In this document: in pieces, positions 1 to 52,948 of the stretch
How positions within the stretch are numbered: the first letter of the stretch is position 1
Layout: every line of letters starts with the position of its first letter
Origin: Afipia sp.
GTDB lineage: Bacteria; Pseudomonadota; Alphaproteobacteria; Rhizobiales; Xanthobacteraceae
DNA length: 52,948 bases
Assembly (NCBI GenBank): GCA_017474385.1
Contig: JAFVHU010000005.1
Coordinates: 1-52,948, forward strand
Reading direction: 5' to 3'
Position numbers and translations under genes: made by a program
Notes under the pieces: model-generated
Seen by the model: only the letters and a program-made list of their open reading frames with translations
Told to the model about the DNA's origin: nothing
Database searches by the model: none

Positions 1-109
1 TGACGGTGAGACCGGGGCCGGCAGCGATGCGGGCCTCCTGTTTCAAGCCAGTAACAATCAGGACTGGCAGCCCGTCGTGTGCGGCGTCCCCGCCCGCGCC
101 TATAATCAC
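1..109 (-). CDS. hpnG: HpnG, hopanoid-associated phosphorylase (5' part only)
   Basis: Only the first 36 codons lie in the window. Reading from a GTG at 109, the peptide contains LPVLIVTGLKQEARIAAGPG, the N-terminal pattern I associate with HpnG, the nucleoside-phosphorylase-like protein that removes adenine from adenosylhopane. The GTG overlaps the stop of shc in a GTGA arrangement (bases 109-106), so translation is probably coupled. The position directly after shc is the usual one for hpnG in hopanoid operons. Identification rests on a short peptide plus context, so the rest of the gene would have to confirm it. Confidence 0.7.
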   Translation of the reverse strand, partial: MIIGAGGDAAHDGLPVLIVTGLKQEARIAAGPGLTV

Positions 110-2088
110 ATTCCGATCCCCACGAAGCGACTGTTAGTATTACGTAGATTCCGATATCGCGCCAGCGCCCACAGGGGGAAGAACTTAGAATACCCGTGGT
201 ATCGCAAATAGAACACACGTGGGAACCCGCCCCCGGTGTACTGCGGCTCAGTCCAAAGCCCGTCCTTGGCCTGAAATTGTATCAAATAGGCGATGCCGCG
301 CTGAGTCGCCGGATGATCGACCTGCCCTGCCGCCATCAGGGCCAGCGTCGCCCAGGCCGTCTGCGAGGCGGTCGAATCAGCCTTCTGATAGCCCCTGTAG
401 TCGAGCCGGTAGCTGTTGCCATCCTCGCCCCAGCCGCCGTCGCTGTTCTGGATCGCGATCAGCCAGTCCGCGGCCTTGGCCATCACAGGGTCCTTGTGAT
501 CGACACCAGCCGCGTTCAGTGCACATAGCACCGACCATGTGCCATAGACGTAATTAACGCCCCAGCGCCCGAACCATGAACCATCGGGCAATTGCGTTCG
601 GCGCAAATACTCGACGCCTCGCGCCAGAGCCTCACTGGTCTTCACGGTCTCGCCGAGCTGCGCCAGCATCGAGACGCAGCGCGCGGTGACGTCCTCGGTC
701 GGCGGATCGAGCAGCGCGCCATGGTCCGAGAACGGAATATTGTTGAGATAGTATTCGAGATTGTCGGCATCGAACGCCGCCCAGCCGCCGTCCTTGCTTT
801 GCAGGCCGTCGATCCACTCGCGGCCCCGCGCAATCGACTCATCGTACTTGGTGCCGGCGTTGAGCGTCCCGCGTGCGCGGTCCATCGCCATGACGACAAC
901 GGCTGTATCGTCGAGATCGGGATAGTGCGCGTTGTTGTACTGGAACGCCCAGCCTCCCGGACGCACGCCCGGCCGCTTCTCGATCCAGTCGCCCTCGACA
1001 TCGAGAACCTGCTTGGGCTTCAGCCAGTCCAGCGCGGCCTTTGCCGACGCCACTTCCTTCTCGCCGCCGACTTCGATCATCGCATGTGCGGTCAGCGCGG
1101 TATCCCAGATTGGCGACACGCATGGCTGGCAGTAAGCCTCGTCGTCCTTGATGACGAGCAGGTTCTCGATCGACTGCCGCGCCAGCACATAATGCGGGTG
1201 ATCCTTCGGATAACCGAGCAGATCGTACATCATCACGGTGTTGGCCATCGCCGGGAAGATCGCCCCAAGACCATCGACGCCGTTCAAGCGCTCGGTGACG
1301 AACGCCACCGCCTTGTCGATGGCGCGCTGGCGCGGGGCTTTCGGAAACAGCGGATCGACAACGCGCAGAACCTTGTCGAGAAGATTGAAGCCCGTGAACC
1401 AGAGCTGGCTCTGATGCGGCGCTTTCGCCGTCATGCCGATGGACTTCGGGTCTTCCAGAAACAGTTCATCGATGCCGACGCCGAGCGGATTGCGCGCGCG
1501 CGGCTTCTTGTTCATCAGCACCAGCAACGGCACGATCACGGTGCGCGCCCAATACGAAATCCTGGTCAGGTGAATCGGAAACCAGCGCGGCAGCAGCATG
1601 ATCTCCACAGGCATCATTGGCGCGGCACGCCATGTCACGACGCCGAACAGCGCCAGCATAATGCGGGTGAACACGTTGCTCTTGATCGCGCCGCCGCGGC
1701 GAAGCATCTCCTCGCGCGCTTTCTTCATATGCGGCGCGTCAGGCGAGTCACCGATCATCTTGAGCGCGAAGTAAGCCTTCACGCTGGCGCTCATATCGAA
1801 CTCGTGGCCGTAGAACAGCGACCAGCCGCCGTTCGCGTTCTGGATACGGCGCAGATAGTTCGCGATCTTGCCTTCCAGCGCGGTGTCGATCGGCTCGGCC
1901 AGATAGTGCCGCAGCAGGACGTACTCGGCCGGAATCGTGGCGTCGGCCTCGAGCTCGAACACCCAGTGGCCGTCGGGCTTGCGATAGTCCAGCACGGCGC
2001 TGCTCGCGGCCGCAATGCTGGCATCGACAGCCGCCGCAGACGGTGCGGCGGCTCCGGCCTTGTGATCCTCGAGAGTCATGCCCTGCAT
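106..2088 (-). CDS. shc: Squalene-hopene cyclase (Shc/HpnF)
   Basis: This 660-residue protein is the expected size for squalene-hopene cyclase, the monotopic membrane enzyme that turns squalene into the pentacyclic hopene and diplopterol. The catalytic DxDD motif is visible as DLDDTA at about residues 391-396. Several QW-type repeats are present (for example GGWSLF near 87, GGWAFQ near 378, a GGWAAF repeat after it, and GSWFGRWG and GGWGE toward the C-terminus). It is the fifth gene of the hopanoid operon, 9 bases after hpnE, and its stop overlaps the start of hpnG. The start at 2088 has a weak GGA upstream; a second ATG three codons in (2079) is also possible. Confidence 0.97.
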   Translation of the reverse strand: MQGMTLEDHKAGAAAPSAAAVDASIAAASSAVLDYRKPDGHWVFELEADATIPAEYVLLRHYLAEPIDTALEGKIANYLRRIQNANGGWSLFYGHEFDMSASVKAYFALKMIGDSPDAPHMKKAREEMLRRGGAIKSNVFTRIMLALFGVVTWRAAPMMPVEIMLLPRWFPIHLTRISYWARTVIVPLLVLMNKKPRARNPLGVGIDELFLEDPKSIGMTAKAPHQSQLWFTGFNLLDKVLRVVDPLFPKAPRQRAIDKAVAFVTERLNGVDGLGAIFPAMANTVMMYDLLGYPKDHPHYVLARQSIENLLVIKDDEAYCQPCVSPIWDTALTAHAMIEVGGEKEVASAKAALDWLKPKQVLDVEGDWIEKRPGVRPGGWAFQYNNAHYPDLDDTAVVVMAMDRARGTLNAGTKYDESIARGREWIDGLQSKDGGWAAFDADNLEYYLNNIPFSDHGALLDPPTEDVTARCVSMLAQLGETVKTSEALARGVEYLRRTQLPDGSWFGRWGVNYVYGTWSVLCALNAAGVDHKDPVMAKAADWLIAIQNSDGGWGEDGNSYRLDYRGYQKADSTASQTAWATLALMAAGQVDHPATQRGIAYLIQFQAKDGLWTEPQYTGGGFPRVFYLRYHGYSKFFPLWALARYRNLRNTNSRFVGIGM

Positions 2089-2097
2089 GTCTGTCCG

Positions 2098-3357
2098 TTA
2101 TCGCATTTGCAGCGCCAGATCGGCGGCGCGGTCGCCGGAGCGGATCGAGCCTTCGATGGTCGCTGGCAGTCCCGTATCAGTCCAGTCACCCGCGAGGAAT
2201 AGGTTTTTCCACTCGGTGACCGGCCCTGGACGCATGGCATTTTGTTCCGGGGTTGCCTCAAATGTGGCGCGGCGCTCGCGCACGATCTGCCACGGCGGCA
2301 ACGGGCCTTCCGCGACCTCATCACTAATGCCGGCAGCCTTGCAGATGTCGCGCCAGATGTCGCGGGCAAGCTGCTCACGGGGTACATTCACCAGCCGGTC
2401 AGCATCGCTGATGGTGATGGATAGCCGCTGCGGGAATGCGAACAGCCATTCGATCAGCCCGCCGATCACGCCCATCATCGGCGGCATATTGTCCGGCGGA
2501 TCGTAGCGAAAATGCGCGTTAACGATGGCGCGGAACTTGGTCGGCGTCTTGAGGCCTGGCAGGATCGACGATGCGGAGCGCGGCGGAACCGCCAACACGA
2601 CAACATCGGTAGGCGCGACGACAATCGTGTCGTCACCGAATTCCAGCATCGAAATGGACTCGCCAGCCATCAGCACCTGGCGCAGTTCATGGCCAAGATT
2701 GACGGTGCCGCCCTTCTCGCGGATCAGCTTCAACGCCGGATCGACCAGCACCGTGCTCAACCCTTCGCGCGCAATCAGCGGGCGGCACGACTTGCCACCG
2801 GCCAGCAGAGTCTCGCGCACGATCGCTCCAGCGAGGCCTGCGGAGCCGTCCGGCGGGTCGACATTCAGCGCAGCAAGCAACAACGGCTGGACCAGCCGGT
2901 CGTACAACATGCCTTCGCATTTGATCGTCTTGCCGACCAGCGCGTCGGTGCCTGCCCAACTTAACGGCGCAAGCGCAACGTAGTCACCAACACTCGTATC
3001 AGGCACACGGCGCGTTTTGTCGAACAGCCATGTCGGAATGCGTCCGTTGCCGAGATCGAGCATCCAGCGCTTGCCGGCTTTCAGATCGACAAAGTCGAAC
3101 TGCGCACGCTCCGGTCCGACAAGACCGTGCTCGCTCCCGATCGACAGCGCATAGGAGCGCGCGTGAAGATTTCCCGACAACAGCAAATGATTGCCGTTGT
3201 CGATGACCATGTCCGTCGCACCATCATAGTACGAGCGGCAGCGGCCGCCGGCCTGCTGCGTCGCCTCGTGAACATGGACCTCGAATCCTTCATTCGCGAG
3301 CCGAACACCCGCGGACAGGCCGGAGACCCCGGCGCCGATGATATGAGCTTTTGCCAT
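2098..3357 (-). CDS. hpnE: HpnE, squalene-associated FAD-dependent desaturase
   Basis: HpnE is a flavoprotein amine-oxidase/desaturase that reduces hydroxysqualene to squalene, the last step of the bacterial HpnCDE route. The 419-residue product begins MAKAHIIGAGVSGLSAG, a dinucleotide-binding GxGxxG fold at residues 7-12, followed by an E and a GGR motif typical of FAD-dependent desaturases. The open frame runs further upstream to 3579, but the ATG at 3357 is preferred. It overlaps the hpnD stop by one base (TGATG), matches the family N-terminus, and avoids a 222-base overlap with hpnD. Confidence 0.92.
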   Translation of the reverse strand: MAKAHIIGAGVSGLSAGVRLANEGFEVHVHEATQQAGGRCRSYYDGATDMVIDNGNHLLLSGNLHARSYALSIGSEHGLVGPERAQFDFVDLKAGKRWMLDLGNGRIPTWLFDKTRRVPDTSVGDYVALAPLSWAGTDALVGKTIKCEGMLYDRLVQPLLLAALNVDPPDGSAGLAGAIVRETLLAGGKSCRPLIAREGLSTVLVDPALKLIREKGGTVNLGHELRQVLMAGESISMLEFGDDTIVVAPTDVVVLAVPPRSASSILPGLKTPTKFRAIVNAHFRYDPPDNMPPMMGVIGGLIEWLFAFPQRLSITISDADRLVNVPREQLARDIWRDICKAAGISDEVAEGPLPPWQIVRERRATFEATPEQNAMRPGPVTEWKNLFLAGDWTDTGLPATIEGSIRSGDRAADLALQMR

Positions 3358-4214
3358 CAGATGAATGCATACCGAATGAGAATGAAGATCTTGGCGGCCT
3401 TGCTGAGCTTGACCGGCTTGCGCGGCAGCGCGAAGCCGCGCTCCACGAGCTTTTCGAGGATCGCGTGATAATACTCCGACATGATCTTCGGCGCACGGAC
3501 GACACGGCGTGAATTGCGCGCCATGATGTCGTTCGACTTGGCGAAATGATCTCGCGCCTGCTTCAGAATGCCTTCGCATGCACGCGGCAGCCGCGGATCG
3601 GATGCGACCACCAATGGACCGTTGGACATGATGCCGGCCGCGTTGAGCGCTTCGCGCGGCAGATAAAGCCGACCAATCCCGGCGTCCTCGTCGATATCGC
3701 GCAGGATATTGGTGAGTTGAAGCGCGCGGCCGAGATGATGCGCCAGCAGAATGCCGTCCTCCTCACCGAAGCCGAACACCCGCACAGACAGCCGACCCAC
3801 AGCGCTCGCGACGCGGTCGCAGTAGAGATCGAGCGTCCGTGCATCCGGCGCGCGGATGTCGGCGGGCACGTCCATCTCCATGCCGTCGATGATGGCGATG
3901 AAGTCTTCGCGCCGCAGACCGAACTGCTTCACGGACGGCACATAGTCGCGCAGGTGTTGCGGCGGCTTCCCGGCATAGAGGGCGTCGATATCGCGCCGCC
4001 ATTGATCCAGCGCCTTGAGGCGCTCGGGACGCGGACCATCCGAGTCGGCGATGTCGTCCACCTGACGGCAGAAGCTGTAAATATAAAACATCGCTTCGCG
4101 CTGCTCGCGCGGCAGAATACGCATCGCCGCGTAGAACGAACTGCCCGAGGCAACGCCCTGTACATTCGCTTCCGGCGCGGCGGCGTGCGGCGCTGTGCTG
4201 CTTGTTGAGGTCAT
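3357..4214 (-). CDS. hpnD: HpnD, presqualene diphosphate synthase
   Basis: This 285-residue member of the squalene/phytoene synthase family condenses two farnesyl diphosphates to presqualene diphosphate. Both aspartate-rich motifs are visible: FCRQVDDIAD near residues 49-58 and NILRDIDEDAG further on, which bind the Mg-diphosphate groups. The gene begins one base after hpnC ends and overlaps hpnE by one base, so the three squalene-forming enzymes are translationally linked. The N-terminus before about residue 25 is Ala/Ser/Thr-rich and poorly conserved, so a slightly later start cannot be excluded. Confidence 0.95.
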   Translation of the reverse strand: MTSTSSTAPHAAAPEANVQGVASGSSFYAAMRILPREQREAMFYIYSFCRQVDDIADSDGPRPERLKALDQWRRDIDALYAGKPPQHLRDYVPSVKQFGLRREDFIAIIDGMEMDVPADIRAPDARTLDLYCDRVASAVGRLSVRVFGFGEEDGILLAHHLGRALQLTNILRDIDEDAGIGRLYLPREALNAAGIMSNGPLVVASDPRLPRACEGILKQARDHFAKSNDIMARNSRRVVRAPKIMSEYYHAILEKLVERGFALPRKPVKLSKAAKIFILIRYAFI

Positions 4215-4215
4215 G

Positions 4216-5097
4216 TCAGATCACGCGCCCGGTGCTGGCCGGACGTGGCATCTGCCCCGTCACGCGCCGGAACAAGCCACCCGCCATGGCGGATAGCGCA
4301 ACGCCGGCCATCTGCGCCTTTGACAGATGGACGTTCTCGCTGAGCGGATCGCGCACTTTCAGCAAGTTCACGATCTTGTCGGCGAAGGCATCGATCACAC
4401 AAACCTCCAGCGCGAACCGGGTGTCTCTGATCTCGCCTGGAAGCGAACGGCCCTCATGCAGAAGCGTCTCGGTGCGCCGCGCCAGCGCCTGCAAGCATTT
4501 GAACAATGCGGGCGTGGAACGCGCCTCTCCCAGCATCTCAACGGTGGCGCCCGAGGCTGCCAGCGCATCGCGCGGAATGTAAACACGGTTGAGATCGCGG
4601 TAATCCTTGCCGCAATCTTGCAAATGATTGTTGATCTGCAAGGCGGCGCAGATCGCATCGGATGCCGCCCAGGTCGAGCGGTCTTCGCCATGAACGTCGA
4701 GCATGAAGCGGCCGACCGGCATTGCCGAGAGCGAACAGTAATCGATGACTTCGTCCCAGTTCTCGTAGCGCAGCTTGGTGACATCGAGACGAAACGCGTT
4801 CAGCAGATCCTGCGCGTGCTTCGGCGACATTCCGCGTTCAGCAAACGCCTTGCGCAACGTCACCGCTTCCGGTTGCGTGTCGCCCTTCCCCAGCAGTTCG
4901 GCTTCCAGCAGGTCGAGCTTGTCGAGCTTCTCCTGCGCGGGCAGCGTCGCATGATCGGCGACGTCGTCGCCGGTGCGCACGAAATTATAGAACGCAAGGA
5001 TCAGCGCACGGTGACGCGGATGGATGATCCACGACGCAACCGGGAAATTCTCGTCCTTGTGGCTTTTGCCTGAACGCAATTCGCCTGCTGTTGTCAT
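4216..5097 (-). CDS. hpnC: HpnC, hydroxysqualene synthase
   Basis: HpnC is the second squalene/phytoene synthase family protein of the operon; it converts presqualene diphosphate to hydroxysqualene. The 293-residue sequence shows NFVRTGDDVADH near residues 38-49 and QINNHLQDCGKDYRDLNRVY in the middle, the two diphosphate-binding regions in the form typical of HpnC rather than HpnD. The ATG start overlaps the hpnB stop in ATGA (5097-5094). Together with hpnD and hpnE it makes the separate SQS enzyme unnecessary. Confidence 0.95.
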   Translation of the reverse strand: MTTAGELRSGKSHKDENFPVASWIIHPRHRALILAFYNFVRTGDDVADHATLPAQEKLDKLDLLEAELLGKGDTQPEAVTLRKAFAERGMSPKHAQDLLNAFRLDVTKLRYENWDEVIDYCSLSAMPVGRFMLDVHGEDRSTWAASDAICAALQINNHLQDCGKDYRDLNRVYIPRDALAASGATVEMLGEARSTPALFKCLQALARRTETLLHEGRSLPGEIRDTRFALEVCVIDAFADKIVNLLKVRDPLSENVHLSKAQMAGVALSAMAGGLFRRVTGQMPRPASTGRVI

Positions 5098-6266
5098 TGC
5101 AAGTTAGACACCTGCGCCTGAGCGCGGCCTTTCCACATTCCGCCGCGCCCCTGGAAATGCTGAAGCGCGGAATTCACCGTGAACACCATGTAAGCCAATG
5201 CGATTACGGGAAGCGCCGGTCCCCAAAGAGCCGGCTGCCCATAGTATCGCAGGGTCGGCTGGAACGCGAGCGCCATCAGCAGCCACGCGGCGGCCGCGAA
5301 TACCGCCGCAAGGCCGTGGCCAAACAGCGCAATCAACACCGGCGCCAAAAACACGATGCTCATCGCAACGATGGTTCCGATCAGAAGCGCCAGCGAATAA
5401 TGCAACTGTGCATAGGCCGAACGCGAAATCATCTGTCCAACGTCAGCGACCGTATCCGATGCCCGAACGCTTTTGACGTCTTGCGAGAAACCGAGCCACA
5501 CCGGTCCCTGCGTCTTCAGCCGCGCGCCGAGCGCGCAGTCGTCGATCAGCGAACCGCGAATGGCGTCGATGCCACCGGCGTTCTTCAGCGCGTCCCATTG
5601 CGCGAGGATGCAACCGCCAGCGGCAGCGCCTAACGCACGCTTGCGGCTGCGCACCCACCCGAACGGATAAAGCATCCCGAAGAAGAAGATGAAGGCGGGG
5701 ATCAGATATTTTTCAGCAAAGCTCTCGCAGCGGAGTTTCGCCATGACCGACGTCATCGCGAGCTGCTCGTTTTGCGCGCGAGCGACCAGCCGCATCAGCA
5801 CATCACCGGAATAGACGATATCCGCGTCGGTCAGCAGAACATATTCGGGTGGCGCCCCACGGCTCTCGACTTGCGTAAGCCCCTGCTTCACCGCCCAGAG
5901 TTTTCCGGTCCAGCCCGACGGCAGCGGTCGGCCGGACAAGACCGTGAGACGCTCCGATGCGCCGATCATTGCCGCAGCATCGCTTGCGATCTGCGAGGTG
6001 CCATCCTGGCTTTGATCGTCAACCAGGATCATCGACAACGTGCCGGGGTAAGGCTGACTCAGGATCGAGGTCACGGAGGCGGCGACGCCTGCGGCTTCGT
6101 CACGCGCCGGTACAACGACAGCGATCGACGGCCAGTTCATGAAGCCGGGTGCAGGCGCAAGATCGTCAAACTTCTGCGTTCGCCAGAAGTCGCCCCGGGC
6201 CACAATCAGATAGACCCAGATCGCCAAGGCTAAGGCAGCAATGACCAATGGTATTTCAACGGACAA
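5094..6266 (-). CDS. hpnB: HpnB, hopanoid biosynthesis-associated glycosyltransferase
   Basis: This 390-residue family 2 glycosyltransferase begins with a hydrophobic segment (about residues 5-23), then a GT-A nucleotide-sugar domain with IAVVVPARDEAAGVAASV near 50 and the DDQSQDG and LTDADI aspartate motifs. Several membrane segments lie near the C-terminus. HpnB is thought to act in hopanoid head-group formation, but its reaction is not established. The only start that covers the family N-terminus is a TTG at 6266 with a poor ribosome site, so the exact start is uncertain. It is the first gene of the compact operon. Confidence 0.9.
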   Translation of the reverse strand: MSVEIPLVIAALALAIWVYLIVARGDFWRTQKFDDLAPAPGFMNWPSIAVVVPARDEAAGVAASVTSILSQPYPGTLSMILVDDQSQDGTSQIASDAAAMIGASERLTVLSGRPLPSGWTGKLWAVKQGLTQVESRGAPPEYVLLTDADIVYSGDVLMRLVARAQNEQLAMTSVMAKLRCESFAEKYLIPAFIFFFGMLYPFGWVRSRKRALGAAAGGCILAQWDALKNAGGIDAIRGSLIDDCALGARLKTQGPVWLGFSQDVKSVRASDTVADVGQMISRSAYAQLHYSLALLIGTIVAMSIVFLAPVLIALFGHGLAAVFAAAAWLLMALAFQPTLRYYGQPALWGPALPVIALAYMVFTVNSALQHFQGRGGMWKGRAQAQVSNLQ

Positions 6267-6435
6267 TTCAGACTCGCGAGCAGGTTGGCGGCGGCAGCAG
6301 GCCTCCGCCGCAGTCGATTAGCAGGTTCGCGGCCCTAAACACAATCCTCCATTGGGATGAAATATTCGTGTAATTTCAGCTATTTATGGGAGTGTCTGGA
6401 CCACAAAACCCATCTGGATGGCTTCCGGGGAACCG
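6267..6435. promoter_or_regulatory. Intergenic region upstream of the hopanoid operon
   Basis: This 169-base gap separates the BaiN-type gene from hpnB and is the only sizeable space in which a promoter for hpnB-shc could lie. An inverted repeat TGAAAT-N9-ATTTCA is present at 6358-6378 in an AT-rich patch, a possible protein-binding site. I do not see a convincing sigma-70 or EcfG promoter, and read-through from hpnP is possible because all these genes point the same way. Confidence 0.3.
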
Positions 6436-7623
6436 TCAGACATTCTGGCCGGCGGCAAAACCCGATGACCAGGCCCATTGGAAATTGAAACCGCCGAGAT
6501 GGCCGGTGACGTCGATCACCTCGCCGATGAAAAACAATCCCGCGACCGACTTGGATTCAAAGGTCTTTGACGACAATTCCGCCGTGTTTACTCCGCCGAG
6601 CGTGACTTCGGCTGTCCGGTAGCCCTCGGTCCCGCGTGGGGTCACCTGCCACTTGTTCACGAGCGCAGCCACCGCCAGCAATTGACGGTCGGATAAGTCC
6701 GCCATACGCACGGCTCCGCCGCCCGCCTCCGCGATCCTCTGCGCAAGCCGCGACGGCAGCAGCCGCGCAAGTCCGGTCGCCAACTCCTGGCGCGGATGAT
6801 CGCGGCGCGTCTCCTTCAGCGCCGCGAAGACATCGACACTGGGCGCCATATCGATCTGAATATCGTCGCCGTCGCGCCAGTAGGATGAAATTTGCAGGAT
6901 CGCCGGGCCGCTCAGTCCGCGATGGGTGAACAGCATCGCCTCGTCGAACTGCACCCCATCGCAACTCACCACCGTATCCACAGCGACGCCCGCGAGGTCT
7001 TTTGACCGAGCGAGCAGCGCTTCATCGAACGTCAGCGGCACCAGCCCTGCACGCGGCGGGACGACCTTGAGAGCGAATTGCTCGGCGATTTTGTAGCCGA
7101 AGCCGCTCGATCCCATTTTTGGAATCGAAGGGCCACCTGTGGCGATTACCAGCGATTGCCCGCGAATCTCGCCTCGATCGGTGACGACGATGAACCCACC
7201 CTCGCCCTTCGCAACCGATGAGATTTTCGTGCCCGGATGCAGCGTCACGCCCGCGGCTCCGCACTCATCGAGCAGCATATCGATGATCTGCTGTGAGGAG
7301 TCGTCGCAGAACAATTGCCCGCGGGTCTTCTCATGATAAGCGATGCGGTGTTTCTCGACCAGCGCGATGAAATCGTGCTGCGTATAGCCGCTGAGCGCCG
7401 ACTTGCAGAAGTGCGGATTGCGGGACAGAAAATTCGCGGGCGTCGTGTGCAGGTTGGTGAAATTGCAGCGCCCGCCGCCGGAAATACGGATCTTCTCGGC
7501 AGGCCGCTTGGCCTGCTCGATCACGGCTACGCGGCGGCCACGGCCGCCGGCAGTGCTCGCGCACATCAGGCCCGCCGCACCTCCGCCGAGGACGATGACG
7601 TCGTAAACCAGCGGCTGTTTCAT
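6436..7623 (-). CDS. BaiN/HI0933-type NAD(P)/FAD-dependent oxidoreductase
   Basis: The 395-residue protein belongs to the HI0933/YhiN/BaiN flavoprotein family. It has an N-terminal GGGAAGLMCA dinucleotide-binding loop (near residues 13-22), the family block KIRISGGGRCNFTN near 44-57, the internal IATGGPSIPKMGSSGFGY block, and a C-terminal GEVIDVTGHLGGFNFQWAWSSG block that closes the FAD site. The physiological substrate of this widespread family is generally unknown; BaiN itself acts on bile-acid intermediates. It lies 45 bases after hpnP and upstream of hpnB on the same strand, so a link to hopanoid or isoprenoid redox chemistry is possible but unproven. Confidence 0.88.
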   Translation of the reverse strand: MKQPLVYDVIVLGGGAAGLMCASTAGGRGRRVAVIEQAKRPAEKIRISGGGRCNFTNLHTTPANFLSRNPHFCKSALSGYTQHDFIALVEKHRIAYHEKTRGQLFCDDSSQQIIDMLLDECGAAGVTLHPGTKISSVAKGEGGFIVVTDRGEIRGQSLVIATGGPSIPKMGSSGFGYKIAEQFALKVVPPRAGLVPLTFDEALLARSKDLAGVAVDTVVSCDGVQFDEAMLFTHRGLSGPAILQISSYWRDGDDIQIDMAPSVDVFAALKETRRDHPRQELATGLARLLPSRLAQRIAEAGGGAVRMADLSDRQLLAVAALVNKWQVTPRGTEGYRTAEVTLGGVNTAELSSKTFESKSVAGLFFIGEVIDVTGHLGGFNFQWAWSSGFAAGQNV

Positions 7624-7668
7624 GAATGGTCAAACGACGAGGCAGCCAGCGCAGCCATCATGCGCGCA

Positions 7669-9255
7669 TCACTCAGCGGCGACAGGCATGTCCCGCAATC
7701 TGGTCGAATAATACGAAGCATTCTGCTGCCCGCTTGATGCGTCCCGGGCGAACACTATCAGATGGTGCGCGACCAAACCAACGCTGATGACGCGCTCGAT
7801 ATCGCCTGTTTTAAGGCGCGGCCATGCGAACTTCCAGAACTCGCGGCGATAGTCGCTTTTCAAGCCAACATGCCAGATGATGTTCGAGAGCATCGTCAGG
7901 CCGCGCTTGATATTGCGCCACGACAGGCGCTGCTTGCTGTTCGGCGGCTGCAACCGGTTCGGATAGGTCTCGCGCACCTGATGCGCGAACCGCGCGAACA
8001 GCTTCTCCGGCGTGTAGGCCCGGCCCATGCATTCACGCCACGTGGACACGACGTGATCGTAAGGCAGGAAGAAATCGACATTGGAATCGCGGTCGCTGTC
8101 CTCGATCAGACGGCCTTCGCGCTTCAACCGGTCGTACAGCGGCGTACGCGGCAGGGCCTGCAACAGATTGATGGTCAGCAGCGGAATCTGGGACTGATCG
8201 ATGAATTCGAGAATCCCCTCACCGGCATCGAGCTTGTCGGTATCGAGACCGAGAATAATGCCGGATACGACTTCGAGCCCGTAACTGTTCAGCGTTTGCA
8301 CGCCCTCCAGGATCGGCACCATCATGTTGTGCTGCTTCGACATCGCCTTCAGCGCGTCGGGATCCGGCGTCTCGATGCCAGCAAACAATGTCGTGAAGTA
8401 AGCATCGCGCATCAGCGACAGGATTTCCGGACGCTTGGCGATATTCAGCGTCGCTTCGCAGGCGAACTGGATCGCGTATCCGTTGCGCTTCTGCCACTCG
8501 ATCAGGTGCGGCAGGAGGTCCAGTGCCGCCTTCCGGTTGCCGATGAAATTGTCGTCGACGAAATACACAGCACCGGCGAGGCCGCACTCCAGCATCTTGT
8601 CGAGTTCGGCGATCACCTGCTCCGGCGATTTGAGGCGCGGATTGCGGCCGTACAGCGCCGGGATGTCACAGAACTCACACTGATAGGGGCAGCCCGACGA
8701 AAACTGGATGCTGCCGATGAAGTACTTGTTGAGCGGCAAAAGCTCGTAGGCGGGAAGCGGAAACTCCGACATCTCGCGGCGCTCTTGCGTCGTCAGGATC
8801 ACCTGGCGATCAGGCCGCGCGGAATCCCGGCCCAGACGCCGGAATAGCTCATAGGTCGCGTCGCCGAGTTCACCCACGTGCAGGTAGTCGAAGTCCGGAT
8901 AGTATTCCGGACACGCGCTGACCGAGGGACCACCGAGCGCAACGGCCAGGTCATGCTCATGCGCCCGGCGGCAGATGTCGTTGATCTGCGGCCGCTGGAT
9001 ATGCATGCCGCTCACGAACACCGCATCGGCCCAGGTGAAATCCTCGTCGGTCGCCGCCTTGATGTTTTCGTCGATAAAACGGACCTCCCAGCCAGCCGGA
9101 AGCGAGGCCGCGATCAGCAGCAGGCCCTGCGGGGGCATGAAAGCCTGAACGCCGTCGGTCAGGGGGTATGCGTATTCGAAGGTGCCAAATGAGGGGGAAT
9201 ATCGAGGAAAAACACAAAGGATACGGCGAAGGGAAGGACTTACCACGTCTCTCAT
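7669..9255 (-). CDS. hpnP: B12-binding radical SAM protein, probable hopanoid C-2 methylase HpnP
   Basis: The 528-residue protein has an N-terminal cobalamin-binding-like region (residues about 10-140, with LGGPSVSACPEYYPDFDYLHVG split across it), then a radical SAM core whose cluster motif is C189-x3-C193-x2-C196 (GCPYQCEFCDIP). A C-terminal DUF4070-like extension follows. HpnP adds the 2-methyl group to hopanoids using methylcobalamin and SAM. Family, length and position beside the hopanoid operon support this call. Other DUF4070 radical SAM proteins share these motifs, so a close paralogue of HpnP cannot be excluded from motifs alone. Confidence 0.65.
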   Translation of the reverse strand: MRDVVSPSLRRILCVFPRYSPSFGTFEYAYPLTDGVQAFMPPQGLLLIAASLPAGWEVRFIDENIKAATDEDFTWADAVFVSGMHIQRPQINDICRRAHEHDLAVALGGPSVSACPEYYPDFDYLHVGELGDATYELFRRLGRDSARPDRQVILTTQERREMSEFPLPAYELLPLNKYFIGSIQFSSGCPYQCEFCDIPALYGRNPRLKSPEQVIAELDKMLECGLAGAVYFVDDNFIGNRKAALDLLPHLIEWQKRNGYAIQFACEATLNIAKRPEILSLMRDAYFTTLFAGIETPDPDALKAMSKQHNMMVPILEGVQTLNSYGLEVVSGIILGLDTDKLDAGEGILEFIDQSQIPLLTINLLQALPRTPLYDRLKREGRLIEDSDRDSNVDFFLPYDHVVSTWRECMGRAYTPEKLFARFAHQVRETYPNRLQPPNSKQRLSWRNIKRGLTMLSNIIWHVGLKSDYRREFWKFAWPRLKTGDIERVISVGLVAHHLIVFARDASSGQQNASYYSTRLRDMPVAAE

Positions 9256-9395
9256 CAGGCCCCCTGCTCTCGAGATGTGCAGTTGCGCTAAGAACGGGCC
9301 ACAATTCCGGTGAGATTAGGGCGCTTCCGAGGAGGCACACCCGCTCTCAGCGCAGCCTTCAGTCAAATAAGCAAGCTGCGGACCATTCCAAGAGC

Positions 9396-9420
9396 AACCG
9401 CCGTTCAATGGCTTAGTTCC
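9396..9420 (-). promoter_or_regulatory. Candidate EcfG-type promoter for hpnP
   Basis: On the minus strand the sequence reads GGAAC (9420-9416), 16 bases, then GGTT (9399-9396). The alphaproteobacterial general-stress sigma factor EcfG recognises about GGAAC-N16/17-CGTT, so this is one mismatch from consensus. It would leave a leader of roughly 130 bases before the ATG at 9255. EcfG control of hpnP is reported for Rhodopseudomonas palustris TIE-1, which makes the match more credible, but the site is short and the -10 is imperfect. Confidence 0.3.
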
Positions 9421-9493
9421 CCAGGTTCCAATCCTGGATCAGGCTGCTATCGTCCTTGCACAAAAAGAGACCACGCCCTGCGGAGGAATGCCC

Positions 9494-10492
9494 ATGACAC
9501 AAACCAATCGCCAGATACTGCTGGTCGAAAAGCCGACCGGCAAGCTGCTGCCCCAGAATTTCAAGATGGCGGAAGCCGCCATTCCCGAACCCCAAGACGG
9601 CGAGGTCCTGTTGCGGGTGCTTTACATCTCGCTCGATGCCGCCAACCGCGCCTGGATGCAGGGCGCGACCTACCGCGCGGCCGTCGAGGCCAATACCGTG
9701 ATGGCAGGCGGCGCGATCGCCGAGGTGGTAAAATCCAACGCGCCAGGCTTCGCTCCCGGCGATCTGGTGTTCGGCGATACCGGCTGGCAGGACTACGCCG
9801 TGGTGCGCGCAAGGCACCTGGTCAAGGTGCCGCGCATCGACCCGATCACCAATCTGTTGAGCGTGTACGGCGTGGCCGGTCTCACAGCCTATTTCGGGTT
9901 GCTCAACGTCGGCAAGCCGAAGGCAGGCGAAACCGTCGTGGTATCCGCTGCCGCGGGATCGGTCGGCTCTTTCGTCGGCCAGATCGCCAAGATCAAAGGC
10001 TGCCGCGTCGTCGGCATCGCCGGCGGCAAAGAGAAGTGCAACTGGCTGGTCTCAGAACTCGGCTTCGACGCGGCGGTCGATTACAAATCCGAACCCGTGT
10101 TCAAGGCGCTGAAGGCTGCTGCGCCGAACGGCATTGATGTCTACTTCGACAACGTCGGCGGCGATATTTTCGAAGCCTGCCTGCCGCAGATGAACCAGCA
10201 CGGCCGCATCTCCTGCTGCGGAGCCGTGTCGGCATATGACGGCACGCCGCCGGCCCATGGCCCCCGCGGCGTCCCGGGACTGATCGTCGTCAAGCGCCTG
10301 ACCGTGCAGGGCTTCATCTTCACCGACTTCAATGATCAGCGTGAGGCAGCGATGGCCGATCTCCAGTCATGGGTGAAGGCCGGCAAGATCAAGGTGCAGG
10401 AAGACATCATCAACGGCCTGGAAAACACACCGAAGGCGCTGATCGGGCTTCTCGCCGGCGAAAACCGCGGCAAGCGGATGGTGAAGGTGTGA
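9494..10492 (+). CDS. NADP-dependent oxidoreductase, zinc-free MDR family (CurA/leukotriene B4 dehydrogenase type)
   Basis: This 332-residue protein is a medium-chain dehydrogenase/reductase without the catalytic zinc ligands. It contains the family N-terminal segment with YISLDAANRAWM, a nucleotide-binding VSAAAGSVGSFVGQIAK loop, and the YFDNVGGDIFEACL and ENRGKRMVKV end blocks seen in NADPH-dependent enone and curcumin reductases. An ATG at 9488 is in frame, but GGAGG at 9482-9486 is correctly spaced (7 bases) only for the ATG at 9494, so that start is chosen. The last 28 bases of the gene recur at 10872-10899. The substrate is unknown; reduction of alpha,beta-unsaturated ketones is the family activity. 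Confidence 0.9.
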   Translation: MTQTNRQILLVEKPTGKLLPQNFKMAEAAIPEPQDGEVLLRVLYISLDAANRAWMQGATYRAAVEANTVMAGGAIAEVVKSNAPGFAPGDLVFGDTGWQDYAVVRARHLVKVPRIDPITNLLSVYGVAGLTAYFGLLNVGKPKAGETVVVSAAAGSVGSFVGQIAKIKGCRVVGIAGGKEKCNWLVSELGFDAAVDYKSEPVFKALKAAAPNGIDVYFDNVGGDIFEACLPQMNQHGRISCCGAVSAYDGTPPAHGPRGVPGLIVVKRLTVQGFIFTDFNDQREAAMADLQSWVKAGKIKVQEDIINGLENTPKALIGLLAGENRGKRMVKV

Positions 10493-10899
10493 TTGCCTCG
10501 GACAGAGCGAGTGGGCTGGTATGTTTTACGCTGCACATGTCCTTCTGCTCACCGTAGTTGCGGTCGTCACTTGGTGGGGATTCGTGATTGCAGCGGCCTT
10601 GATACCCGGTTTCGCAATCGGTTGGCTCGTGTTTAGGTTTGGGGGCGGCCTCTGGGTGTCGGTCTTTTGTGCCGAGTGCCTTGTAGTGCTTTTGATTCTT
10701 CTAAAGCACTACCTCGTTGCACCAATCCTTTTCATTTCCGACCTTCACAGTTATTTGCTGCTGCTAAGCCGCGAGGCGCTGTGGATGTTCTTTCTAGCTA
10801 ACGTCGTCGCAATGCCACCTGTCTTTTTTGTGGTGCGGCTGGGTTATGTCGCAGCACGCCGAGCTACGGCGAACCGCGGCAAGCGAATGGTCAAGGTGT
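10463..10899 (+). repeat. 28-base direct repeat of the oxidoreductase gene end flanking a small gene
   Basis: The segment 10463-10490 (beginning AACCGCGGCAAGCG and ending AAGGTGT, encoding NRGKRMVKV) recurs at 10872-10899 with 26 of 28 bases identical. Both differences fall at third codon positions and leave the peptide unchanged. The entry spans both copies and the sequence between them. The pattern fits either an insertion that brought its own copy of the gene's 3' end, or loss of most of a second copy of the gene. Confidence 0.75.
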
Positions 10900-10901
10900 A
10901 G
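10521..10901 (+). CDS. Small hydrophobic membrane protein of unknown function
   Basis: I do not recognise this 126-residue protein. It is strongly hydrophobic, with segments at about residues 5-45, 46-63, 66-85 and 90-112 that could make three to four membrane helices. The DNA is clearly richer in A and T than its neighbours. Its last nine residues, NRGKRMVKV, are identical to the end of the preceding oxidoreductase because the frame runs into the duplicated 3' end of that gene. The ribosome site before the ATG is weak. It may be a genuine foreign gene with a captured tail, or a chance frame in inserted DNA. Confidence 0.45.
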   Translation: MFYAAHVLLLTVVAVVTWWGFVIAAALIPGFAIGWLVFRFGGGLWVSVFCAECLVVLLILLKHYLVAPILFISDLHSYLLLLSREALWMFFLANVVAMPPVFFVVRLGYVAARRATANRGKRMVKV

Positions 10902-11028
10902 CAAACACTTCGACCGCAGTTTCATTCCCTTCAAAATGTATGTGCCACCACCTCATAAACGCATAGCGCAAATGAGGTGAATGGCACGTACATTGCTGTG
11001 TTTTCTCCAACACATGGAGAAAACAGGC

Positions 11029-12318
11029 ATGAGCCTCACGACCGATTTTTTAAAGACAAGCAACGCGCGCTGGATTCAACTGTTGCTGGGTGTGATCGCA
11101 ATGATGGCGATCTCCAGCCCGCAATACGTCTGGACGCTGTTCGTCAAATCCTTCCAGACCACAACGGGCGCAACGCTTCCCGCGATCCAGATCACCTTCT
11201 CGCTTCTGATCGTCCTGCAAACGTGGCTATCGCCGGCGCAGGGCTGGCTGATCGATCGTTTCGGGCCAAAGCTTCTGATCGCCGCAGGCACCGTTCTGAG
11301 CGGACTGGGCTGGGTGCTCTCGGCCTACGCAACATCACTGACCGCGCTTTATGCAACCTATGGCTTGTTTTGCGGCATCGGCACCGGCATCGTTTATGTC
11401 GGTATCGTCGGGCTGATGGTGCGCTGGTTCCCCGATCGGCGCGGTTTCGCCACTGGAATGGTTGCTGCCGGATATGGCTTCGGCGCGATCCTCACCACGT
11501 TCCCTATCGACGCTATGCTGAAGAATTCGACCTATCAGTCGACGCTGATCACCTTCGGCATCATTCTCGGCGCCGTTGGCCTTTTGGCCGCGCTCGGGTT
11601 GCGCAATCCCAAGCCCGGCGAGACCGCAGCAGCGGCAACCTCGATCAAGGTCGCGACCTCGGCCGTCGACTATGAGCCGAAACAGATGCTGAAGACACCG
11701 ATCTTCTGGCTGATGTTCATCATGATGACCATGATGTCCACCGGCGGGCTGATGGTGATTTCGCAGTTCGCGAATTTCACCAAGGATTTCGGCGTCGCCA
11801 ATGTGATGGTCTGGGGTCTGGCAGCATTGCCGCTGGCGCTCACTATCGACCGCATCACCAACGGTCTGACACGGCCGTTCTTTGGCTGGGTGTCGGATCG
11901 GATCGGGCGCGAGAATACGATGGGCCTCGCGTTTATCTTTGAGGGCATCGCCATTGCGCTGATGGTCGCCTTTCGCGACAACGCACTGGCGTTTGTGCTG
12001 TTGTCAGGCGTGGTGTTCTTCGGATGGGGTGAGATCTTCTCGCTGTTTCCCTCCACCCTGACCGATACCTTCGGCACCAAGAACGCGACCACGAATTACG
12101 GCTTCCTCTACATGGCGCAAGGCATCGGCTCGGTGCTCGGCGGTCCCATTGCGGCGATGATCCGTGAATCGACGGGAAGCTGGATGCCGGTGTTCGGCCT
12201 GATCATCGTCATGGATGTGCTGACCGGCCTGCTCGCCCTGTTCGTGCTGAAACCATGGCGAATGGCGTGGTTTGGGTACACAGCACCCGGCACACCTCTG
12301 GCCGCCCCGGCCGAATAG
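11029..12318 (+). CDS. MFS transporter, oxalate/formate antiporter (OFA) family
   Basis: The roughly 429-residue protein has twelve predicted membrane segments. Its opening NARWIQLLLGVIAMMAISSP and the YVWTLFVKSF and loop motifs (GWLIDRFGPK, RWFPDRRGFATGMVAAGYG) match the OFA family of major facilitator carriers, which includes OxlT and monocarboxylate carriers. Likely cargo is a small carboxylate such as oxalate or formate, by family only. In-frame starts exist at 10981 and 11014; GGAGA at 11015-11019 is well spaced for the ATG at 11029, which also matches the family N-terminus. A strong hairpin follows the stop. Confidence 0.85.
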   Translation: MSLTTDFLKTSNARWIQLLLGVIAMMAISSPQYVWTLFVKSFQTTTGATLPAIQITFSLLIVLQTWLSPAQGWLIDRFGPKLLIAAGTVLSGLGWVLSAYATSLTALYATYGLFCGIGTGIVYVGIVGLMVRWFPDRRGFATGMVAAGYGFGAILTTFPIDAMLKNSTYQSTLITFGIILGAVGLLAALGLRNPKPGETAAAATSIKVATSAVDYEPKQMLKTPIFWLMFIMMTMMSTGGLMVISQFANFTKDFGVANVMVWGLAALPLALTIDRITNGLTRPFFGWVSDRIGRENTMGLAFIFEGIAIALMVAFRDNALAFVLLSGVVFFGWGEIFSLFPSTLTDTFGTKNATTNYGFLYMAQGIGSVLGGPIAAMIRESTGSWMPVFGLIIVMDVLTGLLALFVLKPWRMAWFGYTAPGTPLAAPAE

Positions 12319-12339
12319 GTTTCTCGGCGAATCCACGTC

Positions 12340-12367
12340 AAAATACCCGGTGAAAGCCGGGTATTTT
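12340..12367 (+). terminator. Hairpin terminator after the MFS gene
   Basis: AAAATACCCGG (12340-12350) pairs perfectly with CCGGGTATTTT (12357-12367) around a TGAAAG loop, 21 bases after the MFS stop. The A and T tracts on either side allow it to work in both directions. Its location supports starting the next gene downstream rather than at the TTG at 12366. Confidence 0.85.
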
Positions 12368-12452
12368 GCGATTTGCCAAAAATGAAGTATTCACTTACAT
12401 AGGGCATCGCGTCCATTGTCGGCGCGTCAACGCTGGAACATGGATACGACCG

Positions 12453-14042
12453 ATGCTGAATACGCCCCGCTCCCGCCGCGGCATGGTGACCTCGCCCCAT
12501 CATCTCGCCAGCGAGGCCGGATTGCGCGTGCTGCGCGAAGGCGGAAACGCCATCGAGGCCACCCTGGCGATGGCGGCAAGCCTGCCGGTGGTCTATCCGC
12601 ACATGAATTCCATCGGCGGCGACGGCTTCTGGCTGATTTCCGCCGGCGGCAAGCCGCCGATTGCGGTGGACGGCTGCGGCGCGGCAGCACAGACTGCGAC
12701 GGTCGAATTCTACAAAAGCAAAGGTCTCTCCGCGATTCCGTCGCGTGGTCCTCTCGCCGCCAACACCGTTGCCGGCACGTTGTCCGGCTGGGCCGAAGTG
12801 ATCGCGATCAACAAGGAGATGGGCGGAAAACTTCCGCTGTCGCGTCTGGTGGAAGACGCGGCGTGGTCGGCGGAAAACGGTTTCGCAGTAACAGCGACAC
12901 AGCAGGAATTGACCGAGACAAAATTCGCCGAACTGAAAGACTCGCCGGGCTTCATCGAGACATTCCTGCTGGGCGGCAAGCTGCCGAAGGAAGGCGAGCT
13001 GATGAAGCTGCCGACGCTCGGCGCGACGCTGAAGCGGCTCGGCCAGCACGGTCCGATGGATTTCTACACAGGCGCATTGGCGAAGGAGATCGCCGCGGAT
13101 CTGGCGCGGTGCGGCTCGCCGGTGACACTGGTCGATCTCGCCGCGCAGAAGGCGCAGCGCCGCGAAGCGCTGTCGGTCGCGATCAAGGGCGCGACGCTCT
13201 ACAATTTCCCGCCGCCGACGCAGGGCCTCGCCTCGCTGATGATCCTTGCGGTCTTCGAGCGGCTCGGGGTGAAGGAGGCAGAGACCTTTGAATACCTTCA
13301 CGGTATCGTGGAAGCCACCAAGCAGGCGTTCCTCGTGCGCGACCGTGTTGTCGGCGATCCGGCCTACATGACGGAGCAAGCCGAACACTACCTGACACCT
13401 GAGATTCTTGACGAACTCGCCTCGCGTGTCGCTCATCACCGCGCATTGCCGTGGCCGGTGCCGGTCAATCCGGGCGATACCGTCTGGCTGGGCGCTATCG
13501 ACAAGGACGGCATCGCCGTCAGCTTCATCCAGAGCATCTATTTCGAGTTCGGCTCCGGCTGCGTGCTCGAGAACTCCGGCATCGTCTGGCAGAACCGCGG
13601 CTCGAGTTTCCTGCTCGATGGCGATGGTCCCCGCGCACTGCGTCCCGGCCGCAAGCCGTTCCACACCCTCAACCCGGCGATGGCACTGTTCAACGACGGC
13701 CGCCGCATGGTCTACGGCAACATGGGCGGCGAAGGCCAGCCACAGAGCCAGTCCGCGGTGTTCAGCCGCTACGCCATGTACGGTCAGGGCTTGCAGGCCG
13801 CGATCACCGCGCCGCGCTGGCTGCTCGGCAAGACATGGGGCGACGCCACGGTGACGCTCAAGCTGGAAGACCGCTTCGATCCGGCGGTGGTTCAGGCCAT
13901 GCGCGACGCCGGCCATGACATCGAAATCCTTCCGGCTTTCACCTCGACCATGGGCCACGCGGGCGCTGTCGTGCGTCACCCGGACGGAATGTTCGAAGGC
14001 GCCACCGATCCGCGCAGCGACGGCGCGGCGATGGGATTTTGA
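12453..14042 (+). CDS. Gamma-glutamyltransferase family enzyme
   Basis: The 529-residue product is an Ntn-hydrolase of the gamma-glutamyltranspeptidase family. The family start RRGMVTSPHHLASEAG is near residue 9. The self-processing site is at about residues 341-345 (GDTVW), where the conserved Thr343 would become the nucleophile of the small subunit, followed by DKDGIAVSFIQS. In classical enzymes the motif is TTH; here it is TVW, as in the cephalosporin acylase-like and uncharacterised branch, so glutathione may not be the substrate. No signal peptide is visible, which suggests a cytoplasmic enzyme. The frame extends upstream to 12366, but that runs into the terminator, so the ATG at 12453 is used. 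Confidence 0.85.
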   Translation: MLNTPRSRRGMVTSPHHLASEAGLRVLREGGNAIEATLAMAASLPVVYPHMNSIGGDGFWLISAGGKPPIAVDGCGAAAQTATVEFYKSKGLSAIPSRGPLAANTVAGTLSGWAEVIAINKEMGGKLPLSRLVEDAAWSAENGFAVTATQQELTETKFAELKDSPGFIETFLLGGKLPKEGELMKLPTLGATLKRLGQHGPMDFYTGALAKEIAADLARCGSPVTLVDLAAQKAQRREALSVAIKGATLYNFPPPTQGLASLMILAVFERLGVKEAETFEYLHGIVEATKQAFLVRDRVVGDPAYMTEQAEHYLTPEILDELASRVAHHRALPWPVPVNPGDTVWLGAIDKDGIAVSFIQSIYFEFGSGCVLENSGIVWQNRGSSFLLDGDGPRALRPGRKPFHTLNPAMALFNDGRRMVYGNMGGEGQPQSQSAVFSRYAMYGQGLQAAITAPRWLLGKTWGDATVTLKLEDRFDPAVVQAMRDAGHDIEILPAFTSTMGHAGAVVRHPDGMFEGATDPRSDGAAMGF

Positions 14043-14154
14043 GAGTCAAAACGAGTCCTTAGGCGCGATCTCTCATCTTCACGCACAACGTGACGTTGAG
14101 ATTCAGGCTCAGTCATCGTTTCGAGTCGTAACCCGTTCGCCGGATTCAATTTTT

Positions 14155-14241
14155 GTCATGCCCGGACTTGTTCCAGGCATCGACGTCTTCAGGCAAAAGA
14201 TGCAGAAAGGCGTAGATGGCCGGGACGAGCCCGGCCATGAC
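14155..14241. repeat. GTCATGGCCGGG-type palindromic repeat, copy 1
   Basis: This stretch begins GTCATGCCCGGAC and ends CGGCCATGAC, with two inverted GC-rich arms (CCGGACTTGTTCCAGGCAT and ATGGCCGGGACGAGCCCGG) around about 30 variable bases. Related copies are at 25185, 31995, 44895 and 49858. It fills most of the gap between two convergent genes and could also act as a bidirectional terminator. Confidence 0.8.
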
Positions 14242-14265
14242 GGCTGAGCGAGTTACGGCAATATT

Positions 14266-14925
14266 CTATCTTCGCCGCAGCGACTTCATCACGTCGACGC
14301 AGCGGCCCGTGATAACTTCCCAGTTCCCTGCCTTAACGTCCGATGCCGGGCAAAGCCACGATCCGCCGACCGCGACCACATTCGGCTCGGCCAGCCATGT
14401 GGCCGCGTTGGCGGCGCTCACGCCGCCGGTCGGACAGAAGCGCGTATTGGGAAACGGTCCGGCCAGAGCACGCAGCATCGGAATGCCACCGGCCTGTTCG
14501 GCCGGGAAAAACTTCAGCAGATTGAATCCCTTCGCCTGCGCTTTCATGACTTCAGATGCGGTCGCGACACCCGGCAGCAGCGGAAGATCGCTCGCCGCAG
14601 CGGCGTCGAGCAGTTCCGGCGTCGCGCCGGGGCTGACCGCGAACCGCGCACCGAGGGCCTGCGCGCGGCGCAGGTCGTCCGCATTCAGCACCGTGCCGAT
14701 TCCGACAACGGCCTCCGGGACCTCGGCAATGATCGCCTTGGCGGCATCGGCCGCCACCTCAGTGCGGAACGTGATTTCGAGAGTCTTCACGCCGCCCGCC
14801 ACCAGCGCGCGGGCCAGCGGCACGCCATCCTCCACACGGCTGATGGTCAACACCGGAAGGATGCGCGCCGGGATCAGTATCTTTTCCAGGGCGGCCTGTC
14901 TCTCAGAGCCTGACATACCGCTCAT
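14266..14925 (-). CDS. eda: KDPG aldolase (2-dehydro-3-deoxy-phosphogluconate aldolase)
   Basis: This 219-residue class I aldolase cleaves 2-keto-3-deoxy-6-phosphogluconate (and the galactonate epimer in some relatives) to pyruvate and glyceraldehyde 3-phosphate. The Schiff-base lysine is K138 in LLKFFPAEQ, and the catalytic glutamate is E50 in TLEITFRT. Length and motifs match Eda. Its start overlaps the kdgK stop in ATGA (14925-14922), so the kinase that makes its substrate is translated just before it. It is the last gene of the sugar ABC operon. Confidence 0.95.
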   Translation of the reverse strand: MSGMSGSERQAALEKILIPARILPVLTISRVEDGVPLARALVAGGVKTLEITFRTEVAADAAKAIIAEVPEAVVGIGTVLNADDLRRAQALGARFAVSPGATPELLDAAAASDLPLLPGVATASEVMKAQAKGFNLLKFFPAEQAGGIPMLRALAGPFPNTRFCPTGGVSAANAATWLAEPNVVAVGGSWLCPASDVKAGNWEVITGRCVDVMKSLRRR

Positions 14926-15860
14926 GACGATCGCTCCATCCCGGCCGCGCTGGCCGTCCCGCCAGACGGCATCGCGGCGCGGGGAATGATCGCGCCACGA
15001 TGGCCGATGACTACGCCCGCGAGGCGATGCCCGGCCCGCGCCGCCTCAACCGGCGTTGCTCCATTCAGACGCGCGGCAAGATACGCCGCCGCGAAGCTGT
15101 CGCCCGCCGCCGTGGTGTCCACCACCCTGCCGACCGGCTCCGCCTTCACGTTGTGCTCCACGCCATCATGTCTGACAACGCTCCCCGGCGTTGCAAGTTT
15201 CAGCACGACCTCGCGCGCGGCCATGCGATCGATCAGTTCGCCGTGCATGCGTGCTCCGAACAATGGAGTGAGGTCATCGACAGACGCCAGAACGACGTCC
15301 GCGACGGCAAGAACGTCGCGATAGACCTGACGCGCGGTATCCAGAACCGGCCAGCCTTGCACACGGAAATTGGTGTCGAATGCGACGCGCGTCGAGCCTT
15401 CGCGAGCTTTCCTGAGCGCATCGACCAGCTGCTGACGGCCATCGGGGCTATAGAGCGACAGCGTGACGCCTGAGAGATAGATCAGGTCGTAGCTGGCCAG
15501 CGCCGCCAGCATCGCATCGGTCTGCGGCAGATCAAGCAGCATCCGCGCCGCGGCGTTCTCGCGCCAGTAATAGAACGATCGCTCGCCGGTCTCGCTGGTC
15601 CGGATCACATAGAGGCCCGGCAGCTTGCCATCGACCCGCGCGACATGCGCGATGCCAATGCCCTCGTCCTTCCAGGCATCGACCATCTCGTCGCTGAATG
15701 GGTCGCTCCCGAGCGCGGTGATATAGTCCACACCCATGCCGAGACGCGCGAGATACACCGCCGTGTTCAGGGTATCGCCACCGTAACCGCGCGTCAGTTG
15801 GTTACCCACGCCCTGTGAAAGTTCGATCATGCATTCGCCAATGCTGGCGACTGTCGTCAT
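14922..15860 (-). CDS. kdgK: 2-keto-3-deoxygluconate kinase, PfkB family
   Basis: The 312-residue protein is a ribokinase-fold sugar kinase. The PfkB signature DTTAAGDSF is at residues 248-256 with the catalytic base Asp254, and the N-terminal GGDTLNTAVYLARLG block binds the sugar. The pairing with KDPG aldolase in an ATGA overlap strongly suggests that it phosphorylates 2-keto-3-deoxygluconate (or -galactonate). Product flows to Eda and then central metabolism. Start is the ATG at 15860, 18 bases after the denD-like gene. Confidence 0.9.
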   Translation of the reverse strand: MTTVASIGECMIELSQGVGNQLTRGYGGDTLNTAVYLARLGMGVDYITALGSDPFSDEMVDAWKDEGIGIAHVARVDGKLPGLYVIRTSETGERSFYYWRENAAARMLLDLPQTDAMLAALASYDLIYLSGVTLSLYSPDGRQQLVDALRKAREGSTRVAFDTNFRVQGWPVLDTARQVYRDVLAVADVVLASVDDLTPLFGARMHGELIDRMAAREVVLKLATPGSVVRHDGVEHNVKAEPVGRVVDTTAAGDSFAAAYLAARLNGATPVEAARAGHRLAGVVIGHRGAIIPRAAMPSGGTASAAGMERSS

Positions 15861-15878
15861 CGCTGCACCGGCGTGTTG

Positions 15879-16862
15879 TCAGGGCACAAATGAACCGTCG
15901 AGTTCGTCTTCGATGTGAATGCGGATGATGTCATCGAAGGTCTTCTCGGCGGTGGTGAAGCCAAGCTTGAGCGCGCGGTCAGTCACGAAATCGCGCGGCC
16001 AGCCGGCCACGATGCCGACAATGGTCGGATCTGGCTCGCGCTTGATACGCGCCGTCACGCTTGGCCCTGCCACGCGCGTCAGCGCGGCGATCTGCTCGCC
16101 CACTGTCACCGAGAGCCCCGGCATGCTGAGCGCCCGGCGCGGACCGATGGTGTTGGTGTCCATGGTCGCAGCGTGCAGCAGGAAGCCGACCGCCGAACGC
16201 GGCGACGCATGCCAATGGCGCACATCTTCGGACACCGGTAGAACCGCTTCCTTGCCGGCCAGCGGCTCGCGGATGATGTTGGAGAAGAAGCCCGACGCCG
16301 CCTTGTTCGGCAGACCTGGCCGCACACAGATGGTCGGCAGACGGATGCTGACGCCGTCGAGCAGGCCTTTGCGGGTGTAGTCAGAAATCAGAAGCTCGCC
16401 GATTGTCTTCTGGGTGCCGTAGCTGGTCAGCGGCGTGTTGAAAAACTCGTCGCCGATTTTATCGGGGAACGGCGCGCCGAACACCGCAATCGACGACGTG
16501 AACACCACGCGCGGCTTGTAGCCGCTGCCGATGGCGCGGATGGCATCGATCAGATAGCGCGTACCATCGAGATTGATGCGATAGCCCTTGTCGAAATCCG
16601 CCTCGGCTTCACCCGAAACAATGGCTGCGAGATGGAAAATCACATCTGGCTTTGCCGCGACAAGTTTCACCACCGCGGCCTGATCCGCAACGTCGCAGGT
16701 CACGGTTTCGACGGGAATCGAGGTGTTCGGCTTTGCCGGAGCGACGACGTCCTGCAACGTCATGCGGGTGACGTCGGATTTTCCAAGCCTGCCATCGCGC
16801 GTCAGCCGCTCGACCAGCTTGCGCCCGACCATGCCGGCCGCGCCAAGAACCAGAATATGCAA
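15879..16862 (-). CDS. denD: NAD-dependent sugar-acid dehydrogenase, DenD-like extended SDR
   Basis: The 327-residue protein has the extended SDR layout: GAAGMVG at residues 7-13 binds NAD, serines at 123-124, Tyr148 and Lys152 (YGTQK) form the catalytic set, and HWHASPRSAVGFL follows. The sequence resembles D-erythronate dehydrogenase, which makes 2-oxo-tetronate, but the partner genes OtnK and OtnC of that pathway are absent. In this operon an uronate or aldose dehydrogenase feeding the KDG pathway is as likely. The start is a TTG at 16862 preceded by GAAGG and AAGGGG purine tracts; no in-frame ATG fits. Confidence 0.7.
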   Translation of the reverse strand: MHILVLGAAGMVGRKLVERLTRDGRLGKSDVTRMTLQDVVAPAKPNTSIPVETVTCDVADQAAVVKLVAAKPDVIFHLAAIVSGEAEADFDKGYRINLDGTRYLIDAIRAIGSGYKPRVVFTSSIAVFGAPFPDKIGDEFFNTPLTSYGTQKTIGELLISDYTRKGLLDGVSIRLPTICVRPGLPNKAASGFFSNIIREPLAGKEAVLPVSEDVRHWHASPRSAVGFLLHAATMDTNTIGPRRALSMPGLSVTVGEQIAALTRVAGPSVTARIKREPDPTIVGIVAGWPRDFVTDRALKLGFTTAEKTFDDIIRIHIEDELDGSFVP

Positions 16863-16916
16863 AGCCTTCGCCCCTTCCTTGAAGTTTCTTTTGGAGTTTC
16901 TTCTTGATGTCGAGGT

Positions 16917-17828
16917 CTATTCCTTGACCGCGCCGGTCATGGCGGACACGTAGTGTTCGACGAAGAACGCGTAGAGAATGACCAGCGGCAGCGAACCGAC
17001 CAGCGCACCCGCCATCAGCGATCCCCATTTGTAGATATCGCCGTCGACGAATTCGTTGACGATAGCCACGGGGACCGTCTTGTTCTGCGTCGAGGACAGG
17101 AATGTCAGCGCGTAGATGAATTCGTTCCAGCACAGCGTGAACGAGAAGATGAACGCCGAGATCAGCCCCGGCACGGCGAGCGGCAGCACGATCTTGGTCA
17201 ATATCTGCCAGCGGCTGGCGCCGTCGATCAGTGCGCATTCTTCCAGTTCATACGGGATGGTCTTGAAGTAGCCCATGAGCAGCCAGGTCGAGAACGGAAT
17301 CAGCAGCGTTGGATAGACCAGGATCAGCGACAGCGGCGAGTCGAACAGACCGTAGGAGTGGATCACCGAGGCCAGCGGAATGAACAGGATCGATGGCGGG
17401 ATCAGATACGCCAGAAAGATCGAGGCGCTGACGACATTGGCGCCCTTGAACCGGAGGCGAACGATGGCGTAGGCCGCCAGAACGCTGGCGACGATCGAGA
17501 TGAACGTCGCCGCGGCGGCGACGTACATCGTGTTCCACAGCCAGCGCGGATACTGCGTTTCGAACAGCAGCTTCTGGATATGTTTTAAGGTCGGCTTCAC
17601 AACCCAGAACGGGTTGAAAGTCTCCATGTCGATCAATTGTTCATCGGGTTTGATCGACGTCAGTGCCATCCAGTAAAACGGAAACAGCAGGATGACGACC
17701 ATGATGAACAGCGGAATATAGAGCGTCACGATCTTGCTAGGCAGCGTCTCGAGATAGCTCATGCCCTCGCTGTTGTCGGTCGACGACTGCGCTGTGGCGG
17801 TTGGCGGATGTGCTGCGTGATCAGTCAT
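16917..17828 (-). CDS. Sugar ABC transporter permease (MalG/UgpE type)
   Basis: This 303-residue inner-membrane protein has a leading hydrophobic helix near residues 32-55 and five further helices. The EAA loop reads EECALIDGASRWQILTKIVLP, the site where the ATPase docks. It is the second permease of the importer. The start overlaps the end of the first permease by 8 bases (ATGACTGA), as is common for paired permeases. Residues 1-25 are polar and could be shortened if a later start is used. Confidence 0.93.
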   Translation of the reverse strand: MTDHAAHPPTATAQSSTDNSEGMSYLETLPSKIVTLYIPLFIMVVILLFPFYWMALTSIKPDEQLIDMETFNPFWVVKPTLKHIQKLLFETQYPRWLWNTMYVAAAATFISIVASVLAAYAIVRLRFKGANVVSASIFLAYLIPPSILFIPLASVIHSYGLFDSPLSLILVYPTLLIPFSTWLLMGYFKTIPYELEECALIDGASRWQILTKIVLPLAVPGLISAFIFSFTLCWNEFIYALTFLSSTQNKTVPVAIVNEFVDGDIYKWGSLMAGALVGSLPLVILYAFFVEHYVSAMTGAVKE

Positions 17829-18777
17829 TGTCAGACCCCTGCTGCCATTTACGTCGCTGCATGCCGAACCACGAAATGGTAATGGCCGCGAGCAGGAACG
17901 GAATCATGGCGGTTGCGATCGCCGCTCCCTCGCCCAACCGGCCACTGAGAATGCCGCGCTGATAGCTCAGCGTCGCCATCAGATGCGTGGCATTGACCGG
18001 GCCGCCGCGTGTCAGCGCCCAGATCAACTGGAAATCGGTGAACGTGAACAGCACCGAGAATGTCATGACCACCGCGATGATCGGCGTCAGCAGCGGATAG
18101 GTGATGTAGCGGAAGCGCTGCCAGTTGGTCGCGCCGTCGAGGGTCGCGGCTTCATAGAGCGACGGTGACACCGTCTGCAGGCCCGCGAGCAACGTAATGG
18201 CGACGAACGGCACGCCGCGCCAGATGTTGGCGATGATGACGCTCACACGCGCCCAGGTGGAGTCGCCCAGAAAATTGATGTTCTGGTTGATCAATCCCAT
18301 CTTGGTGAGTGACCAGGAAATGATCGAGAATTGCGAGTCATAGATCCACCAGAATGCGATCGCCGACAAAACGGTGGGCACGATGAACGGAATCAGCACG
18401 GCGGCGCGGATCAGCGCCTTGAACGGCATGCTGCGATTGAGCAACAGCGCGAGATAAAGCCCGAGCGCGAATTTGATGGCGCTTGCGACTGTCGTGTAGA
18501 CGAGCGTGTTGAACACCGACAGCCAGAAGACGCCGTCTTCCCACAGCCACTCATAATTCTCGATACCGATGAACTGTCCGGCGCGGCCGATGCGGACGTC
18601 GGTGAAGCTCATCCAGACGCCGAGGCCAAGTGGGTACGCCAGAAACAGGATCAGAAAGCCTGCCGCGGGCAGCATGAACCAGAGTGCAATCCAGTTGCGA
18701 TTCGTCATGAGGCGCTGCCAGGCCGACAGCGAACTGACATACGGCTTGGTGGAGACGGTTGCTGGAATCGTGGTCAT
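17821..18777 (-). CDS. Sugar ABC transporter permease (MalF/UgpA type)
   Basis: The roughly 318-residue membrane protein has six predicted helices and an EAA loop reading YEAATLDGATNWQRFRYITYP. It is the first permease of the CUT1-type sugar importer. The open frame begins at 18807, but that codon lacks a ribosome site. The ATG at 18777 (MTTIPATVS) has AAGG upstream and is preferred. A palindromic stretch and a separate hairpin lie between this gene and the binding-protein gene before it. Confidence 0.92.
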   Translation of the reverse strand: MTTIPATVSTKPYVSSLSAWQRLMTNRNWIALWFMLPAAGFLILFLAYPLGLGVWMSFTDVRIGRAGQFIGIENYEWLWEDGVFWLSVFNTLVYTTVASAIKFALGLYLALLLNRSMPFKALIRAAVLIPFIVPTVLSAIAFWWIYDSQFSIISWSLTKMGLINQNINFLGDSTWARVSVIIANIWRGVPFVAITLLAGLQTVSPSLYEAATLDGATNWQRFRYITYPLLTPIIAVVMTFSVLFTFTDFQLIWALTRGGPVNATHLMATLSYQRGILSGRLGEGAAIATAMIPFLLAAITISWFGMQRRKWQQGSDND

Positions 18778-18802
18778 GGTTCCGAACCCTTGTCGCGCAT
18801 TT

Positions 18803-18827
18803 CGCAAAAGTGGAAACCAATTTTGCG
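18803..18827. repeat. AAAGTGGGAACCGGTTTT-type repeat, degenerate copy
   Basis: CGCAAAA (18803-18809) and TTTTGCG (18821-18827) flank GTGGAAACCAA, with related flanks out to about 18841 (GCGC...GAATACGCGC). The core and flanks closely resemble the copy at 52235-52283. The repeat sits between the binding protein and permease genes of the sugar operon. Confidence 0.6.
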
Positions 18828-18860
18828 GAGAGAATACGCGCAGATTGTTGATTGATAAAG

Positions 18861-18888
18861 CGCCGGCGCGAAAAATTCCGCGCCGGCG
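18861..18888 (-). terminator. Intercistronic hairpin after the sugar-binding protein gene
   Basis: CGCCGGCGCG (18861-18870) pairs perfectly with CGCGCCGGCG (18879-18888) over an 8-base AT-rich loop, 10 bases after the binding-protein stop. There is no clear T tract, so it is more likely an RNA-stabilising or partly attenuating hairpin that keeps the binding protein in excess over the permeases. Confidence 0.6.
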
Positions 18889-18898
18889 ATGTCAATTA

Positions 18899-20224
18899 TC
18901 AGCGGTAAAGCCGCTTGGCCTGACGTTCGGCGAAGGCGATCGAGCCCTTCGCGTCTTCGCGGCCGGTGCAGTAGTTCGCGAACATATCGACCACAAGGAA
19001 ATCCGCGATCGCCGCCGCGGCGTTCTCTCCGAGCGTGCCGAGACCACCCGGCGTGAGCGTGCGCTTGGCGACGTCACGATACACCGTGTTCTTCGTATCG
19101 GACGTCCAGATCGAGTTGTTGTCGTAGCTGTTGAGGAATGGCGACAGATAACCCGAAGCTGAAGTGAGCCACGGATTGAACTGGTCAGCTTCCATCATAA
19201 ACGCGGTCAGCGCCTTGCACGCCTGCGGGAACTTCGTGAAGTTGAAGGTCAGCATGGTGAACGGCAGATGCAGCTCGGTCGGCTTGGCGGCCGGTCCGAT
19301 CGGCATATAGGCATGGTTCATGTCCTCAGCGATGTTCTTCGCCTCGCGCTTGGCGGTCACGTAGATCGAAATGCCGTTGACGGTGACGTGGAGCTGGCCG
19401 GCGAGGAACGCCTTGTTGTTCGACGAATCGTTCCACGACGCCGTGCCTGGAATGAAGTTTTCGTACAGCGCCTTGACGTATTCCAGCGCCTTCATGGTCT
19501 CAGGCGAGTTGATGATGACCTTGTCGTTCTTGTCGACGAGATAGCCGCCGTGGGTCCACAGCGCCCAATGCAGCCAGGTGTTGGCGTCGCCCGAGGCGTG
19601 GCCGAGCGCCATGCCTGCCGGCGTGCCGTTCTTGTTGAGCGCCTTGCACAGTTCGAGGAAGCCCGCCGTGTCCTTCGGGAACTCCTTGAATCCGGCCTTT
19701 TCCATCGAACTGATGCGATAGTTCATCAGCGCGCCGGTGCAGGCGACCGGGATGCCGATCCACTTGCCGGTCTTGTCTTTGCCATAGGCGTTCGCAGACT
19801 CGGCCCAGCCGCCATACTTCTTGCCGAGATAATCCGCGACGTCCGTGACGTCGACGCACTTGGTCGGCAAAAGATGCGGCAACGAATAAAGCCCCCAGAC
19901 CATGTCGAGGCCCTGCCCGGTGTTGGCCGCGACCGAAGCCTTGGGCTGAAGATCGTCGTAGGATTCATTGGAAACATTGACTTCAACACCGGTGGCCTTG
20001 GTGAAGGCTGCGATGATGTTCATGAAGGCGACGTCTTCGGCCTCCACAAACCGCTTCCAGCGGAGCAGGTTGATCTTGGCGCCGGCTTCCGGCTTCCATT
20101 GCGAGGTCTGTGCCCATGCTTGGGCAAAGCCCATCAACTGATCGACCGATACTGTCGCAGCACCGGCGAGGACGGAGGCGCCGCCCTTCAAAAGCGCGCG
20201 CCGATTTGGTGTGAAATCACTCAT
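18899..20224 (-). CDS. Sugar ABC transporter periplasmic binding protein, Tat-type signal
   Basis: The 441-residue protein is a family 1 extracellular solute-binding protein. The N-terminus NRRALLKGGASVLAGAATV carries a twin-arginine motif followed by a hydrophobic stretch, so export by the Tat pathway is likely. The mature part begins around the AWAQTSQW region. It captures the sugar for the two permeases and UgpC-type ATPase in the same operon. The sugar is not evident from sequence; the linked KDG kinase and aldolase suggest a hexose, hexuronate or hexonate. GGGAGAG lies 7 bases before the ATG. Confidence 0.92.
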   Translation of the reverse strand: MSDFTPNRRALLKGGASVLAGAATVSVDQLMGFAQAWAQTSQWKPEAGAKINLLRWKRFVEAEDVAFMNIIAAFTKATGVEVNVSNESYDDLQPKASVAANTGQGLDMVWGLYSLPHLLPTKCVDVTDVADYLGKKYGGWAESANAYGKDKTGKWIGIPVACTGALMNYRISSMEKAGFKEFPKDTAGFLELCKALNKNGTPAGMALGHASGDANTWLHWALWTHGGYLVDKNDKVIINSPETMKALEYVKALYENFIPGTASWNDSSNNKAFLAGQLHVTVNGISIYVTAKREAKNIAEDMNHAYMPIGPAAKPTELHLPFTMLTFNFTKFPQACKALTAFMMEADQFNPWLTSASGYLSPFLNSYDNNSIWTSDTKNTVYRDVAKRTLTPGGLGTLGENAAAAIADFLVVDMFANYCTGREDAKGSIAFAERQAKRLYR

Positions 20225-20310
20225 AATCCGACTCTCCCTATGTTGCCGGCTCTTGATTGTCTCAGCCGGTCGTTGGCTATGATTTAGCTCGTAGATTCAG
20301 CTTCTATTTT

Positions 20311-20358
20311 GGGCACGATCTTTTCCGAAAACCGGTTCCCGCCTTTCGGGATCATGCC
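20311..20358. repeat. GATC-ended palindromic repeat between ATPase and binding-protein genes
   Basis: GGGCACGATC at one end and GATCATGCC at the other flank an imperfect hairpin, TTTTCCGAAAACCGGTTCCCGCC then TTTCGG (described in two parts). The AACCGGTTCCC core is shared with the copies at 18803 and 52235. The repeat reaches the stop codon of the ATPase gene and may modulate read-through to the binding-protein gene. Confidence 0.6.
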
Positions 20359-21425
20359 TAGTTGATGAGACGTTTTCCGGTCTCCTTGTCGAACACATGC
20401 GCAGCGGATGGAATCGGCCGCAGCCTGACCTTGTCACCCGGCTTCACCGGGCGGCGATCGCGAATGACGGCGATCAGATCCTGCTGGCCGATGCGAGCCA
20501 CGATCTGGGTTTCGGATCCGGTCGGCTCGACCACAATGACGTCGGCTTCGATGCCATCGTCCGCGAATTCCAGATGCTCCGGGCGTATCCCGTAGATCAC
20601 CGGCTTGCCGTCGAGGCCGGTACGTGACGCCGCCAGCGGCAATCTGCTGCCGTTCGCGGTCTCGACGTAGGGCGGATTGTTGCCGACCAGCTTGCCTTCC
20701 AGGAAATTCATCGCTGGCGAGCCGATGAATCCCGCGACAAACCTGTTGTCCGGATGATCGTAGAGCTCGAGCGGCGATCCCATCTGCTCGACGATGCCGT
20801 CGTGCATGACAACGATCTTGTCCGCCATGGTCATTGCCTCGATCTGATCGTGCGTGACATAGACCGTGGTTGTCTTGAGCCGCTGATGCAGCTCCTTGAT
20901 CTCGGTGCGCATTGCGACGCGCAGCTTGGCGTCCAGGTTGGACAACGGCTCGTCGAACAAAAATACCTGGGGATCACGCACAATGGCCCGGCCCATGGCG
21001 ACGCGCTGGCGCTGACCGCCGGACAACTGCCTCGGGTAGCGGTCGAGCAGCGGTGTCAACGCGAGAATGTCGGCAGCACGGTGCACGAGCTTGTCGATCT
21101 CATTCTGCGGCGCATCACGCAGCTTGAGCGAAAAGCCCATGTTCTTGGCGACTGTCATATGCGGATAGAGCGCATAGTTCTGGAACACCATGGCGATGTC
21201 CCGTTCCTTGGGCTGCACGTCGTTGACCACGCGATCGCCGATCGAGATCGTTCCCGAGGTGATATTTTCCAGACCCGCCAGCATCCGCAGCAAGGTCGAC
21301 TTGCCGCAGCCGGAGGGGCCAACCAGAACAACAAACTGTCCGTCCTCGATCGGAACCGACACGCCATGCAGAACTTCAAATCCGCCAAACGATTTTCGCA
21401 CGTCGTGAATATGCACAGACGCCAT
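20358..21425 (-). CDS. ugpC: Sugar ABC transporter ATP-binding protein (UgpC/MsmK/MalK type)
   Basis: This 355-residue ATPase has Walker A GPSGCGKST at residues 36-44, the signature LSGGQ at 134-138, Walker B VFLFDEP at 154-160, and a C-terminal OB-fold/TOBE regulatory domain as in MalK. It is the first gene of the sugar operon, read toward the binding protein, two permeases, DenD-like enzyme, kdgK and eda. GGGAGGAGAG lies just before its ATG. The symbol denotes family; the operon does not prove glycerol-phosphate transport. Confidence 0.92.
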   Translation of the reverse strand: MASVHIHDVRKSFGGFEVLHGVSVPIEDGQFVVLVGPSGCGKSTLLRMLAGLENITSGTISIGDRVVNDVQPKERDIAMVFQNYALYPHMTVAKNMGFSLKLRDAPQNEIDKLVHRAADILALTPLLDRYPRQLSGGQRQRVAMGRAIVRDPQVFLFDEPLSNLDAKLRVAMRTEIKELHQRLKTTTVYVTHDQIEAMTMADKIVVMHDGIVEQMGSPLELYDHPDNRFVAGFIGSPAMNFLEGKLVGNNPPYVETANGSRLPLAASRTGLDGKPVIYGIRPEHLEFADDGIEADVIVVEPTGSETQIVARIGQQDLIAVIRDRRPVKPGDKVRLRPIPSAAHVFDKETGKRLIN

Positions 21426-21685
21426 AAACTCTCCTCCCTGTCGTCCCGGCGTCGTCCGGCGGAAGCCGTCGCTGCTCTGTTTTTCTGAATTTCGATGCTC
21501 GGAAGTTTGCCGAATGTATTCTCTGCGGTTTGCCCGTTCTTGCTATTAGACAGAGGTCTTAGCAGAGATTTTCGGCTTTGTCCCAAAGATCGGATGTTTG
21601 AGCCGCGAGCGTTGCAGATGCTGCTTCAACATGCAAACATTACCGACGCCGACACATCCGTTGTGTGCAGTGCGGGAGAAATCTT
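21426..21685. promoter_or_regulatory. Divergent promoter region of the two sugar operons
   Basis: This 260-base space separates the minus-strand ABC operon from the plus-strand dehydratase operon and must hold promoters in both directions. It is AT-richer than the genes. A perfect short inverted repeat ACACA-TCCGT-TGTGT lies at 21652-21666, just before the dehydratase ribosome site, and is a candidate operator. No regulator gene is adjacent, so the controlling protein must be encoded elsewhere. Confidence 0.45.
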
Positions 21686-23509
21686 GTGAAAAAAAATGAC
21701 GATAACGCCGCAACAAAAAACGGCGGAAAGCGCAAACTCCGGTCCCAGCTCTGGTTCGATAATCCCGATAACCCGGGAATGACGGCCCTCTATCTTGAGC
21801 GGTATCTGAATTACGGGCTGACGCGGCACGAACTGCAATCCGGCAAGCCGATCATCGGCATCGCCCAGACCGGCAACGACCTGTCGCCCTGCAACCGCCA
21901 TCATATTGAGCTCGCGCAGCGCGTGCGCGAGGGCATCCGTGAGGCTGGCGGCATTGCGATGGAGTTTCCGACCCATCCCATTCAGGAGACCGGCAAGCGG
22001 CCGACCGCGGCACTCGACCGCAATCTCGCCTATCTCGGCCTTGTCGAAATCCTGTTCGGTTATCCGCTGGACGGCGTCGTGCTGACCACGGGCTGCGACA
22101 AGACCACACCGGCCTGCATGATGGCGGCGGCGACCGTCAACATTCCCGCCATCGTGCTCTCGGGCGGGCCGATGCTGAACGGCTGGTTCAATGGCGAACG
22201 GACCGGCTCCGGCACAGTGGTCTGGAAATCACGCGAGGAAATGGCAGCCGGCAAGATCGATTATGACGAGTTCATGGACATCGTGGCATCGTCCGCGCCG
22301 TCGGTCGGCCATTGCAACACCATGGGCACCGCCTCAACCATGAATTCGCTGGCGGAAGCGCTCGGGTTCTCTCTGCCCGGCTGCGCAGCGATCCCGGCGC
22401 CTTACCGTGAACGCGGCCAGATCGCTTACGAGACCGGCAAGCGCGCCGTCGAGATGGTGTGGGAGGATCTCAAGCCTTCCGATTTCCTAACCCGGAAAGC
22501 ATTCGAGAACTGCATCGTGGTCAATTTAGCGATCGGCGGCTCGACCAACGCCCCGATCCATATCAACGCGCTGGCTCGCCACATCGGCGTCGATCTGTCC
22601 ATCGAGGATTGGCAGACGATCGGCCACGACGTGCCGCTGCTCGTCAACATGCAGCCTGCCGGCTACTACCTCGGCGAGGAATATCATCGCGCCGGTGGTG
22701 TCCCGTCGGTGGTGCGCGAGCTGATGAAACACAAGCGCATCCACGAGGACGCACTCACTGTCAACGGCAAGACGATGGGCGAGAACTGCAAGACCGCCCC
22801 CGCGCCGGACAGCGACGTGATCCGCACTTACGACAAGCCGCTGGTGAAGGATGCCGGCTTCATCGTCCTGCGCGGCAACCTGTTCGATTCGGCGATCATG
22901 AAGACCAGCGTGATCTCGAAAGAATTCCGTGACCGCTATCTATCCAACCCAAAGGACCCCGAGGCTTTCGAGGGCCGCGCCATCGTCTTCGAAGGACCGG
23001 AGGATTATCACCACCGCATTGACGATCCGTCGCTCGACATCGACGAACACTGCATGCTGTTCGTGCGCGGCGTCGGTCCGATCGGTTATCCCGGCGGCGC
23101 GGAGGTCGTGAACATGCAGCCGCCCGCAGCACTGATCAGGAAGGGCATCACGTCCCTGCCCTGCATCGGCGACGGACGGCAATCCGGCACATCCGGCTCG
23201 CCGTCGATCCTGAATGCCTCGCCGGAAGCTGCCGCCAATGGAGGGCTTGCGATCCTCAAGACCGGCGATCGCGTCCGCATCGACCTTAACAAGGGCGAAG
23301 CGAATATCCTGATCTCGGATGCCGAGGTGAAGAAACGCCACGCCGACCTTATGGCAACGGGTGGCTTTAAATATCCGAAGAACCAGACGCCGTGGCAGGA
23401 GCTTTATCGCGACACCGTCGGCCAGCAGGCCACCGGCGCCTGTCTCGAACTCGCAACCCGCTATCGCAACATCGCCGGCACCATCGGCGTGGCGCGCGAC
23501 AATCACTAA
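21686..23509 (+). CDS. IlvD/Edd family sugar-acid dehydratase (arabinonate/gluconate/fuconate type)
   Basis: The 607-residue protein removes water from a sugar acid to give a 2-keto-3-deoxy acid, using an Fe-S cluster and Mg. The three cluster cysteines are visible: C69 (SPCNRH), C137 (TGCDKTTPA) and C210 ([13 protein letters not shown]). Length and spacing fit the sugar-acid branch better than branched-chain IlvD. The GTG at 21686 is chosen because GGGAG at 21673-21677 is 8 bases away; an upstream GTG at 21665 has no such site. It heads an operon with two SDR enzymes and lies opposite the KDG kinase operon, whose substrate it could produce. Confidence 0.88.
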
Positions 23510-23524
23510 CGTCAGGGTTTTGAC

Positions 23525-24259
23525 ATGTCTGATCGACTGAAAGGCAAGCGCGCGTTCGTGACGGCGGGCGCAGCAGGCATCGGCCGCGCCTGCGCCCTCG
23601 CCTTCACACGCGAGGGTGCGACCGTGATCGCGACCGATATCGACGATAAGGAACTGGCCGCGCTTGCCAAGGACGGCGTGGCGGAAACGCACAAACTCGA
23701 TGTGCGCGACACGGCGGCGGTCGAGGCGATGGCGAGGAAGGTCGGCAAGGTCGATATCCTGCTCAATGCCGCCGGCTTCGTCCACAACGGCACCGTGCTG
23801 GATTGCCCGGACGCCGACTGGGACTTTTCGTTCGACCTCAACGTCAAGTCGATGCACCGGACGATCCGCGCCTTCCTGCCTCTGATGCTTGAAGGCGGCG
23901 GCGGCTCAATCGTGAACGTCGCCTCGGCCGCCGGCGTGTTCAAGGCTGCGCCGAACCGCTATGTCTACAGCGCCACCAAGGCCGCCGTGGCGGCCCTCAC
24001 CCGCGCCGTGGCGGTCGACTTCATCACCAAGGGCATCCGCTGCAACAGCATCTGCCCAGGGACCATCGAGACTCCCTCGATGCTGGGCCGCGCAGCGGCT
24101 CTCGGCGCAGGCGGACGGGACATGTTCGTCAGCCGCCAGCCGATGGGACGACTCGGCACTGCTGACGAAATAGCTTCGCTTGCGGTTTACCTCGCCAGCG
24201 ATGAAAGCGCCTTCACCACGGGCGTCGCACACATCATCGACGGCGGCTGGACGCTGTAA
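23525..24259 (+). CDS. SDR dehydrogenase, DHRS6/2-keto-3-deoxy-L-fuconate dehydrogenase type
   Basis: The 244-residue protein is a classical SDR with an AGAAGIG cofactor loop at residues 14-20 and catalytic Tyr148 and Lys152 (YSATK). The blocks NAAGFVHNGTVLDC and DWDFSFDLNVKSMHR match the branch containing mammalian DHRS6/BDH2 and bacterial 2-keto-3-deoxy-L-fuconate 4-dehydrogenases. Following a sugar-acid dehydratase by 15 bases, a role in oxidising the dehydratase product at C4 is a reasonable inference. Hydroxybutyrate or hydroxyproline-type substrates are the alternatives for this branch. Confidence 0.85.
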   Translation: MSDRLKGKRAFVTAGAAGIGRACALAFTREGATVIATDIDDKELAALAKDGVAETHKLDVRDTAAVEAMARKVGKVDILLNAAGFVHNGTVLDCPDADWDFSFDLNVKSMHRTIRAFLPLMLEGGGGSIVNVASAAGVFKAAPNRYVYSATKAAVAALTRAVAVDFITKGIRCNSICPGTIETPSMLGRAAALGAGGRDMFVSRQPMGRLGTADEIASLAVYLASDESAFTTGVAHIIDGGWTL

Positions 24260-24265
24260 CTGTTT

Positions 24266-24379
24266 GCCGTCGCCCTTCGAGGCCGCCGCTCCGCGTCGGC
24301 ACCTCAGGGTGACGGAGAAAAAGATGGATACCCGTCATCCTGAGGTGCGAGCGCACTGGCGCGAGCTCGAAGGATGACG
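24266..24379. repeat. Two inverted copies of a CGTCATCCTGAGG-type palindromic unit
   Basis: Unit 1 (24266-24315, GCCGTCGCCCTTCGAGG...CACCTCAGGGTGACGG) and unit 2 (24332-24379, CCGTCATCCTGAGGTGCG...GCTCGAAGGATGACG) are similar when one is reversed, and each can also fold on itself. This paired layout resembles a BIME built from REP-like units. It lies between the two SDR genes of one transcript, so it will be present in the mRNA. Confidence 0.75.
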
Positions 24380-24402
24380 AAACAACAATCGGGAGAAATG
24401 CC

Positions 24403-25149
24403 TTGAACAAGATCGATCTGAGCGGACGGTTCGCCGTCGTCACCGGCGGCGCGCAAGGTTTCGGCCGCGCCATTACCGAACGCTTCGCCGCCTCGGGCGC
24501 CAAGGTTGCGATCTGGGACTTCGACCAGGCGCTGGCGGAGAAGACCGCCAAGGACATCGGCGCTGCAGTGACGGTGTTCAAGGTCGACGTCACCGATCCC
24601 GCCGCCGTTGAAGCGGCGCGCGACGCCACGCTGAAGGCGTTCGGCCGTATCGACATTCTGGTCAACAACGCGGGCATCGCCGGCGTCAACAAGACCGTCG
24701 CCGATCTGTCCTACGACGAATGGCGGCAGGTGATGAAGATCAACCTCGACGGTCCCTTCATCTGCTGCCACGCCATCGTGCCTGTGATGATGAAGCAGAA
24801 CTACGGGCGCATCGTGAACATCGCCTCCATCGCTGGCAAGGAAGGCAATCCGAACGCGTCGCATTATTCGGCCTCGAAGGCCGGCGTGATCGCGCTGACC
24901 AAATCACTCGGCAAGGAATTGGCTGGCACCGACATCGCGGTGAATGCCGTGACCCCTGCCGCGGCCAAGACTGCGATCTTCGACCAGATGACGCAGCAGC
25001 ATATCGACTTCATGCTATCGAAAATTCCGCGCGGACGATTCCTGAAAGTGGAAGAACTGGCGTCGCTGGTGGCGTGGATGGCGTCCGAGGAATGTCTCTA
25101 CACTACCGGCGCCGTGTTTGATATTTCCGGCGGCCGCGCGACATATTGA
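24403..25149 (+). CDS. SDR family sugar or sugar-acid dehydrogenase
   Basis: This 248-residue classical SDR has TGGAQGFG at residues 14-21, NNAG at 88-91, Ser142, Tyr155 and Lys159. It resembles FabG-like sugar dehydrogenases such as those for L-rhamnose, L-fucose or 2-keto-3-deoxy-L-rhamnonate. As third gene of the dehydratase operon it may perform the first oxidation (sugar to lactone) or the C4 oxidation of the deoxy acid. The start codon at 24403 is a TTG (MNKIDLSG) with GGGAG at 24391-24395, 7 bases before it. Confidence 0.85.
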   Translation: MNKIDLSGRFAVVTGGAQGFGRAITERFAASGAKVAIWDFDQALAEKTAKDIGAAVTVFKVDVTDPAAVEAARDATLKAFGRIDILVNNAGIAGVNKTVADLSYDEWRQVMKINLDGPFICCHAIVPVMMKQNYGRIVNIASIAGKEGNPNASHYSASKAGVIALTKSLGKELAGTDIAVNAVTPAAAKTAIFDQMTQQHIDFMLSKIPRGRFLKVEELASLVAWMASEECLYTTGAVFDISGGRATY

Positions 25150-25184
25150 TCTGAATAAGATTCGGCCCAACCCTGCATCCGAAT

Positions 25185-25271
25185 GTCATCACCGGGCTTG
25201 TCCCGGTGATCCCGATTGATTGGGTACTGTGCTTTCCTCATCGGGATGGCCGGGACAAGCCCGGCCATGAC
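25185..25271. repeat. GTCATGGCCGGG-type palindromic repeat, copy 2
   Basis: The stretch begins GTCATCACCGGGCTTGTCCC and ends GGGACAAGCCCGGCCATGAC, with the arms complementary over most of their length around about 40 bases. It lies between the convergent SDR and DUF4399 genes, where a bidirectional terminator would be expected. Confidence 0.8.
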
Positions 25272-25297
25272 AACGTTGGCGAGCACAAAGTCGCCAC

Positions 25298-25723
25298 CTA
25301 CTTGATCGTCACCGTGATCTTCTTCGATACAACCGGCGGATCGAAGGGATAGTGCTTGGCATCGCCCAGCACGAGTTGAAGCGTGTGCTTTCCGGGCGGC
25401 AATTCGATGCGCGCCTCGGTCTGCCCCGCGCCGAAATGAAGATGGGACTTGTCTTGCGGGATCGGCTCCTTGGGATCGAGCGGGTCATTCACATCGATCA
25501 GCAGGTGATGATGCCCGGCATTGGCGAAGTTGTCGCCGGCGTGGGTGACGCCCATATTACGCAAGCCGAATCGGCACCAGAACGCGCCTTTGATCACCGC
25601 ACCATCCTGCGGCCAGACAAAGTAGAGATACGCATCCTTGCCTGCCGGCGTCCCCTGAGCGTGAGCTGACAACGGCAGCAGCGACATCGTCGCTGACAGC
25701 GCGATGATCCTGATGATCTCCAT
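25298..25723 (-). CDS. DUF4399 exported protein
   Basis: The 141-residue product starts with a Sec signal (MEIIRIIALSATMSLLPLSA then HAQG) and continues with the DUF4399 pattern: YLYFVWPQDGAVIKGAFWCRFGLRNMGVTHAG split in the middle, NAGHHHLLID, SHLHFGAGQTEARIELPPG and HTLQLVLGDAKH. The histidine-rich blocks suggest metal binding, but no function is established for this family. An open frame extends to 25894; the ATG at 25723 is chosen because GGAGG lies 5 bases before it and the signal peptide begins there. Confidence 0.85.
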   Translation of the reverse strand: MEIIRIIALSATMSLLPLSAHAQGTPAGKDAYLYFVWPQDGAVIKGAFWCRFGLRNMGVTHAGDNFANAGHHHLLIDVNDPLDPKEPIPQDKSHLHFGAGQTEARIELPPGKHTLQLVLGDAKHYPFDPPVVSKKITVTIK

Positions 25724-25845
25724 GACGCCTCCTAACGGGAGAGAGCAACGCGGAAGCCGTGGGTTGGATAGCGCACGCCAGAGAGTTCCACCTGCGAGAG
25801 CCAGGAGAGGCACAATCGCTGCAACAAGCAAGGCAATCACCGGCC

Positions 25846-26193
25846 TTATGCGGCTCTCCGACATCGCGGACGGGTGGCGAGCGAGCCGCCGCACATCATC
25901 AGAATGGATGTGACCATCGATGTCTTGCGGCCGTACCTATCGGCGATGGTGCCGAAAATATATCCGCCGATCGGCCGCATCAAAAAGCCGATGGCGAACA
26001 CCGCAGCCGTTTGCAGCAGTTGAGTGATCTGGTTGCCCGCAGGAAAGAACGCGTGGGCGAAATAAAGCGCGGTGAACGCATAGGGGTAAAAATCGTACCA
26101 CTCGACGAGATTGCCGGAGGAACTTCCGACGATGGCCCATATCCGGCGGCGGCGATCCGCGTGTTCTTCCGCCGTCATGGTCATGGTGCTCAT
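25846..26193 (-). pseudogene. Truncated MFS transporter (MHS/KgtP family), N-terminal fragment
   Basis: The 115-residue frame begins like a complete metabolite:H+ symporter: [19 protein letters not shown], then [33 protein letters not shown] in pieces, then the family loop [10 protein letters not shown] and [10 protein letters not shown]. It breaks off there into RPRCRRAA and a stop. Full-length relatives have more than 400 residues and twelve helices; only about three remain. The 120 bases that follow do not encode the missing part in any frame I can see, so most of the gene was deleted. It lies just downstream of the second dehydratase, a likely original partner. Confidence 0.8.
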
Positions 26194-26247
26194 CGCTGTC
26201 TCCCCTTCGATGACTGATTCAAACGAAACGGCGCACTTGTCTATGGT

Positions 26248-27960
26248 TCAAACCTTGCCGGGACCTTCGCGCCGCATGAAATCAAAATCGCATCCTTCGT
26301 CGGCCTGCGTGATCGTTTCATGAAACAGGTGCGCGTAGCCTCGCGCAGCCCAGTCCGGCGTTGACGGCTTCGGCAAAGCCTTCTGGCGTAGGGTCAGTTC
26401 GACCTCGTCAACCAGAAGATCGATGCGCCGCTTTGCGACATCGAGCCGGATCATGTCGCCGGTCTGCACCAGCGCCAGCGGGCCGCCGACAGCCGACTCC
26501 GGCGTGATGTGCAGCACGATGGTGCCGAATGCCGTGCCGCTCATGCGGGCATCCGAAATCCGCACCATGTCCTTGACGCCGGTGCGCAGGATTTTCTGCG
26601 GGATCGGCAGATAGCCGGCCTCCGGCATGCCCGGCGCGCCCTTCGGCCCCGCATTGCGCAGCACCAGAACGTCATCGGCTTTCACATCCAGGTTCGGATC
26701 GTCGACACGCAGCGTCATGTCCTCGACCGACTCGAACACCACCGCCCGCCCGGTATGCTGAAGCAGCTTGGGCGTCGCCGCCGACTGCTTGATGACTGCG
26801 CCGCGCGGCGCCAGATTGCCGTGCAGCACCGCCATCGCGCCTTCACGGTTGATCGGATTGTCGCGCGGGCGGATAGCGTCCTGTCCCGGCACTTCCTCGG
26901 CATTGGCGACGACATCACGCAGCGTTCCGCCTGCGATGGTCTTCGCATCGAGATCGATCAGATCGCCGAGCTGCTTCATCAGCTTTGGCACGCCACCCGC
27001 GTGATGGAAATGCTCCATGTAGTGCGCGCCGGACGGCTTGAGGTCGATCAGCACCGGCACCTCGCGCCCGAGCTGATCGAATGCAGCGAGATCGATGCGG
27101 TGCGGCGAGCGATTTGCGATGGCTGTGAGATGAATCAGACCGTTCGTCGAGCCGCCGATGGCCTGCAACACCACCTGCGCATTTCTGAACGCCGCAGGCG
27201 TCAGCAATTCGCTTGGGCGCGGTCCGCCGGTCACCGCCATTTCAGCGGCGCGCTTGCCACTCAATTCAGCCGACCGTATGCGCTCAGAATGCGGCGCGGG
27301 GATCGTCGCGCTCATCGGCAACGACAGCCCAAGCGTCTCGGTAATGCAGGCCATGGTGCTGGCGGTGCCCATGACCATGCATGTTCCCACCGATGGCGCG
27401 AGCCGTCCGTTGACGGCCTCAACCTCGGCCTGGTCGATTTCGCCCGCGCGGAATTTTCCCCACATGCGGCGGCAATCGGTGCATGCGCCCAGCACCTCGC
27501 CCTTGTGATGGCCCACGACCATCGGCCCCACCGGAATAACCACAGTCGGCAGATCGGCGCTCACTGCCGCCATGATCTGCGCCGGCAGCGTCTTGTCGCA
27601 ACCGCCGATCACCACGATGGCATCCATCGGCTGCGCGCGGATCATCTCCTCGGTATCCATCGCCATCAGGTTGCGCAGATACATCGAGGTCGGATAAGAA
27701 AAACTCTCGGCGATCGAGATGGTCGGGAACACCATCGGCATCGCGCCGGCCAGCATGACGCCGCGCTTCACAGCCTCGATAATCTGCGGGACATTGCCGT
27801 GGCAGGGATTGTAATCGCTGTAGGTGTTGGTGATGCCGACAATGGGGCGCTCCAGCGCGGCGTCGGAATAACCCATCGCCTTGATGAAGGCCTTGCGCAG
27901 GAACAGCGAAAATCCCGGATCGCCGTAACTGGTCAGCCCCTTCTTGAGACCTTTTGTCAT
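26248..27960 (-). CDS. Second IlvD/Edd family sugar-acid dehydratase
   Basis: The 570-residue protein is a paralogue of the dehydratase at 21686. Cluster ligands are C53 (NPCHGN), C121 (GGCDKTLPA) and C194 (SVGTCMVMGTAST), so it should be active. Its length and motifs fit the IlvD/Edd superfamily; relatives act on dihydroxy acids, arabinonate, xylonate or gluconate. It is the last gene of the long minus-strand array, 62 bases after the Bug-type receptor gene, and is followed by a broken transporter gene. The specific substrate cannot be told by eye. Confidence 0.88.
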   Translation of the reverse strand: MTKGLKKGLTSYGDPGFSLFLRKAFIKAMGYSDAALERPIVGITNTYSDYNPCHGNVPQIIEAVKRGVMLAGAMPMVFPTISIAESFSYPTSMYLRNLMAMDTEEMIRAQPMDAIVVIGGCDKTLPAQIMAAVSADLPTVVIPVGPMVVGHHKGEVLGACTDCRRMWGKFRAGEIDQAEVEAVNGRLAPSVGTCMVMGTASTMACITETLGLSLPMSATIPAPHSERIRSAELSGKRAAEMAVTGGPRPSELLTPAAFRNAQVVLQAIGGSTNGLIHLTAIANRSPHRIDLAAFDQLGREVPVLIDLKPSGAHYMEHFHHAGGVPKLMKQLGDLIDLDAKTIAGGTLRDVVANAEEVPGQDAIRPRDNPINREGAMAVLHGNLAPRGAVIKQSAATPKLLQHTGRAVVFESVEDMTLRVDDPNLDVKADDVLVLRNAGPKGAPGMPEAGYLPIPQKILRTGVKDMVRISDARMSGTAFGTIVLHITPESAVGGPLALVQTGDMIRLDVAKRRIDLLVDEVELTLRQKALPKPSTPDWAARGYAHLFHETITQADEGCDFDFMRREGPGKV

Positions 27961-28022
27961 TCTGCCTTCCCGTCCTTATTCGGCGGCACTTAAGAACATT
28001 TCGGGACGGATGCAAAGGCAGG

Positions 28023-28988
28023 TCATTCGACCTTGAGATCTGCGTCCCTGGCAACCTTGCGCCATTTCGCGGTCTCGGAAGCGATGAATTTAGCAAATTC
28101 CGCGGGCGTCTGCCCGCCCGGCTCCGCCGCCAAATCCTTGAGGCGGTCGACGATCAGCGGCTGCTTGAGAACATCGACGACTGCCGCGTAGAGCTTGTCG
28201 CGAATGGCGAGCGGCGTACCCTTCGGCAACAGGATGCCGTACCAGGTCGTGATCTCATAACCCTTTAGACCCGCTTCATCCAGCGTGGGAAGCTCCGGGA
28301 AATAAAGTGAGCGCTTAAGCGTGCTCACCGCCAGTGCCCGGACCGTGCCGCTCTGGATATGTGGCCGTGCCGATCCGCTGGTCTCGATTGCCATCTGGAT
28401 TTGACCGGCGATCAGATCGGTCATCATCGGCGCGCCGCCCTTATAGGGAACATGCACGATGTCGACGCCGAGGCTCGCGCGAAACATCTCGCCGGACATA
28501 TGCTCGGTGCTGCCGAGTCCCGCCGAACCGAAATTCACCTTTCCGGGATTTGCCTTGATCCAGGAAATCAGGTCGCCGACGGTTTTCGCGGGCACCGATG
28601 GATTGACGATCAGGATGTTTGGCACCTTCGCAGCAATTGTAACCGGCTCGAGATCCTTCTCGAAGTCATACGGCAGGGATTTGTAAAGGCTCGGCGCGAT
28701 CGTATGCGCGATGGTCGAGAAGAACACCGTGTAGCCGTCGGGCGGCGATTTCGAGACAATGCCGGCCGCGAGCGTCCCTCCCGCACCGGCCTTGTTTTCC
28801 ACCACGACGGACTGACCGAGTTTCTCCGTCAATCCCTGAGCGATGGGGCGCGCGACCAGATCTGCTGTCCCGCCCGCGGCAAACGGCACGACCAGCGTGA
28901 TCGGCCGCGCCGGCCATTCCTGCGCCTTCGCGAGCGTCGCGGCGAACAGCGATGCAATGAGAGCCGCTGCAACCCTTGCCGCGGTCAT
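28023..28988 (-). CDS. Bug/TctC family periplasmic substrate-binding protein
   Basis: The 321-residue protein has a Sec signal (to about AKAQE at residue 24) and the TctC pattern: WPARPITLVVPFAAGGTADL, VVENKAGAGGTLAAG, the FGSAGLGSTEHMSGEMF block and VPYKGGAPMMTDL. These receptors bind small carboxylates for tripartite tricarboxylate transporters. No TctA or TctB membrane gene is present in the window, as is common for Bug proteins. Its ATG overlaps the desaturase stop (ATGA), so the two are translated together. Confidence 0.92.
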   Translation of the reverse strand: MTAARVAAALIASLFAATLAKAQEWPARPITLVVPFAAGGTADLVARPIAQGLTEKLGQSVVVENKAGAGGTLAAGIVSKSPPDGYTVFFSTIAHTIAPSLYKSLPYDFEKDLEPVTIAAKVPNILIVNPSVPAKTVGDLISWIKANPGKVNFGSAGLGSTEHMSGEMFRASLGVDIVHVPYKGGAPMMTDLIAGQIQMAIETSGSARPHIQSGTVRALAVSTLKRSLYFPELPTLDEAGLKGYEITTWYGILLPKGTPLAIRDKLYAAVVDVLKQPLIVDRLKDLAAEPGGQTPAEFAKFIASETAKWRKVARDADLKVE

Positions 28989-29965
28989 GTGGCTGAAGCG
29001 GGCCGCGCACGCGATGTTGCAAGGCGCAGAACATCGAGATAGCCGGGGGCGACATCAACCCGCTGGATCAGGCCCTTCTCGGTGAGCAGGCGGTGCGCCT
29101 CCTCGAGCCGATAGCACGGCAGATACATGAACAGGTGATGCTCGGCGTGATAGTTCACCCAGTACGGCGCGATCAGCGCACGCTCGACAACATTCGCATG
29201 GGTCGTGCGCGCATGACTGAATGGGTCTGGACCGGTCGAGGTACAGGCATGCTCGGCGATGTTGCGCACGCGAGTCACCAGCGGGAACCATGTCGCCATC
29301 GCGACAACCCAGACGCCGAAGAACCAGATGCCCGCACCCGCGAGCCAGAACAGACCGAGCAGTAGCGCGTTGACGGCGAGAAACCGTTGCATGGCGATCC
29401 GTCCGCTGGTCAGGAAGTTCTCCGTCTCCTCATCGCGCATCGCGTCTGTCAGCACGGGTTCGCGCCGGGCAAACAGCGCTTTGAACGACGGCGTGCGCTG
29501 CTTGATGAAGGTCTGCCCCGTGAGATCGCGAAACGCCTTGCGATAAAAGCTATCCTTTGAAATCGGAAACGGCGCAGAGAGTCCGAGATCCGGGTCTTCC
29601 GGCTGCTGCGTGAAACGGTGATGCTTGAGATGGTAGGCACGATAGCCCGCCAGCGTCGCACCGACCGGCACTGCGCAGATCCAGTTGCCGACAAACTCAT
29701 TGATCTTCTGGTTGGTGTGCAGCCCGCCATGGGCAGCCTCGTGCATCAGGATCGCCAGCCCAAGCTGCCGCGTGCCGACGATCATCACGGCGGCGAGCCA
29801 GGTAAACGGATTCGGCCAGATCGTCACGAGCGCGACCGCGGCGAAGATCGTGCCCCAGCAATGCACAACCAGCCACATGCCGCGCCAGGAGTCGCGCCTG
29901 GTCAGCCGCGCCCATTCCTCGGCAGAGAAGATCGTCTTGGGGTCAACACGTTCAACGGCCGGCAT
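28985..29965 (-). CDS. Membrane fatty acid desaturase family protein
   Basis: This 326-residue protein has the three histidine boxes of the di-iron membrane desaturases: H75-EAAH-GGLH, H112-LKHH, and YHAEHHLF near residue 270. Hydrophobic segments flank them. Family members insert double bonds or hydroxyls in acyl chains, carotenoids or sphingolipids; the substrate here is unknown. The pairing with a Bug receptor by a 4-base overlap is unexpected for a lipid enzyme and may point to hydroxylation of a small imported substrate. Confidence 0.88.
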   Translation of the reverse strand: MPAVERVDPKTIFSAEEWARLTRRDSWRGMWLVVHCWGTIFAAVALVTIWPNPFTWLAAVMIVGTRQLGLAILMHEAAHGGLHTNQKINEFVGNWICAVPVGATLAGYRAYHLKHHRFTQQPEDPDLGLSAPFPISKDSFYRKAFRDLTGQTFIKQRTPSFKALFARREPVLTDAMRDEETENFLTSGRIAMQRFLAVNALLLGLFWLAGAGIWFFGVWVVAMATWFPLVTRVRNIAEHACTSTGPDPFSHARTTHANVVERALIAPYWVNYHAEHHLFMYLPCYRLEEAHRLLTEKGLIQRVDVAPGYLDVLRLATSRARPASAT

Positions 29966-29990
29966 TTGCTTATTATCCTTCCGTCACGTC

Positions 29991-30401
29991 TCAAGACCGC
30001 TTCGCCTCATTCACCAACTGGTTCAATCGAGACCAAGAACCCTGCCGACCTTCCGCGATAAACCAACGACCATCGCGAATCTCAACTCGGGATTTCAAAA
30101 ACGTCCGTCGAGTGGCAAGTACAGCTCCAGCAGCAGCACCCAAGATAGCGCCTGCCGGCCCGGTCAAACCACCTGCCAATGCACCTGCTGCAACGCCACC
30201 TAAAACTCCACCAGCGGCAACGCCTTTGGCTGTGTCACTCGCGGTCGCGCGCTTTTCCTTCTCAACATAGTGAATTGATACAATATCCTCAAACGGAAGG
30301 TTCTCCTTCTTACCATCAATGTTTTTCAACTTTAGTGCGCGCTCTTCAACGAAGACTATTCCCGTTCGGAAGTCACCACCTACGATTCGGATAAAATTCA
30401 T
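29991..30401 (-). CDS. Small protein with glycine-zipper segment, unknown function
   Basis: I do not recognise this protein of about 136 residues. The N-terminal half is a mixed charged region (NFIRIVGGDFRTG, KNIDGKKENLPFEDI). The middle is a glycine/alanine-rich zipper (AAGGVLGGVAAGALAGGLTG, then PAGAILGAAAGAVLA) that could span or insert in a membrane. The C-terminus reads KSRVEIRDGRWFIAEGRQGSW. The DNA is markedly AT-richer than the flanking genes and the gene interrupts an otherwise metabolic array, which suggests recent acquisition. The ATG at 30401 is preferred over the TTG at 30419. Confidence 0.6.
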   Translation of the reverse strand: MNFIRIVGGDFRTGIVFVEERALKLKNIDGKKENLPFEDIVSIHYVEKEKRATASDTAKGVAAGGVLGGVAAGALAGGLTGPAGAILGAAAGAVLATRRTFLKSRVEIRDGRWFIAEGRQGSWSRLNQLVNEAKRS

Positions 30402-30435
30402 CGATAAGTCCAAAATCAAAAATATTGTGATACTT

Positions 30436-31959
30436 CTACATCGTAGCGCCTAATACCCACGGCGCAAATTCCGCAGCGCCGAAATCAAACGCTTCGCTCT
30501 TGGTCTCTTCCCCGGAAGCGACCTGCAGGATCAGGTCGAAAATACGCTGGCCGCATTGCTGCACGGTTTCGTCGCCGTCCAGAATGGTTCCGCAATTGAC
30601 GTCCATGTCGTCTTCCATGCGGCGGAACATCGGCGTGTTGGTCGCGAGCTTGATCGAGGGTGACGGCTTGCAGCCGAACACGCTGCCGCGTCCCGTCGTA
30701 AAACAGACGAGATTCGCGCCGCCCGCCACCTGTCCGGTCGCGGCTACCGGATCGAAGCCCGGCGTGTCCATGAAGGTGAAACCCTTCTTGGTAACCGGCT
30801 CGGCATATCCCACCACGTCGACGAGGTTGGTGCTGCCCGCCTTGGCCATCGCACCAAGGGATTTTTCCAGAATGGTGGTGAGACCGCCCGCCTTGTTGCC
30901 GGGGCTCGGGTTGGAATCCATCTCCGCGCCATTGCGCTGGGTGTAGTCTTCCCACCACCGCATCAGCGCGACGAGTTTCTCCCCGACCTCGGGACTGACC
31001 GCGCGGCGTGTGAGAAGGTGCTCCGCGCCGTAGGTCTCTGGTGTTTCGGACAGGATCACCGAGCCGCCGTGCCGTACCAGCAGATCGCTGGCCGCGCCGA
31101 GCGCGGGGTTGGCCGACACGCCAGAGTAACCGTCCGAACCGCCGCACTGAAGCGCGACCATCAATTCGCTCGCCGGGCACGGTTCTCGTTTGATGTTGTT
31201 GGATTCGGCCAGCACTTCGCGCACGAACGCGACCGCCTTCTCCACGGTCTTGCGCGATCCGCCGACATCCTGAATGTCCAGCGACCGGAGGCGTCCCGCA
31301 AGTCTCTGCTCTTCGAGAAAGCCGCCGATCTGATTCATCTCGCAGCCGAGCCCGAGAATGATCACATGCGAGAAATTCACATGCCGCGCATAGCCACCGA
31401 GCGTCCGGCGCAGAACCGTCAGCGGCTCAAGTTGGGTCATGCCGCAGCCGGTCTTGTGGGTCAGCGCGACGACACCATCGACGTTCGGAAACGCTGCCAG
31501 CGGATCGTGGCCGGTGAACGGATTCTTCTTGAACACATCGGCGACGAGGCCTGCGACATGTGCGCTGCAATTCACCGAGGTGAGAATGCCGATGTAATTG
31601 CGTGTCGCGACGCGCCCGTCCGGACGGCGAATGCCCTGAAACGTCGCGGGCAGATCGAAGTTCGGTGTCGGCTTGACGTCGACGCCGTACGCGTAATCCT
31701 TGGAAAATTCCCCCATGCCGATGTTCTGCACATGGACATGCTGACCCGGCGCGATCGGAACAGTGGCGAAGCCAATAATCTGACCGTAGCGCTTGACGGG
31801 CTCACCGACTGCGATCGGCTTCACTGCAACTTTGTGACCGGCAGGAATGCGTTCGGTCGCGGCGATGCCCTGCGCCACCTCGGCGCCCGGCAGCAGCGCC
31901 GTCCGCGCAATCACCACGCTGTCATCGGAATGCAAGCGGATCACGGGTGTCGGGGCCAT
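30436..31959 (-). CDS. UxaA/GarD family sugar-acid dehydratase
   Basis: The 507-residue protein has an N-terminal SAF-type domain (about residues 1-90) and the galactarate/altronate dehydratase catalytic region. Visible blocks include VHVQNIGMGEFSKDYAYG, RVATRNYIGILTSVNCSAHV, THKTGCGMTQ, GLGCEMNQIGG and a C-terminal FTTGRGSVFG and NCGTILDG. These enzymes dehydrate altronate or galactarate using an iron centre. The neighbouring HpcH/HpaI aldolase favours a galactarate/glucarate-type acid, but altronate remains possible. AAGGACG lies 7 bases before the ATG. Confidence 0.88.
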   Translation of the reverse strand: MAPTPVIRLHSDDSVVIARTALLPGAEVAQGIAATERIPAGHKVAVKPIAVGEPVKRYGQIIGFATVPIAPGQHVHVQNIGMGEFSKDYAYGVDVKPTPNFDLPATFQGIRRPDGRVATRNYIGILTSVNCSAHVAGLVADVFKKNPFTGHDPLAAFPNVDGVVALTHKTGCGMTQLEPLTVLRRTLGGYARHVNFSHVIILGLGCEMNQIGGFLEEQRLAGRLRSLDIQDVGGSRKTVEKAVAFVREVLAESNNIKREPCPASELMVALQCGGSDGYSGVSANPALGAASDLLVRHGGSVILSETPETYGAEHLLTRRAVSPEVGEKLVALMRWWEDYTQRNGAEMDSNPSPGNKAGGLTTILEKSLGAMAKAGSTNLVDVVGYAEPVTKKGFTFMDTPGFDPVAATGQVAGGANLVCFTTGRGSVFGCKPSPSIKLATNTPMFRRMEDDMDVNCGTILDGDETVQQCGQRIFDLILQVASGEETKSEAFDFGAAEFAPWVLGATM

Positions 31960-32200
31960 GGCTATCGTCCTTGTTGGCTCTGGCTTGTTCGGCCGTCATG
32001 GCCGGGCTTGTCCCAGCCATCCACGTCTTACTTTATACAATCACATCACCCCACCCGGCTGGCCTTCGGCTATCCACCCTCCCCATCGAGGGGAGGGATT
32101 GGTGCCTCTGGAAAGCGTCTTTGCTTTCTCATCCCTCCCCCTTGTGGGGAGGGTCGGCGCGAAGCGCCGGGGTGGGGGTAGCTTGTACGCCCCGCTCAGC
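31960..32200. repeat. Repeat-filled intergenic region: half GTCATGG repeat and CCCTCCCC inverted pair
   Basis: At 31995-32030 there is one arm of the GTCATGGCCGGG repeat (copy 3, incomplete). From about 32047 to 32178 lies a different element: CCACCCGGCTGGCC...CCACCCTCCCC and a roughly complementary block CCCTCCCCCTTGTGGGGAGGG followed by TCGGCGCGAAGCGCCGGGGTGG. Both are non-coding palindromes within an apparent transcript between the aldolase and dehydratase genes. Confidence 0.7.
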
Positions 32201-32977
32201 TCACGCCTTCCCGCCGGAGTTCTTTCGCGTCTCCGCGATGTGGCTCTTGGCGGACATCGCGAGGAGACCGCTGTCGTTCAAGATCGTCACCAGCTTGAAG
32301 CCGCGCTCAATGGCAAGCGCCGCGCCCGCCGCACCGCTGCAATGGATGCCGGGGAAAATGCCGCGCTTGTCGCATTCCTTCACGATCCGCTCATAGATCT
32401 TGATGATCTCCGGCTCAGTCCGATCCAGCGTCGGATGCAGGCCATAGGAGAAACCGAGATCGGACGGGCCGATATAGACACCGGCGATTCCATTCACATC
32501 GAGGATCGCTTCGAGATTCTCGACCGCTGTCTTGGTTTCGATCATCGGGATGCAGAGCGTTTCTTCATTGGCGGTCTGCTGATATGTCCCCGCTGAGCCA
32601 TACATCATGGCGCGGATCGGTCCGTTGCTGCGGGTCCCGCGCGGCGGATATTTCGCATACTGAACGAAGCGTTCGGCCTCTTCCTTGGTGTTGATCATCG
32701 GGCAGATCACGCCATAGGCGCCGCCGTCGAGCACCTTGCCGATGATGCCGGGCTCGTTCCACGGCACGCGCACCATCGGCGTCACCGGATGCGCCTGCAT
32801 CGCCTGGAAGCACTGGATCATCGACTGATAATCCTGCACGCCGTGCTGCATATCGACGGTGACGCTGTCGAAGCCGCATTGCGCCATTACCTCGGCGGAA
32901 AATCCGGAGGGGATGGCAAGCCAGCCGTTGACGACCACCTTGCCCGCAGCCCAGACTTCCTTGACCTTGTTTGCCAT
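32201..32977 (-). CDS. HpcH/HpaI family aldolase (GarL/RhmA type)
   Basis: The 258-residue class II pyruvate aldolase shows GFDSVTVDMQHGVQDYQSM near residues 34-52, the VRVPWNE loop, PMINTKEEAERFV, and a metal-binding PMIETKTAVENLEAI segment followed by GPSDLGFSYG. Such enzymes split 2-keto-3-deoxy-glucarate, 2-keto-3-deoxy-rhamnonate or 4-hydroxy-2-oxoheptanedioate to pyruvate and an aldehyde. Position between an Ldh-family oxidoreductase and a UxaA/GarD dehydratase suggests that it cleaves the dehydratase product. The frame reaches 33037, but the ATG at 32977 (MANKVKEVW) fits the family start. Confidence 0.88.
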   Translation of the reverse strand: MANKVKEVWAAGKVVVNGWLAIPSGFSAEVMAQCGFDSVTVDMQHGVQDYQSMIQCFQAMQAHPVTPMVRVPWNEPGIIGKVLDGGAYGVICPMINTKEEAERFVQYAKYPPRGTRSNGPIRAMMYGSAGTYQQTANEETLCIPMIETKTAVENLEAILDVNGIAGVYIGPSDLGFSYGLHPTLDRTEPEIIKIYERIVKECDKRGIFPGIHCSGAAGAALAIERGFKLVTILNDSGLLAMSAKSHIAETRKNSGGKA

Positions 32978-33069
32978 TCGTAGGTTTCCCGTTTCTATTT
33001 TGATTGTTGTTGCTTGGTTTGGGCGCGGGTCATGCATGAGCTGCCCTCCGGCTAAACCTGATCCTCAAC

Positions 33070-34155
33070 CTATCCGGTCGCCTTGGCAACGGCGGCGTCA
33101 TCGATACCGACGGACCGCGCGGTTGCCGTGATGGAATTCCAGGTCTCTTCGGTGAGCGGCACACCGTTCTTGGTCCGCTCCGCACGCGTTGCCGCTTCCG
33201 GCTCGCCCGGAATCAGAACCGCATCGTGGCCCTGCGCCAGCTTGCTGTCCTTGAAATAGGCGATATAGCGCGCGACCTCGCCGTCGAAGAAATGCGCGGG
33301 ATCGACGACCTTCGGATCGATGAAGATTGCCAGCATGCCGTTGGAGAAACGCCGGTCGGTCTTGGTCGCACCGTTGCCGGTCAGCGCGCCGCCGAGCAGT
33401 TCGCACATCAATGCAAGGCCCGAACCCTTGTGTTCGCCGAACGCGCGGATCGCACCCTTGCCTTGCGCATGAACACGCGGCCCGTCCGTATCATACGGCC
33501 CATAGAGAACGTGCGGATCTTCGCTGAGGCTGCCATCCTGATCGACCAGCGCGCCCTTTGGCAGTTTCTTGCCGCCGCGGCTCGCCACCATCACCTTGCC
33601 CTCGGCCACGATGGAGGTCGCGAAATCCAGCACCACCGGCCCCTGACCCGGACGTGGAATGCCGACGCAATACGGCGCCGTGGAGAGCTTGCGCGCGACG
33701 CCGCCGTATGGCGCAACCAGCACCGAGCCCGCCGCGTTGACGAAAAAGATTGAGACCAGCCCCTCCGACGCCGCCATTTCCGCCCAGTCGCCGACGCGCC
33801 CGAGATGGCCGGAATTCTTCAGCGTCATCGCCGAAAGACCAATGGCCTTGCACTTGTCGATCCCGACTTTCACAGCCTGCGGTGTCACCGTCTGTCCGTA
33901 GCCGAAGCCGCCATCGACCACCGCGATCGACGGTGTGTCGACCACCAGCTTGATGGTCTGGTCGGGAATGATCGCTCCTTCTTTCGCCCATTTCACATAC
34001 TGCGGCACGCGGATGACGCCGTGGCTGTCATGACCGGTGAGGTTCGCCGTGGTGAGATAGCTAGCGATGCGCTCGGCTTCAGTCTTCGAGGAGCCTGCGT
34101 GCGAAAAGATATCGGCGACGAAGCTGATGAGCTTCTGGGAGTTGATTGTAACCAT
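33070..34155 (-). CDS. Ldh/YiaK family malate/lactate/ureidoglycolate-type dehydrogenase
   Basis: The 361-residue protein belongs to the NAD(P)-dependent Ldh_2 family, whose fold differs from classical lactate dehydrogenase. Hallmarks are GHDSHGVIRVPQY near residues 44-56, the KNSGHLGRVGDWAEMA block, and HKGSGLALMCELLGGALTG. Family substrates include malate, sulfolactate, ureidoglycolate and diketogulonate. With the adjacent aldolase it could reduce the aldehyde or keto-acid product. The ATG at 34155 is used; the open frame to 34224 would read through the palindrome. The palindrome ends only 5 bases before this ATG, so the leader is probably structured. Confidence 0.87.
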   Translation of the reverse strand: MVTINSQKLISFVADIFSHAGSSKTEAERIASYLTTANLTGHDSHGVIRVPQYVKWAKEGAIIPDQTIKLVVDTPSIAVVDGGFGYGQTVTPQAVKVGIDKCKAIGLSAMTLKNSGHLGRVGDWAEMAASEGLVSIFFVNAAGSVLVAPYGGVARKLSTAPYCVGIPRPGQGPVVLDFATSIVAEGKVMVASRGGKKLPKGALVDQDGSLSEDPHVLYGPYDTDGPRVHAQGKGAIRAFGEHKGSGLALMCELLGGALTGNGATKTDRRFSNGMLAIFIDPKVVDPAHFFDGEVARYIAYFKDSKLAQGHDAVLIPGEPEAATRAERTKNGVPLTEETWNSITATARSVGIDDAAVAKATG

Positions 34156-34160
34156 GAGAC

Positions 34161-34235
34161 CTAGCGCCCTGTATCCGACGTTTGCTTCACTTCGCAGCAC
34201 CCTCCGAGCAAACGTCGGATACAAAAGGGCGCTAG
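34161..34235 (-). repeat. 75-bp palindrome with CTAG ends, element 1
   Basis: The outer arms CTAGCGCCCT (34161-34170) and AGGGCGCTAG (34226-34235) pair perfectly. Three unpaired bases (34223-34225, AAA on plus, TTT on minus) follow, then a perfect 16-bp inner stem pairs GTATCCGACGTTTGCT (34171-34186) with 34207-34222 around a 20-base loop. Read on the minus strand it is CTAG-N6-TTT-stem, the same layout as element 2 but with different sequence. It lies directly before the Ldh-family start codon. Confidence 0.9.
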
Positions 34236-34248
34236 CAACTTTATTATT

Positions 34249-34322
34249 CTAGTGATCCTTTGGCTCTGTTCGTAAAGGTGCCTGCAAGAGATATCATACG
34301 AATGTCAGAGCCGGATCACTAG
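34249..34322 (+). repeat. 74-bp palindrome with CTAG ends, element 2
   Basis: CTAGTGATCC (34249-34258) pairs with GGATCACTAG (34313-34322). TTT (34259-34261) is unpaired, GGCTCTG (34262-34268) pairs with CAGAGCC (34306-34312), TGT (34303-34305) is a second bulge, and TTCGTA (34269-34274) pairs with TACGAA (34297-34302) around a 22-base loop. It faces element 1 across 13 AT-rich bases. The terminal TAG supplies the stop codon of livF, so its insertion or formation defined that gene's end. Confidence 0.9.
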
Positions 34323-35047
34323 CTAGCTGCCTTGGTATGGCCGCCTAGGTAAGCGGCTCTGATTGCTTCGTTGCTCCACAGTTCGTCAGGTTTACCGCCC
34401 AGAGCAAGGCGACCCGTTTCCAGCACGTAGCCGTGATCGGCAACGGACAGTCCCATTCGCGCATTCTGCTCGACAAGTAAAACTGTCGTGTCGCGGCGAA
34501 TTTCGGCAATGATCCGGAACACCGCCTGCACGATCACCGGCGCAAGGCCGAGCGACGGCTCATCGAGCAGCAGCAGCCGCGGCTTTGCCATCAGCCCGCG
34601 CGCCACCGCGACCATCTGCAACTGTCCGCCTGAGAGCGTCCAGCCGAGCTTGTCGGAGAATGCACGGATGTCGGGAAACAGATCAAACATCGCATCCGCT
34701 TCGCGCGACAGCTGCGCTTTCGCGACCCGGCGGTTCGACGCGCCGAGCATAATGTTTTCTTTCACGGTAAGACCGGGGAACACCCGCCGCCCCTCCGGGA
34801 CGTGCGAAATGCCGAGGCGCACGATAGCCTCCGGCCCCAAGCCGACGATGGAGTGGCCATCGAACAGGATCTCTCCGGCGGCAGGCTTCGCCAGGCCGGA
34901 AATCGCGCGCAGCGTGGTGGACTTGCCTGCGCCGTTGGAGCCGAGCAGCGTCACCACCTGCCCTTCATCCACCTTGAGCGAGATGCCGCGCAGCGCTTCG
35001 ATTTCGCCGTAAAGCACGATGAGGTCATTGATCTCGAGCAGGGCCAT
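34319..35047 (-). CDS. livF: Branched-chain amino acid-type ABC transporter ATP-binding protein (LivF), system 1
   Basis: The roughly 242-residue ATPase has Walker A GSNGAGKST, the signature LSGGQ, and Walker B LLLDEPSLGL, in the LivF form. GGAG lies 5 bases before the ATG at 35047, so an upstream GTG at 35053 is not needed. It begins two bases after the fused permease-ATPase ends. Its stop codon lies inside palindrome element 2. Cargo is unlikely to be an amino acid given the sugar-acid enzymes that follow, but that is inference. Confidence 0.93.
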   Translation of the reverse strand: MALLEINDLIVLYGEIEALRGISLKVDEGQVVTLLGSNGAGKSTTLRAISGLAKPAAGEILFDGHSIVGLGPEAIVRLGISHVPEGRRVFPGLTVKENIMLGASNRRVAKAQLSREADAMFDLFPDIRAFSDKLGWTLSGGQLQMVAVARGLMAKPRLLLLDEPSLGLAPVIVQAVFRIIAEIRRDTTVLLVEQNARMGLSVADHGYVLETGRLALGGKPDELWSNEAIRAAYLGGHTKAAS

Positions 35048-35049
35048 GA

Positions 35050-36828
35050 TCACTCCGTCCCGAGATAAGCGGAAATAACGTCAGGATGCTGGAGCACCGC
35101 CAGCGATTCTCCGTCTGCAATCCGCTTTCCGAAGTTCAACACCGTGATGTGCTGCGCCGCCTCGCGAACCAGCGTCATGTCGTGATCGATGATCAGAATG
35201 GTGAGCCCCTGAGCCGCGATGCGTTTGAGCAGGTCATGCAGTTCGACCTTCTCACTGGAATTCAATCCCGCCGCCGGCTCATCCAGCAACAATAGCGTCG
35301 GATTTCCCGCCAGCGCACGTGCGATCTCGATCAGGCGCTGATGACCGTAGGAGAAACTGGAGACAAGTTCATTGGCGCGTCCGCCGAGCCCAACAAATGT
35401 CAGAGCTGACATCGCGCGCTGCGTCAGCGCATCCTGACTGCCCTCGCCGATCAGCGTATTGCCCGGACGCTCCGCACCGATCACCACGTTTTCCAGCGCC
35501 GTCATCGAACGAAACAGCCGGATGTTCTGGAAGGTACGACCCAGTCCCGCCGCTGTGCGCTGATGCGCAGGCATGTCGGTCACGTCGGTCCCGTCGAGCA
35601 CGATTTTGCCCGCGGTTGTCTTGTAGAGGCCCGACAGCATGTTCAGCGTCGTGGTCTTGCCGGACCCGTTGGGCCCGATCAGCGCATGCACGCTGCCCCG
35701 GCGCACGGAAATGTCCACTTTGTCGACGGCTTTCAGGCCGCCGAAGTGTTTCGACAGGCCCGTGACCTCGATCACCATGTCGCCGCCGGTCTTTGCCGGC
35801 ACAAGTTGCAGCGCGGGGCTCGCGACGTGAGGTGGAGCTTTCGCGCGCCACTTGGTGATGACGTCCTGTACGAACCCCCAGATGCCGTCCGGCATGAAGC
35901 GCACGATCAGAATGACGAACAGTCCATAGATCGCGAGATAAAGCCCCGGGATGTTTTTGAGGAAGCGCAGCCATTCCGGGATCAGAATCAGCAACCCGGT
36001 GCCGATCACAGCACCGATCGGCGATCCGACACCACCGAGCAACGCCATTGTGAGAAAGACGATCGACTCCGCGAATGAGAACTGATCCGGGCTGACATAG
36101 GAGAAGCCACCGGCGAACAGTCCGCCACCGATCCCGCCGAGCAAGGCGGAAAGCGCAAACGCCGCTACTTTCGTGCGGAAGATGTCGATACCCGCGACGC
36201 CCGCGGCGAGTTCGTTGTCACGCACCGCGCGCATGGCGCGGCCGATCCGCGTGTCCGGTAGGTGCCAGACGAGATAGCCGATCACCGCAAGCGCGGCGAC
36301 GCAGAACGCCAGAAACGACTGCTGCGACTGGAACAGCGCCGGGCGGCCGATTTTCGAGATACCGTCGGGACCGCGCGTCAGCCAGATTGCGTTGATCATC
36401 ACCAGCGTCACGATCTGCTGGAACGAGATCGTCACCATGGCGAGGTAATGGCCGCCGAGCTTGAGCGTGCTCATGCCGAGGAGCGCGCCGGCCGCCAATG
36501 CGAGCAACGAGCCCGCAACAAGGCAGATCCAGAAATTGATCTGGTAATCGGCAGTCCCGAGGCCGACGGCATAGGCACCCAACCCGAAGAACGCCGCCTG
36601 CGCCAGGTTGATCTGCCCGCACAGCCCGAGCACGACCGTCAGGCCGAACACCGCGATGGCGAACGTGGCCGCTTGCATCAGGATATTGAGGACGTAACCG
36701 TCGAAGCTCATGGTCGCTGCGGCGAACACAGCGATCGCGGCGACGATAAAATATGGCAGGTGTCGCAGCACCAGCGGCGTCGAGCGCAAGGTCGCGGTGA
36801 CAGGTATGTTCTGGCTCGGCATGCTCAT
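35050..36828 (-). CDS. livM-livG: Fused LivM-LivG: ABC permease and ATP-binding protein in one chain, system 1
   Basis: This 592-residue chain joins a LivM-type permease (about residues 1-330, multiple helices, with the NAIWLTRGPDGIS block and the GGVGSPIGAVIGTGLL segment) to a LivG-type ATPase (about 350-592: GPNGSGKTT Walker A, FSYGHQRLIEIARAL in place of the LSGGQ signature, LLLDEPAAGLN Walker B). Such fusions are known in rhizobial Liv systems. The start overlaps the livH stop in ATGA (36828-36825). The second Liv system in this window keeps the two parts separate. Confidence 0.92.
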   Translation of the reverse strand: MSMPSQNIPVTATLRSTPLVLRHLPYFIVAAIAVFAAATMSFDGYVLNILMQAATFAIAVFGLTVVLGLCGQINLAQAAFFGLGAYAVGLGTADYQINFWICLVAGSLLALAAGALLGMSTLKLGGHYLAMVTISFQQIVTLVMINAIWLTRGPDGISKIGRPALFQSQQSFLAFCVAALAVIGYLVWHLPDTRIGRAMRAVRDNELAAGVAGIDIFRTKVAAFALSALLGGIGGGLFAGGFSYVSPDQFSFAESIVFLTMALLGGVGSPIGAVIGTGLLILIPEWLRFLKNIPGLYLAIYGLFVILIVRFMPDGIWGFVQDVITKWRAKAPPHVASPALQLVPAKTGGDMVIEVTGLSKHFGGLKAVDKVDISVRRGSVHALIGPNGSGKTTTLNMLSGLYKTTAGKIVLDGTDVTDMPAHQRTAAGLGRTFQNIRLFRSMTALENVVIGAERPGNTLIGEGSQDALTQRAMSALTFVGLGGRANELVSSFSYGHQRLIEIARALAGNPTLLLLDEPAAGLNSSEKVELHDLLKRIAAQGLTILIIDHDMTLVREAAQHITVLNFGKRIADGESLAVLQHPDVISAYLGTE

Positions 36829-37700
36829 GCTTTTTCCGCCACGCGTTCGCCGAAAATGCCTTGCGGGCGGAAGACCAGAAACAGGATCAGCACGAGAAAC
36901 GCGAATGCGTCCTTGTACGGAACCGACACGTAAGCAGCGCCGAAGGTTTCAATGATACCGAGCGCGATCCCGCCGATGATCGCACCGGTGACATCGCCGA
37001 AGCCGCCGATAATGGTGGCGGCGAAAGCCTTCAGCGCAATCGTCGCCCCCATCTGGATCGAGACGAACAGAATTGGCGCGACGAGGATCCCGGCCAGCCC
37101 GCCAAGGACCGCGGAATAAATGAAGGTGATCATGATCATGGTCGACACCGAGATGCCGAGCAGCGACGCCATCTCCTTGTCCTGCGAGGTTGCCTGAAGC
37201 TTCTTGCCGAGCATCGTGTGCTCGAAGAACCAGTAATTCAGGATCACCAGCGCGATGGTCACCGCAATGATCAGCAGATACTGGCTGTCGAGATAGACCG
37301 GCCCCAACTGGATGCCCGGCGTCTCGAACCAGCCTTCCAGCACTTGCGGCGCAGGTCCGTAGATCGCCAACACCGAATTCGCCAGGAAGATCGATGCACC
37401 GATGGTGGCGATGATGACCGGCAGAAAGGTGCGGTGACGCAACGGATAATACACGCCAAGATTGAAGATCACGCCGAACAACGCCATGCCTGCGAGCGAA
37501 ATCAGGAACGACAGCCAGTACGGCCATTGCAGGTCGACCGCGAACACAACCATCAGGAATGCCGCCACCATCGAGAACTCGCCCTGCGCGAAGTTCACGA
37601 CGTTGGTCGCGCGGAAGATCAGCACGAAGCCGAGCGCCACAAGCGCATACACGGAGCCGATGCCGATGCCCGTAAAGAGCAACTGAAGAATCTGATCCAT
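36825..37700 (-). CDS. livH: Branched-chain amino acid-type ABC transporter permease LivH, system 1
   Basis: The 291-residue membrane protein shows the LivH pattern: GIGIGSVYALVALGFVLIFRATNVVNFAQGEFSM split near residues 11-45, several helices, and the C-terminal ATIIGGFGDVTGAIIGGIALG. The ATG at 37700 (MDQILQ) is used rather than the TTG at 37703. It is the second gene of the operon after the binding protein. Confidence 0.93.
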   Translation of the reverse strand: MDQILQLLFTGIGIGSVYALVALGFVLIFRATNVVNFAQGEFSMVAAFLMVVFAVDLQWPYWLSFLISLAGMALFGVIFNLGVYYPLRHRTFLPVIIATIGASIFLANSVLAIYGPAPQVLEGWFETPGIQLGPVYLDSQYLLIIAVTIALVILNYWFFEHTMLGKKLQATSQDKEMASLLGISVSTMIMITFIYSAVLGGLAGILVAPILFVSIQMGATIALKAFAATIIGGFGDVTGAIIGGIALGIIETFGAAYVSVPYKDAFAFLVLILFLVFRPQGIFGERVAEKA

Positions 37701-37773
37701 CAAATCAACTTTCGGGATTCGTCGCGATCGGAAAAGATGAGCGGCTTGCGCCGACGCCTGCTCAAGGACGCAC

Positions 37774-37799
37774 GGCGGCCTCCACTGAAGGAAGCCGCC
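37774..37799 (-). terminator. Intercistronic hairpin after the Liv-type binding protein gene, system 1
   Basis: On the minus strand GGCGGCTTCC pairs with GGAGGCCGCC (one G-U pair) around a TTCAGT loop. It lies 8 bases after the binding-protein stop (37807) and before livH. No T tract follows, so partial attenuation or mRNA stabilisation is more likely than full termination. Confidence 0.6.
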
Positions 37800-37806
37800 G
37801 CAATGA

Positions 37807-38952
37807 TCACCTGGCAGCTTCGATATGCTTCTCGAAGATGATGTTGCCCTTGTCGTTCTTCACGATGTTGTAGCCGTGAAGGCCATCGCCGTTTTCATCG
37901 AAGTTGTATTGGCCTTCCGCGCCTTCGAATCCCTTGATCGCCAGGATCGCGGTGCGAACCTTTTCCGGCTCGGTGGATTTTGCCGTGTTCATCGCCTTTG
38001 CGAGCACGGTGAGCGCGTCATAGGTCCATGCGCTCTGGTTGTCCGGCGCGAGCTTGTAGGCATCGCGATAGGCCTTGCCATAAGCCTTGGCTGCGGGACT
38101 TGAATCTTCCGCATAATCCGCAACGCCGTAGGTTCCGTACAACGACGCACCCGCAAGCCGGGTGGACGACACGCCGACGATGGATGGTGATCCTACCCAC
38201 GGAATATTGACGCCGAGCTGGTGCAACTGGCGCGCGAAGATGCCGAGGTCGTTCTCGAATGTGAAGTATGATCCGAGAACGTCCGCGCCTGATTGCTTGA
38301 TTGCCAGCACCACCGGTGTGAAATCCTGGCTCTGGTTGGCATAGCCCTGATCGAGAACCGGCGTAATGCCGAGCTTGCTCAATCCCTCGGTCAGCGCCTT
38401 GCCGCCCGCCGTGCCGAACGCATCGGTGGAATGCAGCACCGCCCACTTCTTCTTGCCAAGCGTGTTGGAACCGTAGTCGGCGATCACGCGGCCCGAATAG
38501 CTGTCGTTCGGACGGAAGCGAAACAGCCACTTGTTGCCCATATGGGTGAGGTTGGGATCGGTTCCTCCGATCGCCATCGGCTTGCCGAGTTTCAGAACGT
38601 CCGGCGCCATGGCGTGCACCTGCGTCGAGCGGATCGATCCGAGAAATGCGACGATGTCCGATTGCGCGGCCAGCTTCGAGAAGGCCAGAACCACGCCGGG
38701 GTTGGTAGTCTGGTCGTCTTCGGTAATCAGTTCGACCTGCTTGCCGAGAACACCGCCCGCCTTGTTGACGGCCTCCAGCGCCAGCTTTGCGCCGTTCAGC
38801 GCGAACTTGCCCTGTTCGGCCGCCGATCCGGTGACCGGAAGAACCATGCCGATCTTGATGGTGGCGCCCTGAGCACCGGCGCTTTTTATCAAGGCTGGCG
38901 CCGCAAGGACAGCACCAGCGCCCACGGAAAACTCACGTCTCGTCAATTTCAT
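37807..38952 (-). CDS. Liv-type ABC transporter periplasmic binding protein, system 1
   Basis: The 381-residue protein is a type 1 periplasmic-binding protein of the LivK/AmiC class. Its N-terminus TRREFSVGAGAVLAAPALI has twin arginines and a Tat-like hydrophobic stretch before SAGAQG. The mature part begins with IKIGMVLPVTGSAAEQG and NKAGGVLGKQVELITEDDQ. It heads the operon of livH, livMG, livF and the sugar-acid enzymes. GGGAGG lies 6 bases before the ATG. Confidence 0.92.
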   Translation of the reverse strand: MKLTRREFSVGAGAVLAAPALIKSAGAQGATIKIGMVLPVTGSAAEQGKFALNGAKLALEAVNKAGGVLGKQVELITEDDQTTNPGVVLAFSKLAAQSDIVAFLGSIRSTQVHAMAPDVLKLGKPMAIGGTDPNLTHMGNKWLFRFRPNDSYSGRVIADYGSNTLGKKKWAVLHSTDAFGTAGGKALTEGLSKLGITPVLDQGYANQSQDFTPVVLAIKQSGADVLGSYFTFENDLGIFARQLHQLGVNIPWVGSPSIVGVSSTRLAGASLYGTYGVADYAEDSSPAAKAYGKAYRDAYKLAPDNQSAWTYDALTVLAKAMNTAKSTEPEKVRTAILAIKGFEGAEGQYNFDENGDGLHGYNIVKNDKGNIIFEKHIEAAR

Positions 38953-39252
38953 CGTCGTCCTCCCAAATGGCCGTGCATTTTTTCCGCCGACCTTGGAGAG
39001 GATTAGAAGTCCGAAAAACGGGATTGTCTACCGCTTCGAGGACAATTCTCGTCAAACATCCGATCATTGCGCTGCAGCGCGCGAAACGGCCGAAAGGGCC
39101 CCGATGCGACCAAATGAGCCGATGTCACAAGACTTACACGGATCCCGTCACCGCGATTTTCTCGTTTTGGTGCACCGCGCCACATTTTCCAGTGAACCAA
39201 AGCGTGGTATGAGCGACAAATACCTATCGCCCGCTAACGATGGTGTTTAGAG
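38953..39252. other. 300-base divergent intergenic region
   Basis: This region separates the minus-strand Liv operon from the plus-strand secreted-protein gene and must hold promoters for both. I see no convincing operator, repeat or small RNA. A 13-codon ATG frame at 39208-39249 ends just before the next gene, but it lacks a ribosome site and is probably chance. Confidence 0.5.
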
Positions 39253-39756
39253 ATGCCTTTCCCCGTTTCGCGTTTTGATTTTCGTAGTTTTCGCGGCGCT
39301 GCCGTGGCCACAGCCCTCCTGATGGCCCCCGCGCTCGCGCATGCCGAAACCGCGCCATTTGCCAACTATGCAGGCAACTGGTCCGGCAACGGCACGATCA
39401 CCATCGCCGAGGGTGGCACGGAGCGCATCCGCTGCCGCGGCACCTACTCCGTCGATGGCGGCGGCAACAACCTGCATCAGGTCCTGCGCTGCGCCAGCGA
39501 CAGCTACAAGTTCGAACTAACCAGCAATATCCTGGCCAAGGGCGGCAATATCACCGGCTCCTGGAGCGAAGCCAGCCGCGGCGTCAACGGCACTGTCGAG
39601 GGCAGCGTTGAGAACGGCCAGGTCACCGCACTGGTCCAGACCAACGGCTATGCCGCAACCTTCAACGTCGTGACCCGCGGCAACAAGCAGTCGGTGGCCA
39701 TCAGTTCGAAGGGTGAGCTGCGCGACGTGACCATCAGCCTGGCGAGAAGCAACTAA
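39253..39756 (+). CDS. Exported protein of unknown function
   Basis: The 167-residue product has a signal peptide (about residues 1-31, ending ALAHAETAPF). The mature domain is rich in Gly, Ser, Asn and Thr, with repeated strand-like patterns (YAGNWSGNGTITI, GNITGSWSEASRGVNGTVEG, RGNKQSVAISSKGEL) that suggest a small beta-barrel or lipocalin-like fold. Two cysteines (RCRGTYS and LRCASD) could form a disulfide. I do not know its function; similar small proteins are seen in Bradyrhizobiaceae. A strong terminator follows. Confidence 0.8.
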   Translation: MPFPVSRFDFRSFRGAAVATALLMAPALAHAETAPFANYAGNWSGNGTITIAEGGTERIRCRGTYSVDGGGNNLHQVLRCASDSYKFELTSNILAKGGNITGSWSEASRGVNGTVEGSVENGQVTALVQTNGYAATFNVVTRGNKQSVAISSKGELRDVTISLARSN

Positions 39757-39768
39757 GGTCAAAAATTC

Positions 39769-39803
39769 AAAAGGCCCGCCGATAATGAATCGGCGGGCCT
39801 TTT
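39769..39803. terminator. Bidirectional hairpin terminator
   Basis: AAAAGGCCCGCCGAT (39769-39783) pairs perfectly with ATCGGCGGGCCTTTT (39789-39803) over an AATGA loop. It lies between the convergent ends of the exported protein gene (plus) and the RND gene (minus), with A and T tracts in the right place for both directions. Confidence 0.95.
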
Positions 39804-39832
39804 GCTGTCTGGAACTGAGAGACGCCTCGATC

Positions 39833-42187
39833 CTATTTCCTGCCCCACACCGCCTTGATGCGGTGAGACGTGCTAATCAGCCACATCGCCGTCGGGCGCA
39901 AAATGAAGAGATCGGCGATCAATGCCGCGATCATGGCGAAGGCGCTGAGCCATCCAAACAGACGCAGCGACGGCAGATCGGAAAACACCGTCACCACCAG
40001 GCCGCAAGCCAGCACCACCGTGGTCAGGATCAACGCCGGGCCGACCAGAACTGTGGCGCGCTCGACCGCCTGCGCCTCATCGACACCCGGCTTTTCTTCC
40101 AGCCGCAAGCGGTTGAGGAAGTGAATCGTCGCGCTCAATCCCAACCCGAAAGACACCGTCAACGCGACCACACTGGCGAATTGCAGCCCCTCACCCAGGA
40201 ACCACAACACGGTGCCCGATAGCACAACCGGGAAGATGCCGGGCAGGATGCTTGCGAACATCACCACCACCGAACGGAACGCCAGACCGATAAAGGCCGC
40301 AACCAGGATGAATTCGATGGTCAGACCGTGGTTGAGTTTGCCAATCATGCTGGCGCTGTTGCGCGCGGCGATGGCGGACAGGCCGGTCACAGCGATATTG
40401 TAACCGGGATGAGCGCTGCGGATCGTTCCCATCGCGGCATCGAGCTTCTCGACCGTCGGCAGGATCTGGCTTGAGTCGAGATCAGGCACGCGTCCCGACA
40501 CCACGACCGCGTCCTGCTGCTCGGAAATGAAGCGCCTGACCAGATAGGCTGGGAGCAGATCGACATATTCTTTCAGGATCGCCACGTCCGAGCGGCCGGC
40601 CTTCTCCGCCAGCCAGCGCCGCAGCGTCTCGATCGACCAGACATTGCCGACACCCGCCTGCTTCTCGATGATCGAGTGGACGGCTGCGATAGTATCAAGC
40701 GTGTCCTTGTCGTAGAGCGACTTGCCCTTCGGAAATTCGATCAGCACGTCGATCGGATTGGCACCGGTCAGCTTGGCATCGAGACGGCTTGAGGCTTCGA
40801 CGGCCTGCTGCTTGTCCGGCACCTGATCGGCGAGCCGGTAACGCGGCTCAAGACTCGCGTAAATGATGCCGAGACCGACAACCACGAGCAGCGCAATCAA
40901 ACTGAAAAGACCGGGACGGCCGACCATGCGCTTGGCGATAAACGCGCAGAACGCGCGCAGCGCCTCGACGCCCCAATCGGCACCCTTGATCTTGGTCGCG
41001 AGCAAATTCTCTTTCCGGACCAGCAGAACGCCGAACACCGGCACCAGTGACAACACCGCGAGCAGCGCGATGACGGTCGCCATCAATCCGGCTTCGCCGA
41101 AGGTGCGGATCAGGTCGGAATCGGAAAACTGCAAGGCAAGGAACGACAGCGCCGCTGTGCCATGGGTCAGCACGCAGGCCGGCCCAACCACCAGTACGGC
41201 GTTACGAAACGCCGTGTATTTGTCCTCACCCGCAATCAGGCGATCTCGGGCAGCGAACGTAAGCTGCATCGAGTCGGCAAAACTGATGACCATGATGAGC
41301 GGCGTCATCACGTTCAGGAACATGTTGAGACTGAAACCGAGCCAGCCCAGCGTGCCGATCGACAGCAGGATCGCCAGCAGCGGCGGAAACGCCGCGACGA
41401 TCATGAACGAGATGCGGCGGAAGAAGATGATCGCGATGATACAACCGGCCAGAATGCCGGCGATATTGTAAGTCAGGCCATCCCGCTCGACCGCGTTGCG
41501 GATTTCGAGCTGCATCACCGGCACGCCGGACAACTGGCTGTTGAGGCCGGTGCCCTCAAGATCCTCATTCATGATCTTGCGGACTTCGCCGATGGTGGTG
41601 TTGAGGCCCTTGTTGCCGACGATCGCAGGGTCGAGAGCCAGCACGATCAGTGCCAGCGTGCCGTCTTCCGACAGCAGCTTGCCCTTGATGACCTCGTTAC
41701 TTTTCACCTTCTCGATAAGAGCCTTGTAAGCGTCGCCTTCGGGCAGCGTTTCAGGAAACAGCGCCGCAGGCAGACGGCCACCCTCAGGCGGCTGCCGGGC
41801 CGAGAACAGCGAGATGATTCCGCGCGTGCCGTCCACGAGTTGCAGGTCGGTGACCAGATCGCGCAATTTTTCGAGCGATGAGCGCTCCAGCAGCGATTTG
41901 CCTTCCACCACCACCAGCACATCGTATTCGCTGGAGGGGAAGCGCTTGGTCACCTCTTCGTATTGCTTGTATTCCGGCGTATCGGATCGGAACAACTGGC
42001 TCAGCGAATCGTCGATCTTGATGCGCTGGATGCCGAACACGGCGACCACGCACAACGCGAGCAGGACGATCGCCGCCGTGCGCGGCGCGCGCAGCGCTAT
42101 CAAACCGATCCGTTCCAGACCGAACGCGATGCTGAAGGTTTTTTTTCCGGAATCGCTGTGAACGGGCTCTTTTGAAATCTGGTGCAA
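39833..42187 (-). CDS. MMPL/RND family transporter
   Basis: The 784-residue membrane protein has the duplicated RND layout: one helix near residues 38-52, an external domain, a block of five helices (about 230-390), and a repeat of the same arrangement in the second half. The sterol-sensing-like segment with NMFLNVMTPLIMVISFADS and the later VALTVSFGLGLSATIHFLN carry the conserved charged or polar positions. HpnN, the hopanoid exporter, belongs to this superfamily, but this gene is far from the hopanoid operon and shorter, so its cargo is unknown. The only usable start is a TTG at 42187 with a poor ribosome site. Confidence 0.85.
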   Translation of the reverse strand: MHQISKEPVHSDSGKKTFSIAFGLERIGLIALRAPRTAAIVLLALCVVAVFGIQRIKIDDSLSQLFRSDTPEYKQYEEVTKRFPSSEYDVLVVVEGKSLLERSSLEKLRDLVTDLQLVDGTRGIISLFSARQPPEGGRLPAALFPETLPEGDAYKALIEKVKSNEVIKGKLLSEDGTLALIVLALDPAIVGNKGLNTTIGEVRKIMNEDLEGTGLNSQLSGVPVMQLEIRNAVERDGLTYNIAGILAGCIIAIIFFRRISFMIVAAFPPLLAILLSIGTLGWLGFSLNMFLNVMTPLIMVISFADSMQLTFAARDRLIAGEDKYTAFRNAVLVVGPACVLTHGTAALSFLALQFSDSDLIRTFGEAGLMATVIALLAVLSLVPVFGVLLVRKENLLATKIKGADWGVEALRAFCAFIAKRMVGRPGLFSLIALLVVVGLGIIYASLEPRYRLADQVPDKQQAVEASSRLDAKLTGANPIDVLIEFPKGKSLYDKDTLDTIAAVHSIIEKQAGVGNVWSIETLRRWLAEKAGRSDVAILKEYVDLLPAYLVRRFISEQQDAVVVSGRVPDLDSSQILPTVEKLDAAMGTIRSAHPGYNIAVTGLSAIAARNSASMIGKLNHGLTIEFILVAAFIGLAFRSVVVMFASILPGIFPVVLSGTVLWFLGEGLQFASVVALTVSFGLGLSATIHFLNRLRLEEKPGVDEAQAVERATVLVGPALILTTVVLACGLVVTVFSDLPSLRLFGWLSAFAMIAALIADLFILRPTAMWLISTSHRIKAVWGRK

Positions 42188-42524
42188 CGGGACAGTTCCG
42201 ATTCGAAGGTAAGCCGACGTTTTATCTAGCAGATTTACAGGGAACGCGAGGGATGCCTCCCAAATAAAGCAGGATTAAGCAATGCGCCGGGCACACTGGA
42301 ACAAGCTGCCGCAAGCAGCCTAAACCACCATATTGTGGGTTGTTTGCCCCAAATATTGTAGAACCATGCCCTTTCGCCAGATGGTCGCGCGGCTGCCCCA
42401 AAATGCAGCAAAGTCACCGGAATGTGGCATGAACGCACCAACTTGGTGACGGGCTGACGCCAGATATTCCGACTATCGGATTAGCAGTTTTTGCGCCCCT
42501 CCCGGTCCTGATATAACCCCCGCC
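42188..42524. other. 337-base divergent intergenic region
   Basis: This region lies between the RND gene (minus) and trhO (plus). It is AT-richer than the genes and should hold promoters for both. GATATAAC at about 42510-42517 could be a -10 element for trhO, but it lies too close to the ATG for a normal leader. No gene, repeat or hairpin stands out. Confidence 0.4.
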
Positions 42525-43325
42525 ATGTCGTACAAGGTCGCTGCCTTTTATCAGTTCATCGCGCTCCCCGATTTTGAGAATCTGAGGGAGCCGTTACGCA
42601 ATATGTGCGTCGCTCTGGATGTGAAGGGCATCATCCTGCTGGCCGCCGAAGGCATCAACGGGACCGTGGCAGGCCGCGAGGCCGCTATCGACGCCCTGAT
42701 GAACCAGTTACAGAACGGCGCGCTGTTCGATGGCCGTCTCGACAATCTGGAACTGAAATTCTCGGGCGCGAGCGAGATGCCGTTCAACCGGATGAAGGTC
42801 CGGCTGAAAAAGGAGATCGTCCGGCTCGGCGATCCGGAGACCGATCCCAACACCAAGGTCGGCATCTATGTCGACGCCGCCGACTGGAACGCGCTCATCA
42901 AGCAAGCAGACGTGCTGCTGCTCGACACCCGCAACGGTTTCGAAGTCGAAATGGGCACGTTCGAAGGCGCGGTCGATCCGAAGATTACCCGCTTTGGCGA
43001 ATTTCCGGATTTTGCCGGCCGCACGCTCGACCCCAACAAGCACAAGAAAATAGCAATGTTCTGCACCGGCGGTATCCGCTGCGAAAAGGCCAGTTCCTAT
43101 CTGCTGTCGCAGGGTTTCGAGGAGGTCTACCACCTCAAGGGCGGCATCCTGAAATATCTCGAGGAGATTCCGGAAGCGCAAAGTCTGTGGCGCGGCGAGT
43201 GCTTCGTGTTCGACCAGCGCGTCGCGCTCGGTCACGGGCTGAGCGAGCGTCAGGTGTTACGCGGAGATGGAGCGGATCATACCGATGCCACTGAGATCGA
43301 CATGAGCGAGCAAGCCGATGACTGA
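42525..43325 (+). CDS. trhO: tRNA uridine(34) hydroxylase, rhodanese family (TrhO/YceA)
   Basis: The 266-residue protein has an N-terminal acylphosphatase-like domain ([12 protein letters not shown] near 39-50, then [18 protein letters not shown]) and a C-terminal rhodanese domain with the conserved [14 protein letters not shown] segment. The catalytic cysteine is C180 and a second cysteine is C186. TrhO forms 5-hydroxyuridine at position 34 of tRNAs with oxygen. The length is slightly shorter than Escherichia coli TrhO, as in other alphaproteobacteria. It overlaps slyX by 8 bases. Confidence 0.93.
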
Positions 43326-43539
43326 AGTCCCCTCGCCCGCCTCGCGCATCGACGCGCTGGAAATCCGCATCGCGTATCTGGATGAGACCATCGAGACCCT
43401 GAACAACACCATTACCGCGCAATGGAAGCAGATTGACGCCCTGAGCCGGGAGATGCTGGCTCTGCGCGAGCGGCTTGATGACGCCGAGATGAAATCAGAG
43501 ACAGGTTCGCCGCGGGACCAGCCCCCTCCCCATTACTGA
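43318..43539 (+). CDS. slyX: SlyX family protein
   Basis: This 73-residue protein is a short coiled coil: [20 protein letters not shown] and [20 protein letters not shown] have heptad spacing, and the end is Pro-rich with the PPPHY tail typical of SlyX. The function of SlyX is not known. The start overlaps trhO (ATGACTGA, 43318-43325), indicating coupled translation. Confidence 0.88.
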
Positions 43540-43673
43540 TCCAGCCCAACCCCAGCCGCCTACCGGCCCGCGCAATTAATGTGCAGGCGTGGAGGCTGCG
43601 GGCAAAAAAATTGGTAATTCCGTCACAGATATGTATGGTCCCGCCTGAGGAAAAATCGGGGAGGACAATAACA

Positions 43674-44855
43674 ATGCGTAAAATTGCAATTCTCGCAGGC
43701 GTCGCGGCCGCACTGGCCGCAGCACCGGCGTCCGCGCAGGATCTGAAGATCGCGCTGATCCACGGCAAGACCGGGCCGCTGGAAGCCTATGCCAAGCAGA
43801 CCGAAAACGGCCTGCGCATGGGTCTGGAATACGCCACCAAGAACACCATGACGGTCGATGGCCGCAAGATTGTCCTCATCACCAAAGACGATCAGGGCAA
43901 GCCGGACCTTGCAAAGGCGGCGCTCGCCGAAGCCTATCAGGACGACAAGGTCGACCTCGCCATCGGCACCACCGCCTCGGGCGCGGCGCTTGCGATGCTG
44001 CCGGTCGCCGAAGAAAACAAGAAGGTGCTGATCGTCGAGCCGGCCGTGGCCGACGCCATCACCGGCGAGAAGTGGAATCGCTACATCTTCCGCACCGGCC
44101 GTAACTCGTCGCAGGACGCGATCTCGAACGCGGTCGCCATCGGCAAGCAGGGCGTGACCATCGCGACACTCGGTCAGGACAACGCCTTCGGCAAGGACGG
44201 CGTGGCGGCGTTCAAGGAAGCTCTCGCCAAGACCGGCGCAACATTGGCCGCGGAAGAATATGTCCCTGCTGCAACCACCGACTTCACCGCAGCAGCACAG
44301 CGTCTGTTCGATGCGCTGAAGGACAAGCCGGGCCGCAAGATCATCTGGGTGATCTGGGCCGGCGGCGGCGATCCGCTGACCAAGATTCAGGACATGGACC
44401 CGAAGCGCTACAACATCGAGTTGTCGAGCGGCGGCAACATCCTTCCCGCGCTGGCTGCCTACAAGCGGCTGCCCGGCCTGGAAGGCGCGACTTATTATTA
44501 CTACGCCATCCCAAAGAACCCGATCAATGACTGGCTCGTCGCCGAGCACCAGAAGCGCTTCAACGCGCCGCCGGACTTCTTCACCGCAGGCGGCTTCGCT
44601 GCGGCGATGGCAGCCGTGACCGCTGTTCAGAAAGCCAAGTCGACCGACACTGAAAAGCTGATCGCGGCGATGGAGGGCATGGAGTTCGATACGCCGAAGG
44701 GCAAGATGGTGTTCCGCAAGGAAGACCATCAGGCGCTGCAAAGCATGTATCACTTCCGCGTCAAGGTCGATCCGAACCTCGCCTGGGCTGACAACGAACT
44801 GGTCCGCGAATTGAAGATCGAGGACATGACCATCCCGATCAAGAACAAGCGGTAA
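43674..44855 (+). CDS. Liv-type ABC transporter periplasmic binding protein, system 2
   Basis: The 393-residue binding protein has a Sec signal (MRKIAILAGVAAALAAAPAS, then AQ) and a type 1 periplasmic-binding fold starting LKIALIHGKTGPLEAYAKQT. The open frame extends to 43581, but GGGGAGG at 43659-43665, 8 bases before the ATG at 43674, fixes the start. It heads the plus-strand operon livK-livG-livF-livH-livM. Cargo is not evident; aromatic acids, amides and amino acids are all possible for this class. Confidence 0.92.
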   Translation: MRKIAILAGVAAALAAAPASAQDLKIALIHGKTGPLEAYAKQTENGLRMGLEYATKNTMTVDGRKIVLITKDDQGKPDLAKAALAEAYQDDKVDLAIGTTASGAALAMLPVAEENKKVLIVEPAVADAITGEKWNRYIFRTGRNSSQDAISNAVAIGKQGVTIATLGQDNAFGKDGVAAFKEALAKTGATLAAEEYVPAATTDFTAAAQRLFDALKDKPGRKIIWVIWAGGGDPLTKIQDMDPKRYNIELSSGGNILPALAAYKRLPGLEGATYYYYAIPKNPINDWLVAEHQKRFNAPPDFFTAGGFAAAMAAVTAVQKAKSTDTEKLIAAMEGMEFDTPKGKMVFRKEDHQALQSMYHFRVKVDPNLAWADNELVRELKIEDMTIPIKNKR

Positions 44856-44894
44856 GTTGAGAGCGACCCTGATTGGCCGCTGAAACAAAAACAC

Positions 44895-44982
44895 GTCATG
44901 GCCGGGCTTGTCCCGGCCATCCACGTCTTGTTTCATGGCGCAGAAGAAAAACGTGGATGCCCGCGACAAGCGCGGGCATGAC
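44895..44982. repeat. GTCATGGCCGGG-type palindromic repeat, copy 4
   Basis: It begins GTCATGGCCGGGCTTGTCCC, continues GGCCATCCACGTCTTGTTTC, and ends CGTGGATGCCCGCGACAAGC then GCGGGCATGAC, giving long complementary arms. It lies between the system 2 binding-protein gene and livG, inside a single transcript. Confidence 0.85.
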
Positions 44983-45024
44983 AATCGAGAGTTCTTTGAC
45001 CAGCTTTACCCAACTGGCGACTCC

Positions 45025-45792
45025 ATGACCCTCACCCTTGAGACCCGCGACCTGACCATCCGTTTTGGCGGCCACGTCGCCGTCAACAAAGTGAGTTGCA
45101 CGTTTTGCCCCGGCGAACTCACCGCCATTGTCGGCCCAAACGGTGCGGGCAAGACCACCTACTTCAATCTGATCTCCGGACAATTGCAGCCAACCGGCGG
45201 CGGTGTCCTTCTCGATGGTGAAGACATCACGCGCCTCACGGCGCCACTGCGCACGCGCAAGGGCCTCGGCCGCGCCTTCCAGCTCACCAATCTTTTCCCG
45301 AACCTGAGCGTCGAGGAAAACGTCCGCCTCGCCGTTCAGGCCGCCTCAGGCGTGCACTATGAAATGCTGCGCCCATGGATGAAGCGCCGCGACCTGATCG
45401 AGCGTGCCGACGCCATTCTCGATAGCATTGCGCTTGGCAATCGCCGCGCGGTTGCTGCGGCTGCCCTCTCGCATGGCGACCAGCGCAAGCTCGAAGTCGC
45501 GCTGATGATGGCACTGGAGCCGAAGGTCTTCATGTTCGACGAGCCGACCGCAGGCATGAGTGTCGACGAGGTGCCGGTGGTGCTCGACCTGATCGCACGT
45601 CTCAAGAACGACACCAGCAAGATCATCCTGCTGGTCGAACACAAGATGGATGTGGTGCGCTCGCTGGCCGACCGCATCATCGTCCTGCACAACGGACAAC
45701 TGGTGGCTGACGGCAAGCCTGCCGAGGTGATCGCCTCGCCGATCGTGCAGGAAGCCTATCTCGGCATCGCGCCCGGAAAGACTGCCGCATGA
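45025..45792 (+). CDS. livG: Liv-type ABC transporter ATP-binding protein LivG, system 2
   Basis: The 255-residue ATPase begins MTLTLETRDLTIRFGGHVAV. It shows Walker A GPNGAGKTT near residues 37-45, the LSHGDQRKLEVALMM signature region (LSHGD in place of LSGGQ, as in many LivG proteins), and Walker B VFMFDEPTAGM. The open frame starts at 44908 inside repeat copy 4; the ATG at 45025 is the family start. It ends in ATGA overlap with livF. Confidence 0.93.
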   Translation: MTLTLETRDLTIRFGGHVAVNKVSCTFCPGELTAIVGPNGAGKTTYFNLISGQLQPTGGGVLLDGEDITRLTAPLRTRKGLGRAFQLTNLFPNLSVEENVRLAVQAASGVHYEMLRPWMKRRDLIERADAILDSIALGNRRAVAAAALSHGDQRKLEVALMMALEPKVFMFDEPTAGMSVDEVPVVLDLIARLKNDTSKIILLVEHKMDVVRSLADRIIVLHNGQLVADGKPAEVIASPIVQEAYLGIAPGKTAA

Positions 45793-46517
45793 GCCAGAAC
45801 ACCGCACTCAGCCTCACCGGCGTTCACACCCACATCGCTCAGTATCACATCCTTCACGGCGTCGATTTCACTGTGCCGGAAGGCCAGACCACCATGCTGC
45901 TCGGCCGCAACGGCGCGGGCAAGACAACAACGCTCCGCACCATCATGGGCCTGTCGCCCCCCTCCGCTGGCCAGATCGTTCTGGCGGGGCAGAACATCGA
46001 AAAGAAATCCACGCCGGACATCGCAAGCCTCGGTGTCGGCTACGTCCCGGAAACCATGTCCGTGTTCTCGGATCTGACCGTGAAGGAAAACCTGATTCTC
46101 GCCGCGCGTGAAGGGCCGCTCGACGACACGCGGCTGCAATGGATCTTCGGATTCTTTCCTGCACTGAAACGCTTTTGGCTGTCGCGTGCGGGATCGCTAT
46201 CCGGCGGACAGAAGCAGATGCTGTCCATCGCCCGCGCCATCGTCGAGCCGCGCAAGCTGCTCTTGATCGATGAACCGACCAAGGGTCTTGCACCCGCCAT
46301 CGTGGTGAACCTGATCGAGTGCTTCGCTGAACTCAAAAAGCGCGGCTCGACTATCCTTCTCGTCGAGCAGAATTTCCGCGTGGCGCAGGAAGTCGGCGAC
46401 AGCGTGCTGGTGATGGACAACGGCAAGATCGTCCATCACGGCGCCATGGCTGAACTCGCCAGGGATACATCGTTGCAGGAAAAGCTGCTGGGTCTCAGCC
46501 TCGAGGCGCATCAATGA
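45789..46517 (+). CDS. livF: Liv-type ABC transporter ATP-binding protein LivF, system 2
   Basis: The 242-residue ATPase has Walker A GRNGAGKTT, the ENLILAAREG block, signature LSGGQKQM and Walker B LLLIDEPTKGLAP. Its ATG overlaps the livG stop (45789-45792), and its own stop overlaps livH in the same way, so four genes of this operon are joined by ATGA junctions. Confidence 0.93.
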   Translation: MSQNTALSLTGVHTHIAQYHILHGVDFTVPEGQTTMLLGRNGAGKTTTLRTIMGLSPPSAGQIVLAGQNIEKKSTPDIASLGVGYVPETMSVFSDLTVKENLILAAREGPLDDTRLQWIFGFFPALKRFWLSRAGSLSGGQKQMLSIARAIVEPRKLLLIDEPTKGLAPAIVVNLIECFAELKKRGSTILLVEQNFRVAQEVGDSVLVMDNGKIVHHGAMAELARDTSLQEKLLGLSLEAHQ

Positions 46518-47536
46518 CCGACTCCACAACAGCCCTGGCCGCTGCCGAACCGCTGCCGCAAACCAATCGCGATTTCATCCCGCTGCTGCTGCCGATCGTT
46601 CTCGCGCTCGTCATGATCCCCTTTATCGGCTCGGGCAGCACCTGGGTGACGCTGACAATCGCAAGCCTCGCCATGGGCATGATGATCTTCATCATGGCCT
46701 CGGGTCTCACGCTGGTGTTTGGCCTGATGGACGTCCTGAATTTCGGTCACGGCGCATTCATCGCGGTCGGCGCCTATGTGGCGACGCTGGTCCTGGCGCC
46801 GATGGCCGGATACGTCCAGGCCGACTCGCTGTGGCTCAACCTGCTCGCGCTCGCCCCCGCAGCGCTGCTCGCGATGGCGGTGTCCGGAGCGCTCGGCCTT
46901 GTGTTCGAACGCGTGCTGATCCTTCCCGTCTACGGCAACCACCTCAAGCAGATCCTGATCACCATGGGCGGGCTGATCGTGGCCGAGCAGTTGCTCTATG
47001 CGCTGTGGGGACCGGAGCGCATCCCGCTGCCGCTGCCAGCTTCGCTGCGCGGCTCCTTCATTCTCGGCGACATCGCTATCGCCAAATACCGCGTGCTGGC
47101 GATGGTCGTCGGCCTCGTCGTGTTCGGCCTTGTGCTGCTGGTGTTGAACCGCACGAAAATTGGTTTGCTGATCCGCGCCGGTGTCGAGAACCGCGAGATG
47201 GTCGAGGCGCTGGGCTATCGCATCAAGCGTCTGTTCCTCGGCGTGTTCATGGTCGGATCGGCGCTCGCGGGTCTCGGCGGCATCATGTGGGGATTGTACC
47301 GCGAGGAAATCCACGCTGCGATGGGCGGCGATCTGATGGTGCTGGTGTTCATCGTCATCATTATCGGCGGCCTCGGCTCGATCGGCGGCTGCTTCATCGG
47401 CGCGATCCTCGTCGCCATGATCGCCAACTACGGCGGCTTCCTGGTGCCAAAGCTGGCGCTGATTTCGAACATCCTGCTGATGGTTGCGATTTTGATGTGG
47501 CGGCCGCGCGGACTTTATCCGGTGACAAATCGATGA
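46514..47536 (+). CDS. livH: Liv-type ABC transporter permease LivH, system 2
   Basis: The 340-residue membrane protein is a LivH-type permease with an N-terminal helix near residues 27-45, the VFGLMDVLNFGHGAFIAVGAY block, ALGYRIKRLFLGVFMVGSALAGLGGIMWG in the middle, and the final IIIGGLGSIGGCFIGAILVAM segment. It is about 50 residues longer than system 1 LivH because of an extended loop in the first half. It overlaps livM by four bases. Confidence 0.93.
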   Translation: MTDSTTALAAAEPLPQTNRDFIPLLLPIVLALVMIPFIGSGSTWVTLTIASLAMGMMIFIMASGLTLVFGLMDVLNFGHGAFIAVGAYVATLVLAPMAGYVQADSLWLNLLALAPAALLAMAVSGALGLVFERVLILPVYGNHLKQILITMGGLIVAEQLLYALWGPERIPLPLPASLRGSFILGDIAIAKYRVLAMVVGLVVFGLVLLVLNRTKIGLLIRAGVENREMVEALGYRIKRLFLGVFMVGSALAGLGGIMWGLYREEIHAAMGGDLMVLVFIVIIIGGLGSIGGCFIGAILVAMIANYGGFLVPKLALISNILLMVAILMWRPRGLYPVTNR

Positions 47537-48582
47537 TGATCCTTTCCGGCGATCCGCCGCGCAGCCGAATTCTCAGCCTTCTGCTCATTGTCATCGTAAC
47601 GCTGCTCGCGCTGGCGCCGTTTCTGTTTCCCGGCGCCAAGGCGATGAACGTCGCCACGAAAATCTGCATCTTCGCGCTGCTGGTGGCGTCTTACGATCTG
47701 TTGCTCGGCTACACCGGCACGGTGTCGTTCGCACATACCATGTTCTACGGCATCGGCAGCTACGGCATTGCAATCGCGCTCTATGCGATGGGACCGACAT
47801 GGGCAGGCGTCGCCACCGGCATCGTCATCGGCCTACCGCTGGCCGCGCTGCTCGCACTTTGCATCGGGCTGTTCTCGCTGCGCGTGCAGGCGATCTTCTT
47901 TGCGATGATTACGCTGGCGGTTGCGTCGGCCTTTCAGGTGCTTGCCTCACAATTGTCGTGGCTCACCGGCGGCGACGATGGCCGCAGCTTCCGCCTGCCG
48001 GAACTGCTGCGTCCCGGCACCGTGATCATTCCGAAAGAGGTGTTCGGCTTCGAGTTCAATGGACGGACGCTGACCTACTACATCGTCTTCGTGGTCGCGG
48101 CTGCGCTGATCCTCACGCTCCTCCGGATTGTGAACTCGCCGTTCGGCCGCGTGCTGCAGGCGGTGCGCGAAAATCGCTTCCGCGCCGAGGCGCTCGGCTA
48201 TCGCACGGTGTTTCACCTGACATGGGCCAACGTGATTGCCGCCCTCGTCGCCGCCTGCGCTGGCGTCCTCAATGCCCTGTGGCTGCGCTATGCCGGGCCG
48301 GAGACACTCTCCTTCACCATCATGATCGACATTCTGCTGATGGTGGTGATCGGCGGCATGGGCACGATGTACGGGGCGATCATCGGCGCGGCGATTTTCA
48401 TTCTCGCCGAAAATTACCTTCAGAGCCTGATGGGCATGGCCTCGAAGGCAACGGCCGGCATTCCAGTGCTGCCCAACCTGCTGCATCCCGACCGCTGGCT
48501 GCTGTGGCTCGGCTTGCTGTTCATCGCGAGCGTGTATTTCTTCCCGACCGGCGTTGTCGGCAAGCTGCGCGGGAAAAGCTAG
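47533..48582 (+). CDS. livM: Liv-type ABC transporter permease LivM, system 2
   Basis: The 349-residue permease starts MMILSGDPPRSRILSLLL at an ATG overlapping the livH stop (ATGA, 47533-47536). It contains the YDLLLGYTGTVSFAHTMFYG block near residue 55 and GGMGTMYGAIIGAAIF near the end. The same frame is open far upstream within livH, but that part is not the gene. It is the last gene of the system 2 operon. Confidence 0.93.
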   Translation: MMILSGDPPRSRILSLLLIVIVTLLALAPFLFPGAKAMNVATKICIFALLVASYDLLLGYTGTVSFAHTMFYGIGSYGIAIALYAMGPTWAGVATGIVIGLPLAALLALCIGLFSLRVQAIFFAMITLAVASAFQVLASQLSWLTGGDDGRSFRLPELLRPGTVIIPKEVFGFEFNGRTLTYYIVFVVAAALILTLLRIVNSPFGRVLQAVRENRFRAEALGYRTVFHLTWANVIAALVAACAGVLNALWLRYAGPETLSFTIMIDILLMVVIGGMGTMYGAIIGAAIFILAENYLQSLMGMASKATAGIPVLPNLLHPDRWLLWLGLLFIASVYFFPTGVVGKLRGKS

Positions 48583-48618
48583 TCTTTCAGACAGCCGGGG
48601 TAACCAAAGGTAAGGATT

Positions 48619-48681
48619 ATGAGCCAGCCGTCAGATGCTGCGCGTCGCCATCCCAACCTTGATACGTCTGCGAAGGTTTGA
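48619..48681 (+). CDS. Possible 20-codon leader peptide before the saccharopine-dehydrogenase-like gene
   Basis: An ATG at 48619 preceded by AAGGTAAGG opens a 20-codon frame (MSQPSDAARRHPNLDTSAKV) whose TGA (48679-48681) lies two bases before the next gene's ATG. The spacing suggests translational coupling. No sequence similarity or attenuator hairpin supports it, so it may be chance. Confidence 0.3.
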   Translation: MSQPSDAARRHPNLDTSAKV

Positions 48682-48683
48682 TC

Positions 48684-49835
48684 ATGCGTCGCGTTCTGCT
48701 GATCGGCGCAACAGGTGCCTTCGGAAGTCGGCTTGCCGCGATGTTGGCAAAGCTTGACGGAATCGAACTTATTCTCGCCGCTAGGAAGATTGAACTCTTA
48801 GACCGGGTCAAGAACGAGTTGAATTCGCGCGGCGCGATCGCGCGCATGACAACAATCGTTTTTGACAAGACGCACCCGGACGATATCTCAAGTATCTCAC
48901 CATGGGCCGTTATAGACGCTGCCGGACCGTTCCAGGGAAGTGACTACACCATCCCGCTCGCAGCTATAAATTGTGGCGCGCACTACGTCGATCTCTCCGA
49001 TGCAAGAGCCTACGCCACGGGGTTTGCTGCAGCTCTCGATGCTCAAGCGCGCGCCAACAATGTTCTGGCGGTGACTGGCGCAAGTTCTACACCAGCACTA
49101 TCCCATGCCGCGTTGACGCAGCTGGTCGCTGGCTGGCGGCAGATTGACGATGTCGTCGTAGCGATTTCTCCAGGCGCAAAAGCGCCTCGCGGATTATCCG
49201 TGGTTCAGGCCATTTTGTCCTATGCCGGGCAGCCGACCCGCGTATTCGATAATGGCCAATGGCAGCAAGATTTCGGTTGGTCAGGAGTGCGCAGGCTCGT
49301 CATGCCGGGACTTGGCGCGCGATGGGTTTCCCTTTGCGACACTCCCGATCTCGATCTGTTGCCGAAAAATTTCCCCATCCATCGCAGCGCGTTGTTTCTG
49401 GCGGGGCTTGAACTCGCGCCGATGCACCTCGGCCTCTCCGCGCTAAGTCTTTTGGTGAGATGGAAACTGATGAGATCGCTGCGGCCATTCGCCCGACCGC
49501 TCCGCGTCATCGCGGGACTTCTCGCACCGTTTGGCTCTGATCGCGGAGGCATGTTGGTGCAAGCATCCGGTCGCGACGGACAGGATCGCCCCACGATTTC
49601 GCGCTGGTCCTTGCTTGCTGAGAAAAATGCTGGGCCAAACGTTCCGGCAGCCGCGGCCGCGGCCATGATACGCGCGTTGCTTAGCGGGCGAGAGACGCGA
49701 ACCGGCGCGCAAGCTTGTGTTGGATTGCTGTCTTGCGAGGCCATTCTCGATGAACTGATAAATCTACCAATCTCGACGTGCAGAGATGAAGTTTTGCGGA
49801 ACAACACTCCTCCGGGAGAAAAGCTGCGCGTGTAA
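48684..49835 (+). CDS. Saccharopine dehydrogenase-like NADP-binding protein
   Basis: The roughly 383-residue protein starts MRRVLLIGATGAFGSRLAAM, a Rossmann nucleotide-binding motif (GATGAFG), followed by AARKIE and the AAGPFQGSDYTIPLAAINCG and HYVDLSD blocks of the Sacchrp_dh_NADP family. Members reduce or oxidise diverse substrates, and most are uncharacterised. GAAGG lies 7 bases before the ATG at 48684; the TTG at 48678 is not needed. Codon use looks somewhat AT-richer than the upstream Liv operon, so it may be a separate acquisition. Confidence 0.8.
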   Translation: MRRVLLIGATGAFGSRLAAMLAKLDGIELILAARKIELLDRVKNELNSRGAIARMTTIVFDKTHPDDISSISPWAVIDAAGPFQGSDYTIPLAAINCGAHYVDLSDARAYATGFAAALDAQARANNVLAVTGASSTPALSHAALTQLVAGWRQIDDVVVAISPGAKAPRGLSVVQAILSYAGQPTRVFDNGQWQQDFGWSGVRRLVMPGLGARWVSLCDTPDLDLLPKNFPIHRSALFLAGLELAPMHLGLSALSLLVRWKLMRSLRPFARPLRVIAGLLAPFGSDRGGMLVQASGRDGQDRPTISRWSLLAEKNAGPNVPAAAAAAMIRALLSGRETRTGAQACVGLLSCEAILDELINLPISTCRDEVLRNNTPPGEKLRV

Positions 49836-49857
49836 TCGCAACGCAAATCTCTCGTTC

Positions 49858-49944
49858 GTCATGGTCGGATTTATTCCGGCCATCCACGCCTTGCTGATGA
49901 CGTAACCATAAAACGTGGATGCCCGGGACAAGCCCGGGCATGAC
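49858..49944. repeat. GTCATGGCCGGG-type palindromic repeat, copy 5
   Basis: GTCATGGTCGGATTTATTCC and GGCCATCCACG on the left are partly complementary to CGTGGATGCCCGGGACAAGC and CCGGGCATGAC on the right. The left arm has diverged more than in other copies. It lies between the convergent ends of two genes and probably serves as their terminator. Confidence 0.8.
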
Positions 49945-49966
49945 GAAGAACTTGTAGAGCAAATGC

Positions 49967-50740
49967 TTATCGGCTCGGGTCCGGATAGACCAGGCTTCGC
50001 CAGCCGCTGCGATCGAACGGCTTCCATTCGCCTTCCGCCTGCGCAAGGCGATCAGCAACGGCGTAAACGATCGCGGGATGGTGACCCATGCCGCAATGGC
50101 TGGCGCCCTGCACCTCGATGCTCTCGGCATGAGTGCCCGGCTGCTCGACGCAGCTCTGCCACGCGCAGATACCGTCGGTGCGGCTGAAGATTGCAGTGGT
50201 CGGCACCGGCGGCGTCTTCGACATCTCCCCGCCAAAGGCCAGGTTATGATGATCCGCGCGCTGGCCGCTGACGGTTTCATAGGTGCGCCACGCATTGGTC
50301 GCCCTCGGATTGCCGGCGAACGGGCTTCCGAGCGTGATCACCGAGCGCACGCGATCCGGCATCATCTTCGCAAGCTGACGCGCGTAGATTCCGCCGAGGC
50401 TCCATCCCACCAGACTCACCTTGCGGCCGTGGGTCTCGTTGAGATCCTGCACGAGGTTGAGCATGGCATCCTGAACACCGGCGCGCGGACCGAAGTTGCG
50501 GCCAAGGCCCCATCCGCTCACGGCATAGCCGCGGCTCTTGAGGAACGAACGCAACGGGCGCGTCGCGGTATCGCTGGTGATCAGCCCCGGCAGAACGAGC
50601 ACAGGATGACCATCCCCCTTGGGCGCGAAACTGAGCAGTGGAAGCGCGCCGAGAAAAGCGCCGAATTCATTGATGGCGCGCGCCTCCAGCAGCATCAGCA
50701 ATCTGGACGGCGGGCGAAGCGTCTGGGCAGCAACGGACAT
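49967..50740 (-). CDS. Alpha/beta hydrolase
   Basis: The 257-residue protein has the nucleophile elbow GWSLGG at residues 112-117 (Ser114) preceded by KVSLV, and VLVLPGLITSD near residues 47-57 as the oxyanion region. A C-terminal GASHCGMGHHPAIVY block supplies the catalytic histidine. It looks like a cytoplasmic esterase/lipase-like protein of unknown substrate. The first 30 residues (RPPSRLLMLLEARAINEFG) could be a membrane-associating helix. Confidence 0.85.
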   Translation of the reverse strand: MSVAAQTLRPPSRLLMLLEARAINEFGAFLGALPLLSFAPKGDGHPVLVLPGLITSDTATRPLRSFLKSRGYAVSGWGLGRNFGPRAGVQDAMLNLVQDLNETHGRKVSLVGWSLGGIYARQLAKMMPDRVRSVITLGSPFAGNPRATNAWRTYETVSGQRADHHNLAFGGEMSKTPPVPTTAIFSRTDGICAWQSCVEQPGTHAESIEVQGASHCGMGHHPAIVYAVADRLAQAEGEWKPFDRSGWRSLVYPDPSR

Positions 50741-50830
50741 TCCGATTTCCTTTTCGTCAGTACGTTTCCGGCTTTCGGCCGGCGCGACAAAATCAATTCC
50801 GAGATGTGAAACGAATCAGGGCAGCACACC

Positions 50831-50848
50831 AATCAACGCACATTGATT
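50831..50848. promoter_or_regulatory. Inverted repeat upstream of the hydrolase gene
   Basis: AATCAA (50831-50836) and TTGATT (50843-50848) flank CGCACA. It lies about 90 bases upstream of the hydrolase start in a 204-base gap and could be an operator. The half-site order is opposite to that of an FNR/FixK box. No other structure is clear in the gap. Confidence 0.25.
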
Positions 50849-50944
50849 CAAGCTATGGGTCAAATTCCGGCATTTCAAGCCGCCCTTGTCGCGTTTGAAA
50901 CAAGTGTTGCAAATTGCTGACAGGTTGAATTTTCGCGTGGATAT

Positions 50945-52234
50945 TCAGAGCGTTTTGATCGCCACTTCCGCGGTGTGCAGCGCAAGACCCGCAAGTCCGC
51001 CGATCAGCGCGCCATTGAAGCGGATGTATTGCAGGTCTTTCCCGATGTTGATTTCGATCAGGTTGATCAACTGTTTCATGTCCCACGACTTGACCTGATC
51101 AGCGATGAATCGCGACACACCGCTCTTCTGATCGGCGATGAAGCTGCGCAGCACCGCGACGATTCCCCCGTTGATCTCCGCGCGCATCTCACTGTCGGTT
51201 GCGAGCTGCCTGCCGGCTTCCAGGAACACATTGGTCAGGTGATGTTGCAGCACATTGCTCTCGCCGCTCGCGCTCCTGTCGATGAACGACTTGACGTTGG
51301 CCCAGATGTCGCGCGTCAGCGCAGCAAGCTCGGGGCGCGCAAGGAGATCGCGCTTCAATCCGTCGATACGATCCGCGTAGGCTTTGTCATTCGACAGCTT
51401 GTCGGGGAGAGTCAGCAGGATGCGATCAACCTCGTCGCGAAACGGATGCCGGGGATCACCGCGCACCTCTTCGAAGAACGACGTGGCCGATGCCGCAACC
51501 CTCTTCAGCAGAAACTTGTCGGCGCGATAGAGTTTCAGCAGCGTCGGAAGTTCGTTGCGGATTTTCTCCCGGATCAGTTCGAGCGTTTCAGGCTTGTTGA
51601 TGGAATCGTGAATAGCCTGCAACAGATCGTCGAGCATGCCCTTATGGCGTCCCTCGGCGATGAAGCCGCGCAGCGTTCCTGCGGCCAGCGGCGCGAGATC
51701 GACGGTTTGCAATTGCGTCACGATGCGGCGCGTGAAGTATGACTTCAGCCCTGATGTTTCCGCGGCGGCCAATGCCTCCGGCAGCAGACGCAGGACGAAG
51801 CGCGCCAGATCGGAGCTCTTCTTCGGATCAGTCAGCCAGTCTGAAATGAACGACGCGAAATCGACCTCGCGCAGTTTCGCGTCGACCGGCGCCGGGCTGA
51901 GGAAATGCACCTCGATGAATTCGCCGAGCTTCTCGGCAATTCGGTGCTGATTCTGCTGAATGATGGCGGTGTGGGGTATCGGCAATCCCAGCGGACGCCG
52001 GAACAGCGCGACCACCGCGTACCAATCCGCCAGCCCGCCGATCGTCGCCGCCTCCGCGAAGGCTGCGAGAAATCCGAATCCCGGATGCGCGCGCTCCATC
52101 ACCTTGGCGATGACGAGCACGACGACGCAGCCCACGAGCACGAGCGTAGCAAGCGCCTTGACCCGGCGCAGCTCCGCAGCGCGCGCGATGTCTCCCGTAT
52201 CCGCGACCAGCACGAATTTTCCGTTGTCAGCCAT
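50945..52234 (-). CDS. DUF445 family inner-membrane protein
   Basis: The 429-residue protein matches the DUF445/YjiN pattern: a hydrophobic helix near residues 31-48, then AAFAEAATIGGLADWYAVVALFRRPLG in parts, HTAIIQQNQHRIAEKLGEFI, long alpha-helical regions, and a final LINLIEINIGKDLQYIRFNG followed by GALIGGLAGL near the C-terminal helix. Function is unknown for the family. The ATG at 52234 (MADNGKF) is used; the TTG at 52249 lies inside a repeat. Confidence 0.9.
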   Translation of the reverse strand: MADNGKFVLVADTGDIARAAELRRVKALATLVLVGCVVVLVIAKVMERAHPGFGFLAAFAEAATIGGLADWYAVVALFRRPLGLPIPHTAIIQQNQHRIAEKLGEFIEVHFLSPAPVDAKLREVDFASFISDWLTDPKKSSDLARFVLRLLPEALAAAETSGLKSYFTRRIVTQLQTVDLAPLAAGTLRGFIAEGRHKGMLDDLLQAIHDSINKPETLELIREKIRNELPTLLKLYRADKFLLKRVAASATSFFEEVRGDPRHPFRDEVDRILLTLPDKLSNDKAYADRIDGLKRDLLARPELAALTRDIWANVKSFIDRSASGESNVLQHHLTNVFLEAGRQLATDSEMRAEINGGIVAVLRSFIADQKSGVSRFIADQVKSWDMKQLINLIEINIGKDLQYIRFNGALIGGLAGLALHTAEVAIKTL

Positions 52235-52344
52235 GCGCGTATTCCACAAAAGTGGGAACCGGTTTTGTGATCAGGATACGCGCATCCTTATTAAGGAGAG
52301 CATTTTCGAACGGCAAACCGGTGCCCACTTTGCCTGAAAATGCT
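52235..52344. repeat. Two AAAGTGGGAACCGG-type palindromic units
   Basis: Unit 1 (52235-52283) has ends GCGCGTAT and ATACGCGC and a hairpin CACAAAA-GTGGGAACCGG-TTTTGTG. Unit 2 (52299-52344) has ends AGCATTTTC and GAAAATGCT around ACCGGTGCCCACTTTG, the inverse of the unit 1 core. The first unit directly precedes the DUF445 start codon. Related copies are at 18803 and 20311. Confidence 0.75.
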
Positions 52345-52410
52345 CGCGCGATCCCGGTCAACCGACATTGCATCGCGAACCCGCTCCCGTCAAAGGAGCG
52401 CGCGGCAAAC

Positions 52411-52435
52411 AAAGGCCCGCACGAGGCGGGCCTTT
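52411..52435 (-). terminator. Hairpin terminator after the phasin gene
   Basis: AAAGGCCCGC (52411-52420) pairs with GCGGGCCTTT (52426-52435) over an ACGAG loop, 35 bases after the phasin stop in the direction of transcription. The stem ends in A/T tracts, as in a Rho-independent terminator. Confidence 0.88.
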
Positions 52436-52470
52436 GGTCGTCGAATTGTAAGGTGTTCGAGGCCGGACTA

Positions 52471-52948
52471 TCAGGCCGACTTGGTGTAGGACGCAACCTT
52501 CGCGAAGTTGTCCTGCGCGGTCTTCGCACCGTCGGCGATCAGCTTGCCGAAGTATTCGGTGGTCGCCTTGGCGCGCGACATCACGACTTCGCCCTGAGCG
52601 CGGAGCAGATCGCCCTGGATCGTCACGGCTTCGTTCAGCGACTTCGCCGACGCCAGCTTGTCGATACCAGCGAACAGCGCCTGCGCGTCTTCGTAAACGG
52701 CCTGCTGGATGCTGCGGGAGATCTTCGCGGTCTCGCTGACCGAACCAGCAACAGCGGTTTCGATCGCCGAGGTCACCTTTTCCGAACCGGTGTGGATTTC
52801 GGCAGCGCGGTCCTTGGCGGTGCCGGCGGCCTTCTTCACGAACTCACGAGCAGCTTCAGGAACTTCCACGTTCGGGAAATTCTTCAGCGCGTCGGTGACG
52901 GGCGCGAAAGCGGTCTTCACGGTGTTCAGCACGGACTCGGTGTTGAAA
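52471..52948 (-). CDS. Phasin family protein (5' end outside window)
   Basis: The visible 158 or so residues read FNTESVLNTVKTAF at the window edge and continue through VPEAAREFVKKAAGTAKDRA, AIETAVAGSVSETAKISRS and SRAKATTEYFGKLIADGAKT to the stop, a helical, Ala-rich protein with the phasin_2 pattern. Phasins coat polyhydroxyalkanoate granules. A GTG at 52932 is in frame, but the reading continues upstream of it, so the true start probably lies beyond the window. A terminator follows the stop. Confidence 0.85.
   Translation of the reverse strand, partial: FNTESVLNTVKTAFAPVTDALKNFPNVEVPEAAREFVKKAAGTAKDRAAEIHTGSEKVTSAIETAVAGSVSETAKISRSIQQAVYEDAQALFAGIDKLASAKSLNEAVTIQGDLLRAQGEVVMSRAKATTEYFGKLIADGAKTAQDNFAKVASYTKSA

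Follow-up and report, generated by a model that had tools for sequence, protein, structure and literature searches.

Several described systems, as presented in the sections of the papers drawn on here, resemble in part the element discussed below. RUP, a 107-bp repeat unit of pneumococcus, has ends like those of IS630-Spn1 and, like the present element, is small, devoid of genes and present in multiple copies, with IS630-like ends that pair in the predicted structure (PMC3049150). It differs in its sequences and host group, and a twin-hairpin dimer with a bulge on the inner arm is not mentioned in the sections of PMC3049150 used. The Correia element (NEMIS) of Neisseria is also a MITE of intergenic DNA. 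Transcripts can be cut at its paired terminal repeats, which can also affect nearby genes (PMC10969869). The TA target presumed for the present element, duplicated on insertion, has its counterpart in IS630/ISY100 (PMC2170065), and the title of a work cited in that paper names a preference of IS630 for the TA in CTAG. These insertion sequences differ in being autonomous, about 1.1-1.2 kb long in the relatives examined, and in having no hairpin arms. REP, BIME and REPIN sequences share intergenic inverted palindrome dimers with complementary variation in the stems, but they carry a GTAG or CGTC tag and have units of 20-40 bp, the GTAG types being linked to tyrosine transposases (PMC3733652, PMC3116915). 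Finally, Br-REP1 and Br-REP2 of Bradyrhizobium are intergenic palindromic repeats from the same bacterial family; they have other consensus sequences, and the term CTAG is absent from the text of PMC5082802 that was searched. No description of the present MITE family was found in the literature covered, which was open-licence PubMed Central. The Correia element is set apart by its description, as it has one pair of terminal repeats, whereas two hairpins are present here.

The locus compared with these systems lies in a window of 52,948 nucleotides from Afipia sp., between an Ldh-family gene and a livF-like ABC transporter gene (both names are those given by an earlier, sequence-only reading of the window). 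It is very probably one copy of a non-autonomous IS630-type MITE, an inverted dimer of a hairpin module of about 75 bp. This reading is preferred because 15 relatives lack the element at the orthologous site and because the outer arms of the family match IS630 ends. The element covers 34161..34322 (162 bp from outer CTAG to outer CTAG; 34164-34319 between both outer TAs; positions are unstranded unless a strand is given). It contains no transposase gene and is too short to encode one. Hairpin 1 (34161..34235) and hairpin 2 (34249..34322) are joined by a 13-nt AT-rich linker (34236..34248), whose length is 11-14 nt in every one of the 117 copies that were parsed strictly. Both palindromes have the arms and coordinates that the sequence-only reading had assigned to them, but its division of the locus into two elements does not hold, as the hairpins are halves of one 162-bp unit.

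In hairpin 1, the outer arms CTAGCGCCCT and AGGGCGCTAG (34161-34170 and 34226-34235) are 100% complementary, as are the 17 bp of the inner stem (34170-34186 and 34207-34223). The 3-nt bulge of its inner arm is held in a run of four A (34223..34226, plus strand), on the same side as in the other twins, while its outer (left) arm (34161..34186, plus strand) is bulge-free and is presumed to be the left terminal inverted repeat. In hairpin 2, the outer arms CTAGTGATCC and GGATCACTAG (34249-34258 and 34313-34322) are also 100% complementary, the inner arm carries a TTT bulge (34259..34261, plus strand), and the outer (right) arm (34297..34322, minus strand) is the presumed right terminal inverted repeat. 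Hairpin 2 is not fully paired, however, as it has a second 3-nt bulge, TGT (34303..34305, plus strand). Alignment with the orthologs in three other genomes (G007, G024 and G017) indicates that this bulge exists because three stem bases (ACA) that the orthologs retain on the inner arm are missing from the window copy. The fold of 34150-34335 is far more stable than those of dinucleotide shuffles (z of -7.98 and -8.41 for the two strands), with 0 of 200 shuffles as good.

The left outer TA (34162..34163) is presumed to be one half of a 2-bp target duplication, on the basis of the empty sites and the IS630 precedent (PMC2170065), and the right outer TA (34320..34321) the other half. The latter lies within the stop codon of the livF-like gene (34319..35053, minus strand). 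This TAG, the complement of 34319-34321, is in the right CTAG of the element and is thus supplied by it, as had been proposed. Hairpin 1 likewise starts 5 bases from the ATG of the Ldh-family gene (complement of 34153-34155), as previously noted. That gene occupies 33070..34155 on the minus strand when read from this ATG (34155-34153), and its mechanically called open reading frame extends to a TTG at 34224, within hairpin 1.

The element is part of a repeat family with sharp boundaries. When 34155-34330 was searched against its own genome, an assembly of 162 contigs that totals 4.48 Mb and is 84% complete, 25 matches were obtained, the region itself included; 17 of the others, 73-84% identical to the window copy, come close to full length over both hairpins. 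In 21 copies aligned with 60-160 bp of flank, similarity is lost at the outer CTAGs. A pattern search also revealed a second own-genome subfamily that shares the layout and has a different hairpin 2. In total, 52 own-genome places were collected, including the window and a few partial ones (L024, L051); the extraction pattern overlooked several copies in L053-L061, of which some, but not all, were included afterwards. A covariance model was then built on 94 full copies (alignment A1). Of 115 parsed placements, 17 had failed a pairing or length filter that itself favours paired arms, and four of the 98 passing ones (L035, L039, L105, L116) were omitted; loci L146-L174 are outside the alignment.

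A search of relatives with such a model, as the sequence-only reading had advised, found the layout in all 29 Afipia genomes searched, with 4 to at least 99 matches each, numbers that may count both strands of one place. Across the order, under stricter filters and with the best nine matches per genome scored, 52 of 297 sampled genomes and 27 of 123 genera have matches. The suspected family of small elements with preserved architecture is thus supported, since further copies with this layout do occur in related genomes, their sequences vary, and they are missing from some orthologous places. A pattern scan of named genomes yielded at least 109 stretches, mostly from Afipia, Bradyrhizobium and other Hyphomicrobiales; among the pattern matches listed, the few other hosts are Rhodopila, an unassigned proteobacterium and a contig labelled Chloroflexi. 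In a MAG contig with the latter label (L167:1534), the left and right arms of the family are about 180 bp apart, which may reflect transfer or mis-binning. Twin-hairpin elements of the CTAGTCACC subfamily are also found on large plasmids (L176:3001-3190 and other Roseibium/Labrenzia plasmids), eight of the nine plasmid records matched being from Roseibium or Labrenzia. A phage collection queried with the single copy L119 gave no match.

The architecture of the family is conserved. When 944,689 bases from loci with elements were scanned for CTAG-like hairpins, 64 twin pairs were detected, together with 61 other hairpins, most of which belong to twins with a partner outside the strict criteria; one mononucleotide shuffle of these bases gave no such hairpins. 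A strict parser, which could place the bulge on the inner arms only, kept 117 of 198 distinct copies. Of these copies, 113 have an outer stem of 9-10 bp in hairpin 1 and 114 in hairpin 2, and an inner stem of 15-17 bp is present in 109 and 104, respectively; most loops measure 19-25 nt. When the bulge was allowed on either arm, it fell on the 3′ (inner) arm in 64/64 left hairpins of the strict twins and on the 5′ (inner) arm in 62/64 right hairpins, the other two having none. Altogether, a 2-5 nt bulge on one arm is present in 316 of 321 distinct hairpins, and the orientation of the loop relative to it is the same in 310 of these 316, with reference loops taken from the same set. Given this consistency of bulge side and loop orientation, the two halves are interpreted as a single module that is present twice, in inverted orientation and with diverged sequence. 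Among the loci matched across the order, 20 were chosen, of which two belong to another genus of the same taxonomic family and 18 to nine other families. They have the layout with largely different stems, and 17 of them pass the strict parser; the best fold of one (L321) pairs its two halves with each other, and hairpin 2 of another (L327) has no bulge.

The loops also resemble each other. Loop 1 aligns with the reverse complement of loop 2 with local scores of 5.9, 6.6 and 5.9 in three groups, as compared with 3.7, 3.9 and 4.2 for shuffled loop 2. Kissing loops were considered and rejected, because loops of the same element are no more complementary than those of different elements (2481, 1029 and 778 of 5000 permutations reached the mean). 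As the complementarity is not element-specific, the resemblance is attributed to common descent of the two halves. There are also unusual arrangements. For instance, L313 (G126:C6:173331-173780) consists of two complete elements head-to-tail with one CTAG common to both, L075 is a chain of three hairpins, and in L145 hairpin 1 is joined directly to a reversed hairpin 2; possibly, one element was inserted into the end CTAG of another in these cases. In addition, L111, L123 and L146 are single mini-hairpins of about 70 bp, formed by the left and right outer arms of the family without a bulge.

Empty sites at orthologous positions, which the sequence-only reading had proposed to look for, were found at several loci. 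Twenty-nine genomes were queried with the window flanks fused at a single CTAG. The locus was empty and contiguous in 15, filled in 4 (the own genome, G007, G024 and G017) and without a usable match in 10. In the 15 empty genomes, only 0-3 bp lie between the Ldh-family start and the livF stop, which is TAA or TAG in 8 and TGA in 7. The element is thus exactly at the junction of these genes, with the TAG stop coming from its right CTAG. The L012 copy is missing from 8/8 relatives aligned, which have CTAG or CTAA at the site; one of them is 94% identical over 404 bp, and comparison with L135 gives a clean single-CTAG empty site. The L042 copy is present in 5 genomes and absent from 7 that were aligned, which read CTGC, TTGC or TTGA. 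At further empty sites, the bases are CTAG, CTAC, CTAA or degraded versions of these. The place orthologous to L042 is occupied in one genome (L329, G006:C2:316100-317800) by different DNA of about 1.27 kb, which includes an open frame of 936 nt. Single CTAG, CTAA or CTAC empty sites agree with a TA duplication. Nevertheless, TA is also part of the stem, and the duplication is cleanly seen at few loci because several empty sites lack TA (7/15 at the window locus have TGA, and the L042 place has TG). From these sites and from the ends described below, we infer mobilisation in trans with duplication of the TA.

The outer arms of the family are equal to the ends of certain IS630 elements. An IS630 transposase gene on a Roseomonas plasmid ends in CTAGTGTCCCGAATCCGAAGTTCGC, which coincides with 25/25 bases of the left arm in many copies of the element; the inverted partner of this end is 2.5 kb away, with other transposon DNA between. 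The family left arm matches the Roseomonas end in 22/22 bases; the left arm of the window copy itself shares 16/22 bases with this end. In Bradyrhizobium, IS630 relatives of about 1.2 kb have ends such as GTGTCCTGAGTCACAAGTTCGC and GTGTCCTGAACCAGAAGTTCGC after C-TA, another (L178) has the end GTGTGGTGGACCAGAAGTTCGC, close to the other arm of the family, and the matching ends sit at C-TA-G. A Hyphomicrobiales genome that carries elements (L101, L158) encodes a transposase that shares 94% identity with its Bradyrhizobium counterpart, and the ends there match the family arm in 20/22 bases or are similar to it. DDE_3 and helix-turn-helix domains were found in the IS630 transposase. The ends differ in other IS630 relatives, and no insertion sequence was found with an end matching the right arm of the subfamily to which the window copy belongs. 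Together with the empty sites and the model matches, these ends support the suggestion of the sequence-only reading that this is an IS630/Tc1-like miniature element targeting CTAG. Counting against it, an intact close transposase flanked by matching ends was not seen in Afipia: any match at all occurs in 5 of 29 genomes, the best having 41% identity and lying near a contig start. Thus, the copies there may be old or may have been moved otherwise. Only 12 of the 25 element-bearing genomes reached through named loci have any transposase match. Three IS630 DDE_3 candidates in the own genome were discarded, as none has matching ends; one is near a contig end.

According to the preferred reading, a transposase of the IS630 family (Tc1/mariner-type DDE), provided in trans, would use the two outer arms as terminal inverted repeats. 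The enzyme would bind the two bulge-free outer arms and move the dimer to the TA in CTAG-like sites, here a stop codon. The inner arms would carry the repeat of the outer arms too, but lengthened by 2-5 bases at about 10 bp from the end. These additional bases would alter the spacing between the GTGTCC end block and a GAAGTTCG-like block, the putative contact blocks of the transposase. It is proposed that the altered spacing disables the inner ends and that both hairpins consequently move together. Silencing of the inner ends by the bulge is a weaker inference, tentative and somewhat on the doubtful side; the bulge-free mini-hairpins would fit it, but they are few.

As a MITE, the element would be of a known, IS630-related type; what is unusual is that the hairpins tend to stay paired while their sequence changes. 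In an alignment based on sequence only, 96.9% of cells pair, as compared with 84.5% in shuffles, 37 of 52 pairs have changed on both sides (21.1 in shuffles), and there are 583 double-change cells (175.7 in shuffles). When the partners are slid by 1-3 columns, pairing falls to 22-36%. The TA positions behave similarly: among 196 hairpins, TA is on both arms in 122, changed to inverted complements in 47, changed on one side only in 22, changed to non-complementary bases on both sides in 4 and changed as a direct repeat in 1. Between the two outer ends of one element (n=98), both have TA in 51, a direct-repeat change in 6, inverted complements in 4 and another state in 37. Pure target duplication therefore does not fully explain the TA ends, since most changed ones are inverted complements of their partner in the same hairpin. 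Provided that the outer TA derives from the target, as it does in IS630, these double changes most likely occurred after insertion.

Orthologous copies allow changes after insertion to be followed, and 23 such sets, with 60 copies altogether, were found. Since copies were selected by stem pattern or model score, the stem/loop rate over all rows is biased, and reliance is placed on the two sets found by their flanks (window and L042) and on hairpin 2 in ten other pairs. In the window set, pairing is kept in 14/14 double changes over six comparisons, and stems diverge by 0.074 per site, loops and linker by 0.199 and flanks by 0.175. In the L042 set, the respective values are 0.048, 0.143 and 0.079, and 10/10 double changes (two distinct events) are paired, next to 28 single changes. 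For hairpin 2 alone, stems diverge by 0.060 and loops by 0.131, the stems being slower in 8/10 pairs; L033/L109 and L093/L102 go in the opposite direction.

This covariation might be purely mutational, if template switching between the arms during replication kept them paired with no selection involved. Double changes at the TA pairs are what such a process would give, and L170:4679-4751, with a bulge-free right-hand hairpin and a flipped loop, resembles footprints of template switching, as described in the part of PMC8794818 used here, or of inversion. Nevertheless, stems that evolve 2-3 times more slowly than loops are unexpected from unbiased repair alone, and the bulge persists in 316 of 321 hairpins; both observations argue for selection, and repair as the sole cause is thus rather unlikely. 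A host-functional structured RNA (a 3′-end stabiliser, attenuator or terminator) spread by copying is a distinctly poorer candidate, and improbable. Its very stable folds on both strands and slower-evolving stems would suit such a role, as would the proximity to gene ends, since 35 of 56 neighbouring 3′ ends of genes are within 20 bp of an element, and, over all rows, G-U pairs outnumber A-C mismatches on the plus strand of the element itself (88 vs 61). On the transcribed strand, however, the 45 copies with one assignable direction show 20 G-U against 30 A-C mismatches, that is, no G-U excess, which also favours template switching. Moreover, 33900-34600 contains 0 intrinsic terminator-like sites (a G+C-rich hairpin followed by a T run), and Rfam gave two matches at the locus up to E 10, both far below the gathering score. 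On these grounds, the structured RNA offered as an alternative by the sequence-only reading was not upheld.

The gene context was obtained with a home-made gene caller. Among 71 copies with enough flank, 0 are inside called genes, 44 are between tandem, 19 between divergent and 6 between convergent genes, and 2 are at an edge; of the neighbouring 5′ ends of genes, 20 of 82 are within 20 bp of an element. The absence of enrichment between convergent genes (6/69 placed copies vs 75/521 background gaps) also speaks against a structured RNA. REP and REPIN sequences, in general, are inverted palindrome dimers; a Y1 (RAYT) tyrosine transposase recognises the hairpin with its bulge and moves them in single-stranded form. 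The inverted-dimer layout, the bulged stem, the tetranucleotide at the foot of the hairpin and the location near gene ends all recall them. Even so, kinship with this group is very improbable: the own genome (84% complete) has no PF01797 (Y1_Tnp) match, the tag is CTAG, paired within the stem, instead of a GTAG-type tag outside it, the units are longer (about 75 bp, as against 20-40 bp), and the family has outer arms equal to IS630 ends. Some of the features used in this comparison come from the sections of PMC3733652 consulted.

The preferred reading thus remains an IS630-type MITE, even though the pairing of the inner arms and the covariation after insertion exceed what a simple MITE requires and count against it. 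With a cause in RNA unsupported, selection on DNA structure and template-switch repair remain, possibly together, as the means by which pairing is held at the DNA level; after insertion, the hairpins would be kept largely paired as DNA by either or both. It is also conceivable, although unlikely, that the folded DNA is itself functional, the twin hairpin being read as a cruciform or single-strand structure by the transposase or a host protein, and copies across the order being retained under selection as DNA-structure sites. The structure so read would comprise the fixed bulge on the inner arm, the oriented loop and the conserved linker. If true, it would mean a transposon family defined by secondary structure and not by sequence.

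At the window locus, insertion would have introduced two strong hairpins, within 163 bp, between the start codon of the Ldh-family gene and the livF stop codon. The local consequence would be a separation of the two genes. An effect of both hairpins on expression, as claimed by the sequence-only reading, is plausible; the insertion may lower or uncouple the expression of the two genes. More generally, this is a large MITE family in the order of Afipia, Bradyrhizobium, Nitrobacter and Rhodopseudomonas. It provides a clean natural data set on what keeps long hairpins paired during drift, be it selection or template-switch repair, and the orthologs, the empty sites, the TA pairs within the stems and the asymmetric bulge as an internal control make this question testable. 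The bulge, in turn, suggests a simple means by which a dimeric transposon may silence its inner ends.
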